Positions 1 through 64,000 of a stretch of DNA of 64,000 bases are shown piece by piece (position 1 is the first letter of the stretch; every line of letters begins with the position of its first letter). Below the pieces are notes generated by a model, which worked only from the letters and a program-made list of their open reading frames with translations, did not search any database and was not told the origin of the DNA. This DNA comes from Lachnospiraceae bacterium. GTDB taxonomy: Bacteria > Bacillota > Clostridia > Lachnospirales > Lachnospiraceae. The translations under genes were made by a program, and so were the position numbers. The stretch spans positions 1 through 64,000 of the forward strand of contig JAGAQU010000064.1 of NCBI GenBank assembly GCA_017622575.1, given 5' to 3'.

Positions 1-491
1 ATGTAGAAGAGAGACTGTCAGCGCGGATTGATGATGTAGAAGAGAGACTATCGGCGCGGATTGATGATGTAGAAGAGAAACTGTCAGCGCGGATTGATGA
101 TGTGGAAGAGAGACTATCAGCGCGGATTGATGATGTAGAAGAGAAACTGTCAGCGCGGATTGATGATGTAGAGGAGAAACTGTCAGCGCGGATTGATGAT
201 GTGGAAGAGAGACTGTCAGCAAGGATCAATGAAGTGGAAGAGACATTGAATGAAAGGATTGATCTTGTGGAAAGAGCTTTGGATACAGAAATTGACAGTG
301 TCTATAAGATTGCCTGTGAAAATAAGCAGAATATTGAACTTCTGCTGATTCCTTTTAACGACAGAAATCTGTATGTGAGTGCCGAGGTATCCAAAATTCC
401 ACAATTGGATGAACGCCTTGATGAGGTGGAAGATAAGATTGGTCAACACAGTGAGGAAATTCGAAAACTGAAAACTGCTTTAGCAGTGTAG
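1..491 (+). CDS. Hendecad-repeat coiled-coil protein (5' end outside window)
   Basis: The reading frame is open from base 3, so the gene begins upstream of the window; a GTG at 102 is only an internal valine codon of the repeat. The visible part starts with seven almost identical 11-residue units (V-E-E-[RK]-L-S-A-R-I-D-D), which then decay into a longer coiled coil (NEVEETLNERIDLVERAL) and a C-terminal part that is again helical (IPQLDERLDEVEDKIGQHSEEIRKL). An 11-residue period fits a right-handed or straight coiled coil. No catalytic motif, signal peptide or membrane segment is visible in this part. I do not recognise the family; a structural or chromosome/phage-associated coiled-coil role is only a guess. 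A strong terminator follows. Confidence 0.75.
   Translation, partial: VEERLSARIDDVEERLSARIDDVEEKLSARIDDVEERLSARIDDVEEKLSARIDDVEEKLSARIDDVEERLSARINEVEETLNERIDLVERALDTEIDSVYKIACENKQNIELLLIPFNDRNLYVSAEVSKIPQLDERLDEVEDKIGQHSEEIRKLKTALAV
3..233 (+). repeat. 33-bp in-frame tandem repeat, seven copies
   Basis: Seven consecutive 33-bp units begin at 3, 36, 69, 102, 135, 168 and 201. The first six differ only at a few positions (gta/gtg, aga/aaa, cta/ctg), while the seventh and following units have drifted. Near-identity at DNA level, not just protein level, points to recent expansion by slippage or unequal crossing-over, so copy number probably varies between strains. The array continues past the left edge of the window. 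Confidence 0.9.
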
Positions 492-532
492 TGAAAAGAT
501 GAAAATCTATACCCAAAAATAATGATCTCAAT

Positions 533-574
533 GAAGCGGTGCAATGGAAACAACATTGCTTACCGCTTCGTTTT
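533..574 (+). terminator. Rho-independent terminator of the coiled-coil gene
   Basis: The arms GAAGCGGT and ACCGCTTC, with an inner GCAATG/CATTGC pairing, form a long stem followed by TTTT. Confidence 0.85.
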
Positions 575-584
575 CTGCTATACT
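556..584 (+). promoter_or_regulatory. Candidate sigma-A promoter for the dGTPase-like gene
   Basis: TTGCTT (556-561), a 17-bp spacer and TATACT (579-584). The -35 element lies in the right arm of the preceding terminator, so the two signals share sequence. Confidence 0.5.
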
Positions 585-644
585 CTATTTATCATGGTAT
601 GAACCTGATAGATGCTTTTAAACAGATGAAACAGGAGAGTGCAG

Positions 645-1853
645 ATGCCAAAGTATGACAATCTTTCAAAGGAATTGCAGGAGAGAATTCGCAGTGACAG
701 AGAGGGTCACTGGGTGAATCCCTATGCCTTTTTGGATGAAAACGTGGTCAGGAGGCGTATGGATCACGACAGGGCCAATCTTTGGAGACCGGCTTTTGTG
801 CGGGATTCGGAAAAGATCATGCACATCCCCTACTACAACAGGTATGCGGACAAGACACAGGTTTTTTCTTTATATAAGAACGATGATATATCAAGGCGTT
901 CCCAGCATGTACAGCTGGTGTCAAGAATTGCCAGAAATATCGGAAATGTCCTTGGACTTAATACAGATCTGATCGAGGCGATTGCCTTAGGACATGACAT
1001 CGGACATACACCTTTCGGTCATGCGGGTGAGAGAATACTAAATGAGCTGTATCACGGGCAGACAGGCCGATATTTTAATCACAACATTCAGAGCGCAAGA
1101 GTTCTTGATAAGATTTTTCCTTTAAATTTAAGCCTGCAGTCCCTGGACGGGATTATCTGTCATAACGGGGAGCTGGAGCTGAAGGAATACAGACCGAAAC
1201 CCTATTCTGAGTTTGAGCGGTTTGATGAGAAGATGAATGACTGTTACCTTCGTAAGGGAGCGGTAAAAGAATTGATTCCGTCAACGCTTGAGGGATGTGT
1301 AGTCAGGGTGTCTGATATCATAGCCTATCTTGGAAAGGACAGACAGGATGCACTGAAGCTTGGCATCTATGAGGACAGCCCGGAATATCACAGCGGCAGC
1401 ATCGGTGCCACCAATGCTGAAATCATCAATAATATGACAGTCAATATTATCGAGAACAGTTACGGGAAAGACTATCTCAAAATGGATGATGACTATTTTG
1501 AAGCCTTTAAATGCGGAAAAAAAGAAAACTATCAGAAGATTTACGGCAATGAGAAGCTGGAGCAGGTGTACAAGGAACAGATTAATCCCATGTTCGAGGA
1601 GATTTATGAAAAGCTTCTTTCGGATATGAAGAATCATGACAGGGATTCTGTCATTTATACACATCACATTAACTATCTGAAGGGACTCACCCATTATTAT
1701 ACCGATGCCGGAAAATATGAGGAATCAGATCCGGATGATATTGTGGTGGATTATATGGCGAGTATGACGGACGATTATTTTATCGATCTTTATCATTATC
1801 TGTTCCCCAAGGGAAAATATCAGGTGGAATATATCGGATATTTTGACAGATAA
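645..1853 (+). CDS. dgt: Deoxyguanosinetriphosphate triphosphohydrolase-like HD protein
   Basis: Predicted cytoplasmic dNTP triphosphohydrolase (dGTP to deoxyguanosine plus triphosphate). The HD-domain metal site is clear: His in RSQHVQLV near residue 88, then the HD pair in LGHDIGHTPFGHAGE near 117-118, typical of the Dgt/YpgQ-like group. At 402 residues it fits the short bacterial dGTPase-like branch. The start is ATG at 645 because AGGAG at 633-637 is 7 bp away; a GTG six bases earlier would leave only one base of spacing. It stands alone between a terminator and manC. Substrate preference within the family cannot be read from sequence. Confidence 0.9.
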   Translation: MPKYDNLSKELQERIRSDREGHWVNPYAFLDENVVRRRMDHDRANLWRPAFVRDSEKIMHIPYYNRYADKTQVFSLYKNDDISRRSQHVQLVSRIARNIGNVLGLNTDLIEAIALGHDIGHTPFGHAGERILNELYHGQTGRYFNHNIQSARVLDKIFPLNLSLQSLDGIICHNGELELKEYRPKPYSEFERFDEKMNDCYLRKGAVKELIPSTLEGCVVRVSDIIAYLGKDRQDALKLGIYEDSPEYHSGSIGATNAEIINNMTVNIIENSYGKDYLKMDDDYFEAFKCGKKENYQKIYGNEKLEQVYKEQINPMFEEIYEKLLSDMKNHDRDSVIYTHHINYLKGLTHYYTDAGKYEESDPDDIVVDYMASMTDDYFIDLYHYLFPKGKYQVEYIGYFDR

Positions 1854-1881
1854 AGGAATATAAAATAGAAGGAGCATGGAA

Positions 1882-3198
1882 ATGAACATTATCTTACTTT
1901 CCGGCGGAAGTGGAAAGCGGTTATGGCCTCTTTCCAATGATATCAGGTCAAAACAGTTTATAAAAATATTTAAAACGAAAGATGGGGAATACGAATCCAT
2001 GGTGCAGAGGGTGTACCATCAGATCCGTGCTGTGGACAGGGAAGCGACGGTGACCATTGCCACCTCCAAAACGCAGGTTTCTTCCATTCACAATCAGCTT
2101 GGAAGCGAGGTGTCCGTCTGTGTGGAACCCTGCAGACGTGATACATTTCCGGCCATCGCCCTTGCCACAGCGTATCTTCACGATGTTTTGCATATTTCGG
2201 AGAAAGATTCTGTGGTAGTATGTCCTGTGGATCCTTACGTGAATGAAGACTATTTTACTGCCTTAAAAGGCCTTTCAGACATTGCACAAAAGGGAGAAGC
2301 CAATCTGGTGCTGATGGGCATTGAGCCTACTTACCCCAGTGAGAAATACGGATACATTATTCCCAGAGATAAAGAGGAGATCAGCAGGGTTTCCACCTTC
2401 CGGGAAAAACCGGATGCAGAGACGGCAGAAAAGTATATTAAGCAGGGAGCTCTTTGGAATGGGGGCGTATTTGCATATCAGCTGAAATATGTACTTCAGA
2501 AGGCCCATGAGCTGATTGATTTCACGGATTATCAGGATTTGTTTAATAAATATGACACACTTACTAAGATCAGTTTTGACTATGCCGTGGTTGAGAAGGA
2601 AGAGAATATTCAGGTACTCAGATTTGGCGGACAGTGGAAGGATATGGGAACCTGGAATACCCTGACGGAAGCTATGGTGGATCCCAGCATCGGCGAAGCC
2701 ATTTTAAATGATAAGTGTGAAAATGTTCATGTGATCAATGAGCTGGATGTACCCGTACTCTGTATGGGACTTAAGGATGTGGTGGTATCTGCCAGCGCGG
2801 AAGGAATTCTGGTATCTGATAAGGAGCAGTCGAGCTATATCAAGCCTTATGTGGACAAAATCAGCCAGCAGATCATGTTTGCCGAGAAATCCTGGGGGAG
2901 CTTCCGTGTTCTCGATGTAGAAGAGGAGAGCATGACCATTAAGGTGACCTTAAATCCGGGGCATAAGATGAATTATCACAGTCATGAGAGAAGAGATGAG
3001 GTTTGGAATGTGATCGCCGGGAAAGGGAAGACGATCATTAATGGGAAGGAACAGGAGATCAGGGCCGGAGATGTGATCAGGATGCCTGCGGGCTGCAGGC
3101 ACACGATCATTGCGGATACGGAGCTTAAGGTGATTGAGGTGCAGCTTGGAAGAGAAATCAGCGTACAGGATAAGCATAAATGGGAATGGCCCATGTGA
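1882..3198 (+). CDS. manC: Mannose-1-phosphate guanylyltransferase / type II phosphomannose isomerase
   Basis: Makes GDP-mannose from mannose-1-phosphate and GTP. The N-terminal nucleotidyltransferase domain shows the pyrophosphorylase motif LSGGSGKRLWPLS near residues 6-18 and a sugar-binding FREKPD segment; the last ~120 residues form a cupin of the type II phosphomannose isomerase kind (HKMNYHSHERRDEVWNV, AGDVIRMPAGCRHTI). The start is ATG at 1882, 7 bp after AAGGAG; the ATG at 1876 is too close to that site. It is followed by ugd, which has its own promoter, so together they supply nucleotide sugars for polysaccharide or glycan synthesis, though no glycosyltransferase lies nearby. Confidence 0.92.
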   Translation: MNIILLSGGSGKRLWPLSNDIRSKQFIKIFKTKDGEYESMVQRVYHQIRAVDREATVTIATSKTQVSSIHNQLGSEVSVCVEPCRRDTFPAIALATAYLHDVLHISEKDSVVVCPVDPYVNEDYFTALKGLSDIAQKGEANLVLMGIEPTYPSEKYGYIIPRDKEEISRVSTFREKPDAETAEKYIKQGALWNGGVFAYQLKYVLQKAHELIDFTDYQDLFNKYDTLTKISFDYAVVEKEENIQVLRFGGQWKDMGTWNTLTEAMVDPSIGEAILNDKCENVHVINELDVPVLCMGLKDVVVSASAEGILVSDKEQSSYIKPYVDKISQQIMFAEKSWGSFRVLDVEEESMTIKVTLNPGHKMNYHSHERRDEVWNVIAGKGKTIINGKEQEIRAGDVIRMPAGCRHTIIADTELKVIEVQLGREISVQDKHKWEWPM

Positions 3199-3207
3199 CG
3201 GACGTGA

Positions 3208-3236
3208 TTGATTATTTTATAAGTGTATAGTAAAAT
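3208..3236 (+). promoter_or_regulatory. Candidate sigma-A promoter of ugd
   Basis: TTGATT (3208-3213), 17-bp spacer, TAAAAT (3231-3236), 35 bp before the ugd start. Confidence 0.55.
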
Positions 3237-3271
3237 AGGAAAAGATTAACAATAAAGAGAGGTAGAAACCA

Positions 3272-4582
3272 ATGAAAATTGCAGTGGCCGGAACCGGTTA
3301 TGTGGGACTGGTGGCAGGTGTATGTTTTGCGGAGAAGGGTTATGACGTAACCTGTGTGGATGTAGATGAGAAGAAAATTGAGATGATGCGTCAGGGCATT
3401 TCTCCCATTTACGAGGATGGTCTGGAAGAATTGATGCAGAAAAATAATGCAAGAGGTACACTTCACTTTACCACAGATCATGTGGCAGCTTACAAAGATG
3501 CAGATGCCATCTTTATCGGAGTGGGTACGCCGGAGATGCCGGACGGCAGCGCCAACTTAAGCTATATTGCAACCGTGTCAAGACAGATTGCGGAGTCTGT
3601 GGAGAAGGATTGCCTGGTGGTTGTGAAATCTACCGTTCCTGTGGGAACCAACGATAAAGTAGAGCAGTTTATCAAGGATTTTCTTGTACACGATGTGAAG
3701 GTGGAGGTAGCCTCCAATCCGGAGTTCCTGGCACAGGGCACTGCAGTCCATGATACATTACATGCAGCCAGAATTATTATTGGTACAGAGAGCAAAGAGG
3801 CAGAGGAACTTCTTAAGAAAATTTATGAACCCTTCGGGCTTCCCATTGTATCGGTGAAACGCCGCTCGGCAGAAATGATCAAATATGCCTGCAACGATTT
3901 TCTGGCACTGAAAATTTCCTATATGAACGATATTGCCAATCTCTGCGAGCTGGTTGGGGCAGATATCACGGACGTGGCAAAGGGAATGTGCTACGATGAA
4001 AGAATCGGCTCCCGTTTTTTAAATGCGGGAATCGGATTCGGGGGAAGCTGCTTCCCGAAAGATACCAAGGCGTTAAAATTCCTTGCAAGAGAACACGGCT
4101 ACAATTTAAGAACAGTGGAGGCCTGCGTGGCAGTGAACAGTGATCAGAAGACAAGGCTGTTTGAGAAGGCGAAGGACAGAATGATCTCCTTCAGCAGTTT
4201 AAAGGTGGCAGTGCTTGGTCTTACCTTTAAGGCCGGAACGGATGACCTGCGGGAGGCTCCTTCCATTGACAATATAAAGCTACTGCTTCAGGCAGGTGCC
4301 GATATCTACGCGTTTGATCCCAAAGGGGAGACAAGGGCAAAACAGATCTTTCCGGAAGGAAAGCTGGAAAAGGGAACCATGAACTATGTTTCTTCTCCTT
4401 TGGAAGCACTTGATCAGGCAAACATCTGCTTTGTCTTTACCGAGTGGAAGGAAATGAAGGAGCTGACACCTGCAGATTTTAAGAACAATATGCACACACC
4501 GCTTGTCTATGACGGCAGGAATCTCTATTCACCGGAAGCAATGAAAGAACAGGGTGTCGAGTATTACAGCATCGGCAGATGA
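3272..4582 (+). CDS. ugd: UDP-glucose 6-dehydrogenase
   Basis: Oxidises UDP-glucose to UDP-glucuronate with two NAD+. The N-terminal Rossmann motif GTGYVGLVAG is at residues 7-16, the central dimer helix contains EMIKYACNDF (Lys204), and the catalytic cysteine is Cys260 in GFGGSCFPKD. The C-terminal UDP-binding domain contains the conserved TFKAGTDDLREAPS. Length (436) is normal. The downstream 3' end abuts a repeated intergenic element, which duplicates the last 11 bases of the gene region. UDP-glucuronate would feed capsule or teichuronic-type polymers. Confidence 0.95.
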   Translation: MKIAVAGTGYVGLVAGVCFAEKGYDVTCVDVDEKKIEMMRQGISPIYEDGLEELMQKNNARGTLHFTTDHVAAYKDADAIFIGVGTPEMPDGSANLSYIATVSRQIAESVEKDCLVVVKSTVPVGTNDKVEQFIKDFLVHDVKVEVASNPEFLAQGTAVHDTLHAARIIIGTESKEAEELLKKIYEPFGLPIVSVKRRSAEMIKYACNDFLALKISYMNDIANLCELVGADITDVAKGMCYDERIGSRFLNAGIGFGGSCFPKDTKALKFLAREHGYNLRTVEACVAVNSDQKTRLFEKAKDRMISFSSLKVAVLGLTFKAGTDDLREAPSIDNIKLLLQAGADIYAFDPKGETRAKQIFPEGKLEKGTMNYVSSPLEALDQANICFVFTEWKEMKELTPADFKNNMHTPLVYDGRNLYSPEAMKEQGVEYYSIGR

Positions 4583-4696
4583 GCAAGCGGCTGCGAAGCA
4601 GACATTTGCTCAGACCCGATGCGTAAACGAGAAAATCAAAGAGCAGCGAAGCTGCGGCATCTGCGAAGCAGATGGATTTTCGAGTCATCGGCAGAT
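4570..4696 (+). repeat. GCGAAGC mini-hairpin intergenic element flanked by 11-bp direct repeats
   Basis: CATCGGCAGAT occurs at 4570-4580, across the end of ugd, and again at 4686-4696, with about 105 bp between. The interior holds nested inverted repeats: GAGCAA/TTGCTC, GAAAATC/GATTTTC, and two copies of CTGCGAAGCAG (4591-4601, 4661-4671) plus AGCGAAGCT (4645-4653). Related modules follow pnp. The arrangement resembles a short non-autonomous palindromic element with target duplication, but this is inference. Confidence 0.65.
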
Positions 4697-4709
4697 AGGA
4701 ATAAAAATT

Positions 4710-5675
4710 ATGGATGAAAAAAAACAGGCAGGAAGACAAATTCTGATCTTCCTTGCGATCACATTTGTGATTACTTACGGAATTGAATTATTATTGATTG
4801 CGCCTTTGATAGGTAGTTCGGATATCAATGCTGCCATGGCGGCACAGTCTTTGATTGCCGGTGTCATGTTTGCTCCTACATTCGGAGTGATATTGACAAG
4901 GCTGATTACGAAGGAAGGCTTTTTGGGAAGCAATCTGTACTTTTCCATCAACGTCAGGAAAAATCTGAAGTATTACGGGATTGTATGGCCGGGCTTTGCA
5001 GCGCTGATCGTGCTTGGCGCCGCCCTCTATTTTTTGGTTTTTCCGTCTACTTATGATGGCAATATGGGATATGCCGCTGCAGTTCTGAATGCACAATCTG
5101 CCACGCAGCTGACCGTGGATGAAGTGAAACAGGCAATGCTTTTGCAGATTGTGATGGGAGTGATCCTTTCACCTTTTGTCAATATTATCAATTGTTTTGG
5201 GGAAGAGTGGGGCTGGAGAGGCTACCTTTTATCAAAACTTCTGACCTGTTTTAAAGTGGTTCCCGCTGTTCTGATTGACGGACTGATCTGGGGACTCTGG
5301 CATGCACCGCTTGTCGCCGTTGCAGGTCTCAATTACGGAATTGGTTATTTGGGCTATCCGGTTACGGGAATTCTTGCCATGTGTGTATTCTGCGTGGTGA
5401 TAGGAATCATTTTGTCTTATGTGACGATCAAAACCAGCAGCTGTGTACCTGCCATTTTAGGCCACGGTATGATCAACGGATTTGCCACGATCGGAATATA
5501 TTTTACATCTCTGGAAACCCCGTACAACGTATTCCTTGGACCGGCGCCCACGGGACTGATCGGCGGGGCAGGATTTATTGTACTTGCCGGCTATCTGCTT
5601 TTCAAACTTTATAGGGAAGAAAAAAATACCTTGCAATTTGAAAAACAGGGTGATACAATACAGAAAGAATCATAA
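4710..5675 (+). CDS. CPBP-family intramembrane protease
   Basis: A multi-pass membrane protein of about 321 residues with the three motifs of the CPBP (CAAX/Abi) glutamic-type intramembrane peptidases: EEWGWRGYL (EExxxR) near residue 165, WGLWHAP near 197, and HGMIN (HxxxN) near 252. About eight hydrophobic segments are visible. The start is ATG at 4710; the open frame reaches back to 4554, but that stretch is the repeat element and contains no hydrophobic or conserved sequence. Substrates of such proteins in Firmicutes are mostly unknown; some act in bacteriocin self-immunity or protein turnover. A terminator follows directly. Confidence 0.85.
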   Translation: MDEKKQAGRQILIFLAITFVITYGIELLLIAPLIGSSDINAAMAAQSLIAGVMFAPTFGVILTRLITKEGFLGSNLYFSINVRKNLKYYGIVWPGFAALIVLGAALYFLVFPSTYDGNMGYAAAVLNAQSATQLTVDEVKQAMLLQIVMGVILSPFVNIINCFGEEWGWRGYLLSKLLTCFKVVPAVLIDGLIWGLWHAPLVAVAGLNYGIGYLGYPVTGILAMCVFCVVIGIILSYVTIKTSSCVPAILGHGMINGFATIGIYFTSLETPYNVFLGPAPTGLIGGAGFIVLAGYLLFKLYREEKNTLQFEKQGDTIQKES

Positions 5676-5687
5676 AAGATGATTAGG

Positions 5688-5711
5688 AAGTGGACTTGCA
5701 AAAGTCCACTT
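5688..5711 (+). terminator. Rho-independent terminator
   Basis: Perfect 10-bp stem AAGTGGACTT / AAGTCCACTT with loop GCAA, followed by TTC and T-rich sequence. It separates the protease gene from the rimP operon. Confidence 0.85.
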
Positions 5712-5748
5712 TTCTATTTTCCAAACCTAAGGTAAAGAGGAGGGAAAA

Positions 5749-6213
5749 ATGTCAAAGAGAGAAACATATGAAGCAAAAACAGAAGAATTGCTGATGCCCA
5801 TTGCGGAGGCAAACCGCGTGGAGATCTATGATATTGAATATGTCAAAGAGGGAAGCGACTGGTACCTTAGAGCGTATATCGATAAGGAAGGCGGTGTCAC
5901 AATCAATGACTGTGAGTCGGTGAGCAGAGCCCTTTCCGATGAACTTGACAAAGCAGACTTTATTGAGGATGCTTATATTTTGGAGGTATCAAGTCCCGGA
6001 CTTGGAAGAACCTTAAAAAAGGATAAACACCTTCAGAAGAGCCTCTTGCAGGAAGTGGAGTTAAAGACTTATAAGCCGGTATTGGGAAGTAAGGAATTTG
6101 CCGGAATTTTAAAGGCTTTTGACGAAAAGACAGTGACCATTCTTTCAGAGGATGAGGAAATGGTATTTGAAAGAGCAGATATTGCCACAATCAAACTGGC
6201 ACTTGATTTTTAA
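5749..6213 (+). CDS. rimP: Ribosome maturation factor RimP
   Basis: Assists late assembly of the 30S subunit in the cytoplasm. The 154-residue length and the conserved sequence VEIYDIEYVKEG...LRAYIDKEGGVTINDCESVSRALS and LEVSSPGLGRTLK match RimP. GAGGAGGG precedes the ATG. It is the first gene of the classic rimP-nusA-rnpM-ylxQ-infB-rbfA cluster, all on the same strand with short gaps. Confidence 0.96.
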   Translation: MSKRETYEAKTEELLMPIAEANRVEIYDIEYVKEGSDWYLRAYIDKEGGVTINDCESVSRALSDELDKADFIEDAYILEVSSPGLGRTLKKDKHLQKSLLQEVELKTYKPVLGSKEFAGILKAFDEKTVTILSEDEEMVFERADIATIKLALDF

Positions 6214-6242
6214 TTAAATTAGGAAGGAAAGGATAAGGAAAA

Positions 6243-7382
6243 ATGAACAAGGAATTAATGGAAGCATTGGATATTCTGGAAAAGGAGAAAGAGATCAGCA
6301 AGGAAACACTTTTTGAAGCAATTGAGAATTCATTGCTTACTGCCTGCAAGAATCATTTCGGTAAGGCTGACAATGTGAAAGTGGAGATTGACAGAAATAC
6401 CTGCGATTTTCTTTGCTATGCAGAGAAGGAAGTAGTGGAGGAAGTGGAGGATGACTGCCTTCAGATTTCCCTGGAGGATGCACGAAAGATCAAGTCCGAT
6501 GCACAAATCGGAGATATGCTCCATGTGGAGATCAAATCAAAGGAGTTCGGACGTATTGCTACTCAGAATGCCAAGAATGTAATTCTGCAGAAGATCAGAG
6601 AAGAAGAAAGAAGTGTCATTTACAATCAGTATTTTGAGAAAGAAAAAGATGTGGTAACCGGTATCGTTCAGCGGTATGTGGGCAGAAACATCAGCATCAA
6701 TCTGGGCAAGGCAGATGGTATATTAAATGAAAGCGAACAGGTAAAGGGTGAAGTATTTAAGCCTACAGAGAGAATTAAAGTATATATTTTGGAAGTTAAG
6801 AATACACCGAAAGGACCCAGAATTCTGGTGAGCCGCACCCATCCTGAATTGGTAAAAAGATTGTTTGAAGCAGAAGTTACGGAAATCAAGGATGGAACTG
6901 TTGAGATCATGAGCATTGCAAGAGAGGCGGGAAGCAGAACCAAAATGGCTGTCCGCTCCAACAATCCGAACGTGGATGCAGTGGGTGCATGTGTCGGTAT
7001 GAATGGCGCCAGAGTGAATTCCATTGTGGAGGAACTTCGAGGTGAGAAGATTGACATTATCAACTGGGATGACAATCCGGGTAACCTGATTCAGAATGCA
7101 TTGTCACCGGCCAAGATCGTTGCAGTGTTTGCAGATCCCGATGAAAAGACAGCTAAGGTGGTTGTTCCCGATTATCAGCTCTCCCTGGCCATCGGTAAGG
7201 AAGGTCAGAATGCAAGACTTGCAGCAAGACTTACCGGATATAAGATCGATATCAAGAGTGAGACGCAGGCCAAAGATGCACCGGGCTTCCGTTACGAAGA
7301 TTATATGGATGAATATGATGAGTATGAAGACGGCGAATACGAAGAATATGAGGAAGATACAGAAAATGAGCCTGTAGAATAG
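6243..7382 (+). CDS. nusA: Transcription termination/antitermination protein NusA
   Basis: RNA polymerase-binding factor that affects pausing, termination and antitermination. Order of domains: N-terminal polymerase-binding domain (1-130), S1 (about 138-200, VTGIVQRYVGRNISINLG), and two KH domains (VGACVGMNGARVNSI near 240-255; LAIGKEGQNARLAARLTG near 318-335). It ends in a very acidic, tyrosine-rich tail of about 25 residues (DEYDEYEDGEYEEYEED) in place of the extra C-terminal repeats of the E. coli protein, as in other Firmicutes. Confidence 0.97.
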   Translation: MNKELMEALDILEKEKEISKETLFEAIENSLLTACKNHFGKADNVKVEIDRNTCDFLCYAEKEVVEEVEDDCLQISLEDARKIKSDAQIGDMLHVEIKSKEFGRIATQNAKNVILQKIREEERSVIYNQYFEKEKDVVTGIVQRYVGRNISINLGKADGILNESEQVKGEVFKPTERIKVYILEVKNTPKGPRILVSRTHPELVKRLFEAEVTEIKDGTVEIMSIAREAGSRTKMAVRSNNPNVDAVGACVGMNGARVNSIVEELRGEKIDIINWDDNPGNLIQNALSPAKIVAVFADPDEKTAKVVVPDYQLSLAIGKEGQNARLAARLTGYKIDIKSETQAKDAPGFRYEDYMDEYDEYEDGEYEEYEEDTENEPVE

Positions 7383-7396
7383 GAAGGAGTAACCGA

Positions 7397-7666
7397 ATGG
7401 CAAAAAAAATTCCTATGAGGCAGTGTGTCGGCTGTGGTGAGATGAAAAACAAAAAAGAAATGATGAGGGTTTTAAAGACGCCGGAGGAAACCATCGTGTT
7501 AGATAAGACAGGAAAGAAAAACGGCAGAGGTGCTTATCTTTGCGTATCAAAAGAATGCCTTATCAAAGCCAGAAAAAATAAGGGCCTGGAGCGTTCTTTT
7601 AAGATGAATATTCCAAATGATGTTTATGAAAGCCTGGAAAAGGAGTTTGATGAGGAGAATGGATAA
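7397..7666 (+). CDS. rnpM: YlxR-family RNase P modulator RnpM
   Basis: An 89-residue DUF448/YlxR protein with the family's RxCVGCGEMKNKKEM N-terminus and the GRGAYLCVSKECLIKA segment. YlxR of B. subtilis was shown to bind RNase P RNA and was renamed RnpM; that role is transferred here by homology and by its place between nusA and infB. Its 3' end overlaps ylxQ by 17 bp, which suggests coupled translation. Confidence 0.92.
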   Translation: MAKKIPMRQCVGCGEMKNKKEMMRVLKTPEETIVLDKTGKKNGRGAYLCVSKECLIKARKNKGLERSFKMNIPNDVYESLEKEFDEENG

Positions 7667-7961
7667 GGTGTTATCCCTTTTAGGGCTTGCCGCCAGAGGA
7701 AGAAATCTGGTGAGCGGTGAATTTTCAACCGAAAAGGCAGTAAAAGAAGGAAGAGCTTCCCTTGTTGTAGTTGGGACTGATGCTTCGGACAACACGAAGA
7801 AGATGTTTACCAATATGTGCAATTACCGGGATATTCCCATTTACTTTTACGGCTTGAAGGAAGAACTCGGAAAAGCAATCGGAAAAGAGATGCGTGCATC
7901 CATAGCGGTGACGGATGCCGGAATGGCGGCAAACATAGTCAAGCATTTGGAAAACCAGTAA
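7650..7961 (+). CDS. ylxQ: YlxQ, L7Ae/L30e-type RNA-binding protein
   Basis: A small (103-residue) protein of the ribosomal L7Ae/L30e/Gadd45 fold, expected to bind kink-turn RNA. The sequence VLSLLGLAARGRNLVSGEFSTEKAVKEGRASLVVVGTDASDNTKKMF is typical. ATG at 7650 is preferred, since AGGAG at 7641-7645 lies 4 bp upstream; a second ATG at 7659 is possible. The frame extends further upstream inside rnpM but without conserved residues. Its cellular role remains unclear in all Firmicutes. Confidence 0.88.
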   Translation: MRRMDKVLSLLGLAARGRNLVSGEFSTEKAVKEGRASLVVVGTDASDNTKKMFTNMCNYRDIPIYFYGLKEELGKAIGKEMRASIAVTDAGMAANIVKHLENQ

Positions 7962-7979
7962 TGAGACGGAGGTAGTAGA

Positions 7980-10838
7980 ATGGCCAAAATAAAAGTGCAT
8001 GAACTTGCAAAAGAATTAGATAGACAGAGTAAGGAAATTATCGCATTCCTGCAGGAAAAGGGAATAGAGGCAAAGGCAGCCCAGAGTTCTGTTGAGGAGG
8101 ATGCGGCAGCTTTGGTCCGCAGTGCTTTCGGGCAGAAAGGCAGTGTGAAGGCAGAGCCTGTGAAGGAGGAAATTCCTGAAAAAAAGGAGACTCCGGCAAA
8201 GGAAGAGGCAGCTCCCGTAAAAGATGCCAAATCCCCTTTAAAGGAAACTGTGGCAGAGAAAAGCGGAGAGGAAGCACCAAAAAAGAAAAAGAAGATTATT
8301 TTTGTGAGCAATCCGCACAACAGTAATAACAATTTTTCCAAGGGACAGCGTTCGGGTAACGGCAGACCCATGCAGAACGGAAACAGACCGGCAGCCCAGG
8401 GAAATAACAATGTCGGAAGAACCCAGGGAAGAAGTCAGGATGCTCCTCATAAGATCATTAAGCCTCTCACAGCGCCTTCCATGCCCGATACCATGAAGCC
8501 TGATTTTAAACAGAATGCAAGAAGGATGGAAGAGGGAAGAAATGCAGCAAGAAATACGGTGAGAACAGAAGGAAGACCGGATGGAGGAATGAATAAGCCC
8601 CAGAGCGCACCTGCAGGAAATATTGTGAAACCGGTAAAAGAGGAGAGATATCAGAAAAATGAAAGAACTCCGGGAAATGATTTTAGCAATCAGGAACAAA
8701 GGCCTTCGAGGAACGACTCCAGGGGATCTTCTTTTGGTAATCGTCCAAATAATCAGAATAACAGGGGTGATTTCCGCGGTAATGGCAATAATCAGGGTGG
8801 TAACAGACCTGGTAACAATAGTGGGCGCCCTGAAAGAGGAAATGGAGGGCAGGATAATAGATTTAAGAAGCCTGAAAGGCAGAATAAGAATTTCATTCCT
8901 GACGCGCCGATTCAGGATGCCGAAAAACATAGAGACGAAGAAAAGCGCAGAAACAATCAGGAGCGTGACAAGAAGTCAAGGAAAGACTTCATCTATGAGG
9001 AAGATGATGTAGCAGTAAAGGGAAGAAATAAAGCCGGTAAATTCATCAAACCGGAGAAGAAAGTGGAAGAGGCTAAGGAAGAACAGATCAAGGTGATCAC
9101 GCTTCCGGAATCTCTTACAATCAAGGAGCTTGCCGATAAGATGAAGATGCAGCCCTCGGCGATCATTAAAAAGCTGTTTCTGGAGGGCAAGATCGTTACG
9201 GTGAACTCGGAAATTTCTTATGATGATGCTGAAAATATTGCAATTGATTATGATATCATCTGTGAAAAAGAAGTAAAGGTCGATGTCATCGAAGAACTGC
9301 TTAAGGAAGAGGAAGAAGCAGATGATAATCTGCTGAGCAGACCTCCTGTTATCTGTGTTATGGGTCATGTCGACCACGGTAAGACGTCCCTTCTCGATGC
9401 AATCCGTAAGACAAATGTGACGGATAAAGAAGCCGGAGGTATCACACAGCACATAGGTGCGTATACTGTAAATGTTAACGGTCAGAGCATTACTTTTCTG
9501 GATACACCGGGACACGAGGCGTTTACCGCTATGCGTATGCGTGGCGCAAATTCTACAGATATTGCGATTCTGGTTGTGGCTGCAGATGACGGCGTGATGC
9601 CTCAGACTGTGGAAGCTATCAATCATGCAAAGGCTGCAGGTATTGAAATTATTGTCGCAGTCAATAAGATTGATAAGCCCGGAGCCAATATTGATAAGGT
9701 AAAGCAGGAAATGACGGAATATGAACTGATTCCCGTTGACTGGGGCGGAACGACGGAGTTTGTTCCCGTTTCCGCAAAATCAGGAGAAGGAATCGATACT
9801 CTTTTGGAAACGATTCTGCTGACTGCCGAAATTCTGGAATTGAAGGCAAATCCCAACAGACGTGCAAGAGGTCTTGTTATTGAGGCAGAGCTTGATAAAG
9901 GAAGAGGACCAGTAGCTACGGTTCTCGTACAGAAGGGTACCCTTCATGTGGGAGATTTTATTTCTGCGGGAGCAAGCCACGGCAAGGTGAGAGCCATGAT
10001 TGATGATAAGGGAAGAAGAGTGAAAGAGGCGCTTCCTTCCACCCCTGTTGAGATTCTCGGTCTTTCCGATGTTCCCTGTGCAGGCGAGGTATTTATTGCC
10101 CATGAAAGCGACAAGGTTGCCAAGTCCTATGCCGAGACCTATCTGGCACAGAATAAGGAAAAGATGCTGGAAGAGACAAAGGCAAAGATGTCTCTGGATG
10201 ATCTCTTTACCCAGATTCAGGCAGGCAATCTGAAGGAACTGAATATTATTGTAAAGGCCGATGTTCAGGGTAGTGTGGAAGCTGTTAAGCAGAGTCTGAT
10301 GAAGCTTTCCAACGAAGAAGTTGTGGTGAAATGTATCCACGGAGGTGTGGGTGCCATCAACGAATCCGATGTATCTCTGGCATCTGCTTCTGCTGCTATT
10401 ATTATCGGTTTCAATGTTCGTCCCGATGCCATGGCTAAGACCATTGCTGAAAGAGAAGGCGTGGACATCAGACTGTACAGAGTCATCTATCAGGCAATTG
10501 AGGATATTGAAGCTGCCATGAAGGGAATGCTGGATCCTGTCTATGAGGAGAAGGTGATCGGTCACGCAGAGGTAAGACAGATATTCAAGGCTTCTGCAGT
10601 GGGAAATATTGCCGGTTCCTATGTGCTTGACGGTGAATTCCAGAGAGACTGCAAGGTTCGTATTACGAGAGAGGGCAACCAGATTTATGAGGGTCAGCTG
10701 AAATCACTGAAGAGATTTAAGGATGATGTGAAAGAAGTGAAAGCCGGATTTGAATGCGGTCTCGTATTTGAAGGTTTTGATCAGATGCAGGAGCTTGATA
10801 TTGTGGAAGCTTATATTATGGTGGAGGTTCCCAGGTGA
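7980..10838 (+). CDS. infB: Translation initiation factor IF-2
   Basis: GTPase that brings fMet-tRNA to the 30S subunit. An IF2-N domain (residues 1-50, [19 protein letters not shown]) is followed by about 300 residues of low-complexity Lys/Glu-, then Asn/Gly/Arg-rich sequence, a second IF2-N module near 373-410, and the conserved core: G1 GHVDHGKTS near 462, G3 DTPGHEAF near 507, G4 NKID near 561, then the two beta-barrel domains. The 952-residue length is due to the long disordered linker. The last codons overlap rbfA by four bases. Confidence 0.97.
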
Positions 10839-11209
10839 GAAAAAACAGTATGAAAAATACCCGTATCAACGGGGAGGTGCAGCGTGTACTGGCAGAAGTC
10901 ATCAGAGGGGAGATTAAAGATCCCAGGATCAGTCCTCTCACTTCTGTGATAGCCGTAGAGGTGGCACCTGATTTAAAGACATGTAAGGCATGGATCAGTG
11001 TGTATGGAGATGAGCAGGCAAAGAAGGATACTCTGGCCGGCTTAAAGAGCGCGGAAGGTTATATTAAAAACCAGCTGGCTAAGCAGATTAATCTTAGAAA
11101 TACTCCGGAAATCCATTTTATCGTGGATGAATCCATTGCCTACGGCGTCAGAATGTCCAAGTTGATAGATGATGTGATTAAAAATGATGAAGAAGGTAAC
11201 AAAGAGTAG
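10835..11209 (+). CDS. rbfA: 30S ribosome-binding factor RbfA
   Basis: Cold-shock-related 30S maturation factor with a KH-like fold. Conserved [23 protein letters not shown] and the C-terminal [24 protein letters not shown] segment are present. GTG at 10835 overlaps the infB stop (GTGA), giving 124 residues; ATG at 10850 is an alternative start. Confidence 0.95.
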
Positions 11210-11226
11210 TTTTAGGAAGTGATTAA

Positions 11227-12180
11227 ATGAATATTTATGAGGAAGTAAAAGATGCAAAAACCATCGGGATCAGCGGACATATCCGCCCCGATGGTGATTG
11301 CGTGGGCTCCTGTATGGGATTATATCTGTATTTAAAGAAGGTGTGTCCGGCAGCAGCCATACAGGTGATGATTGAAAGGCCGGCAGATGTCTTTTCCTGC
11401 ATCAGAGGCATAGAAGAGATCAGCTACGATTTTAAACCCATCACGGAAAAATTTGATGTCTATATTGCCCTTGATTCGGAAAAAAGCAGGATTGGGGAAG
11501 CAGAGAAATTCTTTGATCAGGCAGAAAAGAGAATTAATATTGACCATCACATCAGCAATGCAGGCGGGTCGGGGGATGTCAATTATGTGGTGCCCACTGC
11601 CAGCTCTGCCAGTGAACTGGTGTATGATGTGATCGGTGATAAGAGTGCCATAGATGCAGATATTGCCAAAGCACTGTACATAGGGATCATTCATGATACA
11701 GGTGTGTTCCAGTATTCCAATACTTCACCGAAAACCATGAAGATTGCGGCAGAATTGATTTCCTATGGATTTGATTTCCCGGAATTGATAGACAAAACTT
11801 TTTATGAAAAAACTTATGTGCAGAATCAGATTTTGGGAAGGGCGCTTCTTGAGAGTATCCTGTTTATGGATGGCAAGTGCATTGTCAGCATGATCGACAA
11901 AAAGACCATGGCATTTTACAATGCAGATTCCCATGATCTTGAAGGAATCGTAAGCCAGCTTCGATGTACGAAGGGAGTGGTATGCGCCATTTTCATGTAT
12001 CAGACAGATACGCTGGAATACAAGGTAAGCCTTCGCTCGAACGGCGCGGTGGATGTTGCAAAGGTGGCTTCTTTCTTTGGCGGTGGTGGTCATGTCAGGG
12101 CTGCAGGCGTCACCATGCAGGGCACCTTTTACGATATTGTCAATAATCTGTCGGCACAGATTGAGAAGCAGCTGAAATAA
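11227..12180 (+). CDS. nrnA: DHH-family nanoRNase / pAp phosphatase
   Basis: Predicted to degrade 2-5 nt RNAs and to dephosphorylate 3'-phosphoadenosine 5'-phosphate. The metal-binding motifs of DHH phosphoesterases are in place: GHIRPDGDCVGS near residues 18-29, LDSEKS near 87, NIDHHISN near 108-115; the DHHA1 domain ends with GGGGHVRAAG. Gene position between rbfA and truB is the usual one in clostridia. Confidence 0.93.
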   Translation: MNIYEEVKDAKTIGISGHIRPDGDCVGSCMGLYLYLKKVCPAAAIQVMIERPADVFSCIRGIEEISYDFKPITEKFDVYIALDSEKSRIGEAEKFFDQAEKRINIDHHISNAGGSGDVNYVVPTASSASELVYDVIGDKSAIDADIAKALYIGIIHDTGVFQYSNTSPKTMKIAAELISYGFDFPELIDKTFYEKTYVQNQILGRALLESILFMDGKCIVSMIDKKTMAFYNADSHDLEGIVSQLRCTKGVVCAIFMYQTDTLEYKVSLRSNGAVDVAKVASFFGGGGHVRAAGVTMQGTFYDIVNNLSAQIEKQLK

Positions 12181-12203
12181 GACGGAAAATACAGGTGAAA
12201 AAT

Positions 12204-13121
12204 ATGTACCACGGAATGATTAACGTATATAAGGAGAAGGGCTTTACTTCTCACGATGTGGTGGCGAAACTGCGAGGTATTTGCAAACAGAAAAAGATCG
12301 GACATACAGGAACCCTTGACCCGGATGCGGTAGGGGTTCTTCCTGTTTGTCTTGGCTGCGCCACCAGGTTATGTGATATGCTCACAGAAAAGGATAAGGA
12401 GTATGTGGCTGTTCTTCGACTTGGCGTTACTACGGATACTCAGGACATAACAGGAAAAGTTCTTGCGGAAAAAGAAGTCACGGAATCGGTGGAGAAAGTA
12501 AGAGAAGTAATTTCTTCTTTTGAAGGTGAGCAGCTTCAGATACCGCCAATGTATTCTGCGCTTAAGGTGAACGGAAAGAAACTTTATGAACTGGCAAGGG
12601 AGGGGAAAGAAATTGAAAGAAAGGCCCGCCCCATTGTTGTTCATGAAATCGAAATCCTTTCGGAAAACATGCCGGAATTTACAATCCGGGTAAAGTGTTC
12701 CAAAGGAACTTATATCAGGACGATCTGTCATGATATCGGGCAGAAGCTTTCCTGCGGCGGTGCCATGGTATCTTTAAAACGGACAAAAGTTGGAAATTTT
12801 GGTATAGAGGATTCATACACACTGTCCCGGATAGAGGATATGGCAAAGGAAGGAAGGCTTTGTGAGATTCTCCTGCCGGTGGAAAAGGTGTTTGAAAAGC
12901 TCCCGGAGATCAGAGTAAAGGAAGAGACAATGAAAGCGCTTTTAAACGGCAATCAGCTGAGAAGAGAAGATTTTTTGAGCCTTTCGGAAGAAGCCTTGAA
13001 AGCGGAGGAAGTGCGTGTGTACGGATCTGATGGCAGATTCTACGGAGTTTATGGTTATCAGGAAGGCAGAAAACTTTTCTGCCCGATAAAAATGTTTTTC
13101 CCGGAGCAGGCAGAAAGGTAG
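12204..13121 (+). CDS. truB: tRNA pseudouridine-55 synthase TruB
   Basis: Modifies U55 in the T loop of tRNA. GHTGTLDPDAVGVLPVCLG carries the catalytic aspartate, and KCSKGTYIRTICHDIG is also conserved. The start chosen is ATG at 12204, 7 bp after AGGTG; an in-frame GTG at 12195 lies inside that ribosome site. Confidence 0.95.
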   Translation: MYHGMINVYKEKGFTSHDVVAKLRGICKQKKIGHTGTLDPDAVGVLPVCLGCATRLCDMLTEKDKEYVAVLRLGVTTDTQDITGKVLAEKEVTESVEKVREVISSFEGEQLQIPPMYSALKVNGKKLYELAREGKEIERKARPIVVHEIEILSENMPEFTIRVKCSKGTYIRTICHDIGQKLSCGGAMVSLKRTKVGNFGIEDSYTLSRIEDMAKEGRLCEILLPVEKVFEKLPEIRVKEETMKALLNGNQLRREDFLSLSEEALKAEEVRVYGSDGRFYGVYGYQEGRKLFCPIKMFFPEQAER

Positions 13122-13129
13122 ATTGCGTT

Positions 13130-14062
13130 ATGCAGATTATAAAAAGCACAACAGAATTTCAGATAGAAGGCAGAAGTGCTATCACTATCGGTAAATTTGA
13201 CGGAATACACAGAGGTCATATTAAACTGCTTTCGTATATTCTGGCAAAGAAGGCAGAAGGATTAAAGTCTGTGGTGTTCACCTTTGATCCTCCGGCATCT
13301 GTCTTTTTTGGAAAGTCAGGGGACAAGGAACTTTCACCCTTGCAGGAAAAGAGAAAATTTTTTGAAAAGCTTGGTATCGATATTCTGGTGGAATTTCCCT
13401 TAAATCATGAGACGGCAGCCATAACAGCAGAAGATTTTATTGAAAATATACTGGTATCTCGGATGCATGCGGCTTATATTGCTGCGGGATGTGATCTCTC
13501 TTTTGGATATAAGGGAAGGGGAGATAAAGAACTTTTGCAGAACCTTTCCGCCTTATATGGTTATCGGACAGAAATTATCCCTAAGGTGATGGAGGGAGAG
13601 CGTGAAATCAGTTCTTCCTATGTCAGAGAAGAAGTGGAAGCGGGAAATATGGAAACGGCGCAGAAGCTTTTGGGAAGAGCATACAGTGTGACAGGTACTG
13701 TGGAGGAAGGAAGAAAACTGGGAAGAAGGATTGGAATGCCTACTTTAAACCTATATCCCCGGGAAGATAAGTTGCTTCCCCCTTATGGTGTTTATTTTTC
13801 AAGGGTAATATTTGAAGAGAACATATATCGGGGAATCACCAATATCGGTAAGAAGCCTACTGTAAATCAGACGGATGCAGTCAGCGTGGAAACGTATCTC
13901 TATGATTTTAAAGGGAATATGTACGGGCAGGAGATCACAGTGGAGCTTCTCCATTTCAAACGTCCGGAATACAAATTTGCAGGAATTGAAGAACTCAAAA
14001 AACAGATGGAAGAAGATATTGCAGCAGGCAGACGTTATCATGCAGAAAATGCACTTTATTGA
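13130..14062 (+). CDS. ribF: Bifunctional riboflavin kinase / FAD synthetase
   Basis: Converts riboflavin to FMN and FAD. The N-terminal nucleotidyltransferase shows IGKFDGIHRGHIKLL and the SSSYVREEVEAG segment (ISSSYVR type), and the C-terminal flavokinase domain shows GRRIGMPTLNLYP. The length of 310 residues is standard. It ends the rimP operon; about 110 bp later a separate strong promoter serves the next gene. No FMN riboswitch is visible upstream. Confidence 0.95.
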   Translation: MQIIKSTTEFQIEGRSAITIGKFDGIHRGHIKLLSYILAKKAEGLKSVVFTFDPPASVFFGKSGDKELSPLQEKRKFFEKLGIDILVEFPLNHETAAITAEDFIENILVSRMHAAYIAAGCDLSFGYKGRGDKELLQNLSALYGYRTEIIPKVMEGEREISSSYVREEVEAGNMETAQKLLGRAYSVTGTVEEGRKLGRRIGMPTLNLYPREDKLLPPYGVYFSRVIFEENIYRGITNIGKKPTVNQTDAVSVETYLYDFKGNMYGQEITVELLHFKRPEYKFAGIEELKKQMEEDIAAGRRYHAENALY

Positions 14063-14085
14063 CATTAAATGCCAGCAGATTTGAT

Positions 14086-14114
14086 TTGACAGGAATAAGG
14101 TCACTTGTTATAAT
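14086..14114 (+). promoter_or_regulatory. Consensus sigma-A promoter of the NlpC/P60 hydrolase
   Basis: Perfect TTGACA (14086-14091), 17-bp spacer and perfect TATAAT (14109-14114), expected start of transcription near 14121. Confidence 0.85.
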
Positions 14115-14127
14115 AACGTTACTGATT

Positions 14128-14156
14128 TGTAACAAATTTGTAATATTTAATGTAAC
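14128..14156 (+). promoter_or_regulatory. WalR-like box, three TGTAAY half-sites
   Basis: TGTAAC (14128-14133), N5, TGTAAT (14139-14144), N6, TGTAAC (14151-14156). The first pair fits the published WalR/YycF consensus TGTWAH-N5-TGTWAH exactly. It lies just downstream of the predicted transcription start. An overlapping GTTAC/GTAAC inverted repeat (14118-14133) could also act as an RNA stem. Confidence 0.6.
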
Positions 14157-14177
14157 GAAAGTACTTGGAGGTTGAGC

Positions 14178-15236
14178 TTGAAAAGGAATTTTACGTTTGG
14201 TATTTGTCTGTTATTTGCAGGGATGGTTTTGCAGCAGCCGGTCACGACGGATGCAAAGGAAGCGGTGATGGACGCTGTATCAGATACAAATGATTATGAA
14301 GGATTGCTCTCAGCGGGTGTGGGAGACTTATTTTCCAGCAAGCTGACAGAGGACCAGTATAAAGAGATTGCAAAGCAGGCAGAGGGAGCCAGATGGGGAT
14401 ACACAAATCTTGGAATCTGCAATGTGGAGGAAAACAATCTGAATGTAAGACAGGAACCGGATGAAAACGGTAAGCTTGTCGGGAAGCTACCGAAGAATGC
14501 GGCCTGTGAGATTTTGGAAAGTGACGGAGAGTGGGTCCATATTTCTTCCGGGAAAGTGGAAGGATACGTGAAAGAAGAGTATCTTCTTTCCGGCTTCGGT
14601 GCGGAGCAGAAGGCAAAGGAAATGGCAAAAACGGTTGCCGTGTCTTCAGCCGATGCATTAAATATCAGAGAAGAGCCTAACACCGATGCCGAAATTGTAA
14701 CCCAGGTTGCCCAGGGGGAGGAACTGGAAATCGCCGAAGTTATGGAAAACGGATGGATCAAGGTCTATCTGGATGATGAAGAGGTGTATGTTTCGGCGGG
14801 TTATGTGGATGTAAAGTCAGATCTTGCCACAGCCATTACTATGACAGAGCTTCTTTACGGACAGGGAGTATCGGATGTCAGGGTTGACCTCTGCCAGTAT
14901 GCAAAACAGTTTCTGGGAAATCCTTATGTCTGGGGTGGCACCAGTCTGACGAAGGGTGCTGACTGCTCCGGTTTTGTTTTGAGCGTATTTAAGAAGTATG
15001 GAATCAGTCTTCCCCATTCATCCAGAGCACAGGCAAATTGCGGCACCAAAATCAGCGTATCGGAATTGCAGCCGGGAGATTTGGTGTTCTATGCAAAGGG
15101 TGGTACGATTAACCATGTGGCCATTTATATCGGTGGCGGACAAGTTATTCATGCCAGCAGCCCTAAAACAGGAATCAAGATTTCCAATTACAATTACAGA
15201 ACACCGGCAAAGATGGTGAGAATTTTGCAAGACTAG
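14178..15236 (+). CDS. Secreted SH3b-SH3b-NlpC/P60 peptidoglycan endopeptidase
   Basis: Exported cell-wall hydrolase, expected to cut D-Glu/mDAP (gamma-D-glutamyl) bonds. A signal peptide (KRNFTFGICLLFAGMVLQQ) leads, followed by two bacterial SH3 domains (about 90-140, LNVRQEPDENG; about 155-210, ALNIREEPNTDA) and a C-terminal NlpC/P60 domain with Cys in GADCSGFV, His in NHVAIYIGG and a third polar residue in VIHASS. TTG at 14178 is the start, 6 bp after GGAGG. A consensus promoter and a WalR-type box suggest envelope-stress or growth control like that of B. subtilis cwlO/lytE. It is a single-gene unit. Confidence 0.93.
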   Translation: MKRNFTFGICLLFAGMVLQQPVTTDAKEAVMDAVSDTNDYEGLLSAGVGDLFSSKLTEDQYKEIAKQAEGARWGYTNLGICNVEENNLNVRQEPDENGKLVGKLPKNAACEILESDGEWVHISSGKVEGYVKEEYLLSGFGAEQKAKEMAKTVAVSSADALNIREEPNTDAEIVTQVAQGEELEIAEVMENGWIKVYLDDEEVYVSAGYVDVKSDLATAITMTELLYGQGVSDVRVDLCQYAKQFLGNPYVWGGTSLTKGADCSGFVLSVFKKYGISLPHSSRAQANCGTKISVSELQPGDLVFYAKGGTINHVAIYIGGGQVIHASSPKTGIKISNYNYRTPAKMVRILQD

Positions 15237-15276
15237 TAGAAAAAAGAAAAATGTACCTCGTTGCACATGGCAAACA

Positions 15277-15309
15277 AAAAGCAGGGAATAGATAAATTTC
15301 CCTGCTTTT
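15277..15309. terminator. Bidirectional terminator between convergent genes
   Basis: Stem AAGCAGGGAA / TTCCCTGCTT extended by two A-T pairs, loop of nine bases, with A-rich and T-rich flanks that serve both strands. Confidence 0.85.
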
Positions 15310-15330
15310 ATAATTGGTTTGACTTTTTTA

Positions 15331-16602
15331 TCAATGGAATTGGGAGAGGAGTTCTTTTATTGTTTCAGACAGATCGGAAAGTTTACGGGCGTGATCTGCA
15401 AGCGTTTCGGCAGTCGAACTGAGCTCTTCGGAAGAAGCGGTTACTTCTTCTGTGGAAGCAGCACCCTCCTGGGAAGAAGCAGAGAGATTCTCTACTTCTT
15501 CCGCTACCTTTTTATCTGCCAGAGTGAGTTTTGACAGGTAATCGGAAATGCTGTTTACCTCTGCAGCAGCTTTTGTGATATTTTCATTTAAGCTGATAAA
15601 CAGCTGATAGGTTTCCTTGATGTCATGATTCTGATCATTGATCACAGACTGCACTCTCTGCATGCTGGCAACTGTCTTGTCAGATTCTGATAAAAGATTT
15701 TTGATGTTGGCATCGATGGTTTTGACCGAATTGCTGGATTGCTCTGCAAGATTTTTGATCTGCTCGGCAACAACGGCAAAGCCTTTTCCCTGTTCTCCGG
15801 CTCTGGCAGCTTCGATACTGGCGTTTAAGGCAAGAAGATTGGTTTCCGTTGCGATGGAGGAGATAAATTCTGCAGCGGTGCCAATCTCAAGAGAAGCCTG
15901 ATGAGTACTTTCCGTCTGCTTTGCAATGGTTTCAATCTCCTGCTTGGTGACATCGGCATTGGCGTCCAGATTATGTACAAGTGCCTGACCTTTATTGCTG
16001 GAATCCTGAATCTCATTCATAAAAGCTTTGAAATTCTGTGTGCTTTTAAGAGAATTGTCGGCCATGGATTTGATCTGATTCATTTCCTCCGTAATGCTCT
16101 GCGTGGAAGAGGCTTCCGAGGAAATTCCTTCTGAAATATCCGACATGGCGGATGCAAGGCTTTCTGAGACGGAAGCGGTATTGTCTGTCATGGAAGATAA
16201 GCTGCCGGCTGTTTCCGAAAGAGCGGCAGCGGATTCATTCATGTGATTCACGATTTCTGTAAGAGAATTTTTTAAGCGGATTGCGCTCCTGGCGAGCATA
16301 CCTGCCTCATCCTTCTGCTGCGCTGCTCTTTCACTGATGGGTGCATTCAGATCACCTTGCGCCAAAGCTTCCAGACCGTTTGAAACATTTTTGATGGACT
16401 TGGTCAATATGGTTGCAACAAGATAAACAACAAAAAAGGTAATAACAAGAGTGATTGCCCCGATCCGGATAAGAGGAAAAAGCATGATGCTTCTTGCTTC
16501 CGGATAATCTTTTAAATAAAGATTGATGAAAAAAACAGATTCAACTGTGACCAGTGTCATCGGCAGTAGTGACAAAATTAAAATTTTTTCTCGAATTTTC
16601 AT
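15331..16602 (-). CDS. Methyl-accepting chemotaxis protein without a periplasmic sensor domain
   Basis: Chemoreceptor-type signalling protein. Two membrane helices (about residues 6-28 and 43-66) are separated by only some 13 residues, so there is no extracellular ligand-binding domain. A HAMP domain follows (about 65-118), then a long cytoplasmic signalling coil with the hairpin tip [33 protein letters not shown] that binds CheA/CheW. The C-terminus is rich in Glu/Ser. ATG at 16602 is chosen because a GGAAGGAT site precedes it; the open frame runs 17 codons further up. No che or flagellar gene is nearby. It may sense membrane state, energy or an intracellular signal. Confidence 0.9.
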
Positions 16603-16738
16603 GATTTCATCCTTCCCGAACAGAAAATTATAGTATATGATACATATAATCATCTAAAAATATATGTATAAATTGATAATAGCATATATTGTCGAGAAAT
16701 GCCATGTAAAACTATTGCAAAAGGCATAAATTTCAGGC

Positions 16739-16767
16739 TTTACACGGATGGTAAAGTATGTTATTAT
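16739..16767 (+). promoter_or_regulatory. Sigma-A promoter of rpsO
   Basis: TTTACA (16739-16744), 17-bp spacer, TATTAT (16762-16767). The remaining sequence between the chemoreceptor and this promoter is A/T-rich; a partial Spo0A box (TTGTCGAG, 16689-16696) is present but weak. Confidence 0.7.
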
Positions 16768-16779
16768 CATAAAGTATGA

Positions 16780-16848
16780 ATTTCAGCCAAGGCTCAACTT
16801 TAGGATACTCCAACCGGGGCTTAGCCTTAGGCGGTTTTAAATTAAGGA
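16780..16848 (+). promoter_or_regulatory. Putative S15 autoregulatory mRNA leader
   Basis: The 80-base untranslated leader contains complementary segments (AAGGCT at 16792-16797 with AGCCTT near 16822-16827, and ACTCCAACCGGGGC in between) just before the ribosome site AAGGAGG. Several bacterial rpsO leaders bind S15 for feedback control; that this is one is inference from position and foldability only. Confidence 0.35.
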
Positions 16849-16858
16849 GGAGAAATCA

Positions 16859-17125
16859 ATGATTTCAAAGGAAAAGAAAGCAGCAATTATGAAAGAGTAC
16901 GCTACCTGTGAGAACGATACAGGTTCACCTGAAGTACAGGTTGCAGTACTGACAGCAAGAATCCAGGAGCTTACCGAGCATTTAAAGAACCACCCCAAGG
17001 ATAACCATTCCAGAAGAGGTATGTTCAAAATGGTAGGTCAGAGACGTGGTTTACTTGATTATCTTAAGAAGAAAGATATCGAAAGATACCGTGCTCTGAT
17101 TGAGAAGCTGGGATTAAGAAAGTAA
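16859..17125 (+). CDS. rpsO: 30S ribosomal protein S15
   Basis: The 88-residue primary 16S rRNA-binding protein. Conserved [43 protein letters not shown] segments are complete (read in two blocks). AAGGAGG precedes the ATG. A terminator separates it from pnp, the usual neighbour. Confidence 0.97.
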
Positions 17126-17136
17126 TTTCAATTATT

Positions 17137-17177
17137 AAGGCGGAGCTGGCTGAAGAGATTCGGCTTCTCCGCCTTTT
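17137..17177 (+). terminator. Terminator between rpsO and pnp
   Basis: Outer stem AAGGCGGAG / CTCCGCCTT with an inner GGCTGAA/TTCGGCT pairing and a TTTT tail. Partial read-through into pnp is likely, as in other bacteria with this gene pair. Confidence 0.85.
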
Positions 17178-17233
17178 AATACAATAAGCTGTTTTTCAGC
17201 TGGTAAGAAGAGAAAAGAAGAAGGAGAAGGATT

Positions 17234-19324
17234 ATGTACAAGACATTTTCAATGGAGCTTGCCGGACGCACCCTTAGTGTGGATATTAACCGTGTCGGTA
17301 AGCAGGCAAATGGATGCGCATTCATGCATTATGGTGAAACCACTGTTTTATCTACTGCAACAGCATCCGACAAACCGAGAGATGGAATCGATTTTTTCCC
17401 TTTAAGCGTAGAGTATGAAGAAAAATTATACGCTGTAGGAAAGATTCCCGGAGGATTTAATAAGAGAGAAGGAAAGGCAAGTGAAAATGCCATCCTTACA
17501 AGCCGTGTGATTGACAGACCTATGCGTCCTCTGTTCCCTAAGGATTACAGAAATGATGTTACTTTAAACAATATGGTTATGAGTGTTGATCCTGCATGCC
17601 GCCCTGAACTCGTGGCAATGCTCGGTGCGGCAATTGCAACCTGTATTTCCGACATTCCCTTTGATGGTCCCTGTGCCATGACCCAGGTAGGTATGATTGA
17701 CGGAGAGATGATCATCAACCCTTCCCAGGAACAGTGGAAGATCGGTGATCTTAATCTTACTGTAGCATCCACCAGAGAAAAGGTGATTATGATCGAGGCA
17801 GGTGCCAATGAGATTCCGGAAGCAACCATGATTGAGGCCATCTATAAAGCGCATGAGGTGAATCAGACTATCATCGCCTTTATCGACCAGATCGTAGCAG
17901 AGGTTGGTAAACAGAAACATGAGTACACAAGCTGTGCCGTTCCGGAAGAACTGTTTGCTGCAATCAAGGAGATCGTTCCTCCGGCAGAGATGGAAGAGGC
18001 AGTCTTTACGGATGAAAAGCAGGTTCGCGAAGAGAATATCAGAGTGATCACAGAGAAGCTGGAAGAGGCTTTTGCAGATAATGAAGAGTGGTTGGCTATT
18101 CTGGGAGAGGCAATTTATCAGTACCAGAAGAAGACAGTCCGCAAGATGATCTTAAAGGATCACAAGCGCCCTGACGGACGTGAGATCACACAGATCCGTC
18201 CGTTGGCTGCCGAGGTGGATATTATTCCCAGAGTACACGGTTCTGCTATGTTTACCCGTGGACAGACTCAGATCTGTAATGTATGTACATTGGCTCCTCT
18301 GTCAGACCAGCAGAAGATTGACGGTCTTGATGAGAATGAAGTGAGCAAGCGTTATATGCATCATTATAATTTCCCTGCATACTCTGTAGGAGAGACCAAG
18401 GTTTCAAGAGGACCCGGAAGAAGAGAAATCGGTCACGGCGCACTGGCAGAGAGAGCACTGATTCCTGTGCTTCCCTCCGAGGATGAATTCCCCTATGCAA
18501 TCCGTACGGTATCAGAGACGTTTGAATCAAACGGTTCCACATCCATGGCATCCACCTGTGCTTCCTGTATGTCGCTTATGGCTGCAGGTGTTCCCATCAA
18601 AAAGATGGTGGCAGGTATTTCCTGTGGTCTTGTTACCGGCGATACAGATGACGATTTTGTACTGCTTACCGATATCCAGGGTCTTGAGGACTTCTTTGGT
18701 GATATGGACTTTAAGGTAACCGGTACCACAGAAGGTATTACTGCAATCCAGATGGATATTAAGATCCACGGTCTTACAAGACCTATCGTGGAAGGCGCTA
18801 TCGCAAGATGTCGTGAGGCAAGACTCTTTATTATGGAGAACTGCATGAAGAAAGCCATTGCAGAGCCTCGTAAAGAGGTTGGACCTTACGCACCCAAGAT
18901 TATTTCTATTCAGATTGATCCTGAAAAGATCGGTGATGTAGTAGGACAGCGCGGAAAGACTATCAACGAGATTATTGCACGTACCGGTGTCAAGATTGAT
19001 ATTACCGATGACGGAAAGGTATCTGTATGCGGTACCGATCCGGCTATGATGGATAAAGCGGTTGAGTATATTAAGACCATCGTTACCGATTATCAGGAAG
19101 GACAGATTTTCAAAGGCATTGTAGTCAGCATTAAGGAATTCGGTGCTTTTGTGGAATTTGCTCCCGGCAAGGAAGGTATGGTTCACATTTCCAAGATCGC
19201 AAAGGAAAGAATCAACCGTGTAGAGGATGTACTTACCCTTGGAGACAAGGTAACCGTTGTATGCCTCGGCAAGGACAAGATGGGAAGAATGAGCTTTTCT
19301 ATGAAAGACGTGGCGCAGCAGTGA
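17234..19324 (+). CDS. pnp: Polynucleotide phosphorylase
   Basis: 3'-5' phosphorolytic exoribonuclease of mRNA decay. Two RNase PH domains (about 1-240 and 310-550, the second with the active-site segment ETKVSRGPGRREIGHG and DTDDDFVLLTDIQGLEDFFGDMDFK-type acidic residues), an alpha-helical linker, a KH domain (IGDVVGQRGKTINEII near 565-580) and an S1 domain (GIVVSIKEFGAFVEF near 625-640). The length of 696 residues is complete. An RBS AAGGAGAAGG precedes the ATG. Confidence 0.97.
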   Translation: MYKTFSMELAGRTLSVDINRVGKQANGCAFMHYGETTVLSTATASDKPRDGIDFFPLSVEYEEKLYAVGKIPGGFNKREGKASENAILTSRVIDRPMRPLFPKDYRNDVTLNNMVMSVDPACRPELVAMLGAAIATCISDIPFDGPCAMTQVGMIDGEMIINPSQEQWKIGDLNLTVASTREKVIMIEAGANEIPEATMIEAIYKAHEVNQTIIAFIDQIVAEVGKQKHEYTSCAVPEELFAAIKEIVPPAEMEEAVFTDEKQVREENIRVITEKLEEAFADNEEWLAILGEAIYQYQKKTVRKMILKDHKRPDGREITQIRPLAAEVDIIPRVHGSAMFTRGQTQICNVCTLAPLSDQQKIDGLDENEVSKRYMHHYNFPAYSVGETKVSRGPGRREIGHGALAERALIPVLPSEDEFPYAIRTVSETFESNGSTSMASTCASCMSLMAAGVPIKKMVAGISCGLVTGDTDDDFVLLTDIQGLEDFFGDMDFKVTGTTEGITAIQMDIKIHGLTRPIVEGAIARCREARLFIMENCMKKAIAEPRKEVGPYAPKIISIQIDPEKIGDVVGQRGKTINEIIARTGVKIDITDDGKVSVCGTDPAMMDKAVEYIKTIVTDYQEGQIFKGIVVSIKEFGAFVEFAPGKEGMVHISKIAKERINRVEDVLTLGDKVTVVCLGKDKMGRMSFSMKDVAQQ

Positions 19325-19500
19325 GTCAAACACTCAGAATTCATGCTTGCATGAAATTCTGAGCGCTTGACGAACGCCGACATAAGCGAAGGGCGAAGCC
19401 CGTAGCGCATGGCGCCTGCGAAGCAGGGTGCGCCACGGAAGTGTAAGAAGCGAAGCCCGTAGCGCATGGCGCCTGCGAAGCAGGAGAGCGCCTTATAGGA
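19325..19500 (+). repeat. Composite GCGAAGC hairpin element with a 35-bp duplication
   Basis: A first hairpin pairs CTCAGAATT with AATTCTGAG around CATG-CTTG-CATG (19331-19362). Two direct copies of a 35-bp block follow (19393-19427 and 19450-19484), each holding GCGAAGC and the triloop palindrome CTGCGAAGCAG. The same modules occur after ugd. AACGCCGACA (19373-19382) is shared with the element before spoIIIAG. No protein-like signal fits; open frames here are by-products of the composition. Confidence 0.7.
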
Positions 19501-19530
19501 AAAAGGACAGAACGAAAGTTCTGTCCTTTT
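19501..19530 (+). terminator. Terminator of pnp
   Basis: Perfect 13-bp stem AAAAGGACAGAAC / GTTCTGTCCTTTT with GAAA loop and a run of seven or more T. Confidence 0.95.
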
Positions 19531-19534
19531 TTTG

Positions 19535-19562
19535 TCATATCTGAATTCTTCTTTCATATATT
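19535..19562 (+). promoter_or_regulatory. Candidate sigma-E promoter of the spoIIIA operon
   Basis: TCATATC (19535-19541), 13-bp spacer, CATATATT (19555-19562). This resembles the sigma-E pattern (KMATATT, then CATACANT) known for spoIIIA in B. subtilis; the spacer is one base shorter than usual. Confidence 0.5.
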
Positions 19563-19589
19563 GAGATAAGAGGTCAAAAGGAGGCAGCT

Positions 19590-20525
19590 ATGAAGGAAGA
19601 ACAGGTCTTAAATATTTTTCCAAACCGTATCAGGGAACGTTTTCAAAAGACAGCAAAAAGAGTGGACGAACTTCAGGAAATCCGTCTTGCAGCAGAGCTG
19701 CCTGTCAGGGTGATCTGCGGAAGAAAAGAATTGTTCTTAAACCAGACAGGGGAACTGTCGGAAATCATCGGCACAGACTGTTGGTATATCCATGCAGGTG
19801 AAATGGAACAGATTCTCAACCATATCTGTAATTATTCCCGCTATGCATATGAAGAGGATATCAGGAGAGGCTTTATCACGGTACCCGGCGGTCACAGGAT
19901 AGGAGTGGCGGGACAGGTTATCTTAAACGAGAACGGAACTGTCAGGAATATGAAATATATCCGCTATATGAACATTCGTATCTCTCATGAGATCATCGGT
20001 GCTGCTGATACTCTGATGCCGCTTATCCATGAAGACGGAAAGTTGATGAATACGCTTCTGATCGGGCCGCCGCGCAGCGGCAAAACAACTATGCTTAGAG
20101 ACCTGATCAGACAGATATCAAACGGAAGCAAGTGGGCAAGGGGCCGACAGGTAGGAGTAATAGACGAACGGTCGGAGATTGCCGGATCTTATATGGGAAT
20201 GCCGGGCAATCATCTCGGTATTCGTACGGATATTCTGGATGGTTGTCCGAAGGATCAGGGCATTATGATGCTGATCCGGTCTATGGCACCGGAGGTGATA
20301 GCGGTTGACGAGATCGGGAGCAGCATGGACATGCAGTCGGTCAGAGCAGCATGGCAATGCGGGTGCAGAATGATCGCAACCATACACGGAGATTCCATGG
20401 AGGATGTATACCGTCACGGAATCGACAAACGAGGCTTTGAAAGATATGTTTTTTTAGGGAGAAATGGAGGGGGCTTCGGACTGATGGAAGTGCGATCCGC
20501 GGAAGGGGAGATGAAACATGCTTAA
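19590..20525 (+). CDS. spoIIIAA: Stage III sporulation protein AA (secretion-type ATPase)
   Basis: AAA+/type II-IV secretion ATPase of the mother-cell channel that feeds the forespore. Walker A GPPRSGKTT is at residues 159-167, followed by a Walker B-like VIAVDEIGS and a VIDERSEI segment. 311 residues, complete. GGAGG lies in good distance to ATG. The stop overlaps spoIIIAB by eight bases, so the eight genes form one tightly packed sigma-E operon. Confidence 0.96.
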   Translation: MKEEQVLNIFPNRIRERFQKTAKRVDELQEIRLAAELPVRVICGRKELFLNQTGELSEIIGTDCWYIHAGEMEQILNHICNYSRYAYEEDIRRGFITVPGGHRIGVAGQVILNENGTVRNMKYIRYMNIRISHEIIGAADTLMPLIHEDGKLMNTLLIGPPRSGKTTMLRDLIRQISNGSKWARGRQVGVIDERSEIAGSYMGMPGNHLGIRTDILDGCPKDQGIMMLIRSMAPEVIAVDEIGSSMDMQSVRAAWQCGCRMIATIHGDSMEDVYRHGIDKRGFERYVFLGRNGGGFGLMEVRSAEGEMKHA

Positions 20526-21036
20526 AGGAGCGGGAGCGGTTCTTTTGATGCTTGGGTCCTGTGGATTTGCCTTAAGTATCTGCCGGGAACGAAACAGGAG
20601 ATTACAGCTTTTAAAGGAGATGCGGGAGATGTTTCGGCTTTTGCAAAATGAAATCTGTTATACGGCTCTGCCTTTACCTGAAATTTTGAAGCTTGTGGGA
20701 GAAAAGGTGAATGCGCCTTTTGGGAAAGCGCTTCTTTTGACAGCTGAGCATATGAGGCTTGAAAACGGTGAGGAATTTCAAACCGTATGGGAAGAGAAAA
20801 TGAAAGAAATGTTGAAGGAAACTTCCCTGACGGCGCAGCAGAAGCAGCTTCTGATCAATTTCCCGGAATGCATGGGGATGAACGAAAGTACAGGACAAGC
20901 AAACGCGCTTAACCGATATATTGAAGAACTGGAGTTGATGATCGCAGTACAGCGTGAAGAAGAAAAAAGCAAAAACAAAGTAATTATGAGCCTTGGAATT
21001 GCAGCCGGACTTTTTATGGTCATTATTTTGCTGTAG
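20518..21036 (+). CDS. spoIIIAB: Stage III sporulation protein AB
   Basis: A 172-residue membrane protein with one helix at each end (KGAGAVLLMLGSCGFALSI; VIMSLGIAAGLFMVIILL) and a soluble helical middle (LLQNEICYTALPLPEIL). It resembles type II secretion GspF-like components, and in the assembly probably works with SpoIIIAA. ATG overlaps the end of spoIIIAA. Confidence 0.93.
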   Translation: MLKGAGAVLLMLGSCGFALSICRERNRRLQLLKEMREMFRLLQNEICYTALPLPEILKLVGEKVNAPFGKALLLTAEHMRLENGEEFQTVWEEKMKEMLKETSLTAQQKQLLINFPECMGMNESTGQANALNRYIEELELMIAVQREEEKSKNKVIMSLGIAAGLFMVIILL

Positions 21037-21057
21037 CAGGGGATAGGAGCAGAAACT

Positions 21058-21252
21058 ATGGAAGTGAGTCTGATTTTTAAAATAGCTGCAGTGGGAATAC
21101 TTGTTACCATTTTAAGTCAGATATTAAAGCACAGTGGCAGGGAAGAGCATGCCTTTCTGATCAGCCTTGCCGGACTGATACTGGTACTGACCTGGATATT
21201 GCCTTATATTTATGACCTTTTTGCGATGATTCAGGAATTGTTCAGCTTTTAA
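21058..21252 (+). CDS. spoIIIAC: Stage III sporulation protein AC
   Basis: A 64-residue protein with two membrane helices (LIFKIAAVGILVTILSQIL; FLISLAGLILVLTWILPYI), matching the length and pattern of the family. It is a small membrane subunit of the feeding-tube complex. Confidence 0.94.
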   Translation: MEVSLIFKIAAVGILVTILSQILKHSGREEHAFLISLAGLILVLTWILPYIYDLFAMIQELFSF

Positions 21253-21263
21253 GGGGGCTTTTT

Positions 21264-21650
21264 ATGGAAATGGTAAGAATAGGAATCCTGGGAGTTGCGG
21301 GAGTCATGATAGCTCTGCAGTTTAAAACAGTGAAACCGGAAATCAGTCTATATATAGGATTTGCCGTCTGTATTGTTATCTTTACTTTTTCCGTGAACGG
21401 AATGATGCAGATCCTTTCGAAAATGGAAGAATTGCAGAAATATATCAGCGGGAGTGATTCCTATTTTGCGCTGCTGTTTAAAGCGGTAGGCATTACCTAT
21501 ATCAGCGAGTTTTGCGCTTCCATCTGCAAGGATGCCGGATACGGGGCGGTGGCGGGTCAGATAGAGATATTCGGTAAGCTGACAGTTCTTTTTATGGGAA
21601 TGCCGGTGCTGATGGCAGTAATAGAAAATATCAGTTCCATTGCGGGATGA
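21264..21650 (+). CDS. spoIIIAD: Stage III sporulation protein AD
   Basis: A 128-residue integral membrane protein with three to four hydrophobic helices and the family signature YISEFCASICKDAGYGAVAGQIEIFGKL. AAGGGGG precedes the ATG, 11 bp after spoIIIAC. Confidence 0.95.
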   Translation: MEMVRIGILGVAGVMIALQFKTVKPEISLYIGFAVCIVIFTFSVNGMMQILSKMEELQKYISGSDSYFALLFKAVGITYISEFCASICKDAGYGAVAGQIEIFGKLTVLFMGMPVLMAVIENISSIAG

Positions 21651-21665
21651 GATGAGGAGGCAGGA

Positions 21666-22721
21666 ATGGATTCCTATATCTGTGCGCAGATGAGTCAATA
21701 TGATCTGCAGAAAATGCAGGAAGGGTTTGCAAATTTGTTCCCGGGATATGACATTGACATGAATGAACTGTTCCTTATGATCATGCAGGGAAAAGCGGGC
21801 AGCGCCGTGAGAATGTTTTTTGAGGGAATAATGGAAGGGATAAAAGGAGAGATGGGAGGAATGAGATCGGTGATGATCACCATCATCGTGATCGGAATCG
21901 TTTCTGCCCTGTTTTCCAGCTTCTCGGATATTTTTGCGGGACAGCAGGTATCCCAGGTAGGGTTTTATTTTCTTTATCTGTTTCTGATCGCTGTGCTGAC
22001 CAAGGCGTTCGTCTATGTTTCGGAAATTGCGGTAGGGACCATTGAAAATGTGGTCATTTTCGTTAAGCTGTTTATTCCTACCTGGTTTATGGCCGTGGGA
22101 GCCGCATCGGGAACGGCAACAGCGGGAATATATTATCAGGTGATGCTGCTGGCAGCGTATCTGATAGAAAGTTTTCTCCTTTCGGCAGTCATCCCTTTTG
22201 TGTACAGCTATGTTGTGCTGGCACTTCTCAACGGAATCTGGGCGGAGGAAAGACTGACACTGCTTCTTGATTTTATGAAAAAGGGAGTGGAAATAGCATT
22301 AAAGATCACCATGGGTGCAATTACATCCTTCAGTCTGGTACAGGCAGTGATCGTTCCGGTGTTGGATGAACTGAAAATATCATCTTTTCGGAAAGCGGTA
22401 TCCTATGTGCCGGGAATCGGAAACGTGGCAGAAGGCGTGACGGAGTTTGTGATCGGATCTGCTGTTTTGATCAAGAACAGTCTCGGGGTCCTGCTTCTTG
22501 TGCTGCTTTTGCTTGCATGCGTAATACCGCTTCTTAAGATTCTGATGGTGGTGGGACTTGTAAAGCTGGGAGCGGCAATAACGGGAATTATCAGTGATAA
22601 AAGGATCTCCGGCTGCAGCGACAGAGTGGGGGAGGGCTGCTTTTTACTTTTCCGATGTGTATTTACAGCAGCTGCATTGTTCATCATCGTGGTTGCCATA
22701 GTGGCCTATGGGGTGAGGTGA
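21666..22721 (+). CDS. spoIIIAE: Stage III sporulation protein AE
   Basis: Polytopic membrane protein of 351 residues, with a soluble N-terminal part of about 70 residues and seven or so membrane helices. The segments VRMFFEGIMEGIKGEM, FIPTWFMAVGAASGTATAG and VPGIGNVAEGVTEFVIGSAVLIKN are typical for SpoIIIAE. It lies directly before spoIIIAF (3 bp). The N-terminus lacks the cleavable signal reported for some orthologs. Confidence 0.95.
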   Translation: MDSYICAQMSQYDLQKMQEGFANLFPGYDIDMNELFLMIMQGKAGSAVRMFFEGIMEGIKGEMGGMRSVMITIIVIGIVSALFSSFSDIFAGQQVSQVGFYFLYLFLIAVLTKAFVYVSEIAVGTIENVVIFVKLFIPTWFMAVGAASGTATAGIYYQVMLLAAYLIESFLLSAVIPFVYSYVVLALLNGIWAEERLTLLLDFMKKGVEIALKITMGAITSFSLVQAVIVPVLDELKISSFRKAVSYVPGIGNVAEGVTEFVIGSAVLIKNSLGVLLLVLLLLACVIPLLKILMVVGLVKLGAAITGIISDKRISGCSDRVGEGCFLLFRCVFTAAALFIIVVAIVAYGVR

Positions 22722-22724
22722 GGA

Positions 22725-23285
22725 ATGATAGAAATCATAAAAGAAATTGGAATTTTTATCGTGATCGCACAGGCGCTTCTTTACTTTGTACCGGGAGAAA
22801 CCTATGCAAAATACGTGAAAGTAGTGATAGGGATAGCCATGATTGCTAAACTGGCGGACCCGGTTCTTTCTCTCTTTACGGATAATACCACGGATGCTCT
22901 CCTTGAGGAAGCACTTCAGCAATCCTTTTCTTTTGCAGAGCAGCAGGAGAGCGGTTTCTATGATCATACGGAAGAAAACGGACAGGAATTCCTGTTAAAT
23001 GCGATAGAGGAGGAGCTTGCAAAAAGATTAAAGGAGAATCCCATTAAAGGATATGAGGTGCAGGATGTTCTTGTGCAGGAAAACACTTCCGGTGAAATAC
23101 AGGGAATCCTGATAACTGTTTCTGCATGCAGTGGGGAAAAGGCAGAGATTCAGATAGAAAAGGTTATGATAAATCAGGAAAAAGAAGGAAAGACATTGGC
23201 AAAAGAGGAGGATGAGAGGCTGAAAGATTACTATGGAACAATACTGGAAATACCACCGGAACAGATAGAGATCTGTCTGAAATAA
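22725..23285 (+). CDS. spoIIIAF: Stage III sporulation protein AF
   Basis: A 186-residue protein with two N-terminal membrane helices (IIKEIGIFIVIAQALLYFV; YVKVVIGIAMIAKLADPVL) and a soluble ring-building domain of the YscJ/FliF-like type at the C-terminus (ILITVSACSGEKAEIQIEKV). Followed by a 47-bp repeat element, which interrupts the otherwise tight operon. Confidence 0.93.
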   Translation: MIEIIKEIGIFIVIAQALLYFVPGETYAKYVKVVIGIAMIAKLADPVLSLFTDNTTDALLEEALQQSFSFAEQQESGFYDHTEENGQEFLLNAIEEELAKRLKENPIKGYEVQDVLVQENTSGEIQGILITVSACSGEKAEIQIEKVMINQEKEGKTLAKEEDERLKDYYGTILEIPPEQIEICLK

Positions 23286-23287
23286 CC

Positions 23288-23334
23288 AAACGCCGACACG
23301 CTTTGCGAGCCGTCTTATTGGACAAAGAAAGGAA
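23288..23334 (+). repeat. 47-bp dispersed intergenic element (copy A)
   Basis: Begins AAACGCCGACACGCTTTGCG and is matched over its whole length by the element before argR (35641-35687), with about three quarters identity. Both copies sit between a stop codon and the ribosome site of the next gene of an operon. It includes a CGC-TTT-GCG mini-hairpin. Confidence 0.7.
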
Positions 23335-23345
23335 CCGGTGAAGAT

Positions 23346-23975
23346 ATGGAAGAAAAAAAGAAGAAAGCTCTTGATTTTACAAGACTGAAAAAAGAAAATT
23401 TTGTTGTCATTTTTCTGATTGGAATTTTGTTTCTCATCATAGCCTGGCCCACACAAAAGAATCAGGAGGAGGGAACCAAGTCCGGAATAACGGACATGGT
23501 AAGCGGTACAATAGGAACAAAGGAAGAAAGCTACTCTTCCGTGACAGGAGTGCCCGGTAATGATTCGGAAAAGAATTACAGGGAATCCCTGGAAAGTACC
23601 CTGGAAGAACTTCTGGCCTCCATGGAGGGGGCAGGAAAAGTGAAGGTCATGATCACATTGCAGTCCTCGGGGGAAAGTATCGTTGAGAAAGATATGGTTT
23701 CTTCCAGAAGTTCCTCTACGGAGGTGGATTCTGCGGGAGGAAGCAGAAATACTGCAGATGTTTCGGATTCGGAAGAAACGCTGTATACAGGTGGAACCGG
23801 CAAAGAGGATACCCCGTTTGTAAAGAAGGTAATCTATCCGAAGATTGAAGGAGTGGTGGTCTGTGCCCAGGGGGGAGGAAATGCAACTGTAAATAAAAAT
23901 ATAACAGAAGCAATTCAGGTATTATTCGGTATAGATGTACATAAAATTAAAGTAATCAAAATGAGTTCCAGATAA
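23346..23975 (+). CDS. spoIIIAG: Stage III sporulation protein AG
   Basis: Ring-forming component of the mother-cell to forespore channel. One membrane helix (FVVIFLIGILFLIIAWP near residues 19-35), then a Ser/Gly-rich segment and a YscJ/FliF-like ring-building domain (LEELLASMEGAGKVKVMITL; VKKVIYPKIEGVVVCAQGG; ITEAIQVLFGIDVHKIKVIKM). 209 residues. AAAGGAACCGG precedes the ATG. Confidence 0.95.
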   Translation: MEEKKKKALDFTRLKKENFVVIFLIGILFLIIAWPTQKNQEEGTKSGITDMVSGTIGTKEESYSSVTGVPGNDSEKNYRESLESTLEELLASMEGAGKVKVMITLQSSGESIVEKDMVSSRSSSTEVDSAGGSRNTADVSDSEETLYTGGTGKEDTPFVKKVIYPKIEGVVVCAQGGGNATVNKNITEAIQVLFGIDVHKIKVIKMSSR

Positions 23976-23989
23976 AGGAGACTTAAGCT

Positions 23990-24721
23990 TTGAAAAATAT
24001 GGTGAAAAAGAATCAAATTATGATTACGGCACTGGCAATTATGATTGCGGTGGCTGGTTACCTGAACTTTGCAGGAACCAAGATTACGGATGAGGAAATT
24101 ATGACAACAGGAGCCGATTCTGCGGTGATTTCAAATGGAATCTCTGAGGTGACAGATGATACAGATGTGGCAGCTATGTTTGAAATATCGGATGAGGATA
24201 TGGAACAGGCAGAAAGCTATGATATTGAAAGCATGGATTCTGAAGTGATTACTGACCAGGAAAATTATCTTGAGGAATCCATGGGAGATACCATGGCTGA
24301 AATGACAGAGGAACAGATTTCTGAGACGGGAACACCGGGAGAGGCCGTATTTACAACTTCTGAGAACGTGGATACCTTATCGGGAGCAAAGCTTATGAAA
24401 GAGCAGGTACGCGCAAAAAACAAGGAAACCCTGCTTGAAATCATTAACAATGTAAATATCAGTGAAGAGCAGAAGCAGGAAGCCATTGACGGTATGATTG
24501 CTTTGACTGATATCGCCGAAAAGGAAACTGCAGCAGAAATTTTGCTGGAAGCAAAGGGATTTGATGATGTGGTGGTCAGCATTACGGACGGTATGGTGGA
24601 TGTAGTCGTAAACACGGCGGAGTTATCTGAGGCACAGCGCGCCCAGATTGAGGATATTGTGGTACGGAAAACAGGTATTTCGGCAGAAAATATTGTGATC
24701 AGCACTACTACAGAAGGATAA
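23990..24721 (+). CDS. spoIIIAH: Stage III sporulation protein AH
   Basis: Mother-cell partner of SpoIIQ. It has one N-terminal membrane helix (IMITALAIMIAVAGYLNFAG), an acidic linker of about 100 residues, and a C-terminal ring-building domain (NKETLLEIINNVNISEEQKQEAIDGM... DVVVNTAELSEAQRAQIEDIV, read in blocks). TTG at 23990 is the start, 9 bp after AAGGAG; the ATG at 23999 would be 18 bp away. 243 residues; last gene of the operon. Confidence 0.94.
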   Translation: MKNMVKKNQIMITALAIMIAVAGYLNFAGTKITDEEIMTTGADSAVISNGISEVTDDTDVAAMFEISDEDMEQAESYDIESMDSEVITDQENYLEESMGDTMAEMTEEQISETGTPGEAVFTTSENVDTLSGAKLMKEQVRAKNKETLLEIINNVNISEEQKQEAIDGMIALTDIAEKETAAEILLEAKGFDDVVVSITDGMVDVVVNTAELSEAQRAQIEDIVVRKTGISAENIVISTTTEG

Positions 24722-24766
24722 AATGTGGTATCCTATACTGGTATACAGAAAGAGAGGGATACGTAA

Positions 24767-25918
24767 ATGAAAAGAGTTTTTTTGATCGTGCTTGACAGTG
24801 TGGGAATCGGAGCCATGGATGACGCAGCAGAATTTGGAGATGCAGGATGCAATACTTTAAAGTCGGCTTCCGGGAGCTCCTGTTTCCATATGCCCAATAT
24901 GGAAAAACTGGGATTATTTAACATTGACGGAATAGATTGGAAACAGGGAACAAAAGATCCACTTGCGGTTTACGGAAGAATGAAGGAGGCATCAAGGGGA
25001 AAGGATACAACCATCGGACATTGGGAAATTGCGGGAATTATTTCTGAAAATCCATTGCCGGTATATCCGAATGGATTTCCTGAGGAGGTTTTAAAGCCTT
25101 TTCGCGAAATGACGGGACGGGGTGTCCTGTGTAACAAACCCTATTCGGGGACCGAAGTGATAAAGGATTACGGGGATGAACACGTAAAGACAGGAGATTT
25201 GATCGTCTATACTTCCGCGGACAGTGTTTTCCAGATCGCTGCGCATGAGGATGTTGTTCCTGTGGATACCTTATACAGTTACTGTGAGATGGCCAGAAAT
25301 CTGCTCACGGGCAAACACAGCGTGGGCAGAGTGATCGCCAGGCCCTTTACGGGAACAAGCGGCAACTATACCCGTACTCCGAGGCGTCATGACTATTCGC
25401 TTCTGCCGCCCGCAAAAACGATGCTGGATCTGATAAAGGCAGCGGGAAAAGAAGTGATCGGCGTGGGAAAGATCAGGGATATTTTTGCAGGCCAGGGTAT
25501 TACTTCCTACACCTACACCAAAGGAAATACGGAGGGGATTCAGAAGACCCTTGCGTATATGGATCAGGATTTTGAGGGACTGTGCTTTGTAAATCTTGTA
25601 GATTATGATATGCTTTACGGACACAGAAATGATATTGAAGGTTACGGAAGAGCACTTACGGAATTTGACGAGGCCCTTCCTGCAATGCTGGCAAAACTGA
25701 AGGATGACGATGTGCTGATGATCACGGCAGATCACGGCTGTGATCCGGGCTACACATCGTCCACGGATCATTCCAGAGAGTATACACCTTTTATCATGTA
25801 TGGGAAGAAAATCAGTCCTGTAAATCTGGGGACAAGAGAAACCTTTGCAGATATAGGGGCAACTGTGTTAAAATGTTTAGATGTGCCGGGTAAGATAGCT
25901 GGAACACCGGTGATATAA
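24767..25918 (+). CDS. deoB: Phosphopentomutase
   Basis: Interconverts ribose/deoxyribose 1- and 5-phosphates in nucleoside salvage. Alkaline-phosphatase superfamily metal sites: Asp in VLDSVGIGAMDD (residues 8-17), GKDTTIGHWEIAG around the catalytic threonine, TADHGCDPG and STDHSREYTP near the end. Length 383 is close to the usual 390. No other nucleoside genes are adjacent. Confidence 0.95.
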   Translation: MKRVFLIVLDSVGIGAMDDAAEFGDAGCNTLKSASGSSCFHMPNMEKLGLFNIDGIDWKQGTKDPLAVYGRMKEASRGKDTTIGHWEIAGIISENPLPVYPNGFPEEVLKPFREMTGRGVLCNKPYSGTEVIKDYGDEHVKTGDLIVYTSADSVFQIAAHEDVVPVDTLYSYCEMARNLLTGKHSVGRVIARPFTGTSGNYTRTPRRHDYSLLPPAKTMLDLIKAAGKEVIGVGKIRDIFAGQGITSYTYTKGNTEGIQKTLAYMDQDFEGLCFVNLVDYDMLYGHRNDIEGYGRALTEFDEALPAMLAKLKDDDVLMITADHGCDPGYTSSTDHSREYTPFIMYGKKISPVNLGTRETFADIGATVLKCLDVPGKIAGTPVI

Positions 25919-25949
25919 AATACAGGAAGATGATTTGGAGGAACTATAC

Positions 25950-27542
25950 GTGGGAAATTATGACCAGGAAATAAACAGAAGGCGTACCTTTGCCATTATA
26001 TCGCACCCCGATGCGGGAAAAACCACTCTCACCGAGAAATTTCTTTTATACGGCGGCGCCATTAATCTGGCAGGAAGTGTGAAGGGAAAGGCAACTGCCA
26101 GACATGCGGTCTCTGACTGGATGGAAATTGAGAAGGAAAGAGGTATTTCTGTTACTTCCTCTGTGCTTCAGTTTGAATATGACGGATTCTGTATCAATAT
26201 TCTGGATACACCGGGACATCAGGACTTCTCGGAGGATACCTATAGGACTTTGATGGCTGCGGATTCCGCAGTCATGGTTATTGATGCCTCTAAAGGTGTA
26301 GAAGCGCAGACAAGAAAGTTGTTTAAGGTCTGTGTGATGCGCAAAATACCGATCTTTACTTTTATCAATAAAATGGACAGGGATGCCAACGATACCTTTG
26401 AACTACTGGATGAGATTGAAAAGGAGCTTGGAATCGCTACCTGCCCCGTCAACTGGCCTATCGGATCCGGTAAACGGTTTAAAGGCGTTTATGACAGAAA
26501 AAAGGAATGCGTGATCACATTCTCCGATACGGAGAAGGGAACAAAGGAAGGAGAGACAACGATCATTCCTGTTTCCGAAGAAGAAAAGCTGTTATCGGCC
26601 ATCGGAGAAGAGGCAAAGGATACACTTTTTGAGGAAATTGAACTTTTGGATGGCGCCAGTGCGGAATTTGACCTCGAAAAGGTGCAGGCAGGGGAGCTTA
26701 CACCTGTATTTTTCGGTTCCGCTCTGACGAATTTCGGCGTGGAATTCTTTTTACAGCATTTCCTTGAGATGACGACCACACCTCTTCCGAGAAAGTCCGA
26801 TATCGGGTTGATTTCTCCTACGGAAAACGAGTTTTCAGCATTTGTTTTTAAAATTCAGGCAAATATGAATAAGGCACACAGAGACAGAATTGCATTTATG
26901 CGAATCTGTTCCGGAAAATATGAAGCCAGCATGGAAGTGAAGCATGTGCAAGGGGGAAAAGTGATGAGACTTTCCCAGCCCCAGCAGATCATGGCCAGCG
27001 AGAGAAAAATTCTGGAAGAAGCATATGCAGGGGATATTATCGGAGTGTTCGATCCCGGCATTTTTTCCATTGGGGATACGCTATGCATGCCGAAAGAGCA
27101 GTATAAGTATGAGGGAATCCCTACCTTTGCACCGGAGCATTTTGCCAGAGTAAGACAGATTGATACCATGAAAAGAAAGCAGTTTGTCAAGGGAATCACC
27201 CAGATTGCTCAGGAGGGTGCAATTCAGATTTTTCAGGAATTCAACACCGGTATGGAAGAAATCATCGTAGGCGTTGTGGGTGTACTGCAGTTTGATGTGC
27301 TAAAGTACAGGCTAGAAAATGAATATAATGTGGAGATCAAATTGGAGCCTCTGCCCTATGAGCATATCAGATGGATTGAAAATAAGGATATTGATCTGAC
27401 AAAACTGACAGGTACATCCGATATGAAGAAGATAAAGGATTTAAAAGGGAATCCGTTACTGTTGTTTATCAATGCATGGAGTATAGGTATGACCTTAGAC
27501 AGGAACAAAGACCTTGTACTTTCTGAGTTTGGACGTGATTAA
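25950..27542 (+). CDS. prfC: Peptide chain release factor 3
   Basis: GTPase that recycles RF1/RF2 after termination. G1 SHPDAGKTT, switch II DTPGHQDFSEDTYRTL and G4 NKMDRDA are intact; domains II and III follow, and the total of 530 residues equals the E. coli size. GTG at 25950 is the start, 8 bp after GGAGG, and gives MGNYDQEINRRRTFAI; the upstream TTG at 25935 overlaps that ribosome site. The next gene starts directly after the stop codon. Confidence 0.94.
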   Translation: MGNYDQEINRRRTFAIISHPDAGKTTLTEKFLLYGGAINLAGSVKGKATARHAVSDWMEIEKERGISVTSSVLQFEYDGFCINILDTPGHQDFSEDTYRTLMAADSAVMVIDASKGVEAQTRKLFKVCVMRKIPIFTFINKMDRDANDTFELLDEIEKELGIATCPVNWPIGSGKRFKGVYDRKKECVITFSDTEKGTKEGETTIIPVSEEEKLLSAIGEEAKDTLFEEIELLDGASAEFDLEKVQAGELTPVFFGSALTNFGVEFFLQHFLEMTTTPLPRKSDIGLISPTENEFSAFVFKIQANMNKAHRDRIAFMRICSGKYEASMEVKHVQGGKVMRLSQPQQIMASERKILEEAYAGDIIGVFDPGIFSIGDTLCMPKEQYKYEGIPTFAPEHFARVRQIDTMKRKQFVKGITQIAQEGAIQIFQEFNTGMEEIIVGVVGVLQFDVLKYRLENEYNVEIKLEPLPYEHIRWIENKDIDLTKLTGTSDMKKIKDLKGNPLLLFINAWSIGMTLDRNKDLVLSEFGRD

Positions 27543-28733
27543 ATGAAGAACAAATGGATCCTTCCGGTCCTGACAGCGATTCTCCTGCTTTCGGGTTGTG
27601 GAGGTAATACATCTGATTTTGAAAATGTTCCCGAAGTGACAATAGAAGAGCAGCCTGAAGAGGAAAAAATTCCTGACCCATCTGAGATGCCCTCTGACAT
27701 GGCGGAACATCTCAAGCAGAAACAGACGGGACATTTCTATTTTGATCAACTGAATAGTGAAGAGCAGACGATATATGTTGAAATTCTGAATATACTCCTG
27801 GATTTTCAGGATGGAGTTGCTTTATCGTGTCTGGAAACGGATAAGATTGAAAGAGCGTTTCAGTATGTACTCAACGATCATCCGGAAATTTTTTATGTGG
27901 AAGGATATACCTTTACCAGATATACTCTGGGCGAGGAAGTAAAGAAAATTACGTTTTCCGGTACCTATAACATGGAGCAGGAAGAGGCAAAGCAGAGGCA
28001 GTTTCAGATAGAGGAATATGCGAAGGAATGTCTTTCGGGTGTTACGAACGACATGGATCAGTATGAGATTGTAAAATATATCTATGAGTATATTATTGAG
28101 CGGACGGAGTATGATGCCGGGGCTCCCGACAATCAGAATATCTGCTCGGTGTTTATCGGCGGACGGAGCGTGTGTCAGGGATATGCCAAGGCAACCCAGT
28201 ATCTGCTCAGTGAGGCAGGGATTGAAGCTACGCTGGTAATGGGACGTGTTTTTGGCGGAGAAGGACATGCCTGGAATCTTGTAAAGCTTGACGGAAACTG
28301 GTACTTTGTGGATACCACCTGGGGAGATGCTTCTTATCAGATCGTGGAAGGCGGCGCAGAAGATTTTAAGGGAAGTATTCCTCCCATAAATTATGATTAT
28401 CTCTGTGTTTCCACATCCCAGCTTCTGCGAACCCACACCATTGATGAGGGGGCGGCCATTCCCGTTTGTGACAGTATGGAGGATAATTACTATGTGCGGG
28501 AAGGCAGATATTTTACGGAACTTGACAAGGATAAGCTGGAGCAGCTTTTTGAAAAGGCTTATGATGAGGAGGATCATTATATTACACTGAAATGTGAGAC
28601 GGAAGAAGTGTACCAGGAGATGCTCAAATATCTGATCGAGGAACAGGGAATTTTCAAATATCTGAATAATGGTGAAGGAGCGGTATCTTACGCAGAGAAC
28701 AAGGAGCAGATGAGCCTGAGCTTCTGGCTGTAA
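27543..28733 (+). CDS. Lipoprotein with transglutaminase-like (papain-fold) domain
   Basis: A lipoprotein signal (LLLSGCGG, lipid-modified Cys near residue 19) and an acidic linker precede a transglutaminase-core domain with an ordered Cys-His-Asp triad: Cys in RSVCQGYAKA near 212, His in GEGHAWNLVKLDG near 242, Asp in FVDTTWGDA near 259. The expected place is the outer face of the membrane. Such domains in Clostridia act as proteases or cross-linkers, and several are linked to surface-protein processing, but no substrate is known. It begins at the base after the prfC stop, so it may be co-transcribed. Confidence 0.87.
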   Translation: MKNKWILPVLTAILLLSGCGGNTSDFENVPEVTIEEQPEEEKIPDPSEMPSDMAEHLKQKQTGHFYFDQLNSEEQTIYVEILNILLDFQDGVALSCLETDKIERAFQYVLNDHPEIFYVEGYTFTRYTLGEEVKKITFSGTYNMEQEEAKQRQFQIEEYAKECLSGVTNDMDQYEIVKYIYEYIIERTEYDAGAPDNQNICSVFIGGRSVCQGYAKATQYLLSEAGIEATLVMGRVFGGEGHAWNLVKLDGNWYFVDTTWGDASYQIVEGGAEDFKGSIPPINYDYLCVSTSQLLRTHTIDEGAAIPVCDSMEDNYYVREGRYFTELDKDKLEQLFEKAYDEEDHYITLKCETEEVYQEMLKYLIEEQGIFKYLNNGEGAVSYAENKEQMSLSFWL

Positions 28734-28770
28734 ATTTTACCTGTTTAGTCTATGCAAAAACTTCAATTTT

Positions 28771-28779
28771 TGGTATGAT
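28771..28779 (+). promoter_or_regulatory. Extended -10 promoter element before the Asp23 gene
   Basis: TGGTATGAT (TGn plus TATGAT) with no good -35 element; about 45 bp before the gene start. Confidence 0.45.
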
Positions 28780-28819
28780 AAAACAATAGATAATTGATAG
28801 ATAAGAAAGGAAATTTATC

Positions 28820-29203
28820 ATGGAAAAGACATTGGAACAGAACACATATGTATTGCAGGAAGATGACGACTTCGGCACAGTGAAGATTGCCGATGACGTA
28901 GTTGCATCAATCGCCGGTATTGCAGCCACGGAGGTAGAAGGTGTGGTTTCCATGGCAGGCAACATTGGCAATGAGTTAAAGAGCAAGATGGGTGTGAAGA
29001 ACCTGGCGAAAGGTGTAAAGGTGGAAGTGATCGGCAAGAGTGTGAAGGCTGATATCGCACTGATTGTTGAGTATGGTTACAGTATTCCGGCTATCTCTCA
29101 GAAGGTTCAGGAAAAAGTAAAATCCACGATCGAGAACATGACAGGCCTCACCGTTACAGATGTCAATATCCGTATTGCGGGCGTAAATATGATAAAGAAC
29201 TGA
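28820..29203 (+). CDS. Asp23/Gls24 family envelope stress protein
   Basis: A 127-residue Asp23/Gls24 (DUF322) protein, the common first gene before nusB in Firmicutes (YqhY type). The conserved segments VKIADDVVASIAGIAATEVEGV and VADIALIVEYGYSIPAIS-like stretch are visible. Family members localise at the membrane and are linked to envelope stress or to fatty-acid synthesis control (YqhY). No membrane segment of its own. Confidence 0.92.
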   Translation: MEKTLEQNTYVLQEDDDFGTVKIADDVVASIAGIAATEVEGVVSMAGNIGNELKSKMGVKNLAKGVKVEVIGKSVKADIALIVEYGYSIPAISQKVQEKVKSTIENMTGLTVTDVNIRIAGVNMIKN

Positions 29204-29222
29204 TAACAGGCAGGATAAATCC

Positions 29223-29621
29223 ATGAGCAGAAGAGAACTGAGAGAGCAGATATTTAAACTGTTGTTTCGTATAGAATTTAATGCAAAAGAAGAGATGCAG
29301 GAGCAGGTGGGACTCTTCTTTGAAGAAGAGGAAAATCAGGCAGATGTGGCAGATACAGCCTATATTATCGAGAAGTTTCAGAAGGTTTATGACAAACTGG
29401 AGGAGATTGACACCGCTCTGAATGAAAAAGTGGAAGGCTGGAATACCGGTCGTATGGGAAAGGTAGATCTGACGGTTCTTCGTCTTGCTGTCTATGAGAT
29501 CATGTTTGATGAGGAGATTCCCACCGGCGTTGCAATCAACGAAGCGGTGGAACTTGCCAAGAAGTTCGGGCAGGATACATCGCCTTCCTTTGTCAACGGC
29601 GTGCTGGCTAAATTTGCGTAA
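29223..29621 (+). CDS. nusB: Transcription antitermination factor NusB
   Basis: RNA-binding helical protein of rRNA antitermination. RELREQIFKLLFRIEF at the N-terminus and KVDLTVLRLAVYEIMFDEEIPTGVAINEAVELAKKFG (two conserved blocks) match the family. 132 residues, complete. It is followed closely by xseA. Confidence 0.95.
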   Translation: MSRRELREQIFKLLFRIEFNAKEEMQEQVGLFFEEEENQADVADTAYIIEKFQKVYDKLEEIDTALNEKVEGWNTGRMGKVDLTVLRLAVYEIMFDEEIPTGVAINEAVELAKKFGQDTSPSFVNGVLAKFA

Positions 29622-29634
29622 GGTGGCTTTTTTT

Positions 29635-30828
29635 ATGCAGAATGTATATACCGTCGGTCAGATAAATTCCTATATTAAAAATATGTTCTCCCAGGATTTC
29701 TTATTGCAGAACCTTTCCGTCAAAGGGGAAGTCAGCAACTGTAAATATCATTCCTCGGGACATATTTATTTTACGCTGAAAGATGGGAAAGGAACACTCT
29801 CCTGTGTGATGTTTGCAGGAAACCGTTCCGGTCTTGCATTCCGGCTTCAGGAAGGAATGCAGGTAGTCGTACAGGGCACTGTGGATGTATATGAGAGAGA
29901 CGGCAAGTATCAGCTGTATGCAAAGAGCATAGAGCAGGATGGTGCCGGTGCTCTGTATGAAAAGTTTGAACAACTGAAAAAAGAGCTTAGTGAGCTCGGC
30001 ATGTTTGCTCCGGAGTACAAGAAGCCGATCCCAAAATACAGCAGAACCATCGGAGTGGTAACAGCCCCCACGGGAGCTGCAGTGAGAGATATCATCAATA
30101 TTGCCGCGAGGAGAAATCCCTATGTGCAGATCATTCTTTATCCGGCCATTGTGCAGGGGGATGCGGCACCGCAGAGTATTATTAACGGTATCCGTGCTTT
30201 GGAACAAAAACAGGTGGATGTGATGATCGTGGGTCGGGGCGGAGGCTCTATTGAAGATCTCTGGGCGTTTAACGAGGAATGTGTGGCACAGGCAGTCTTT
30301 GACTGCAGTATTCCCATTATTTCTGCAGTGGGTCATGAAACAGATACCACGATTATCGATTATGTGGCGGATCTTCGCGCACCGACACCGTCTGCCGCAG
30401 CAGAGCTTGCGGTATTTGATGTGATGCTCACTGTGCAGAAAATAAAGGAACAGGAAAACATCTTAAACAGGCTGATCAGAAATAAAATAGAATGGAACAA
30501 AATCCGTCTGCAGACGTATCAGGCTAAGATCAAAATGAATTCTCCTCTGGGAAAGATCAGGGAGAAGAAGACATGGCTCCTTAATCTGGAGGACAAGCTT
30601 ACGGGAGCCATGAACGGACAGATTACGGAAAAGCGTCACAGACTGGAAATTTATATAGAAAAATTAAAGGGACTGTCTCCTCTGGACAAGCTGAATCAGG
30701 GCTTTTCCTATGTGTCGGATGAAGAGGGAAGAACGGTAACGGATGTTACAAAGGTTCATATTGGGGACAGACTGCAGATTTATGTAAAGAACGGAAAACT
30801 ATCCGCTGCTGTTACGGGAAAGGAATAA
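29635..30828 (+). CDS. xseA: Exodeoxyribonuclease VII large subunit
   Basis: Single-strand-specific exonuclease subunit. N-terminal OB-fold (YTVGQINSYIKNMF; VKGEVSNCKYHSSGHIYF) and the catalytic core with GVVTAPTGAAVRDI, GRGGGSIEDLWAFNEE and SAVGHETDTTIIDYVADLRAPTPSAAAE segments (read in blocks). ATG at 29635 is chosen since AGGTGG lies 8 bp before; the frame is open far upstream inside nusB but is a shadow there. 397 residues, somewhat short for the family but complete at both ends. Confidence 0.95.
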   Translation: MQNVYTVGQINSYIKNMFSQDFLLQNLSVKGEVSNCKYHSSGHIYFTLKDGKGTLSCVMFAGNRSGLAFRLQEGMQVVVQGTVDVYERDGKYQLYAKSIEQDGAGALYEKFEQLKKELSELGMFAPEYKKPIPKYSRTIGVVTAPTGAAVRDIINIAARRNPYVQIILYPAIVQGDAAPQSIINGIRALEQKQVDVMIVGRGGGSIEDLWAFNEECVAQAVFDCSIPIISAVGHETDTTIIDYVADLRAPTPSAAAELAVFDVMLTVQKIKEQENILNRLIRNKIEWNKIRLQTYQAKIKMNSPLGKIREKKTWLLNLEDKLTGAMNGQITEKRHRLEIYIEKLKGLSPLDKLNQGFSYVSDEEGRTVTDVTKVHIGDRLQIYVKNGKLSAAVTGKE

Positions 30829-30831
30829 TTT

Positions 30832-31044
30832 ATGAAGGAAGAAGAAACCTTTAATCTGGAAGAAGTTTTTTTAAAGCTGGAGGAAACCATAGCAGATCTG
30901 GAAAGAGAAGACATTACGCTTGAGCAGTCTTTCAAGGAGTATCAGAAGGGGATGGAGCTCCTTAAGAAATGTAATGAAACCATAGACAAAGTAGAGAAAA
31001 AGGTCCTTGTTTTAAACGAGAATGGTGAGACAGATGAATTTTAA
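30832..31044 (+). CDS. xseB: Exodeoxyribonuclease VII small subunit
   Basis: A 70-residue helical subunit with the family pattern NLEEVFLKLEETIADLERED and TLEQSFKEYQKGMELLK. Three bases separate it from xseA, and it overlaps ispA by 11 bp. Confidence 0.95.
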   Translation: MKEEETFNLEEVFLKLEETIADLEREDITLEQSFKEYQKGMELLKKCNETIDKVEKKVLVLNENGETDEF

Positions 31045-31936
31045 AGAGGAATTGCAGAAAAAAACAGAACAGATTGAGATAGTGATCAGAAAGTATCTTC
31101 CTAAGGAGGAGGGCTATCAGAAGACGGTGCTTCAGGCCATGAATTACAGTGTGCTGGCAGGAGGAAAACGCCTGCGCCCAATGCTGATGGAGGAGAGCTT
31201 TCGCCTTTTTCATGGACAGGGAGATGTGATAGAACCCTTTATGGCAGCTCTTGAGATGATACATAATTATTCTCTTGTGCATGACGATCTTCCTGCTATG
31301 GATAATGATGAATTCCGCAGAGGACGTAAAACCACGTGGACGGTTTATGGTGACGGTATGGCAGTGCTTGCCGGTGACGGACTTTTAAATCTGGCTTTTG
31401 AGACTGCTGCGGGAGCTTTCTCTTATGCAAAGGATTTTGAGACTTCAGGGAAGATAGCAAGGGCAATACAGATTCTTGGAGCAAAATCGGGTGTGAGAGG
31501 AATGATCGGCGGACAGACTGCTGACATTGAAGCGGAGGACGGAAAGAATCCGCTCACGGAAGAACTTCTTTTGTTTATTCATGAAAACAAGACCGCAGCA
31601 CTGATACAGGCCGCACTTATGATTGGAGCTGTTCTGGCGGGAGCTGATGAACAGGCGGTGGTCCAAATGGAGAAAGCAGCTTACAATATCGGAATTGCTT
31701 TTCAGATACAGGATGATATCCTGGATGTTACAAGTACCACAGAGATTCTTGGAAAGCCGGTTGGCAGCGATGAAAAGAATCACAAGCTCACCTATGTGAC
31801 ATTGAAGGGACTTACCGAATCTAAGAAAGAGGTGGCAAGGCTTTCGGAAGAGGCGATTGCTATCTTAAGTTCTTTTGAAAATAAAAACGAATTTTTACTT
31901 CAGCTGGTAACATCACTGATAAACAGAGAAAAATAG
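31034..31936 (+). CDS. ispA: Farnesyl/geranylgeranyl diphosphate synthase
   Basis: Trans-prenyl transferase for C15-C20 isoprenoid diphosphates. The first aspartate-rich motif DDLPAMDND is at residues 84-92, the second is QDDILD near 225; GGKRLRP and GGQTADIEAE are conserved. The four residues before the first motif (SLVH) lack bulky aromatics near the motif, so chain length is uncertain. ATG at 31034 gives the typical MNFKEEL start; an ATG at 31022 lacks a ribosome site. Confidence 0.92.
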   Translation: MNFKEELQKKTEQIEIVIRKYLPKEEGYQKTVLQAMNYSVLAGGKRLRPMLMEESFRLFHGQGDVIEPFMAALEMIHNYSLVHDDLPAMDNDEFRRGRKTTWTVYGDGMAVLAGDGLLNLAFETAAGAFSYAKDFETSGKIARAIQILGAKSGVRGMIGGQTADIEAEDGKNPLTEELLLFIHENKTAALIQAALMIGAVLAGADEQAVVQMEKAAYNIGIAFQIQDDILDVTSTTEILGKPVGSDEKNHKLTYVTLKGLTESKKEVARLSEEAIAILSSFENKNEFLLQLVTSLINREK

Positions 31937-31966
31937 AAATTCGACTTAAGAAAAGAAGGTATTTTT

Positions 31967-33823
31967 ATGTTGCTCGACAATATTAATAAGGTGAATGACA
32001 TTAAAAAAATTACACCTGAAGATTATCCGGCATTGGCAGAGGAAATTCGTCAGTTTCTGATTGAGAAGATTTCAAAAACAGGAGGGCATCTGGGATCAAA
32101 TCTTGGTGCAGTGGAACTCACCATGGCGCTGCACATTGCTTTTAATCTGCCGGATGATAAGATTATCTGGGATGTAGGACATCAGTCCTATACCCATAAG
32201 CTGCTGACAGGAAGAAGAGAAGGTTTTGAAAACTTACGAAAGTACGGTGGTATGAGCGGTTTCCCCAAGAGAAAAGAAAGTGACTGTGATTGCTTTGATA
32301 CGGGACACAGCTCTACTTCTATTTCGGCAGGTCTTGGACTTGTGAAGGCAAGGGATATTCAGGGACAGAAGCACAGTGTGATTTCCGTGATCGGTGACGG
32401 CTCATTAACCGGTGGCATGGCTTATGAAGCACTGAACAATGCAGCCAAGCTGGAAACCAATTTTATTATTGTGATCAATGACAATAATATGTCAATCTCT
32501 GAAAATGTAGGAGGAATATCCAAATACCTGAATAATATTCGTACAGCAGATACCTATCTTGATATTAAGGAAGGTGTTTATAATACATTAAAAGAAATGC
32601 CGAAAGGTAATAAGGTTGTGGAAGGCATTCGAAAGGCCAAAAGCAGTTTCAAACAGCTGGTGGTGCCCGGAATGTTCTTCGAAGACATGGGAATCACCTA
32701 TCTGGGACCTGTTGACGGTCATAATATATCTGCTATGCTTCGCATGTTCCAGGAAGCAAAGCGTGTGAGAAATGCGGTAATTGTCCATGTGATCACCCAG
32801 AAGGGCAAGGGATTTGAACCGGCAGAGCGCCATCCCGCAAGATTCCACGGGGCAGAGCCTTTCGATATTGAGACGGGGATTCCCACAAAACCGAGAACCA
32901 CTGCCAATTATACGGATATCTTTTCAACGGTTATGTGTAAATTGGGAGCAAGGGACGAAAAGGTGGTGGCGATCACTGCAGCCATGCCTGACGGAACGGG
33001 GCTGAAACGTTTCAGAAACATGTATCCTGACAGATTTTTTGATGTGGGAATTGCGGAGGAACATGCGGTTACTTTTGCCGCAGGTCTTGCTGCAGGAGGA
33101 TTGAAACCGGTAGTTGCCATTTATTCTTCTTTCCTGCAAAGAGCTTATGACCAGATTATTCATGATGTCTGTATTCAGAATCTGCCTGTGGTATTTGCCA
33201 TAGACAGGGCAGGACTTGTGGGAAGTGACGGTGAGACCCATCAGGGTATTTTTGACCTCTCCTATCTGTCCTCCATTCCCGGTATGCATGTAATGGCACC
33301 CAAAAACAAATGGGAGCTTTCCGATATGCTGAAATTTGCGCTTAGTCTGAATGCACCTGTAGCTCTTCGTTATCCCAGGGGAGAGGCTTATGCCGGACTC
33401 CAGGAATACAGAATGCCCATAGAACTCGGAAAGGCGGAGGCAATTTATCTGGAGAATGAGATCTGTCTCATGGCAGTAGGCAGTATGGTAAAAACGGCGG
33501 TCAAAGTGCGGAAGCGTCTCCATGAAGAAGGCTTTTCCTGCAGTGTGATCAATGCGAGGTTTGTGAAACCCATTGATGAAAATGCAGTAGAATATGCGGC
33601 CAAGCATCACAGATTTCTTGTTACCATGGAGGAGAATGTGGCAAGCGGAGGCTTTGGTGAAAAGGTAAGAGAATATTTTGACGGTCTTACAACAGACTGC
33701 AAACTGATTAATATAGCAATTCCGGATGAGTATGTAGAGCATGGCAATGTGGATCTTTTGAAAAAAGAAATCGGAATTGATGAAGAAAGTATTACAAATG
33801 TGATTTTGGCAGAGATGAAGTAG
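31967..33823 (+). CDS. dxs: 1-deoxy-D-xylulose-5-phosphate synthase
   Basis: Thiamine-diphosphate enzyme that starts the MEP isoprenoid pathway. The GDGSLTGGMAYEALNNAA cofactor motif is near residue 143-160, the transketolase-central GIAEEHAVTFAAGLA near 360, and GSDGETHQGIFDL near 420. 618 residues. With ispA it makes a local isoprenoid pair. Confidence 0.96.
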   Translation: MLLDNINKVNDIKKITPEDYPALAEEIRQFLIEKISKTGGHLGSNLGAVELTMALHIAFNLPDDKIIWDVGHQSYTHKLLTGRREGFENLRKYGGMSGFPKRKESDCDCFDTGHSSTSISAGLGLVKARDIQGQKHSVISVIGDGSLTGGMAYEALNNAAKLETNFIIVINDNNMSISENVGGISKYLNNIRTADTYLDIKEGVYNTLKEMPKGNKVVEGIRKAKSSFKQLVVPGMFFEDMGITYLGPVDGHNISAMLRMFQEAKRVRNAVIVHVITQKGKGFEPAERHPARFHGAEPFDIETGIPTKPRTTANYTDIFSTVMCKLGARDEKVVAITAAMPDGTGLKRFRNMYPDRFFDVGIAEEHAVTFAAGLAAGGLKPVVAIYSSFLQRAYDQIIHDVCIQNLPVVFAIDRAGLVGSDGETHQGIFDLSYLSSIPGMHVMAPKNKWELSDMLKFALSLNAPVALRYPRGEAYAGLQEYRMPIELGKAEAIYLENEICLMAVGSMVKTAVKVRKRLHEEGFSCSVINARFVKPIDENAVEYAAKHHRFLVTMEENVASGGFGEKVREYFDGLTTDCKLINIAIPDEYVEHGNVDLLKKEIGIDEESITNVILAEMK

Positions 33824-33852
33824 TTATCTTTGCAGGAAGATTGGAATATCGA

Positions 33853-34737
33853 ATGAAAGAGCGATTGGACGTATTACTTGTTCAGGAGGGTTATGCGGCT
33901 TCCAGAGAAAAAGCAAAGGCTATTATTATGGCCGGAGATGTTTTTGTGGATGGTCAGCGTGAAGATAAAGCAGGAACCACCTTTGATCCTTCCAAAATCA
34001 AATTGGAAGTTCGGGGCAGTACATTGCCTTACGTGAGCCGGGGAGGCTTAAAGCTTGAGAAAGCGATAAGACAGTTTGGATTACTCCTTTCGGATAAGAT
34101 CTGTATGGATATCGGAGCATCCACCGGAGGATTTACAGACTGTATGCTTCAGAACGGAGCAAAAAAGGTGTATTCCGTAGATGTAGGCCACGGTCAGCTT
34201 GACTGGAAACTAAGGAATGACAATAGAGTGGTCTGCATGGAAAAAACAAATTTCCGCTATATGGTGCCGGAAGATATTGAGGATGAACCGGATTTTGCAT
34301 CGGTAGATGTGTCTTTTATTTCACTGACAAAGATCCTGTTGCCTGCAAGGGCGCTTTTAAAGGAAGATGGTGAAATGGTATGCCTGATCAAGCCGCAATT
34401 TGAGGCAGGAAAAGAGAAGGTAGGGAAAAAAGGAGTCGTAAAGGAGCCTGCCGTGCATGAGGAAGTGATCAGGAAGGTCGTTGATTTTGCAGATCTCCTT
34501 GGTTTTGAGATTCTTCATCTTGATTTTTCCCCTATTAAGGGACCTGAAGGCAATATTGAGTATCTGGTGCATCTTCGCAAAAACAGTCAAAGGACATTGA
34601 ACACAATGAATCTGACGGAGCCGGAAGCGGAAAAACAGTTAAAAAGCATAATAGAAGAGAAAAGCGGTTATTCCTCTTCGCAGGAAATGGCAAACCTCGT
34701 AGTAAAAACAGTGCAGCTGGCTCATGAGGAGTTGTAG
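33853..34737 (+). CDS. tlyA: TlyA-family rRNA methyltransferase / hemolysin-like protein
   Basis: Predicted 2'-O-ribose methyltransferase of 16S/23S rRNA (TlyA/YqxC). S4 RNA-binding domain first (ERLDVLLVQEGYAASREKAKAIIMAG), then an FtsJ-type fold with the SAM site MDIGASTGGFTDCMLQNGA near 80-98. ATG at 33853 is chosen by comparison with the family's usual MKERLD start; TTG at 33841 is possible because AGGAAG lies close. The old hemolysin name is not supported for this context. Confidence 0.92.
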   Translation: MKERLDVLLVQEGYAASREKAKAIIMAGDVFVDGQREDKAGTTFDPSKIKLEVRGSTLPYVSRGGLKLEKAIRQFGLLLSDKICMDIGASTGGFTDCMLQNGAKKVYSVDVGHGQLDWKLRNDNRVVCMEKTNFRYMVPEDIEDEPDFASVDVSFISLTKILLPARALLKEDGEMVCLIKPQFEAGKEKVGKKGVVKEPAVHEEVIRKVVDFADLLGFEILHLDFSPIKGPEGNIEYLVHLRKNSQRTLNTMNLTEPEAEKQLKSIIEEKSGYSSSQEMANLVVKTVQLAHEEL

Positions 34738-34744
34738 CTTAGAG

Positions 34745-35626
34745 ATGAATATGGAAAAAAATAATCAAATGTCTGATTTTTATATTATTACAAATCAGTC
34801 TAAAGATCCGAATTTTGAGGTGACGCACAGAATCAGGGATTATCTCGTAGGCTGTGGCAAGACCTGCAGGATTCAGGAGCAGGGTCCAAAGAAAGTTGGA
34901 AAAGGTTATACGGACAGTAATCTGGTAAACGAAAACGTGGATTGTGTTCTTGTCTTGGGCGGAGATGGTACTATGCTCCAGGCGGCTGCAGATCTGGCTG
35001 ATCTTATAGTTCCGTTTTTGGGTATCAATCTTGGCACTTTGGGGTTTTTGGCAGAAGTGAATAAGGATGATATCGAAGGTGCTTTGTCAAAGCTGATCGC
35101 AGGGGAATTTGAAATCGAAAAGCGTATGATGCTGGCAGGGTATGTCTATGATCTTTCCGGATCTGAACCAAAGGATGTTACAAGGGCATTAAATGATATC
35201 GTCATTACAAGAAAAGGAAGCTTGCAGATTATTACTTTTACCATAAGCGTGAACGGGCAGTTCCTTCACAGGTACAGTGCGGATGGAATTATTGTGGCGA
35301 CACCTACCGGATCTACCGGCTATAATCTTTCGGCGGGAGGACCGGTGGTAGATCCTAAGGCGGAGATCATGGTGATTTCTCCCATTTGTCCTCATTCTAT
35401 GCAGCACAACAGTATTATACTTTCACCGGAGGATGAGGTTACTATTACTATTGAAGAAGGACATGATGGTGCCAGGCAGGAAGTGGAGGCAATTTTTGAC
35501 GGAAGTCACAGAGTGACGCTTCGTACCGGCGACAGGATTGTAATGAAACGTTCCGAGAAAACAACGGGAATCGTTAAACTGAACAAGGTCAGCTTTCTGG
35601 AGAGCCTTCACAATAAGATGGCATAA
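34745..35626 (+). CDS. nadK: NAD kinase
   Basis: Phosphorylates NAD to NADP. LVLGGDGTMLQAA near residue 62-74 and GSTGYNLSAGGPVVDP near 188 mark the family, and the short NLGTLGFLAEV motif is present. 293 residues from ATG at 34745; the frame is open a little further upstream, overlapping tlyA, but without conserved sequence. Confidence 0.94.
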   Translation: MNMEKNNQMSDFYIITNQSKDPNFEVTHRIRDYLVGCGKTCRIQEQGPKKVGKGYTDSNLVNENVDCVLVLGGDGTMLQAAADLADLIVPFLGINLGTLGFLAEVNKDDIEGALSKLIAGEFEIEKRMMLAGYVYDLSGSEPKDVTRALNDIVITRKGSLQIITFTISVNGQFLHRYSADGIIVATPTGSTGYNLSAGGPVVDPKAEIMVISPICPHSMQHNSIILSPEDEVTITIEEGHDGARQEVEAIFDGSHRVTLRTGDRIVMKRSEKTTGIVKLNKVSFLESLHNKMA

Positions 35627-35640
35627 TCTGAATGAAAATC

Positions 35641-35687
35641 AAACACCGACAAGCTTTGCGAGTCGAATTATCGGACTGAGATTGGAA
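35641..35687 (+). repeat. 47-bp dispersed intergenic element (copy B)
   Basis: Starts AAACACCGACAAGCTTTGCG and aligns without gaps to the element before spoIIIAG. It contributes the GGAAGAG that leads into the argR ribosome site and carries a CGAC/GTCG inverted repeat. Confidence 0.7.
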
Positions 35688-35693
35688 GAGAGA

Positions 35694-36146
35694 ATGAAAA
35701 AGAGCAGACATCAGAAAATTAAAGAACTGGTTGAAGAATATGAAATTGAGACGCAGGAGGAACTGGCAGACAGACTTAAGGAGGCCGGTTATGCTGTTAC
35801 GCAGGCAACTGTGTCAAGAGATATCAGGGAACTGAAGCTCTCTAAGATTTCTACGGGAAGCGGAAAACAGAAATATACGATCCTTATTCACAATGATCAT
35901 TATTTAAGCGATAAGTATATCAGAGTGTTAAAGGATGGTTTTGTTTCCATGGATAGGGCCCAGAATATTCTTGTGGTGAAAACAGTATCCGGGATGGCAA
36001 TGGCCGTTGCGGCGGCTATTGACGCCATGAAGCTGAAGGAGATTGTTGGATCCATTGCAGGTGATGATACGATTATGATGGCAGTGCGCTCAACGGAAGA
36101 TACGGAAATTGTAATGAATAAGATACAGAGTGTATTAGAGGAATAA
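35694..36146 (+). CDS. argR: Arginine repressor ArgR
   Basis: Arginine-responsive transcription factor (AhrC type). N-terminal winged helix with QEELADRLKEAGYAVTQATVSRDIRELKLSKI, and C-terminal oligomerisation/arginine-binding domain with SIAGDDTIMMAVRSTED. 150 residues from ATG at 35694 after GGAAGAGAG; TTG at 35682 is less likely. In Firmicutes argR sits before recN, as here. Confidence 0.95.
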   Translation: MKKSRHQKIKELVEEYEIETQEELADRLKEAGYAVTQATVSRDIRELKLSKISTGSGKQKYTILIHNDHYLSDKYIRVLKDGFVSMDRAQNILVVKTVSGMAMAVAAAIDAMKLKEIVGSIAGDDTIMMAVRSTEDTEIVMNKIQSVLEE

Positions 36147-36187
36147 CCCATTTTCCTTCGGAAAACAAGAAGGGTAGGATTAGATAA

Positions 36188-37867
36188 ATGCTTGAAAGTT
36201 TACATGTAAAAAATTTGGCATTGATCAATGAAGCAGAAGTAGATTTTACAAAGGGACTTAATATATTAACGGGTGAAACGGGTGCCGGCAAATCCATCAT
36301 TATCGGTTCCATCAATCTGGCTCTTGGCGCGAAAGCAGATAAGGAATATATCAGAACCGGTGCTGACTATGCACTGGTGGAGCTTGTGTTTTCTTTAAAT
36401 GAGAAGCAGAGAGAAATTCTAAAGGAGATGGATCTACCGGAAGAAGACGGTATACTGATCCTGCAGCGAAAGATCATGGCAGGACGCAGTGTCTGCAAGA
36501 TAAACGGCGAGACCGTCAGCAGCGGACAACTGAAAGCACTTTCCGGTTTTCTGCTGGATATGTACGGACAGCATGAGCATCAGTCCCTTTTGAAAGCATC
36601 TAAACACAAGGAATTGCTTGACGATTATGCCGGAGGCAGTGTGACAGAATTAAAGAGAGAACTGAAGGAGCGTTATAGAAGCTATAAGCGGGATGAGGAG
36701 GATCTTTCCTCCAATCATCTTGATGAAAATGCAAGAAGTCGGGAAATGGATCTTTTATCCTATGAAGTGAATGAAATTGAGGCGGCAGCCCTGATTCCGG
36801 GAGAGGATGAAGAACTGGAAAAGCAATATCGCAGAATGAGCAACGCAAGGCGGATGAAAGAGACGGTGACGGTTGTCCATGGCATGACCGGTTATGAGGA
36901 TGACGGGAGTGCGGGAGAGACAATCGGAAGGGCACTTCGGGAACTGAAAAATATCGTAAGCTTTGATGAGGAGATCAGTCCTCTTCTTGATCAGCTTTCC
37001 GATATTGATAATTTATTAAATGATTTTAACCGTTCCCTGTCAGATTACAGAGAAAGCCTGGAATTTGACGAAGAAGAATTTCAAAAGACACAGGAGCGCC
37101 TGAATGTTTTAAACCATTTAAAAGGAAAATACGGCGGAACCATTGAATCAGTTTTACAGTCATTTGATGACAAGAAAAAGAGACTTAGTCAGCTTGAGAG
37201 CTATGAAGAATATTTGGCGCAGCTTCAGGCAAAACTGCAAAAAGAGAAGAGAGAGCTTCTTTCTGACTGCAGCCGGCTGTCTAAGCTTCGGGTGGAAGCT
37301 GCAGGTGAACTGTCTTTGAAGCTTTCTGCAGCAATGGAAGATTTGAATTTTATCGATGTTGATTTTTCCATAGAAGTGGAACCGGAGGAAGAACATGTTT
37401 CAGAGGACGGTTATGATAAAATCACTTTTATGATTTCCACCAATCCGGGAGAAAAGAAAAAGCCTCTTGCAGAGATTGCCAGCGGCGGTGAACTTTCCAG
37501 GATCATGCTTGCATTTAAAACCGTATTTGCGGATGAAGAGGGAACAGATACGCTGATCTTCGATGAGATTGATACGGGAATCAGTGGCAAGACGGCATGG
37601 AAGGTATCGGAGAAGCTTGGAAAGCTTGCCGGTGGACATCAGATTATCTGCATTACCCATCTGCCCCAGATTGCTGCCATGGCTGATTCTCATTACCTGA
37701 TCGAAAAGCAGGTGAAGCAGGAGAGAACGGTCACAGACATCAAGAGGCTTTCAGAGGAGGAGAGTATTTCGGAGCTTGCGAGGCTTTTAGGAAGCGGAAG
37801 TGTGACTGAGGCTGTTATGACAAATGCCCGTGAAATGAGGGAAATGGCTCAAAAAACCAAGAATTGA
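36188..37867 (+). CDS. recN: DNA repair protein RecN
   Basis: SMC-like ATPase of double-strand-break repair. Walker A GETGAGKS is at residues 29-36, then long coiled coils, and the C-terminal ABC signature ASGGELSRIMLAFK with Walker B TLIFDEIDTGISGKTA. 559 residues, complete. No LexA box is evident directly before it. Confidence 0.96.
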   Translation: MLESLHVKNLALINEAEVDFTKGLNILTGETGAGKSIIIGSINLALGAKADKEYIRTGADYALVELVFSLNEKQREILKEMDLPEEDGILILQRKIMAGRSVCKINGETVSSGQLKALSGFLLDMYGQHEHQSLLKASKHKELLDDYAGGSVTELKRELKERYRSYKRDEEDLSSNHLDENARSREMDLLSYEVNEIEAAALIPGEDEELEKQYRRMSNARRMKETVTVVHGMTGYEDDGSAGETIGRALRELKNIVSFDEEISPLLDQLSDIDNLLNDFNRSLSDYRESLEFDEEEFQKTQERLNVLNHLKGKYGGTIESVLQSFDDKKKRLSQLESYEEYLAQLQAKLQKEKRELLSDCSRLSKLRVEAAGELSLKLSAAMEDLNFIDVDFSIEVEPEEEHVSEDGYDKITFMISTNPGEKKKPLAEIASGGELSRIMLAFKTVFADEEGTDTLIFDEIDTGISGKTAWKVSEKLGKLAGGHQIICITHLPQIAAMADSHYLIEKQVKQERTVTDIKRLSEEESISELARLLGSGSVTEAVMTNAREMREMAQKTKN

Positions 37868-37868
37868 C

Positions 37869-37898
37869 AAAATAAAAAAATAGGATTTCCACATACTA
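37869..37898 (+). promoter_or_regulatory. Candidate sigma-G promoter of spoIVB
   Basis: AAAATA (37869-37874; four of six bases of TGAATA), 17-bp spacer and a perfect CATACTA (37892-37898). Sigma-G control of spoIVB is known from B. subtilis. Confidence 0.5.
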
Positions 37899-37927
37899 AA
37901 AGAGACATACATTTGTATGCCTCTTTT
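37898..37927 (+). terminator. Terminator between recN and spoIVB
   Basis: AAAAGAG / CTCTTTT stem with inner CATAC/GTATG and a run of eight T. The left arm begins in the -10 element of the candidate sigma-G promoter, so transcripts started there would lack half of the stem. Confidence 0.8.
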
Positions 37928-37960
37928 TTTCATAAAAAATGGATAAAAGGATGTGAAAAT

Positions 37961-39262
37961 TTGGAGCAGATAGAGAATTTAAATAGTGAAAAGGCAGGCG
38001 TTTACAGAACTGTTTTATATATCATATTGAGCTTTGGAACCTTACTTACCCTTGCATCTGCTTACTACTGTATGTGGTGCACAGTGCCCTCTACCATCAT
38101 GGTAAAGGCGGGTGTGGAGCAGACACTTGATTTCAGACTGCCTGCGTCCGGCGAAATCTATAAAGATGCGGTGCAGGCAAGCAGTCAGGCGAAGAGTAAT
38201 CTGGATACGGAAAGTCTGGTCATCGATTTCAGATCTCCTGTGACTGTAAAGGCGAACCAGATCGAAAATTACAAAATGCAGGTGAAGCTGTTCGGCGTGA
38301 TCCCCTTAAAGAATGTGGATGTTGAGGTGATTCAGGACATACGCCTAAAGCCTGCCGGCATTCCCATAGGAATTTACGTAAAAACGGAAGGCGTACTCGT
38401 CGTAGGAATCGGAGAATTCGAAGGAGAGGACGGACAGACATACAGCCCTGCAAAATATATTATGAAGACAGGAGATTATATTCTGGAAATGAATGATGAG
38501 GAGATTACGGGAAAAAAACAGTTAATGGAAAAGATAGGATGCTGTGAGGGACAGGACGTTATCTTCAAGATTAGGCGGGGAGAGGAAGAATTATATGTGA
38601 TGGCAAAGCCCCAGTTAAATGAAAACGGGGAATATAAGATGGGAATCTGGATTCGTGATAATGCCCAGGGTGTGGGGACTATGACTTATGTGGATGAAAA
38701 CGGTCAATTTGGGGCTCTCGGTCACGGCATCAATGATGTGGACACCAGTACACTCATGTCCCTTAAGAGCGGTACACTGTACCACACGGAAATCATAGGC
38801 ATCACAAGAGGAAGCAACGGATCTCCGGGAGAGCTTACCGGGTTTATTGAATATGACGACAGCAACATAATGGGAACCATCACGGAAAACACAACGAAAG
38901 GAATCTTTGGCATCTGTTCACAGAAAACGGTGGAAAGCAGTCTTTATGATTATATGCCCATAGGATTAAAACAGGAAATTGAAAAAGGACCTGCGAAGAT
39001 CATTTGTTCCATTGGCGATGAAGCGAAAGTATATGATGTAGAGATCACGGATATCAATCTTCAGAATGATAATATCAACAGGGGAATCGTGCTGAAGATC
39101 ACAGACCCGGAGCTTCTCTCTGTCACAGGAGGGATCGTCCAGGGAATGAGCGGAAGTCCCATCATCCAGAACGGCAAGATTATTGGAGCGGTAACCCATG
39201 TTCTTGTGCAGGACTCCACGAAAGGGTATGGGATTTTCATAGAAAACATGCTTTCTCATTGA
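37961..39262 (+). CDS. spoIVB: SpoIVB serine peptidase
   Basis: Forespore-made protease that triggers pro-sigma-K processing by cleaving SpoIVFA. One N-terminal membrane helix (VLYIILSFGTLLTLASAYY), a PDZ domain (about 130-215, KTGDYILEMNDEEI) and the S55 peptidase domain with His255 in GALGHGINDVDT, Asp near 382 and the serine in QGMSGSPIIQNGKIIGAVTH near 399. TTG at 37961 follows AAGGA by 9 bp; the earlier frame extension lies in the terminator. 433 residues. The expected next gene, spo0A, is absent at this place. Confidence 0.94.
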   Translation: MEQIENLNSEKAGVYRTVLYIILSFGTLLTLASAYYCMWCTVPSTIMVKAGVEQTLDFRLPASGEIYKDAVQASSQAKSNLDTESLVIDFRSPVTVKANQIENYKMQVKLFGVIPLKNVDVEVIQDIRLKPAGIPIGIYVKTEGVLVVGIGEFEGEDGQTYSPAKYIMKTGDYILEMNDEEITGKKQLMEKIGCCEGQDVIFKIRRGEEELYVMAKPQLNENGEYKMGIWIRDNAQGVGTMTYVDENGQFGALGHGINDVDTSTLMSLKSGTLYHTEIIGITRGSNGSPGELTGFIEYDDSNIMGTITENTTKGIFGICSQKTVESSLYDYMPIGLKQEIEKGPAKIICSIGDEAKVYDVEITDINLQNDNINRGIVLKITDPELLSVTGGIVQGMSGSPIIQNGKIIGAVTHVLVQDSTKGYGIFIENMLSH

Positions 39263-39348
39263 GCCTGTGTCTACCCGATGTATACCCCGGCGTGGTGGGA
39301 TGTGAAAGTTTAGGCGCGGCGGTGGGTCTAAGCTAAATAATTGTTGCT

Positions 39349-39410
39349 ATGTGCCCATTAAGGTACGGATTTGCTCGAATTTCTTCAAAAAATGACCTTA
39401 ATGGGCATAT
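39349..39410. repeat. Long inverted repeat with 30-bp loop
   Basis: GCCCATTAAGGT (39353-39364) and ACCTTAATGGGC (39395-39406) pair perfectly, and flanks add up to four more pairs. No T-run follows, so it is not a typical terminator. Confidence 0.75.
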
Positions 39411-39458
39411 GTTGAAAAAATATTTTACTGTGCCCAGTATATATTAAAAACATGGGAT

Positions 39459-39701
39459 TCAACAGATCAGAGTGCCGGGTGGTAACTTAATGATCTGCTC
39501 TTTCAAATCATGAATTTGAGTTTCGAGCGTTTTATACGACGATTGTATCTGTGTGTATATAGTGTGCGACTTCCTTCTTTTTTTAAATGGAATGCTTTTT
39601 GAAATAAGGTGGAATATGAAAATATAAATAAAGAAAACGAACAAATGTAACAGGAGATATGATGTTGTTTTACTTTGAAAATTATAGTATAGAGAAAACA
39701 T
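39459..39701 (-). pseudogene. Truncated remnant of the PD-(D/E)XK-like Lachnospiraceae family
   Basis: The open frame codes for 80 residues. Its end (LETQIHDLKEQIIKLPPGTLIC) matches the N-terminal coil and Pro-Gly-Leu motif of the protein at 51897 (KVKDYLEKQLKNMPAGNLL) and then stops at a TGA. The hydrophobic N-terminal half reads through a promoter-like sequence and has no ribosome site. I interpret it as the leftover of a decayed family member rather than a working gene. Confidence 0.35.
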
Positions 39702-39723
39702 TAGTTTGTCAATAAGAAGCTGC

Positions 39724-39752
39724 TTTACAAAAGGCTGCTTTTATGTTATAAA
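39724..39752 (+). promoter_or_regulatory. Sigma-A promoter of the TetR operon
   Basis: TTTACA (39724-39729), 17-bp spacer, TATAAA (39747-39752). Confidence 0.7.
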
Positions 39753-39755
39753 AAT

Positions 39756-39773
39756 ATTGAATATAAATTCAAT
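39756..39773 (+). promoter_or_regulatory. Palindromic operator, probably for the TetR regulator
   Basis: ATTGAAT-ATAA-ATTCAAT, a perfect 7-bp palindrome with 4-bp centre, lies across the expected transcription start of the tetR-oxidoreductase operon, where a repressor would block transcription. Confidence 0.6.
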
Positions 39774-39833
39774 GAAATGAAGTTCAACATACTTTCGATT
39801 GATATATTGAAAAGAAAGGAAGCAAAACGGGAA

Positions 39834-40415
39834 ATGGGAGTCAGGAAGGAGCAGAAGGAACAGCGCAGGCAGGAAATTTTGTATGCGGCCCTTGATCTGT
39901 TTGTGACGAGAGGATATGCGGCTACAAAAATTTCCGACATCGCACAGCGCGTTTCCATGAGTGTGGGACTTATGTTCCATTATTTTGAGTCAAAGGAAAA
40001 ACTCTATGAGGAACTGGTGACAATGGGTCTTGCGGGTACAACTTATCCGGCATCCCAAACTTGCGAAAGGGCCATAGACTTTTTTGAACAGTTTACGGAA
40101 GCATTGTTTTCTGTCATGAAGGATCAGCCCAATATTGCAAAAATGTTTGTTCTCATGGCGAATGCCCAGAGAAGCGAAGGAACACCGGAGTACATAAGGG
40201 AAATTGCACTGAAAGTAAATACCATAGAGCAGTTTGTACCGATTATAGAGATGGGGCAGAAGGAAGGGAGCATCCGGGAGGGAAATCCGCTGGCGCTTTC
40301 CAATGCCTTCTGGTGCAGTATTCAGGGTATTGCGGAACAGTATGCAGCACATCCGGAAACAGAACTGCCGGAGAGTGCATGGATTGTTGATATTGTGAGG
40401 AGGAAAAAGGAATGA
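39834..40415 (+). CDS. TetR/AcrR family transcriptional regulator
   Basis: Helix-turn-helix repressor: the N-terminal domain (RRQEILYAALDLFVTRGYAATKISDIAQRVSMS, in blocks) carries the TetR signature, and the C-terminal ligand domain is unassigned. ATG at 39834 (MGVRKEQKEQ) is preferred over ATG at 39777, since the latter has no ribosome site and adds residues unlike the family. The stop overlaps the oxidoreductase start by four bases, and a palindromic operator precedes the gene, so it most likely controls itself and that enzyme. Confidence 0.87.
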   Translation: MGVRKEQKEQRRQEILYAALDLFVTRGYAATKISDIAQRVSMSVGLMFHYFESKEKLYEELVTMGLAGTTYPASQTCERAIDFFEQFTEALFSVMKDQPNIAKMFVLMANAQRSEGTPEYIREIALKVNTIEQFVPIIEMGQKEGSIREGNPLALSNAFWCSIQGIAEQYAAHPETELPESAWIVDIVRRKKE

Positions 40416-41530
40416 AAAAGGTTGTGATTATAGGGGCAGGAATCTCCGGTCTCACCGCCGGTATTTACTTGCAGAAAGCCGGAATTCCAACTGAAATTTA
40501 TGAGAAAAATCAGATTCCGGGAGGACAGTGCACGGGTTGGAAAAGAGAGGGATATTTCATAGACAACTGCATTCACTGGCTGACAGGAACCAGGGAAGGA
40601 AGCGGTCTACATGAGCTCTGGAAGGAAGTTGGGGCTTTGGGACAGGGCGTAGAGCTGTATCATAAAGAAAAATTTTACACCTCAGAGCTTGACGGGGAGA
40701 CCCTTACCCTGTGGAGAGATAAGGAGCGGACAAGACTGGAGTTGCTTGCGCTGTCCCCAGAGGATCAGGATGAGATCAACAAGCTGATGGATGCGGTTTT
40801 GCTTGCAGAAAGCATGACTGTGCCGGTGGATAAGTCCTTTGACATGATGAATCCCATTGAATTTATGAAGCTTGGCATGTCCATGACAGATATGGGAAAA
40901 GTCATGAAACAGTATGGAAAAATGGACATCAGGGAATTGGCAGAGCGGTTTCATCATCCTCTGATCAGACAGGCACTTATCGATTACATGCCGCCGGGGT
41001 ATCAGGCATACGCCTTTGTGGTTTCTTATGCCACAGTGACAAGCGGAAACGGAGATATTCCCAGAGGGGGCTCCCTGCAGATGGTACTGCGGATGGTAAA
41101 AAGATATGAAGAACTCGGGGGAAAGCTTCACACAGGAGCAGAGGTAGAAAAGGTACTGGTAAACGGAAAAAGAGCAGAAGGGATCAAACTTACAAGCGGT
41201 GATACGGTGAAAGCCGATTATGTGATCTGTGCAAGTGATGTGAGTCATACCTTTGGAAGGCTTCTTGACAGATATCCCGATCTGGCAGGGATGGTAAAGA
41301 TTCTGGATGTGTGGACACCTGCCACCTATTATCGTTACTGCTATGCCTATCACGGTGCCTATATGGGATTTATTGAGACAAAAAAGGCAAAGAATCACAA
41401 CATACCGGGAAAAATAAAAGACCTTTCCAACGTGATGCTTGCAAGCCAGTGGCTGATGGGTGCGGGCGGACTTCCCACGGCAGCGGCTATGGGGAAATTT
41501 GCCGCGCAGAGAATACTGTCATTGCGGTAA
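40412..41530 (+). CDS. CrtI/phytoene-desaturase-like FAD oxidoreductase, apparently internally deleted
   Basis: FAD-dependent oxidoreductase of the NAD(P)-binding/amine-oxidase superfamily. The dinucleotide-binding motif IIGAGISGLTAGIYL (residues 6-20) and GGQCTGWKREGYFIDNCIHWL are clear, and the C-terminal FAD motif is WLMGAGGLPTAAAMGKFAAQRI. The length is 372 residues against about 490 or more for relatives. After FGRLLD (residue 286) the sequence jumps to RYPDLAGMVKILDVWTPATY, which in relatives is found about 110-120 residues later. The middle of the substrate domain is therefore likely missing in frame. Function may be lost or altered; the substrate is unknown. Confidence 0.8.
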   Translation: MKKVVIIGAGISGLTAGIYLQKAGIPTEIYEKNQIPGGQCTGWKREGYFIDNCIHWLTGTREGSGLHELWKEVGALGQGVELYHKEKFYTSELDGETLTLWRDKERTRLELLALSPEDQDEINKLMDAVLLAESMTVPVDKSFDMMNPIEFMKLGMSMTDMGKVMKQYGKMDIRELAERFHHPLIRQALIDYMPPGYQAYAFVVSYATVTSGNGDIPRGGSLQMVLRMVKRYEELGGKLHTGAEVEKVLVNGKRAEGIKLTSGDTVKADYVICASDVSHTFGRLLDRYPDLAGMVKILDVWTPATYYRYCYAYHGAYMGFIETKKAKNHNIPGKIKDLSNVMLASQWLMGAGGLPTAAAMGKFAAQRILSLR

Positions 41531-41625
41531 AAAGTTTCAGAATTACGTTGCTATAGTGATAGTAGTCAAAGGACAGATGTAATATAATCAAACCATCAAA
41601 TGGAATGCTGAAGAAAGGAGAGGGA

Positions 41626-42542
41626 ATGAGTGAGAAAAAAACAAACTATCATTATCCCAAATATTCAGATATACCGGATATAAAAGGGGACGGCTCAGAA
41701 AATATCCGTTATAATAATCCTGATTTCCCGCTTTTTTGCAGACGCAATTTTTTCCCCGGAAAGATCATTTTTACGGGAATGACGATGCACTGGCACAGCG
41801 ATGTGGAATTTGTATTTATAAAAAAGGGGAGTACCTTCTATCAGCTTGACGATTGCATCATCAAATTGAAGGAGGGGGAGGGAATCTTTGTGAATGCAAG
41901 GCAGTTCCATGTAATCACAGCAGGTGATGAGGACTGTGAGCTTGACTGCGTTATTTTTCAGCCGATGTTGCTCTGCTCCTCGAAGCATATAGAAAAAAGT
42001 TTGTCTATCCCATAATTTCCAATCCATCTGTTCCGTATGTGATACTGCATGAAAGTGTGATCTGGGAAAGAGAGGTGCTTACAAGGCTTACCAAACTTTA
42101 TGAGCTCTCGGTTCAGAAGGATTGCGAACTCGAAATGTTGAAGGTTGTCTGTGATATCTGGAAGCTTTTGTATGACAATCTTCCAAGGAGTGTATCAAAA
42201 AATAAGCAATACGATGGTGGCCTTGAAATCATCAAGAGGATGATTCTTTATATTCAGGAGCATTATAAGGAGAGAATCAACCTCAATCAGCTCTGCAGAG
42301 AGGGAGGAGTAAGCAGAACAGCATGTACAAAGCTCTTTCTAAAATATGTAAATGTGACTCCCATCGATTATGTAAGGCACTACCGCATCGCCAAGAGCAT
42401 AGAACTTTTGCAGAGCACCGATAAGACAATAACTGAGATTGCCTATGAAACAGGCTTTTCGGGAACAAGCTTTTATGCAAAAACGTTTAGAAAAATTACG
42501 GGAATAACACCAAGGCAGTTGAGAAAAGGAGAAAAAATATGA
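41626..42542 (+). pseudogene. AraC-family regulator split by a frameshift in an A6 run
   Basis: The first part (about 129 residues) is the cupin sensor domain (MHWHSDVEFVFIKKGSTFYQLDD) and ends at a stop after EKSLSIP. The second part, in another frame, carries the rest of the linker and the AraC DNA-binding domain (NLNQLCREGGVSRTACTKLFLKY; ITEIAYETGFSGTSFYAKTFRK). Restoring one A in the run at 41993-41998 would read EKKFVYPIISNPSVPYV and join both parts. ATG at 41626 lies 5 bp after AAGGAG. It may be a recent pseudogene, a phase-variable gene, a slippage site or a sequencing error. Confidence 0.82.
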
Positions 42543-42976
42543 TCATAAGAGAATTGAAGGAAACAGATATCCCGGCATGTGCCGATATTCTTTGCAGTGT
42601 CTATAACAATGAGTTGTGGATGTGCAGATGGACGAAAGCGGTAGCAGAGAATTATCTGCGGGATTTCTTCGGGCACAGTAAGTTTGTAGGCTATGTGGCA
42701 GAGGAGGATTCTGTCATTATCGCCGGTCTGTTTGCCCACGAAAAGATATGGTGGAACAACAGTGAAGTGTTTATTGAGGAGATGTTCGTGACGCCGGAAA
42801 GGCAGGGCTGCGGGATCGGAACGGCACTTTTGAAGGAAGTAGAAAAATACATAGAGGAAAAACAGCTCGCAGGCATCACTTTGTCCACAAATAAATATGC
42901 CCCGGCACCGAAGTTTTATGAGAAGAACGGTTTCATGTGCTGCGAGCATGTCATCTTCATGGCAAAAGAACTTTAG
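42539..42976 (+). CDS. GNAT-family N-acetyltransferase
   Basis: Acetyl-CoA-dependent acyltransferase of 145 residues. The acetyl-CoA loop PERQGCGIGTALLKEVEKYIEE (Q/RxxGxG/A) is near residues 86-106, after the strand EMFVT. Its ATG overlaps the stop of the AraC gene (ATGA) and GGAG precedes it, so both are co-transcribed. The 3' end overlaps the convergent exosortase gene by 20 bp. Substrate unknown. Confidence 0.88.
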   Translation: MIIRELKETDIPACADILCSVYNNELWMCRWTKAVAENYLRDFFGHSKFVGYVAEEDSVIIAGLFAHEKIWWNNSEVFIEEMFVTPERQGCGIGTALLKEVEKYIEEKQLAGITLSTNKYAPAPKFYEKNGFMCCEHVIFMAKEL

Positions 42977-43712
42977 AGTGTTTCCTGATTGTACCTATCA
43001 GGCAAAACAGGAGTAGTATGGGGAGACATACAAATGATATCAGTGTTGCATATCCCGTAAATTTTTCGCCACCCTTTGTAGAGGCGTGGTTGAGAAAAGG
43101 GATTCCGAGTACGATCATAAAATACCAGAAAGCAGGAACAAGATATTGCAGGTTTCTGCTTTTTTTCTGTTTGCCGGAAGGTTTCACAAAATAAGTGTCT
43201 GTCAGATGATAAATTACGAGGAGAGATGCAAAGTACGTCGCAGTGCCGATAGCGGTGTGAAGAGTATCCTGTGTAAGAGAACTGCTGTAAAATCCTGTCT
43301 GTCCGAGAAATAGAGGGACATAAATGGACAAGATGATTCGAAGGACATTAACCAAAACAGTCAGCACATAGGAAGCCGGAAGGCTTAGGACTGTCCATAG
43401 GAAGCCCTTCTTAGCGCGGTGTACAAAGGAAAAAATAAGCATGGCGATGAGAATGATGAGGAACCGGACACCGCTGCAGGAGGGCGCGATCACATATTTC
43501 AGACTGTGGTTTACATAGCCCATGTCCGGTTCATAGGAAAAGGAAATACCGGTCATGAGTGTCACAAATCGTGCTGTGGGGCCAAGAATCCATCGCAAGG
43601 CTTCACAGGAGGCCTTGGCGTAAAAAAGCTTCAGAAAGAGGAGTGTGAGAATCCCCATAAGATAATAGATATTATTTTTTTGAACGGTTTCTTTCAGCTT
43701 ACACAAATTCAT
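42957..43712 (-). CDS. Exosortase-family membrane transpeptidase (XrtK-like)
   Basis: Polytopic membrane protein of 251 residues. The three catalytic residues of exosortases/archaeosortases occur in order and spacing: Cys79 in IAPSCSGVRFL, Arg125 in VNVLRI, His152 in LHTAIG. About seven membrane helices are visible, with an N-terminal helix at residues 16-32. Exosortases cut C-terminal sorting signals and transfer the protein to an anchor. The gene follows that for a VIT/vWA protein with a fitting C-terminal tail, 48 bp downstream on the same strand. The start is ATG at 43712 with AGAGG 6 bp before. I recall the exosortase K type as the Firmicutes variant; this assignment is by pattern only. 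Confidence 0.82.
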   Translation of the reverse strand: MNLCKLKETVQKNNIYYLMGILTLLFLKLFYAKASCEALRWILGPTARFVTLMTGISFSYEPDMGYVNHSLKYVIAPSCSGVRFLIILIAMLIFSFVHRAKKGFLWTVLSLPASYVLTVLVNVLRIILSIYVPLFLGQTGFYSSSLTQDTLHTAIGTATYFASLLVIYHLTDTYFVKPSGKQKKSRNLQYLVPAFWYFMIVLGIPFLNHASTKGGEKFTGYATLISFVCLPILLLFCLIGTIRKHSKVLLP

Positions 43713-43760
43713 CACATACCTCTTTCTTTTTATGAATCAATAATAAAATCGGAACAACTG

Positions 43761-45782
43761 TCAGGCAATTATATTGCGGCGTTTTCGGTGACGCATCCCA
43801 CCGATCAGCATGGCACCGATGAATGCCGCAATCAGAACAATTTCCCCCGGCTCCGAATACGCTCTGTAACCACCGCCTACGGAAAGATTGGATACCTGAA
43901 GAGGCAGGGGAAGGGGCTGGTTCACATCAGTGCTTTCTCCCTCCGGGTTCCTGATTTCTTCCACCACCGCAACAAATGAGGTGTAGGGAGTCATGATGCC
44001 GTAGTCAAGTCCGATTTGCGTTACTTCTTCCTTTACGGAAGGATCATCCTTGCTGTAGCCGTAATCCATCAGCCGCTCGAGGCGCATTCTTGCCCAAAGA
44101 TAGCGGACGGCATCCCCTTTTTCATAAGCTGTGACATTCTCTGCCTTGATTTCCTGTATATAGTCTTCCTTTCCCTTTTTCCCGGTTATAGTAATGGTCC
44201 CTTTGGGTTCTCCCTTCCATTTGCCAAAAAGTACAATGGGTTTTTGGGCAAACAAAGTGGAGGGGACAGAAGGCTCTACATCATACACGTCAAAGCCGTC
44301 ATAAGTAATTTGAATGTCCGAAAGAAGAGGAGACTGAATATAGGTGCGGAACCGGTCTGCAGTGGCAATAGCATCTTCGGCGTCTGTGACAATAAAGGAT
44401 TCTCCAAGACCGGCTGTTGCGATACCCTTGATCAGGTATTCATTTACCGCGTTGCCGATGCCGAAGGAGAAGAAGTTTGCCTTGTCCATATTGTCATTGA
44501 TGATATCAAATGCATTCTGCTCGCCGGAGACATAACCGTCTGTGATCACCACAATACTTCTGGCAATATTATGTTTGGAAGGGATGGCAATAGCATCCTC
44601 CAAGGCAGGGGTGAGGGAGGTCCCGCCGTAACCCTCCTGCTTGTCAATAAGATTCAATGCTTTCTTTATGTTTTCCTCTGTGGCAGGCACGGATTTTTTC
44701 GACATCTGAACCGAGGAACCGGAAAAGAGGATCAGATTAAAGGAATCCGCCTCCCGGAGATTGGAAACAAGATCCCGGATCAAAACCTTGGCTGTATCAA
44801 GGGGATAGCCATTCATGGAGCCGGATACATCCAGGACAAAAATGTATTCCCGTCTGGCGATATCCTCCGGCTCGAAGTGTTCCGGCGGCTGCACTGTCAG
44901 CATAAAGTAATTTTCACCGTTTCCCTTGCTTAGCAAAAGACCACTCTGAATCTCATCTCCGGTCAGTCTGTAATTTAAGATAAAATCACGGTTTCCCGCA
45001 AATTTTTCAGGGTTGGACAGGGTGACCAGTGCAGAGGCTTCTGTACTTTTTACTACATTTATTTCATGCGATTTGCATGTCAGCTCCGTGATGGGAACTC
45101 CGGTAGAGAGATTGACGGTTATGTTGTATGTTTGATCGGGAGTTTTCCCATCGGGCAGATAGGGTGTCCCAACAAAATGATTATGATCATCGGAAGCATC
45201 CTCTGAGGCGCTCATGTAGCGGGGGCCGACTACCGTTGGAAAAACAAATTCATAAGTGCCCTCGCAAGGCGTGATCAGCTGGGTATAGTGGAGTTCAATT
45301 CTGGCGATGTCACCCGGCATAATATTGGCAACATCCATTGTGAACACATTGGGCCGCTGTTCTTCCAGAAGAGAAGCACTTTTTCCTTCGCTTTTGGCCT
45401 GCTCGAATTTCTGGTTTGCTTCTTCCCGCTCTTTGATCTGTGCGGTGACCATCTGATTGCCGATCTGCATTGTCATGCCATGAACAGTGACATCAGTGGA
45501 TGCGGGAAAAACATATTTGGCATTGATGGGAGTTTTCCCTTCATTTGCATAGGTCTGGATCACATAGGTTTCAGCGATCATACCGTTAATATTGACCGTT
45601 ACATCCGTTCCTTTTAGGGGAAAGCAGACAACGGAGGAATCACTGCTTTCCACAACAAAGTAGGGTGCTAAAATACTGTCCTGATCCTCTGCGTTGTTTT
45701 CTTTGGCTAAGGCCACAGGAGCGGATGAGACAAAAATAAGTAATGCAAGAAGCATACACAGCCATTTTCTTTTCTTTTTCAT
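43761..45782 (-). CDS. VIT- and vWA-domain surface protein with C-terminal sorting-like tail
   Basis: Secreted protein of 673 residues. Signal peptide 1-26 (ending APVALA), a VIT domain at about 30-175 (VTVNINGMIAETYVIQTY; YVFPASTDVTVHGM), then a von Willebrand A domain at about 310-480 with the MIDAS motif DVSGS at 318-322. The end shows a tripartite tail: EPG motif near 644, hydrophobic helix IVLIAAFIGAMLIGGM and basic RHRKRR. This tail resembles PEP-CTERM-type exosortase signals, not LPxTG. The downstream exosortase gene is its probable processing enzyme. The role (adhesion, matrix, binding of other proteins) is unknown. GAGG lies 10 bp before ATG. Confidence 0.85.
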   Translation of the reverse strand: MKKKRKWLCMLLALLIFVSSAPVALAKENNAEDQDSILAPYFVVESSDSSVVCFPLKGTDVTVNINGMIAETYVIQTYANEGKTPINAKYVFPASTDVTVHGMTMQIGNQMVTAQIKEREEANQKFEQAKSEGKSASLLEEQRPNVFTMDVANIMPGDIARIELHYTQLITPCEGTYEFVFPTVVGPRYMSASEDASDDHNHFVGTPYLPDGKTPDQTYNITVNLSTGVPITELTCKSHEINVVKSTEASALVTLSNPEKFAGNRDFILNYRLTGDEIQSGLLLSKGNGENYFMLTVQPPEHFEPEDIARREYIFVLDVSGSMNGYPLDTAKVLIRDLVSNLREADSFNLILFSGSSVQMSKKSVPATEENIKKALNLIDKQEGYGGTSLTPALEDAIAIPSKHNIARSIVVITDGYVSGEQNAFDIINDNMDKANFFSFGIGNAVNEYLIKGIATAGLGESFIVTDAEDAIATADRFRTYIQSPLLSDIQITYDGFDVYDVEPSVPSTLFAQKPIVLFGKWKGEPKGTITITGKKGKEDYIQEIKAENVTAYEKGDAVRYLWARMRLERLMDYGYSKDDPSVKEEVTQIGLDYGIMTPYTSFVAVVEEIRNPEGESTDVNQPLPLPLQVSNLSVGGGYRAYSEPGEIVLIAAFIGAMLIGGMRHRKRRNIIA

Positions 45783-45845
45783 ATTCGTTTACCTCATATG
45801 TTTTCATTTCTTTTTTACTTTCTGACATTAAAATACAATACCCAT

Positions 45846-45911
45846 GCATCAAAGTAGCATCAAAGTTGTATCCATTTTGCATCATTTTTGCATCAAAGTT
45901 GCATCATAAAT
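45846..45911 (+). promoter_or_regulatory. Six direct repeats with 11-bp period (operator)
   Basis: Units begin at 45846, 45857, 45868, 45879, 45890 and 45901, each starting GCATCAAAGT or a close variant (third unit GTATCCATTTT). The last unit touches the -35 box of the rightward promoter. The 11-bp period places all sites on one face of the helix, the geometry of PhoB/OmpR-type boxes; the regulator is unknown. The same region lies upstream of the leftward VIT-exosortase genes. Confidence 0.85.
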
Positions 45912-45939
45912 TGACAGGTGATAGGATAGCGGATAAACT
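45911..45939 (+). promoter_or_regulatory. Sigma-A promoter of the MFS/S66 operon
   Basis: TTGACA (45911-45916), 17-bp spacer, TAAACT (45934-45939), directly after the 11-bp repeats. Confidence 0.7.
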
Positions 45940-45980
45940 GAATATGGTAAAAAAACAACTAAGGAGAGAGGAACAGACAG

Positions 45981-47045
45981 ATGAACGGGCAAAGAGCGGT
46001 AACGGCAATTTATGGAACACTTCATTTCTTTGTAGATTTCTGTTGTGCCTTCTTTCTCCTTGGTATGTTGTCAGAAAGTGAAAACTTATACTACTATTTT
46101 TTGATATACAATTTCTGTGCCTTTGCTTTACAGATGCCTTTCGGACTTCTGGCAGACAGATGGAAAAGGAACAACCTTGTTGCTGCAGCAGGCTGTCTTC
46201 TGACCGCAACGATTCCCCTTATCTATGGATTAACCGGAATGCGGCACGGCTTCGGCGCTGAGATGGGAGCTGTTGTTCTTACAGGGCTTGGCAACTGCCT
46301 GTTTCATGTTGGCGGTGGCATTGAAATATTGGAAAAAGGGAAGGGGAAACTTTCTCCTCTCGGCATTTTTGTGTCTCCCGGAGCCATAGGAATCTTCCTT
46401 GGAAGCCTGTTCGGAAAAGCGGATGTGGTACCGTATGCATTTCCTTATTTCATTTTATTGGTTGGTACGGGCTTGCTGCTGTATCGGTCAAAAGAGATGT
46501 ATGGCGGCGTTTCCGGCGGGAATAAGCCTTCGGCGATAGAACCTATGACCTTTCCGGGGAAATCATGCCTGATCGCACTGCTTTGTTTCTTCTTTGTGGT
46601 GGTTTTGAGATCCCATCTTGGCATGGTATACAGCTTTCCATGGAAAAAAGAGATTGCGGGAGGGATCCTTGGGCTTATGGGAGTCGTGTTTGGCAAGGCT
46701 TGGGGAGGTATTCTGGCTGACAAATTCGGAATGCAAAAGACAATGCTGTTTTCCATGGTTTTCTCCATGCTTTGTTTTTGCTTTTCCGGTCATATGATAT
46801 TCGGTGTGCTGGGACTTTTCTTCTTTAATATGACCATGCCCATTACCCTTTATCTGGCAGCAGACATTCTTGAAAGATACAGAGGGTTTGCGTTCGGAAT
46901 CCTGACGTTTGCCATTTTTATTGGATATCTTCCGGCTTATTTTGGTTATCGCGCCAGCACACCGGCTCTTTTTGCGGGGATTGGCTTTTGTTCCCTGATT
47001 ATACTGGAAGCAGGCTATGGGTTAATGAGGAAAAAACATGAATGA
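45981..47045 (+). CDS. Major-facilitator-like membrane transporter
   Basis: Polytopic protein of 354 residues with 10-12 hydrophobic helices and the MFS loop between helices 2 and 3 (MPFGLLADRWKRNNL), repeated in the second half (GGILADKFGMQKTMLF). FHVGGGIEILEKG after helix 4 recalls the motif of fosmidomycin-resistance-type exporters. The length is a little short for 12 helices. AAGGAGAGAGG precedes ATG. It heads an operon with overlapping genes, controlled by the 11-bp repeat region. Substrate unknown. Confidence 0.82.
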   Translation: MNGQRAVTAIYGTLHFFVDFCCAFFLLGMLSESENLYYYFLIYNFCAFALQMPFGLLADRWKRNNLVAAAGCLLTATIPLIYGLTGMRHGFGAEMGAVVLTGLGNCLFHVGGGIEILEKGKGKLSPLGIFVSPGAIGIFLGSLFGKADVVPYAFPYFILLVGTGLLLYRSKEMYGGVSGGNKPSAIEPMTFPGKSCLIALLCFFFVVVLRSHLGMVYSFPWKKEIAGGILGLMGVVFGKAWGGILADKFGMQKTMLFSMVFSMLCFCFSGHMIFGVLGLFFFNMTMPITLYLAADILERYRGFAFGILTFAIFIGYLPAYFGYRASTPALFAGIGFCSLIILEAGYGLMRKKHE

Positions 47046-47352
47046 ACTGTTTCTTAAGCTTGTCATCTCGCTACTTTTGACTTTGGTCACAGAATTTCCT
47101 GTGGCATTTCTTTTTCAGGCAAAGGGAAAAGATCTGCTTTTGGTTTTTCTTGTCAATATTCTCACCAATCCTGCCGTGGTGCTTGTCTCCACACTGACAG
47201 GTGACAGAGTTTCCTTACAGATGATATTGGAAGGAATGGCGATATTGGCAGAAGGCTTTTATTACAATAAATACAGTACCTATATGAGGAAAGGATTCCT
47301 ATGTTCTTTCTGCTGCAATCTGGTATCCTATGGTGTCGGATTACTGCTTTGA
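47038..47352 (+). CDS. Small membrane protein of unknown function
   Basis: 104 residues with three or four hydrophobic segments (LFLKLVISLLLTLVTEFPVAFLF; LLLVFLVNILTNPAVVLVST; FLCSFCCNLVSYGVGLLL). Its start overlaps the transporter gene by eight bases, which supports real, coupled translation. I do not recognise the family. It may be an accessory subunit of the transporter or part of the surface system nearby. Confidence 0.75.
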   Translation: MNELFLKLVISLLLTLVTEFPVAFLFQAKGKDLLLVFLVNILTNPAVVLVSTLTGDRVSLQMILEGMAILAEGFYYNKYSTYMRKGFLCSFCCNLVSYGVGLLL

Positions 47353-47376
47353 CAATAAAAAACGGAGGAAAAGAAA

Positions 47377-48234
47377 ATGAGAAAAAATTACCTGTCCCTG
47401 CTGATATTTTTTGTGGCAATGTTTATGATATTTCCTTCCCTGACTGCCAGGGCAGATGCGATCTGGGAGCCCTTCGGTGACTTTTATGAGCAGCACTGGG
47501 AAGAGTGTGAACCGATAAATGAAAGTTACTTGACCAACGGTGAAGAGGGATTTGTGACTGTCTATGAATCCCCTTTATCAGGAAAAGAAGTGGCGAAGAT
47601 CAAAAACGGAAAGGCAGTATATATCGGCTGCGTGTGGAATGACCGGAAAGGGAATCTATGGGGCGCGGTGGATTTGCACAGTTTTAAGCAGGAAGAGGGA
47701 GAGACTGTGAGGGAGGAAGTGTATAACGGCTGGGCTCCTATGGAAAACTTTGCGGAAATATATAACGAGGGCGATTTTCGGGCGGAACACAGGAATGAGT
47801 TTAAAGAGTATGCCGGAGAACTGGATGATTATGAAATAAAAAATGAAATCTTGATATGGACCTATCCCGGTTCGGAGGAGCTCCAAAGTACCCTCCCGGA
47901 ATACTGGAATGAGAATGAAGTACCCACATATGAATACCTCTATACGGACAGGGACGGACTTAGGTGGACTTATATCGGATACTATTATGGAATGAAGGGA
48001 TGGGTCTGTGTGGATGATCCCGAAAATGAAAATCTGAAAACAAGCTATGGCCCTGGCAAAAAAGAGCAGGAACTTTATCCTGTCAATACGCCGGACGGAG
48101 AGCTTCAGATGACACTGAAAAATCCTGCTGACGGAAGTCTGAAAGCAGTACTGATCGCGGTAGCAGCGGTTGTTCTTGTGACGGTCATACTGATCCCGGT
48201 CATTTTTGGAAAGAAAAGAGGTAAGAGAGAATGA
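47377..48234 (+). CDS. Secreted, membrane-anchored SH3-like protein
   Basis: A signal peptide (LSLLIFFVAMFMIFPSLTARADA) is followed by a Trp/Tyr/acid-rich outer part of about 230 residues, which looks like two SH3-type segments (GFVTVYESPLSGKEVAKIKNG near 55-75; RWTYIGYYYGMKGWVCVDDPEN near 190-211), and a C-terminal membrane helix (AVLIAVAAVVLVTVILIPVIF) with a basic end. 285 residues. GGAGG lies before ATG, and its stop overlaps the next gene (ATGA). The tail has no EPG or LPxTG motif, so it is a plain membrane anchor. Function unknown; association with the VIT/exosortase genes suggests a surface role. Confidence 0.75.
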   Translation: MRKNYLSLLIFFVAMFMIFPSLTARADAIWEPFGDFYEQHWEECEPINESYLTNGEEGFVTVYESPLSGKEVAKIKNGKAVYIGCVWNDRKGNLWGAVDLHSFKQEEGETVREEVYNGWAPMENFAEIYNEGDFRAEHRNEFKEYAGELDDYEIKNEILIWTYPGSEELQSTLPEYWNENEVPTYEYLYTDRDGLRWTYIGYYYGMKGWVCVDDPENENLKTSYGPGKKEQELYPVNTPDGELQMTLKNPADGSLKAVLIAVAAVVLVTVILIPVIFGKKRGKRE

Positions 48235-49277
48235 GATATCCTGAATTTTTAAAGCAGAACGGAACCATCGGATTTGTGGCTCCTTCCTTTGGATGTAGCA
48301 TAGAGCCTTACAGATCCGCATTTGAGAATGCAAAGAAAAAATGGGAGGCGGCCGGTTATCACCTTGACCTTGGTCCCAATTGTTATGCGGACTATGGCGT
48401 TGGAATCAGCAATACGCCGGAGAAATGCGGGGAGGAACTGACAGAATATTATATCAGTGAAAAAAATGACTGCCTGATCTCCTGCGGCGGCGGTGAACTG
48501 ATGTGCGAAATCTTAAATTATGTGGATTTTGAAGCGGTAAAAAAGGCGAAACCTAAGTGGTATATGGGCTATTCCGACAATACCAATATGACCTTTCTTC
48601 TGACCACACTGTGCGATACGGCTTCTGTTTACGGTCCCTGCGCCGCTTCCTTTGGCATGGATCCATGGCATCCCTCCATCACGGATGCCTTTGATTTGTT
48701 GAAAGGGGAAAAAATGTCCTTTGAGAGCTATGGCACGTGGGAGAAGGAGAGTCTGAAGGATGAGGAACATCCCCTTCTTCCGTACAATTGTACAGAACCG
48801 CTTTCTATCAAAATGTTTGCACCGGATGCGCAGGGTGTTCTGAAAAAAACGGAAGAAACCGTAGTGGAAGGAAGACTGTTGGGAGGCTGCATGGACTGCC
48901 TTGTGAATTTCCTTGGGACTAAATTTGACAAGGTAAGGGATTTTACAGAGAACTATCAGGAGGACGGGATCATCTGGTTTCTGGAGGCCTGTGATCTGAA
49001 TGTGTTTTCGATAAGGCGGGCTATGTGGCAGATGGAAAATGCAGGATGGTTTTCCAATGTGAAGGGTTTTCTCATCGGCAGGCCATTAAACGGTGAGACA
49101 ATGATGAATCTTGATCATCTGGGTGCTGTCCTTTCCGTTGCGGAAAAATATCATGTTCCGGTAATTCTGGATGCGGATCTCGGTCATTTGTCACCTACCA
49201 TGCCGCTGATTACGGGAAGTATGGCGAAAATAGAGGGGCGCAAAGGGAAGATAAAAGTAGCAATGGAGCTGAAATAG
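48231..49277 (+). CDS. S66-family LD-carboxypeptidase (LdcA/MccF-like)
   Basis: Serine peptidase of the S66 family, 348 residues, cytoplasmic. The nucleophile is in WYMGYSDNTNM near residue 105-115, Glu in IWFLEACDLN near 247, and His in LGHLSPTMPL near 320. Family members either cut the terminal D-Ala from murein tetrapeptides during recycling or inactivate microcin C-like peptides. SCGGGELMCEIL is also conserved. It overlaps the previous gene and ends the operon that starts with the MFS carrier; an immunity or detoxification role would suit that context but is not shown. Confidence 0.9.
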   Translation: MRYPEFLKQNGTIGFVAPSFGCSIEPYRSAFENAKKKWEAAGYHLDLGPNCYADYGVGISNTPEKCGEELTEYYISEKNDCLISCGGGELMCEILNYVDFEAVKKAKPKWYMGYSDNTNMTFLLTTLCDTASVYGPCAASFGMDPWHPSITDAFDLLKGEKMSFESYGTWEKESLKDEEHPLLPYNCTEPLSIKMFAPDAQGVLKKTEETVVEGRLLGGCMDCLVNFLGTKFDKVRDFTENYQEDGIIWFLEACDLNVFSIRRAMWQMENAGWFSNVKGFLIGRPLNGETMMNLDHLGAVLSVAEKYHVPVILDADLGHLSPTMPLITGSMAKIEGRKGKIKVAMELK

Positions 49278-49311
49278 GCGTAAACTGGGAGTATTTGACG
49301 ACGGATGACAG

Positions 49312-49340
49312 TTGAATGGGCGTTTCATGTTTTTTATAAT
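49312..49340 (+). promoter_or_regulatory. Sigma-A promoter of the Spo0A-domain gene
   Basis: TTGAAT (49312-49317), 17-bp spacer, perfect TATAAT (49335-49340). A near-match to the Spo0A box (TGACGAC, consensus TGNCGAA) lies at 49296-49302, just upstream of the -35 element. The promoter lies inside the possible frame extension, which supports the start at 49380. Confidence 0.7.
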
Positions 49341-49379
49341 GTTTTTGTAGCAAGATTTGAAAAATATGGAGGAATTGTG

Positions 49380-49901
49380 ATGGAACAGCTTAATTTAACT
49401 GCGATAAAGGATACGGATAAGGTATATCAGATTCTGGATGACCTGATTTCCATGAACAGGGAATTCCAGATTATGATCACTGTACCATCAGGAAGCAAAT
49501 CATCAGAGAAAAAGAGCAGGGGACAGGAGAGTAAGGAGAAGAAGCTTACTTTTGACCTTGAAAAGGACGTAACGGATATGATCCATGAGATCGGTGTGCC
49601 GGCTCATATTAAGGGATATCAGTACTTAAGAGAAGCGATCATGATGTCGGTGGAAGATCCGGATATGCTTGGCTCCATAACAAAAGTGCTTTACCCTACC
49701 ATTGCAAAGAGATATCAGACTACTTCAAGCAGAGTGGAAAGAGCCATCAGACATGCCATAGAGGTAGCCTGGAACAGAGGAAAAATGGAAACACTGGATA
49801 ATCTCTTCGGGTATACTATAAGTACAGGAAAAGGAAAACCTACCAATTCTGAATTCATTGCGCTGATCGCAGACAGGATCAGGCTGCAATATAAGAAATA
49901 A
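49380..49901 (+). CDS. Stand-alone Spo0A DNA-binding domain protein, no receiver domain
   Basis: 173 residues. From residue 66 on it is a close match to the Spo0A effector domain: [56 protein letters not shown] (recognition helix) and [18 protein letters not shown]. The first 65 residues are a short helical segment plus a Lys/Ser/Glu-rich linker; the roughly 120-residue receiver with its phospho-Asp is absent. ATG at 49380 follows GGAGG by 7 bp, and a promoter lies at 49312. It should bind 0A boxes without phosphorylation control, as a constitutive form, competitor or phage/island-type relative. It lies 10 kb after spoIVB, the usual neighbour of spo0A. Confidence 0.9.
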
Positions 49902-49952
49902 AGACATAATAACAGTTGCGCAGACAGAGTTTTTCCAAATTCTCTCTTTCAT

Positions 49953-49980
49953 TGATTAGGTTTATGTTGTATACTATTAT
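49953..49980 (+). promoter_or_regulatory. Candidate promoter of glgA
   Basis: TTGATT (49953-49958), 16-bp spacer, TATTAT (49975-49980), with an alternative TATACT at 49970-49975. Confidence 0.45.
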
Positions 49981-50006
49981 CTAAGAATAATATTGGAGGG
50001 TTTGTG

Positions 50007-51452
50007 ATGAAAAAAATTCTTTTTGTCGCATCAGAGGGTGTACCATTTATTAAAACGGGAGGGCTTGCCGACGTTGTAGGTTCCCTTCCCAAATGTATTG
50101 ACAGGCAATATTTTGATGTGAGAGTAGTCCTTCCCAAATATACCTGTATGAGACAGGAAATGAAGGATAAACTCAGCTATGTAACTCATTTTTACATGGA
50201 CTTTCACTGGAAAAATGAGTATGTCGGTATCCTGTATGCCGAAGTAGACGGAGTCAAATATTATTTCATAGATAATGAAAGCTTTTTTAACGGCTTTAAG
50301 CCTTACAGTGACAATGCCCTGTTTGAAATTGAAAAATATGCATTTTTCTCAAAGGCAGCGTTGTCTATCCTTCCGGTGATCGATTTCAGACCTGATATCA
50401 TTCACTGCCATGACTGGCAGACAGGTCTCATCCCGGTATATTTAAAAGAACGCTTCCAGGGAAGCGATTTTTATCGGGGCATTAAATCCATTATGACCAT
50501 TCACAATCTGAAATTCCAGGGAAAATGGAGCGTAAAGGAAGTAAAGGATATCACGGGACTTCCCGACTATTACTTTACACCAGATAAGCTGGAAGCCTAC
50601 AAGGATGCCAACCTGTTAAAGGGCGGTATTGTATATGCTGATGCGATTACTACCGTAAGCCCTACATACGCAGAAGAGATCAAGACACCTTTTTATGGAG
50701 AAAATCTGGATGGTCTGCTTCGGGCCAGAAGCCATGACCTTCGCGGTATCATAAACGGAATTGATACGGATGATTTCAATCCTGAAACCGATAAGAATAT
50801 CGAGTACAATTACAATGCCATGAACTTCCGCAAGGAAAAAATCAAGAATAAGCGGGCACTTCAGGCTGAACTTGGACTGGAGCAGGATGACAAGAAGTTT
50901 ATGATCGGCATTGTGTCCAGATTGACAGATCAGAAGGGCTTTGATCTGATCGCTTATATTATGGATGAACTCTGCCAGAGCAATGTGCAGATAGTGGTAC
51001 TTGGCACCGGTGAGGAACGCTATGAAAATATGTTCCGCCATTTTGACTGGAAGTACAATAATAAAGTATCGGCCAATATCTATTATTCCGATGCCTTATC
51101 CCATAAGATATATGCGGCAAGTGATGCATTCCTGATGCCGTCTCTGTTTGAACCCTGCGGTTTAAGCCAGCTGATGAGCCTCCGCTACGGAACTGTGCCG
51201 ATTGTCAGGGAAACAGGCGGATTAAAGGATACGGTGCAGCCTTACAATGAGTATGAGAGTACCGGTACCGGATTTTCCTTTACCAATTATAATGCACATG
51301 AGATGCTTGGAACCATCTATTATGCAGAGAAGATCTTTTATGAGAAGAAGCGGGAATGGAACAAGATTGTTGACCGTGCCATGGCTGCTGACTTCTCCTG
51401 GAATGTTTCCGCGAAGAAATATCAGGAAATGTATGACTGGCTGATCGGATAG
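50007..51452 (+). CDS. glgA: Glycogen synthase (ADP-glucose type)
   Basis: GT5 glycosyltransferase that extends alpha-1,4-glucan from ADP-glucose. The N-terminal KTGGLADVVGSLP (donor site) near residue 15-27, HCHDWQTGLIPVYL near 135 and the C-terminal MPSLFEPCGLSQLMSLRYGTVPIVRETGGLKDTV-type segments (in blocks) are intact; 481 residues. ATG at 50007, 7 bp after GGAGG, is preferred over GTG at 50004. No other glycogen gene is nearby, so it is an isolated copy. Confidence 0.96.
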   Translation: MKKILFVASEGVPFIKTGGLADVVGSLPKCIDRQYFDVRVVLPKYTCMRQEMKDKLSYVTHFYMDFHWKNEYVGILYAEVDGVKYYFIDNESFFNGFKPYSDNALFEIEKYAFFSKAALSILPVIDFRPDIIHCHDWQTGLIPVYLKERFQGSDFYRGIKSIMTIHNLKFQGKWSVKEVKDITGLPDYYFTPDKLEAYKDANLLKGGIVYADAITTVSPTYAEEIKTPFYGENLDGLLRARSHDLRGIINGIDTDDFNPETDKNIEYNYNAMNFRKEKIKNKRALQAELGLEQDDKKFMIGIVSRLTDQKGFDLIAYIMDELCQSNVQIVVLGTGEERYENMFRHFDWKYNNKVSANIYYSDALSHKIYAASDAFLMPSLFEPCGLSQLMSLRYGTVPIVRETGGLKDTVQPYNEYESTGTGFSFTNYNAHEMLGTIYYAEKIFYEKKREWNKIVDRAMAADFSWNVSAKKYQEMYDWLIG

Positions 51453-51485
51453 GTTGGTTATCTCACTTTTGTTCTAAAAAGCGAT

Positions 51486-51852
51486 CTGTAAGGTTGGTGA
51501 TGACCTAAAATCATACAACCTTACAGATTTATTCTATTTTCATTCAAATATGTAATGTTAGTCCTCATCTTGCCAGGACTTAAGCACACCAACATTACAG
51601 AAATTCCAAGAAATGCGCTAAATATGTAACATTTTACTTCCACGTACGATAGCAGGAGCAGTTCAGGATTACATAAAATTCAATAAACAAGTCAAATATG
51701 TAATGTTTTGATGCTATTTGCGATATAAGGAGTAATTCAAGATTACATAAAATCCCAAAAACATATTAAATATGTAACTTTCTGCCATTATTTATTTGAG
51801 AATGGAAGTAGAAGCATTACAGAAATTGATCAAAACTTATCAAATATGTAAT
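51486..51852 (+). repeat. Degenerate tandem array with exact 74-bp period
   Basis: AAATATGTAAY occurs at 51546, 51620, 51694, 51768 and 51842, and TTACA[GT] at 51521, 51595, 51669, 51743 and 51817; every step is 74 bp. Between TTACA and TGTAAY lie 36-bp blocks; the 38-bp intervals are more diverse, but two share CGATA-N2-AGGAG-N3-TTCA. The block ends are inverted (ATGTAAT / ATTACAT), so each unit can form a stem. In the leftmost part, CTGTAAGGTTG (51486-51496) pairs perfectly with CAACCTTACAG (51516-51526) and may end glgA transcription. The array fills the 444 bp before the next gene. Confidence 0.85.
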
Positions 51853-51896
51853 GTACTGATATTCAATACATCGCGATACTGTCACAGAGGGGATAT

Positions 51897-52724
51897 ATGG
51901 AAAAGAAAAACAATTATATTAAGAAATTTACGTTCGCTGATCAGGTATGTGAACGAATCAGCTATCTGAATAAGGTAAAGGATTATCTTGAGAAACAATT
52001 AAAAAATATGCCTGCAGGAAATCTATTGATTGCACCGGGAACAACGCCTAACAGCTTTCGCTATTATAGGAGAGAATCTCCCCAGGATAAGAGCGGAACC
52101 TATCTTGACAGGTCTAAGCAGGATATAAAGGAGCAGCTTGCAAATAAGAAATATTATGAAAAACTGCATACAGCTGTATCTAAGGAACTAACTGCACTTG
52201 AGAAGATTAATAAACTTAATCATTCCGACGCAATTATTCATACATATGAGTCGTTAAATAAAGGACTGAAAAAACTGATCCATCCAATTAATGTGGATGA
52301 TAGTACATATGCAAAAATGTGGGAAGCTGTCACATATAAAGGTCTTGAATTTGACGCAGAAGACAAAACAGAATTCTATACAAAACGCGGAGAACGTGTC
52401 AGATCCAAGAGTGAGATTCTGATTGCTAATACTCTTAATGATAATAACATACCATATAGATATGAGTGTCCGGTTGAAGTGGATATCGGTAAAAAACTCT
52501 ATCCGGATTTTATGGTTCTTAATAGAAAGCAGAGAAAAGAATTTTATTGGGAACATCTTGGGATGATGGATAATCCGGATTATGTTGTCCATAATATGTG
52601 GAAATTTAATGAATATAAAAAGGCAGGATTGGTTCTTGGAATAAATCTTTTCGTGACCTATGAAACATCAGCAATGCCTTTAGGTACTGGTGAAATTGAA
52701 AGACTGATCAGTTTATTTTTATAG
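51897..52724 (+). CDS. PD-(D/E)XK nuclease-like protein, uncharacterised Lachnospiraceae family
   Basis: 275 residues in two parts. The N-terminal half is helical (about 10-130) with the family motif LKNMPAGNLLIAP near 35-47. The C-terminal half looks like a restriction-endonuclease-type fold: GERVRSKSEILIANTL (Glu173), YECPVEVDIGKKLYPDF (Asp204), KEFYWEHLGMMDNPDYV (Glu219). The usual lysine after the last Glu is replaced (EHL), so activity is uncertain. No membrane segment or signal peptide. I know similar multi-copy proteins from Lachnospiraceae but no function. It is preceded by the 74-bp repeat array, and a remnant of a second member lies at 39459. Confidence 0.75.
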   Translation: MEKKNNYIKKFTFADQVCERISYLNKVKDYLEKQLKNMPAGNLLIAPGTTPNSFRYYRRESPQDKSGTYLDRSKQDIKEQLANKKYYEKLHTAVSKELTALEKINKLNHSDAIIHTYESLNKGLKKLIHPINVDDSTYAKMWEAVTYKGLEFDAEDKTEFYTKRGERVRSKSEILIANTLNDNNIPYRYECPVEVDIGKKLYPDFMVLNRKQRKEFYWEHLGMMDNPDYVVHNMWKFNEYKKAGLVLGINLFVTYETSAMPLGTGEIERLISLFL

Positions 52725-52864
52725 CAAAGGGAGATATCAGATTTACTGTTGACGAAATGTTTGGCAAAAAATATAATGTAATAGTAACTGTGAACGAAAT
52801 GTATACGAGCAAAATCGTTGGGTCATCATCTAAATAAAATGGAATATTTTGGAGCGTAACACAA

Positions 52865-54607
52865 ATGCCTCAAAGCAAAAAAAATGATGGAATGATTATG
52901 CAGGCGGGGATTCTGGCTGTGGCCGGAATCATCGTCCGCATTATCGGACTTCTATATAACAGTCCGATGGCAGTCATTCTCGGAGATGAAGGAATCGGAT
53001 ATTACAATATGGCGTACAATGCTTATACCATTGTGCTTTTAATATCCTCCTACAGCATTCCTTCCGCCATTTCCAAAGTGATTGCCCAGAAACTTGCGGC
53101 AAAAGAATATCGAAATGCGCATCGAATTTTTAAATGTGCGCTGATTTATGTGCTGGTAGTAGGTGGTATTGCCAGCTTATTTGTGTTTTTCGGGGCAGGA
53201 TTGCTGGTGCAGGTAGAGTATGCCGTGCTTCCGCTTAAGGTGTTGGCTCCTACTATCTTTTTTAGCGGCATTTTAGGCGTTTTGAGGGGCTATTTCCAGG
53301 CTCACAGATCCATGGTGCAGACATCCCTGTCACAGATCGTGGAGCAGATTTTAAATGCTGTTTTCAGTATTCTGATGGCATATTTACTGACCAAGGCCAT
53401 GAGCAGCAGACCGGAGAGCGAGCAGCTTTCCTGTGGAGCAGCCGGAGGAGCCATCGGTACCGGTGTCGGTGTGCTGACGGCGCTTCTCTTTATGCTTGGC
53501 ATGTATGCGCTGAATCGCAAGATGATTCTCAGGAGAGTGAAGAGGGACAGAACTCCTTTTGATGATTCTTATGGGGAAGTCCTGAAAATGATCATTATGG
53601 TAGTGACGCCGTTTATCTTAAGCACTTTTATTTATAATGCCAATGTATTTATCAATCAGACCATTTATGAAAATATCTTAATGAGACAGAAAAATCTTGC
53701 AGATACACTGATCGCATCCCAGATGGGGATTGCGGGAAAAGCGGTTAAGATCTCTAATATTCCCATCGCCCTTGCCTCTGCCATGGCAACGGCTCTGATC
53801 CCCGGAATCTCCAGTGATTTTGCGAGGAGAGATTTGGACGGAGTCAAGGGGAAAGTGGCAAAATCCATGAAGGTGACCATGCTGATCGCTATCCCTGCGG
53901 CAGTGGGGATCGGTGTCCTTGCAAAGCCCATTATGTGGGTTTTGTATCCGCAGAAATCCTCCATTGATCTGTCGTCGGCTTTGCTTTCCGTACTGGCAGT
54001 CAGTGTGGTGTTTTATTCCATGTCTACCTTATCCAACGCGGTGCTGCAGTCCATCGGCAAATTAAACAGTCCTCTCATCAATGCGGCGTTGGCTCTGGCC
54101 ATACAGTCCGGTGCTTTGGCAGCCATGTTACTGTTTCTGGATGAATCCTATGCGCCCTATTACTATATTATTGCAATGGCATGTTATTCCCTGCTGATCA
54201 GTATTTTTAACAGTATTTCCATCCGGAAAAATCTCAAATACAGACAGGAGATGGGGAATACTTTTTTAAAACCCTTCCTTTCCGCAGCAGTGATGGGAGT
54301 GGTGGCATTCGGTGTTTATCATGGACTTTATGCACTTCTCCCGGTCAATATTCTGGCACTTTTTGTGTCTGTGGTGGTGGCGGTCATCGTTTACTTTGTA
54401 TTGGTGATCCGCATGGGAGCCATGACGGAGGATGAGCTTTCCGGTATGCCGAAAGGAAAAATGCTTGTAAGAATTGCAAAAAAACTGCATCTTATGAAAG
54501 AAACACGGGATGGCTATGATGGATTTAACGAAATGGATGATTCTGATAATTTTGATAGAAAAAAAGTGCCTGATATAGAAGATGCTGATTACTGGCTTGA
54601 TGATTAA
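52865..54607 (+). CDS. SpoVB/MurJ-type polysaccharide or lipid II flippase
   Basis: Integral membrane protein of 580 residues with about 14 helices (MOP superfamily; SpoVB/YtgP branch). N-terminal AGILAVAGIIVRIIGLLYNSP and GDEGIGYYNMAYNAYTIVLLISSYSIPSAISK are typical; the last 50 residues form an acidic cytoplasmic tail. It probably moves lipid-linked cell wall or spore cortex precursors. A perfect Spo0A-type box (TGACGAA, 52750-52756) lies 110 bp upstream. Its ribosome site is weak (TTTTGGAG), and the next genes code for coat proteins, which agrees with a sporulation link; a vegetative role is equally possible. Confidence 0.88.
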   Translation: MPQSKKNDGMIMQAGILAVAGIIVRIIGLLYNSPMAVILGDEGIGYYNMAYNAYTIVLLISSYSIPSAISKVIAQKLAAKEYRNAHRIFKCALIYVLVVGGIASLFVFFGAGLLVQVEYAVLPLKVLAPTIFFSGILGVLRGYFQAHRSMVQTSLSQIVEQILNAVFSILMAYLLTKAMSSRPESEQLSCGAAGGAIGTGVGVLTALLFMLGMYALNRKMILRRVKRDRTPFDDSYGEVLKMIIMVVTPFILSTFIYNANVFINQTIYENILMRQKNLADTLIASQMGIAGKAVKISNIPIALASAMATALIPGISSDFARRDLDGVKGKVAKSMKVTMLIAIPAAVGIGVLAKPIMWVLYPQKSSIDLSSALLSVLAVSVVFYSMSTLSNAVLQSIGKLNSPLINAALALAIQSGALAAMLLFLDESYAPYYYIIAMACYSLLISIFNSISIRKNLKYRQEMGNTFLKPFLSAAVMGVVAFGVYHGLYALLPVNILALFVSVVVAVIVYFVLVIRMGAMTEDELSGMPKGKMLVRIAKKLHLMKETRDGYDGFNEMDDSDNFDRKKVPDIEDADYWLDD

Positions 54608-54632
54608 GTAAAAAATAAAGAATAAAAATAAA

Positions 54633-54685
54633 CCTCCCGGAAATACTACCACTGTAAGTGAATCATATTTTCAGGAGGTATTTTT
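54633..54685 (+). terminator. Terminator-like hairpin that contains the next gene's ribosome site
   Basis: CCTCCCGGAAA (54633-54643) pairs with TTTTCAGGAGG (54668-54678), and TTTTT lies just before the ATG at 54686. The right arm is at the same time the Shine-Dalgarno sequence GGAGG of the coat gene, so folding would hide it. Confidence 0.6.
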
Positions 54686-54871
54686 ATGGCCAGTTTATCA
54701 GAACTTGAATTACAGAATCTCCGCCATTTGATCGGCGGCTATGACACCACCCATTGCAAAATGAAGGAATATGCCCAGGAAGCGACTGATCCCAAGATCA
54801 AGCAGTTTTTTGAAAAAGGTGCAAAGTCTGCGATGGACAACAAAAATCAGTTGATGAAGTTTTTGCAGTAG
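54686..54871 (+). CDS. Small CotF-like spore coat protein
   Basis: 61 residues: SELELQNLRHLIGGYDTTHCKMKEYAQEATDPKIKQFFEKGA is like the N-terminal helices of the CotF/ferritin-like coat family in Clostridia. GGAGG lies 7 bp upstream. It is followed after 12 bp by a second small protein that corresponds to the other helices, so both may pair to form one four-helix unit. Confidence 0.72.
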   Translation: MASLSELELQNLRHLIGGYDTTHCKMKEYAQEATDPKIKQFFEKGAKSAMDNKNQLMKFLQ

Positions 54872-54883
54872 GAGGGATGGAAG

Positions 54884-55144
54884 ATGCAGTTAAATGAAAA
54901 GACAATGGTAGCAGATACTTTGGCGGGAATCAACGGAGAGCTGGTGCGCTTCGGCGAGATGATCCCGCAGACGGAAAACAAGGAGTTAAAGCAGACCTTA
55001 AAACAGTTTCGAAATGCCTGTGAGCAGTCTCAGGAGGAGATCTATCAACTGGCAAGAGAAAAATCCTATTATGTGCCTGCATCCAAGGCAACACAGGAAG
55101 AGATCGATCATGTAAAGAGCCTGTTTACGCAGGGAACTCTGTAA
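54884..55144 (+). CDS. CotF-domain spore coat protein
   Basis: 86 residues, helical, with the CotF-type pattern (MVADTLAGINGELVRFGEMIPQTENKELKQTLKQFR, in blocks; KSYYVPASKATQEEIDHVKSLF at the end). GGAGGG precedes ATG. It ends before a strong bidirectional terminator. With the preceding gene it makes a two-gene unit, most likely expressed in the mother cell, although no sporulation promoter could be assigned with confidence. Confidence 0.75.
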   Translation: MQLNEKTMVADTLAGINGELVRFGEMIPQTENKELKQTLKQFRNACEQSQEEIYQLAREKSYYVPASKATQEEIDHVKSLFTQGTL

Positions 55145-55160
55145 GGAAAGGCAAAAATCA

Positions 55161-55194
55161 GTAGAAAGGACCGGCATGAGCCGGTCCTTTCTAC
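55161..55194. terminator. Bidirectional terminator with 15-bp perfect stem
   Basis: GTAGAAAGGACCGGC / GCCGGTCCTTTCTAC with loop ATGA. The right arm includes the stop codon of rqcH on the minus strand. Confidence 0.9.
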
Positions 55195-56942
55195 AGCTGC
55201 CGTATCTTTGAAATATCCGTGTCGATCATCATGGAGTAGTTGGTATAGTACACCACAAATCCGGGTTTGCTGCCGTTCGGTTTTTTCACATTTTTCTTTT
55301 GCAGATAGTCAACTTCCACCTTTTCCTGGTCACGGCCTTTGGAATAATAGGCGGCAAGTCTTGCCGCTTCCTCGAAGGTGGTATCGGGGAGTTCCTCACC
55401 GTTCGTCTTTACCACAACGTGAGAGCCGGGAATCCCTTTGGCGTGAAACCACCAGTCATTTCCCGTGGCAAACTTAAAGGTGAGCTCATCGTTCTGGTAA
55501 TTGTTTTTTCCTACATAGATATGGAAGCCGTCGCTGCTGATATAGTGGAAAGGACGGCTGGTGACCTTGACTTTTTTGGCACCGCCTTTTCTGCGGATAT
55601 AACTGCTCTCGATCAGTTCCTCCCGAATCTGTGTCAGATCCTCCTCCAGCAGTGCGATGTCAAGGGCTGTCTGAATGGACTCCAGATGATCGATCTCTTC
55701 TTTTACTTCCAGAGTCAAAGTGGAAAGCGCCTCGTAGGTACGCTTCAGCTTCCCGTACTTTTCAAAATATTTTTTTGCATTTTCCGAGGCAGAAAGAAGC
55801 GGATCAAGCGGAATGGTGATCACCTCATCGGTATAGTAATTCAGTGCCTCCATGGATTTTGCACCGGGGGCAACATTGTATCCGTAGGTGTTGAGAAGTT
55901 CTCCGTAGACCTTGTACTTGTCCTTCTTTTCGGTATCCTGCATCTGTTTTACCTGCAGATCATACTTTTTGATGTTGCGCTCAAGAGCGGTCTGTACGAT
56001 GCGGCGAAGATCAGAGGATTTCTGACGGACGCGGGTAATCTGATTTTTTTGGGCATAGTACTGTTCAAGGAGAGCGGAAATGGAGATAAATTCCGTCCTG
56101 TTGTCGCCGGAAAAGGAGAGAAGCGGCAAAGCCGCAAACTCTGCCGGAGCACCGTTTTCATAGACAATGACGGGTTTGAAATTTCCTTCTTTCACTCTTT
56201 TCATCACAGAGTCAAAGGCTTCAAATAATTGCATGAGCTGCGCTTCCCCATCGGGAGTTTCCCTGAAAACAGCGGTAGAAGAGTCTCCGTCCACGCGGCC
56301 CTCCGCGCAGATTTCGTTTGCAATCACAGGGGATAAGCCGGTATAGGAAGAATAGAGTGCTTTAAAAACAGGCATGGATTTATCCGTAATGAGGGATTTG
56401 AAGCTTTCATATGTTGTGGTGAGCGGATCCGCTTTATCCTGTGTTAAAGGGATAAAATAGTCTCTGCCCGGAAGAACCTCTCTGACGGAGCTCACCATGC
56501 CGGAAATATGTTTGATGCTGTCAATGATTTTATTATCCTCATTGATAAAAATGATATTGCTGTGTTTGCCCATGATTTCCACTACAAGTGTTTTTTTACA
56601 GAGATCCCCCATCTCGTCCAAATGCTCAATATGAATCCGGACAATACGCTCCAGGCCGGGCTGGGTAATATCCGTGATCCTGCCATTTTGCAGATGCTTT
56701 CGAAGAAGCATACAAAAACCGGGAGCTGTCATGGGACTTTGCTTATTTGCTTCCGTGAGGTAGATAAGGGGAAGGGATGCACCTGCTGAGAGAAACAGTC
56801 TCTTCTGACCTCCGTCAGCGGTTTTTATGGTAAGCAGCAGCTCGTCACTTTCCGGCTGGGCGATTTTGTAGATGCGCCCGCCAAGCAGATTCTCTCTGAG
56901 TTCCTTCACGACGGCTGCCACAGTAATTCCGTCAAATGCCAT
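55191..56942 (-). CDS. rqcH: Ribosome quality control protein RqcH (NFACT family)
   Basis: Binds stalled 50S-peptidyl-tRNA and adds C-terminal Ala tails. The NFACT-N domain (MAFDGITVAAVVKELRENLLGGRIYKI), coiled-coil middle (about 290-440) and NFACT-R domain (SSDGFHIYVGKNNYQNDEL; DWWFHAKGIPGSHVVVK) are in order. 583 residues. The old fibronectin-binding name refers to the same family. It is transcribed from its own promoter, divergent from yicC. Confidence 0.94.
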   Translation of the reverse strand: MAFDGITVAAVVKELRENLLGGRIYKIAQPESDELLLTIKTADGGQKRLFLSAGASLPLIYLTEANKQSPMTAPGFCMLLRKHLQNGRITDITQPGLERIVRIHIEHLDEMGDLCKKTLVVEIMGKHSNIIFINEDNKIIDSIKHISGMVSSVREVLPGRDYFIPLTQDKADPLTTTYESFKSLITDKSMPVFKALYSSYTGLSPVIANEICAEGRVDGDSSTAVFRETPDGEAQLMQLFEAFDSVMKRVKEGNFKPVIVYENGAPAEFAALPLLSFSGDNRTEFISISALLEQYYAQKNQITRVRQKSSDLRRIVQTALERNIKKYDLQVKQMQDTEKKDKYKVYGELLNTYGYNVAPGAKSMEALNYYTDEVITIPLDPLLSASENAKKYFEKYGKLKRTYEALSTLTLEVKEEIDHLESIQTALDIALLEEDLTQIREELIESSYIRRKGGAKKVKVTSRPFHYISSDGFHIYVGKNNYQNDELTFKFATGNDWWFHAKGIPGSHVVVKTNGEELPDTTFEEAARLAAYYSKGRDQEKVEVDYLQKKNVKKPNGSKPGFVVYYTNYSMMIDTDISKIRQL

Positions 56943-56981
56943 TTTTGTGTCTCCTTTTTATGCTGAACTTTTTCTTTCTAT

Positions 56982-57010
56982 ATCATATCTCATATTTCCT
57001 TTTCAAACAA
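56982..57010 (-). promoter_or_regulatory. Sigma-A promoter of rqcH
   Basis: On the minus strand, TTGTTT (57010-57005), 17-bp spacer and TATGAT (56987-56982). Confidence 0.6.
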
Positions 57011-57017
57011 GCAAACC

Positions 57018-57046
57018 TTGACGTTTTTCTATACTTAGCCTATAAT
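57018..57046 (+). promoter_or_regulatory. Sigma-A promoter of the yicC operon
   Basis: TTGACG (57018-57023), 17-bp spacer, perfect TATAAT (57041-57046). Its -35 lies 8 bp from that of rqcH on the other strand, so the two promoters may compete. Confidence 0.8.
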
Positions 57047-57117
57047 ATTATGGAATACGCAGACTGGGGGAAAAAGGTGCTGCGCATTTAAGTTGGAAGG
57101 TACAAAGGAGTAATAGC

Positions 57118-57996
57118 ATGATTAAAAGTATGACCGGCTTCGGCAGATGCGAAGTACAGGAGGGTGACCGTAAGATTACGGTGGAAATGAAATCGGTAAA
57201 TCACAGATATCTGGATGTTACCATCAAAATGCCCAAAAAGCTGAATTTTTTTGAAGCAGCAATCAGAAGTGAACTGAAAAATTATATTCAGAGAGGTAAG
57301 GTTGATATCTTTATTACTTATGAGGATTTTACGGAATCCAATGTATGTGTGAAGTACAACAAAGAACTTGCAGCTGAATATATGAACTATCTGAATAAGA
57401 TGGCGGAGGATTTTTCCCTTGACAATGATATCAGGGTATCGAGCCTTGCAAGATTTCCTGAAATCCTTACGATGGAAGAGCAGACTATTGACGAGGAAGA
57501 ACTCTGGCAGCTTCTGGATAAGGCAATCAAAGGTGCAGCGGAAGGATTTGTGGAAACCAGGATCAAAGAGGGTGAACACCTTCGTGATGATCTTCTTGAT
57601 AAGCTTGATAATATGCTTAAAAATGTAGATTTTATCACTGAGCGTTCTCCGAAGATTATCGAGGAGTACAGACAGAGGCTGGAAGAGAAAGTCAGGGAGT
57701 TGTTAGAGGATACCAAGGTTGACGAGAACAGGCTCCTGACAGAAGTGACCATCTTTGCAGATAAGGTTTGTGTGGATGAAGAACTTGTTCGTCTGCGCAG
57801 TCATATTGAGACTACCCGGGATACTTTGATCGCAGGCGGAAGTATTGGGCGAAAGCTTGACTTTATCGCACAGGAGATGAACAGAGAGGCAAATACGATC
57901 CTGTCTAAGTCAAATGACCTCGAAATTTCCAATCATGCCATAGAACTGAAGACAGAGATTGAGAAGGTAAGAGAACAGATTCAGAATATCGAATAG
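57118..57996 (+). CDS. yicC: YicC-family endoribonuclease/RNA-decay factor
   Basis: 292 residues with the typical N-terminus [17 protein letters not shown] and the C-terminal DUF1732 part ([24 protein letters not shown], in blocks). E. coli YicC is a ribonuclease or adaptor in sRNA decay; the Firmicutes protein sits before remA-gmk-rpoZ as here. Confidence is high for the family, moderate for activity. Confidence 0.92.
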
Positions 57997-58007
57997 TGGG
58001 GATAGCA

Positions 58008-58268
58008 TTGAATAAATTGATTCATATTGGGTTTGGCAACATTGTAAATGCAGGTAAGATCATTGCCATCGTCAGTCCTGATTCCGCACCGGTAAAGAGA
58101 ATGGTGCAGCGGGCCAGAGAGGACGGCAGCGCCATCGATGCCACGCAGGGGAGAAAAACAAAAGCCGTATTGGTAATGGAGAACAGCCAGCTTGTATTAT
58201 CTGCACTGCTGCCGGAAACCATTGCCCAGAGAGCGCAGGCGGAAGGTAAAGATGAAGATGAGACGTAA
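58008..58268 (+). CDS. remA: RemA-family DNA-binding regulator (DUF370)
   Basis: 86 residues: [31 protein letters not shown] and [10 protein letters not shown] are family hallmarks. RemA of B. subtilis activates matrix genes and osmoprotection genes. TTG at 58008 is the likely start, since it follows GGGGA and gives the usual M-x-KLI start; a GTG at 57996 overlaps the yicC stop. It overlaps gmk by 17 bp. Confidence 0.92.
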
Positions 58269-58884
58269 GGGAATTTTAATCGTAGTTTCCGGTTTCTCGG
58301 GAGTCGGAAAAGGAACGCTGATGAAACAGCTTGTACATTCCTATGACAATTATGCTCTGTCGGTCTCCATGACAACAAGACAGCCGAGACCCGGTGAAAG
58401 TGACGGGAAAGAATATTTTTTTGTGAGCAGAGAGGTCTTTGAAAAGACAATCGCTGAAAATGGCCTGATCGAATATGCCAATTACTGTGGCAATTATTAC
58501 GGAACGCCAAAAGAATATGTGGAAAAGCAGCTGGAAAAGGGAAAGGATGTGATCCTTGAAATTGAGATTCAGGGAGCCCTGAAGGTCAGGGAACAGTTCC
58601 CTACGGCACTCCTTCTGTTCGTGATGCCGCCAAGTGCACAGGAGCTTAAGAAACGCCTTGAGGGAAGAGGAACGGAAACCGAAGAGGTGATTGATAAGCG
58701 GCTTAAGCGTGCCACGGAGGAAGCGGAAGGAATTGAAAATTACGATTTTATCGTAATCAATGATAAGCTTGAAGAATGCGTGAAAGAAATGCATGGTCTG
58801 ATACTGGCAGCTCATGAAACACCTGACAGAAATCAGGAATTTATCGATAATATGAGAAAGGAACTGGAAAACTTTGCAAAATAG
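58252..58884 (+). CDS. gmk: Guanylate kinase
   Basis: GMP to GDP phosphotransfer. P-loop [12 protein letters not shown] near residues 14-25, then [18 protein letters not shown] (GMP-binding) near 40-57 and [14 protein letters not shown] near 100. ATG at 58252 has GGAAGG 5 bp upstream; the open frame extends back inside remA without homology. 210 residues. Confidence 0.95.
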
Positions 58885-58910
58885 GTTTTCCTTAAGGAAA
58901 GGAGAAAATT

Positions 58911-59144
58911 ATGTTACATCCATCTTATTCAGATTTAATGAAAGTAGTAAACAGTGAAGTGGAACCCGGTGAAGCACCTGTAGTAAACAGCAGATACTCT
59001 ATTGTGATGGCAACTTCAAAGCGTGCAAGACAGATTATTGCCGGCGATGACCCTCTGGTAAACGTAAAGGACAGCAAGCCCTTATCCATTGCAGTGGAGG
59101 AACTGAATCAGGGAAAGATCAAAATTCTTTCCGATGAAGAATAA
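58911..59144 (+). CDS. rpoZ: RNA polymerase omega subunit
   Basis: 77 residues; SRYSIVMATSKRARQIIAGD and KPLSIAVEELNQGKIKI are the conserved core. AAGGAGA precedes ATG. Located after gmk as in most Firmicutes. The following 95 bp include a GCGGCC/GGCCGC stem (59192-59211). Confidence 0.95.
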   Translation: MLHPSYSDLMKVVNSEVEPGEAPVVNSRYSIVMATSKRARQIIAGDDPLVNVKDSKPLSIAVEELNQGKIKILSDEE

Positions 59145-59239
59145 AAGGCGGATGCCGCATCCCGCGGTATATCTTTGCTAAGAAGAAAAGGCGGCCGAGT
59201 ATGTGGCCGCTGTTTCACTATATAAAGAAAGGTAGCGGT

Positions 59240-60577
59240 ATGAATATATTTTTTGTATCCCTGGGCTGTGACAAGAACCTTGTGGACTCAGAGGTCATGC
59301 TCGGCATGCTGAGAGAAAAGGGATATTGTTTTACCGATGATGAGACACAGGCGGATGCTGTTGTCATCAATACCTGCTGTTTTATCAATGATGCCAAGGA
59401 GGAGAGCATTAACACGATTCTTGAGATGGCAGAGCTGAAAAAGAGCGGCAGGCTGAAAGCACTGATTGTGACAGGATGTCTGGCACAGCGTTATCAGGAA
59501 GAAATCCAGTCGGAAATTGAGGAAGTGGATGCCATCATAGGTACATCTGCCATAGAAACAATTGTTGAGACCCTGGAGGAGGTTCTTGCAGGGAAACATC
59601 ATAATCACATTGAATCTCTTGACAAGGCGCCCATTGGCGGAAAGGAACGCGTGGTCACCACCGGAGGGTATTATTCTTACCTTAAGATTGCGGAAGGCTG
59701 TAATAAGCATTGCACCTACTGTATCATTCCCAAAGTGCGTGGCAATTACAGAAGCGTTCCCATGGAAAAGCTTCTTGCGGAGGCTGCGCAGCTTGCAAAG
59801 AAGGGTGTAAAAGAGCTGATTCTGGTCGCCCAGGAGACCACGCTTTACGGTACAGACCTGTACGGCGAAAAGAAATTACCTGCACTTTTACATGAACTGT
59901 GCAGGATAGAGGGACTTGAATGGATCAGGATTCTCTACTGTTATCCTGAGGAGATCACGAAGGAACTGATACAGACCATAAAGGAAGAACCCAAGATCTG
60001 TCATTATCTCGATATTCCTATCCAGAGCGGCAGCGACCGCATTTTAAAGCTGATGGGGAGAAGAACGAACACCGATCAGATCCGTAATATGATCAGTAAG
60101 CTTAGAGGGGAAATACCTGATATCTGTATCCGCACCACCTTTATCACAGGCTTCCCCACAGAGACGGAAGAAGATTTCACAGATACCATGGAGTTTATCA
60201 ACGAGATGGAATTTGACCGCCTTGGAGTATTTACCTATTCACCGGAAGAGGACACACCTGCAGCGAATATGGACGGACAGGTGGAAGAGGAAGTCAAGGT
60301 AAGACGACAGGAAGAAATGATGGAGCTTCAGCAGGAAATTGCTTTTGAAGCTGCAGAGAATATGAAGGGCAGAATCCTGAAAGTGATGATTGAAGGAAAG
60401 CTTACAGATGAGGATGCCTATGTGGCAAGAACTTATAAGGATGCTCCCGGCGTGGACGGATATCTGTTTGTCAATACGGACTGGTCCCTGATGAGTGGGG
60501 ATTTTGTCACTGTCAGGGTAACCGGCGCTAACGAGTATGATCTTGTCGGAGAAATTGTTGAAGAAAAGGAAGAATAA
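59240..60577 (+). CDS. rimO: Ribosomal protein S12 methylthiotransferase RimO
   Basis: Radical-SAM enzyme that thiomethylates an Asp of S12. The N-terminal UPF0004 domain holds three cluster cysteines (FVSLGCDKNLVDSE Cys10, NTCCF near 46, TGCLAQRY near 81), the radical-SAM motif is EGCNKHCTYCIIPKVRGNYRS near 152-160, and a TRAM domain ends the protein. ATG at 59240 gives the typical start; the frame is open earlier in the intergenic region. 445 residues. Confidence 0.95.
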   Translation: MNIFFVSLGCDKNLVDSEVMLGMLREKGYCFTDDETQADAVVINTCCFINDAKEESINTILEMAELKKSGRLKALIVTGCLAQRYQEEIQSEIEEVDAIIGTSAIETIVETLEEVLAGKHHNHIESLDKAPIGGKERVVTTGGYYSYLKIAEGCNKHCTYCIIPKVRGNYRSVPMEKLLAEAAQLAKKGVKELILVAQETTLYGTDLYGEKKLPALLHELCRIEGLEWIRILYCYPEEITKELIQTIKEEPKICHYLDIPIQSGSDRILKLMGRRTNTDQIRNMISKLRGEIPDICIRTTFITGFPTETEEDFTDTMEFINEMEFDRLGVFTYSPEEDTPAANMDGQVEEEVKVRRQEEMMELQQEIAFEAAENMKGRILKVMIEGKLTDEDAYVARTYKDAPGVDGYLFVNTDWSLMSGDFVTVRVTGANEYDLVGEIVEEKEE

Positions 60578-60588
60578 TGGAGGAAAGT

Positions 60589-61122
60589 ATGAATCTGCCA
60601 AATAAACTCACCATATTTCGTGTCATTTTAATCCCGTTTTTTATTATTGCATTGCTGGTTCCCGGGATACCGGCAGGCAACTGGATCGCCCTTGCCATAT
60701 TTATTGTAGCGAGCCTTACAGATCTTCTGGATGGCAAGATTGCAAGAAAATATAATCTGGTTACGAATTTTGGTAAATTCATGGATCCCCTTGCTGACAA
60801 GCTTCTGGTGTGCTCTGCACTGATCTGCCTTGTGGAGCTTTCCAGGATTCCTTCCTGGATGGTGGTGATCATCATTGCAAGGGAATTTACCATCAGCGGC
60901 TTCAGGCTGATTGCGGCGGACAACGGCGTTGTGATCGCTGCAAGCTACTGGGGAAAATTTAAGACCACCTTCCAGATGATTGCAGTCTGCCTTATGATTG
61001 CAAACATTCCGGTCCTCAGCCTTTTGACCACTGTCATCACATGGATTGCGGTTATTCTTACAGTGGTATCTCTTGTAGATTATCTGGTCAAGAATAAGGA
61101 TGTTATGAAGGAGACAAAATAA
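60589..61122 (+). CDS. pgsA: CDP-diacylglycerol-glycerol-3-phosphate 3-phosphatidyltransferase
   Basis: Membrane enzyme of phosphatidylglycerol synthesis. The CDP-alcohol transferase motif D-G-x2-A-R-x8-G-x3-D-x3-D is seen in LLDGKIARKYNLVTNFGKFMDPLAD near residues 45-70, with about five helices. ATG at 60589, 5 bp after GGAGG, is chosen over ATG at 60577. 177 residues. Confidence 0.95.
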   Translation: MNLPNKLTIFRVILIPFFIIALLVPGIPAGNWIALAIFIVASLTDLLDGKIARKYNLVTNFGKFMDPLADKLLVCSALICLVELSRIPSWMVVIIIAREFTISGFRLIAADNGVVIAASYWGKFKTTFQMIAVCLMIANIPVLSLLTTVITWIAVILTVVSLVDYLVKNKDVMKETK

Positions 61123-61604
61123 TGAGTCCGGAAGAGGAAGCAGTGCAGATTTTAATGGAAAAGGGCTATGACATCACAACGGCAGAGTCCTGTACAGGCG
61201 GTATGATAGCCTCGACTCTCATCAATGTTTCCGGTATTTCCGAAATTTACAGGGAAGGCTATATCACTTATGCCAATGAGGCAAAGCATAAGCTTCTCGG
61301 CGTAAAAGAAGAAACGCTGAAAGCTTACGGAGCCGTCAGTGAGCAGACTGCATATGAAATGGCACTCGGCGCAGCAAAGGCTGCAGATGCAAAAGTTTCT
61401 CTGGCGGTAACGGGAATTGCAGGACCGGGAGGCGGAACAAAGGAGAAACCGGTAGGACTTGTATACATCGGATGCTGCATTGACGGCAAGGTGAACGTTT
61501 TGAGAAACCTGTTTCAGGGAGACCGTTTGTCTGTGAGAAAGCAGGCAACAGCGCGGGCACTTGCGCTTTTGCTTGAATGCCTGAAAAATGAAAAACAGGT
61601 TTGA
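61122..61604 (+). CDS. pncC: CinA C-terminal domain / nicotinamide-nucleotide amidase
   Basis: 160 residues, the stand-alone CinA_C domain that deamidates NMN in pyridine salvage. TTAESCTGGMIASTLINVSG near 20-39 and VTGIAGPGGGTKEKPVGLVYIG near 88-109 are conserved. The first base of ATG is the last base of the pgsA stop. The N-terminal MoCF-like half of long CinA proteins is absent, as in many Firmicutes. Confidence 0.92.
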   Translation: MSPEEEAVQILMEKGYDITTAESCTGGMIASTLINVSGISEIYREGYITYANEAKHKLLGVKEETLKAYGAVSEQTAYEMALGAAKAADAKVSLAVTGIAGPGGGTKEKPVGLVYIGCCIDGKVNVLRNLFQGDRLSVRKQATARALALLLECLKNEKQV

Positions 61605-61623
61605 AGATAAGTGAGGTAAGAAA

Positions 61624-62541
61624 ATGAAAAAGGGATGGAGTGCCGGCAAAATTATCGGAGTGATAGCGGGAGTTATTGCAGCTGTCATTATTTTGTGGAT
61701 CGCGTTTATAGCCAGTATGTTTCAGCTTGTCGATTTTTTTGCGCAGATAGAGGAAGACAGTATCGATGAGTATGAATGGTCCTACGATTATGACGAGGAT
61801 GATGCGGAGGATGAAGACCGGTATGATGATCGCGGATATGATGACAGAAGTGATGAGGATGATGACCGTTCCTCCGGAAACGGCGGAAATATCGGCGACG
61901 GAGAATATTATGATTTTGAAAATGCTATCCGTGAAGATCTTCCCTATCAGGTAACAATACAGTCCTATGAAAAGGACGATTTCACATCCGAAAATGGCGG
62001 AAAAGCAGAGCTTTCCTTTGAGTATGCCGTGATAAGCGGTGATGTACCCAATTCGGACGGAATCAACCGGATTCTGTATGAGGAAGTGAGCGAGGTGGAG
62101 GAACACATGGTTTCCTCTGCAGATCTTCTATCGGAGAATGATGAATATCAGTATACGGGTACCTGCTATGTCACTTATATGTCGGAAGATGTCTTAAGTG
62201 TGGTCTATGTGGAATATGGATATCTGAATGATCAGTTTTTGGAAAGCTATGTGATTTCCATAAACTTTGACATGCAGACAGGAATGGCCTTAAGCAATAC
62301 CAATCTGGTAAATATGAATGACCGGTTTTCCATTGATTTCCGTGAAAGATGCGAAAAACAGAACGGAAGGATCAGTGGGCTTTCCGGCATGTCTGATCAG
62401 GAGATTACAGAATATCTCAGCAACAAGAATTCGCTGATCATTTTTTATACACCGCTTGGAATGGAGATTGGGTTCAATTATTATGACGGATGGGTTACCG
62501 TAACCTACCAGGACTATGAAAAATTTGCAAAACAGTTTTAG
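61624..62541 (+). CDS. Membrane-anchored protein with RsiV/DUF3298-like outer domain
   Basis: 305 residues: one N-terminal helix (IIGVIAGVIAAVIILWIAFIAS), then an extremely acidic Asp/Glu/Tyr-rich linker of some 55 residues, and an outer domain (about 100-305) that resembles the C-terminal part of RsiV/DUF3298 proteins (GMALSNTNLVNMNDRFSIDF; NSLIIFYTPLGMEIGFNYY). RsiV-type domains bind lysozyme in B. subtilis, but no sigma factor gene is next to it and the cytoplasmic anti-sigma part is missing (only about eight residues before the helix). Function unknown. A terminator follows. Confidence 0.72.
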   Translation: MKKGWSAGKIIGVIAGVIAAVIILWIAFIASMFQLVDFFAQIEEDSIDEYEWSYDYDEDDAEDEDRYDDRGYDDRSDEDDDRSSGNGGNIGDGEYYDFENAIREDLPYQVTIQSYEKDDFTSENGGKAELSFEYAVISGDVPNSDGINRILYEEVSEVEEHMVSSADLLSENDEYQYTGTCYVTYMSEDVLSVVYVEYGYLNDQFLESYVISINFDMQTGMALSNTNLVNMNDRFSIDFRERCEKQNGRISGLSGMSDQEITEYLSNKNSLIIFYTPLGMEIGFNYYDGWVTVTYQDYEKFAKQF

Positions 62542-62571
62542 ACTTTATTTTGTGATAGAAAGAGCAAAGAG

Positions 62572-62597
62572 AGAGCCAATTTGAATTGGCTCTTTTC
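62572..62597 (+). terminator. Rho-independent terminator
   Basis: AGAGCCAATT / AATTGGCTCT stem with TTTTCTTTTT tail. The following ~240 bp up to the recA promoter hold nothing that I can assign. Confidence 0.85.
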
Positions 62598-62841
62598 TTT
62601 TTCTTATAAAAAGTGAAAGGGGTATACTTTCTTTTGTTGCGGAAAAGAAATGAATGTGATACCATATTTTTATAAAAATCAGATACGGGCTGCCTTGACT
62701 GTATCGCCTGAAATTCTGCTTTGCATATCCGGCATCTTCTGCCACAAATCCAAAGCAAAAACAGGAAAAGAAGGGAGAGATGCCATTGAGGGAGTTTTAA
62801 TGGACAGCTATAGTGTTATATTAAAAGAAAGTAAAAAGTAA

Positions 62842-62870
62842 TTGACAAATCCGAACGTTTGTTTTATTCT
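62842..62870 (+). promoter_or_regulatory. Sigma-A promoter of recA
   Basis: Perfect TTGACA (62842-62847), 17-bp spacer, TATTCT (62865-62870). Confidence 0.8.
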
Positions 62871-62890
62871 GTATACAGAACAAATGTTCC
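62852..62890 (+). promoter_or_regulatory. Two LexA (SOS) boxes at recA
   Basis: AGAACAAATGTTCC (62877-62890) matches the Gram-positive LexA consensus CGAACRNRYGTTYC at 13 of 14 positions. A weaker second site, CGAACGTTTGTTTT, is in the promoter spacer (62852-62865). Confidence 0.8.
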
Positions 62891-62911
62891 TATCAAAAGG
62901 AGAAAGTATTT

Positions 62912-63946
62912 ATGGAAAGAGATGAAAAATTAAAAGCACTTGATGCAGCACTCGGACAGATTGAGAAGCAGTTCGGGAAAGGTGCAGTCATGAAGCTTGG
63001 GGATCCGGCTGCACAGATGAATATAGAAACCATTCCTACAGGTTCGTTAAGCCTTGATATTGCGCTTGGACTCGGTGGTATTCCCAAGGGCAGAGTGATT
63101 GAAATTTACGGTCCTGAGTCCAGTGGTAAGACCACAGTTACTCTTCACATGATCGCAGAAGTGCAAAAGAGCGGTGGTATTGCCGGATTTATTGATGCTG
63201 AACATGCTCTTGATCCTGTTTATGCCAAAAACATCGGTGTAGATGTAGATAACCTTTACATATCGCAGCCTGACAACGGAGAACAGGCATTGGAGATCAC
63301 GGAGACCATGGTCCGTTCCGGTGCTCTTGATATTGTGGTTGTTGACTCTGTTGCAGCACTTGTTCCCAAGGCTGAAATCGATGGAGACATGGGAGACAGT
63401 CATGTAGGTCTGCAGGCAAGACTGATGTCTCAGGCACTGCGTAAACTGACGGCGGTGATCAGCAAATCGAACTGTACCGTTGTGTTTATCAATCAGCTGC
63501 GTGAAAAAGTTGGTGTGATGTTCGGTAATCCGGAAACCACAACAGGTGGCCGTGCTCTTAAGTTCTATTCCTCCGTCAGGATGGATGTGAGAAGAATAGA
63601 GTCCTTGAAGCAGGGGGGAGAGGTAATCGGTAACAGAACCAGAGTAAAGGTGGTAAAGAACAAGATTGCTCCTCCGTTTAAAGAAGCGGAATTTGATATT
63701 ATGTTTGGAGAGGGAATCTCTTATGAAGGTGATGTCCTCGATCTGGCTGCCAGCATTAATGTGATCAATAAGAGCGGTGCATGGTATGCGTATGAAGGAG
63801 AGAAGATCGGTCAGGGACGTGAAAATGCCAAGCTTTATCTGAAGGACCATCCCGATGTCTGTGAGGAAGTGGCAGATAAGGTCAGAGCGCATTTCCACAT
63901 TGGCATATCACAGGATGATCCGGCAAATACAAAAGAGGAAGAATAG
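62912..63946 (+). CDS. recA: Recombinase RecA
   Basis: Strand-exchange protein and LexA co-protease. Walker A GPESSGKT is at residues 67-74, Walker [16 protein letters not shown] near 140-150, and the L1/L2 loop region includes [17 protein letters not shown]. 344 residues with the expected short acidic C-terminus (TKEEE). AAGGAG precedes ATG. The SOS boxes upstream imply damage induction. Confidence 0.97.
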
Positions 63947-63951
63947 CAGTC

Positions 63952-64000
63952 ATGACAGTTACGAAGATAACTGAAATTTCCAAGTCAAAATTGAAAATTA
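63952..64000 (+). CDS. recX: RecX, N-terminal fragment (cut by window end)
   Basis: Only 16 codons are in the window (MTVTKITEISKSKLKI), but they match the usual start of RecX, the RecA modulator, which follows recA in Firmicutes. AGGAAG in the end of recA serves as ribosome site. The stop lies outside the window. Confidence 0.7.
   Translation, partial: MTVTKITEISKSKLKI

Follow-up and report, generated by a model that had tools for sequence, protein, structure and literature searches.

Exosortase chemistry and the acceptor remain open, partly because the best-known systems combine many substrates with an outer membrane. We asked whether an exosortase-family gene in a Lachnospiraceae bacterium (assembly GCA_017622575.1, contig JAGAQU010000064.1) forms a dedicated system with the secreted VIT/vWA protein encoded beside it. 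Throughout, the window is the whole stretch of DNA analysed, positions 1 to 64,000 of the forward strand of this contig. Exosortases were still called a Gram-negative family in 2025 (PMC12188702), and an exosortase G associated gene has been annotated in Levilactobacillus (PMC8951740). A strict enzyme/substrate pair in a lineage with cultured members would be a clean case for study.

Exosortase K and its VIT/vWA neighbour

An earlier note on this DNA had described an exosortase-family enzyme, with a catalytic triad at residues 79, 125 and 152, encoded directly after a VIT/vWA protein. Both open reading frames lie on the minus strand with exactly the limits given there (Table 1), and the exosortase gene starts 45 bp past the VIT/vWA stop codon, an adjacency kept in all 59 loci considered below. 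The family call was correct and could be sharpened to exosortase K (XrtK): the enzyme matches the HMM TIGR04287 at 118.6 bits, against a cut-off of 55, over residues 13–177 (E = 1.8e-34), as do all 17 aligned relatives (E <= 0.001). The exosortase/archaeosortase superfamily model TIGR04178 scores 46 bits. The triad is real, at Cys80, Arg126 and His153 when counted from the GTG start; the numbering shifts by one residue because the GTG lies one codon before the ATG. All three residues are invariant in distinct relatives, as is Asn123.

The AlphaFold model of the exosortase (pLDDT 85.8) places two helices, 188–210 and 216–250, beyond the core. Enzymes of this kind are about 245–300 aa long, whereas canonical XrtKs have 164–194 aa, and the predicted two-helix C-terminal extension beyond the XrtK model is a new feature of the enzyme here. 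Among solved structures, Foldseek returned no convincing match to the model (best E 0.37). A profile search of PDB sequences and a search of viral contigs found no exosortase relative.

The neighbouring protein carries a VIT domain (PF08487) and a vWA domain (VWA_3/VWA). All 43 distinct relatives keep its MIDAS residues D318, S320, S322 and D415, and 42 keep T388, with one Thr-to-Ser exchange. In the predicted structure (pLDDT 71.5), VIT and vWA are arranged as in ITIH1, the inter-alpha-inhibitor heavy-chain fold: Foldseek matched ITIH1 (6fpy_B) at E 1.4e-34, and VIA-align superposed 518 residues, the greater part of the ectodomain, on inter-alpha-inhibitor heavy chain 1 (Z 23.2, rmsd 5.4). 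Phmmer likewise related residues 61–608 to human ITIH4 (E 5.6e-25). A ligand-binding surface protein would be the natural reading. The closest NCBI family, the marine sortase target TIGR03788, aligns with residues 59–629 at 425 bits, under its cut-off of 551.65, and the match ends at profile position 591 of 629, short of that family's tail.

Table 1. Features of the exosortase K locus, in window coordinates.
Feature	Position	Strand	Details
VIT/vWA protein gene	43761..45782	(-)	673 aa, secreted, predicted sole substrate
Exosortase K (XrtK) gene	42957..43715	(-)	252 aa from GTG, 251 aa from ATG; polytopic membrane protein
Glu644-Pro645 of SEPG sorting motif	43848..43853	(-)	context GYR-x-x-[SAC]EP; 43/43 distinct relatives
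C-terminal hydrophobic helix, residues 647-663	43794..43844	(-)	from sequence; helix 646-672 in model
Basic stretch RHRKRR, residues 664-669	43776..43793	(-)	from sequence
MIDAS DxSxS metal-binding motif of vWA (D318, S320, S322)	44817..44831	(-)	T388 and D415 complete the motif
Codon of Cys80 (Cys79 from ATG), predicted nucleophile	43476..43478	(-)	invariant 43/43 distinct relatives
Codon of Arg126	43338..43340	(-)	motif N-x-x-R-I; invariant 43/43
Codon of His153	43257..43259	(-)	motif LHTxIG; invariant 43/43
11-bp tandem array, TGATGCA + 4 mostly A/T bp	45845..45906	(-)	5.6 units, upstream of VIT gene; Tandem Repeats Finder

Inheritance of the pair and the sorting tail

Across 37 genomes of the genus, 21 carry both genes, 16 carry neither and none carries one alone. 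When 84,980 species genomes were scanned, 38 loci emerged, with record titles mostly from Lachnospiraceae. The two genes are adjacent in 21/21 genus loci and 38/38 scan loci, the VIT gene lying directly upstream each time; the two sets overlap, and the 59 loci, window included, represent 43 distinct protein pairs. In many of these loci the genes overlap by 4 bp. The flanking genes vary: outside the pair, every gene family is limited to 8 or fewer of the 39 loci compared. The nearest relatives of the window pair are in Lachnospiraceae, the closest (82% identity) on a contig titled uncultured Clostridium sp. No close relative of the pair came up when the same searches were applied to 61 genomes from the wider family and order. 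Weak exosortase matches in two genomes (G019, G035) lie inside 659-aa open reading frames and were set aside as chance, and two others (L131, L132), in proteins of 205–217 aa, fall below the XrtK cut-off.

The pairwise divergences of the enzyme correlate with those of its predicted substrate (Spearman 0.68, Mantel p 0.001, calculated without species-tree control). Judged from sequence, the family match and the pairing are together more than chance, with an HMM E value of 1.8e-34 and perfect linkage across 59 loci. Co-inheritance and adjacency are evidence of linkage, not of catalysis.

The C-terminus of the VIT/vWA protein reads ...GYRAYSEPG-EIVLIAAFIGAMLIGGM-RHRKRR-NIIA. The earlier note had parsed this tail as a PEP-like motif, a hydrophobic helix and a basic stretch, and the sequences of the relatives agree: Glu-Pro is present in every distinct relative, and the last 14 residues bear a net charge of +2 to +7 in 43/43. 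Mean column identity is 0.82 in the motif, 0.38 in the helix and 0.33 in the basic end, with helix hydrophobicity kept. Such a conservation pattern would follow if the motif were recognised by its sequence and the helix and basic end by their character. The tail is of the [S/A/C]EP kind found with exosortase K, rather than PEP-CTERM, and the tails inspected at the pair loci contain no LPXTG.

A second prediction of the note was a single substrate, to be checked by a genome search for other proteins with the same tail. That search found no second protein: in its own genome, the VIT/vWA protein is the sole match to a tail profile, and across the genus each pair-bearing genome has one strong match. 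The next match in the genome of the window (E 0.476) overlaps a 435-aa open reading frame in a cluster of antiporter-like (multi-subunit) membrane-protein genes and was taken as chance. The search would miss substrates that have only a very short motif in common. With perfect co-occurrence, adjacency and one such tail per pair-bearing genome, the predicted one-enzyme, one-substrate relation is well supported in this group of gut Lachnospiraceae.

Known systems, mechanism and acceptor

The locus had also been presented as a Gram-positive novelty, and this was overstated. NCBI already models XrtK, and five further genomes from this phylum (placed by phylum, not by envelope type), including two from the same order, have canonical XrtKs adjoining MSEP-CTERM proteins that match TIGR04286 at 679–1109 bits (cut-off 150). 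That system and the pair here share the enzyme family, by curated cut-off, and a cassette of two genes in which the one target lies beside the enzyme and combines a VIT or VIT-like domain with an EP-helix-basic end. The remainder of the target differs: MSEP-CTERM partners have about 800–940 aa and no vWA match, whereas the predicted substrate of the pair is secreted, has 670 aa and combines VIT with vWA, and TIGR04286 does not match the window protein at E <= 10. By its own score the enzyme is an XrtK, and the pair, on sequence grounds, is a variant of the XrtK/MSEP-CTERM system.

Other systems are more distant. The VIT protein of the XrtN system (TIGR04477) is also, by its NCBI name, sorted by an exosortase, but the exosortase family is another one and TIGR04477 does not match the window protein. 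PEP-CTERM/EpsH systems are defined by a PEP motif in many unrelated proteins and by adjacent exopolysaccharide genes; here [SAC]-Glu-Pro marks one protein per genome, and the pair is alone in recurring beyond 8 of 39 loci. Archaeosortase A has a PGF-type tail and several substrates. The Haloferax volcanii enzyme shares with XrtK the superfamily and the active-site cysteine (PMC7157517).

VIT/vWA proteins are known with GlyGly-CTERM tails, with LPXTG tails next to a dedicated adjacent sortase, or with PEP-CTERM tails in Verrucomicrobium (PMC3237569). In the marine proteobacterial sortase/target system (TIGR03784/TIGR03788), the ectodomain aligns nearly full length and an enzyme again adjoins its single target (PMC3237569), but the tail is LPXTG and the enzyme a sortase, to which exosortases are not homologous; the window protein lacks that family's combination of score, LPXTG tail and adjacent sortase. 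Verrucomicrobium spinosum likewise hands a VIT/vWA ectodomain to an exosortase (PMC3237569, Fig. 3C), but its tail is matched by the general PEP-CTERM model TIGR02595, the host is Gram-negative, and it is not described as a dedicated XrtK pair. That one VIT/vWA ectodomain occurs with sortase, rhombosortase and exosortase tags alike supports the view of these unrelated enzymes as having reached a similar end.

In the open-access literature searched, exosortase K/MSEP-CTERM was not named in the relevant sense, and exosortase and VIT domain were not found together. Nor did we find described there the combination of XrtK with a VIT/vWA protein or its host range. Also new here are the C-terminally extended enzyme, the lack of phosphatidylserine decarboxylase in the genus and the array upstream.

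Adjacency with joint inheritance, the triad, the invariant Glu-Pro and the single tail favour a dedicated pair. We consider it likely that XrtK processes the paired VIT/vWA protein at its Glu-Pro tail and passes it to an envelope acceptor. The signal peptide would export the VIT/vWA protein, and its C-terminal helix would hold it in the membrane, leaving the basic end on the inner side. Exosortase K, probably co-transcribed with it, would recognise the GYRxxSEP-helix-basic tail. By analogy with archaeosortase A, Cys80, aided by Arg126 and His153, would attack near Glu-Pro, releasing the helix, and the new C-terminus would pass to the envelope acceptor. The mature product would be an adhesin-like, metal-ion-dependent ectodomain of predicted ITIH heavy-chain fold.

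Exosortase K could instead be a protease only, with the VIT/vWA product either released or retained in the wall by non-covalent contacts, and no acceptor involved. The pair has no conserved neighbour related to an acceptor. The search for phosphatidylserine decarboxylase (PF02666), an enzyme that supports processing by archaeosortase A in Haloferax (PMC7157517), gave 0 of 37 genus genomes, with its control positive in six well-known genomes. However, archaeosortase A, the best-studied relative, couples cleavage with lipid attachment (PMC7157517), and the acceptor could be another lipid or a glycolipid. We regard cleavage without transfer as unlikely.

Less probable still, the helix might be a plain membrane anchor, with the exosortase acting on something other than this protein or assisting it in folding or quality control. 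A helix followed by basic residues is common at the C-terminus of membrane proteins, but here Glu-Pro is invariant in 43/43 although the helix drifts, enzyme and substrate are never seen apart, and the catalytic triad is retained. That one of the three sortases of the same genome, which represent another anchoring route, anchors the VIT/vWA protein while the exosortase serves other, undetected substrates is highly improbable: TIGR03788 is a sortase-target family, but its match stops before the tail, LPXTG is missing from the tails inspected, and the pair is inseparable over 59 loci.

For transfer by exosortase K, the acceptor can be narrowed. Processing by Haloferax archaeosortase A needs PssA and PssD, with archaetidylethanolamine as the proposed acceptor (PMC7157517), whereas no PssD-type enzyme was found in the genus here. 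Because phosphatidylserine decarboxylase was not found in these genomes, phosphatidylethanolamine made by this enzyme is unlikely as acceptor, and the same would hold for any acceptor made via the phosphatidylserine decarboxylase route. Its absence narrows the acceptor candidates.

The upstream repeat array and the genomic surroundings

The 11-bp tandem array ahead of the VIT gene is probably an operator and promoter region. In 38/38 other loci, too, TGATGC-like units follow one another with period 11 upstream of the VIT gene; among the 39 regions, window included, 37 have at least three units and 2 have two, and one of 7,800 trials with mononucleotide-shuffled regions attained three units. 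Canonical XrtK/MSEP-CTERM loci carry no 11-bp array. Searches of literature text for the repeat sequence returned unrelated strings only.

Similar arrays occur in 31 of 37 genus genomes, several of them without the pair, and a control with the reversed pattern gave no match. The array looks like a genus-wide operator. Direct repeats spaced as 7+4 bp are those bound by PhoB/OmpR-type response regulators, and the regulator here is perhaps of this type. The window's own genome has two convincing arrays, the second (C21:18526-18597, locus L162) upstream of a membrane-anchored polysaccharide deacetylase, and this position suggests an envelope-remodelling regulon. Array-led genes in relatives encode an amidase-deacetylase fusion, a sulfatase-domain membrane protein resembling LTA synthase, a weak PdaC match (under the Pfam cut-off) and several secreted proteins of no known family. 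Expression of the exosortase pair would probably start from this array, acting as an operator common to envelope-modifying genes.

A broader proposal would be that this exosortase of a Gram-positive bacterium attaches one metal-dependent ITIH-like adhesin covalently to an envelope acceptor that is not phosphatidylethanolamine, and that the pair belongs to a regulon for envelope remodelling whose mark is the 11-bp TGATGC-repeat operator, undescribed until now. We put this forward tentatively, as possible in its full form.

The host had been taken for a Gram-positive spore former. Its Lachnospiraceae lineage and the spoIVB gene in the window fit this, but all three genes for a Spo0A C-terminal domain found in the genome lack a receiver domain, and the description is secured only in part. 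One Spo0A_C gene lies in the window downstream of spoIVB and two elsewhere (L146, L147); their open reading frames span 200, 174 and 149 aa. Two explanations offer themselves: sporulation may be under altered control, or the assembly may lack a full-length spo0A. In spore formers, spoIVB and spo0A are usually neighbours; in the window, spoIVB (37913-39262) and the Spo0A_C gene (49305-49901) are about 10 kb apart, and the exosortase pair lies between them.
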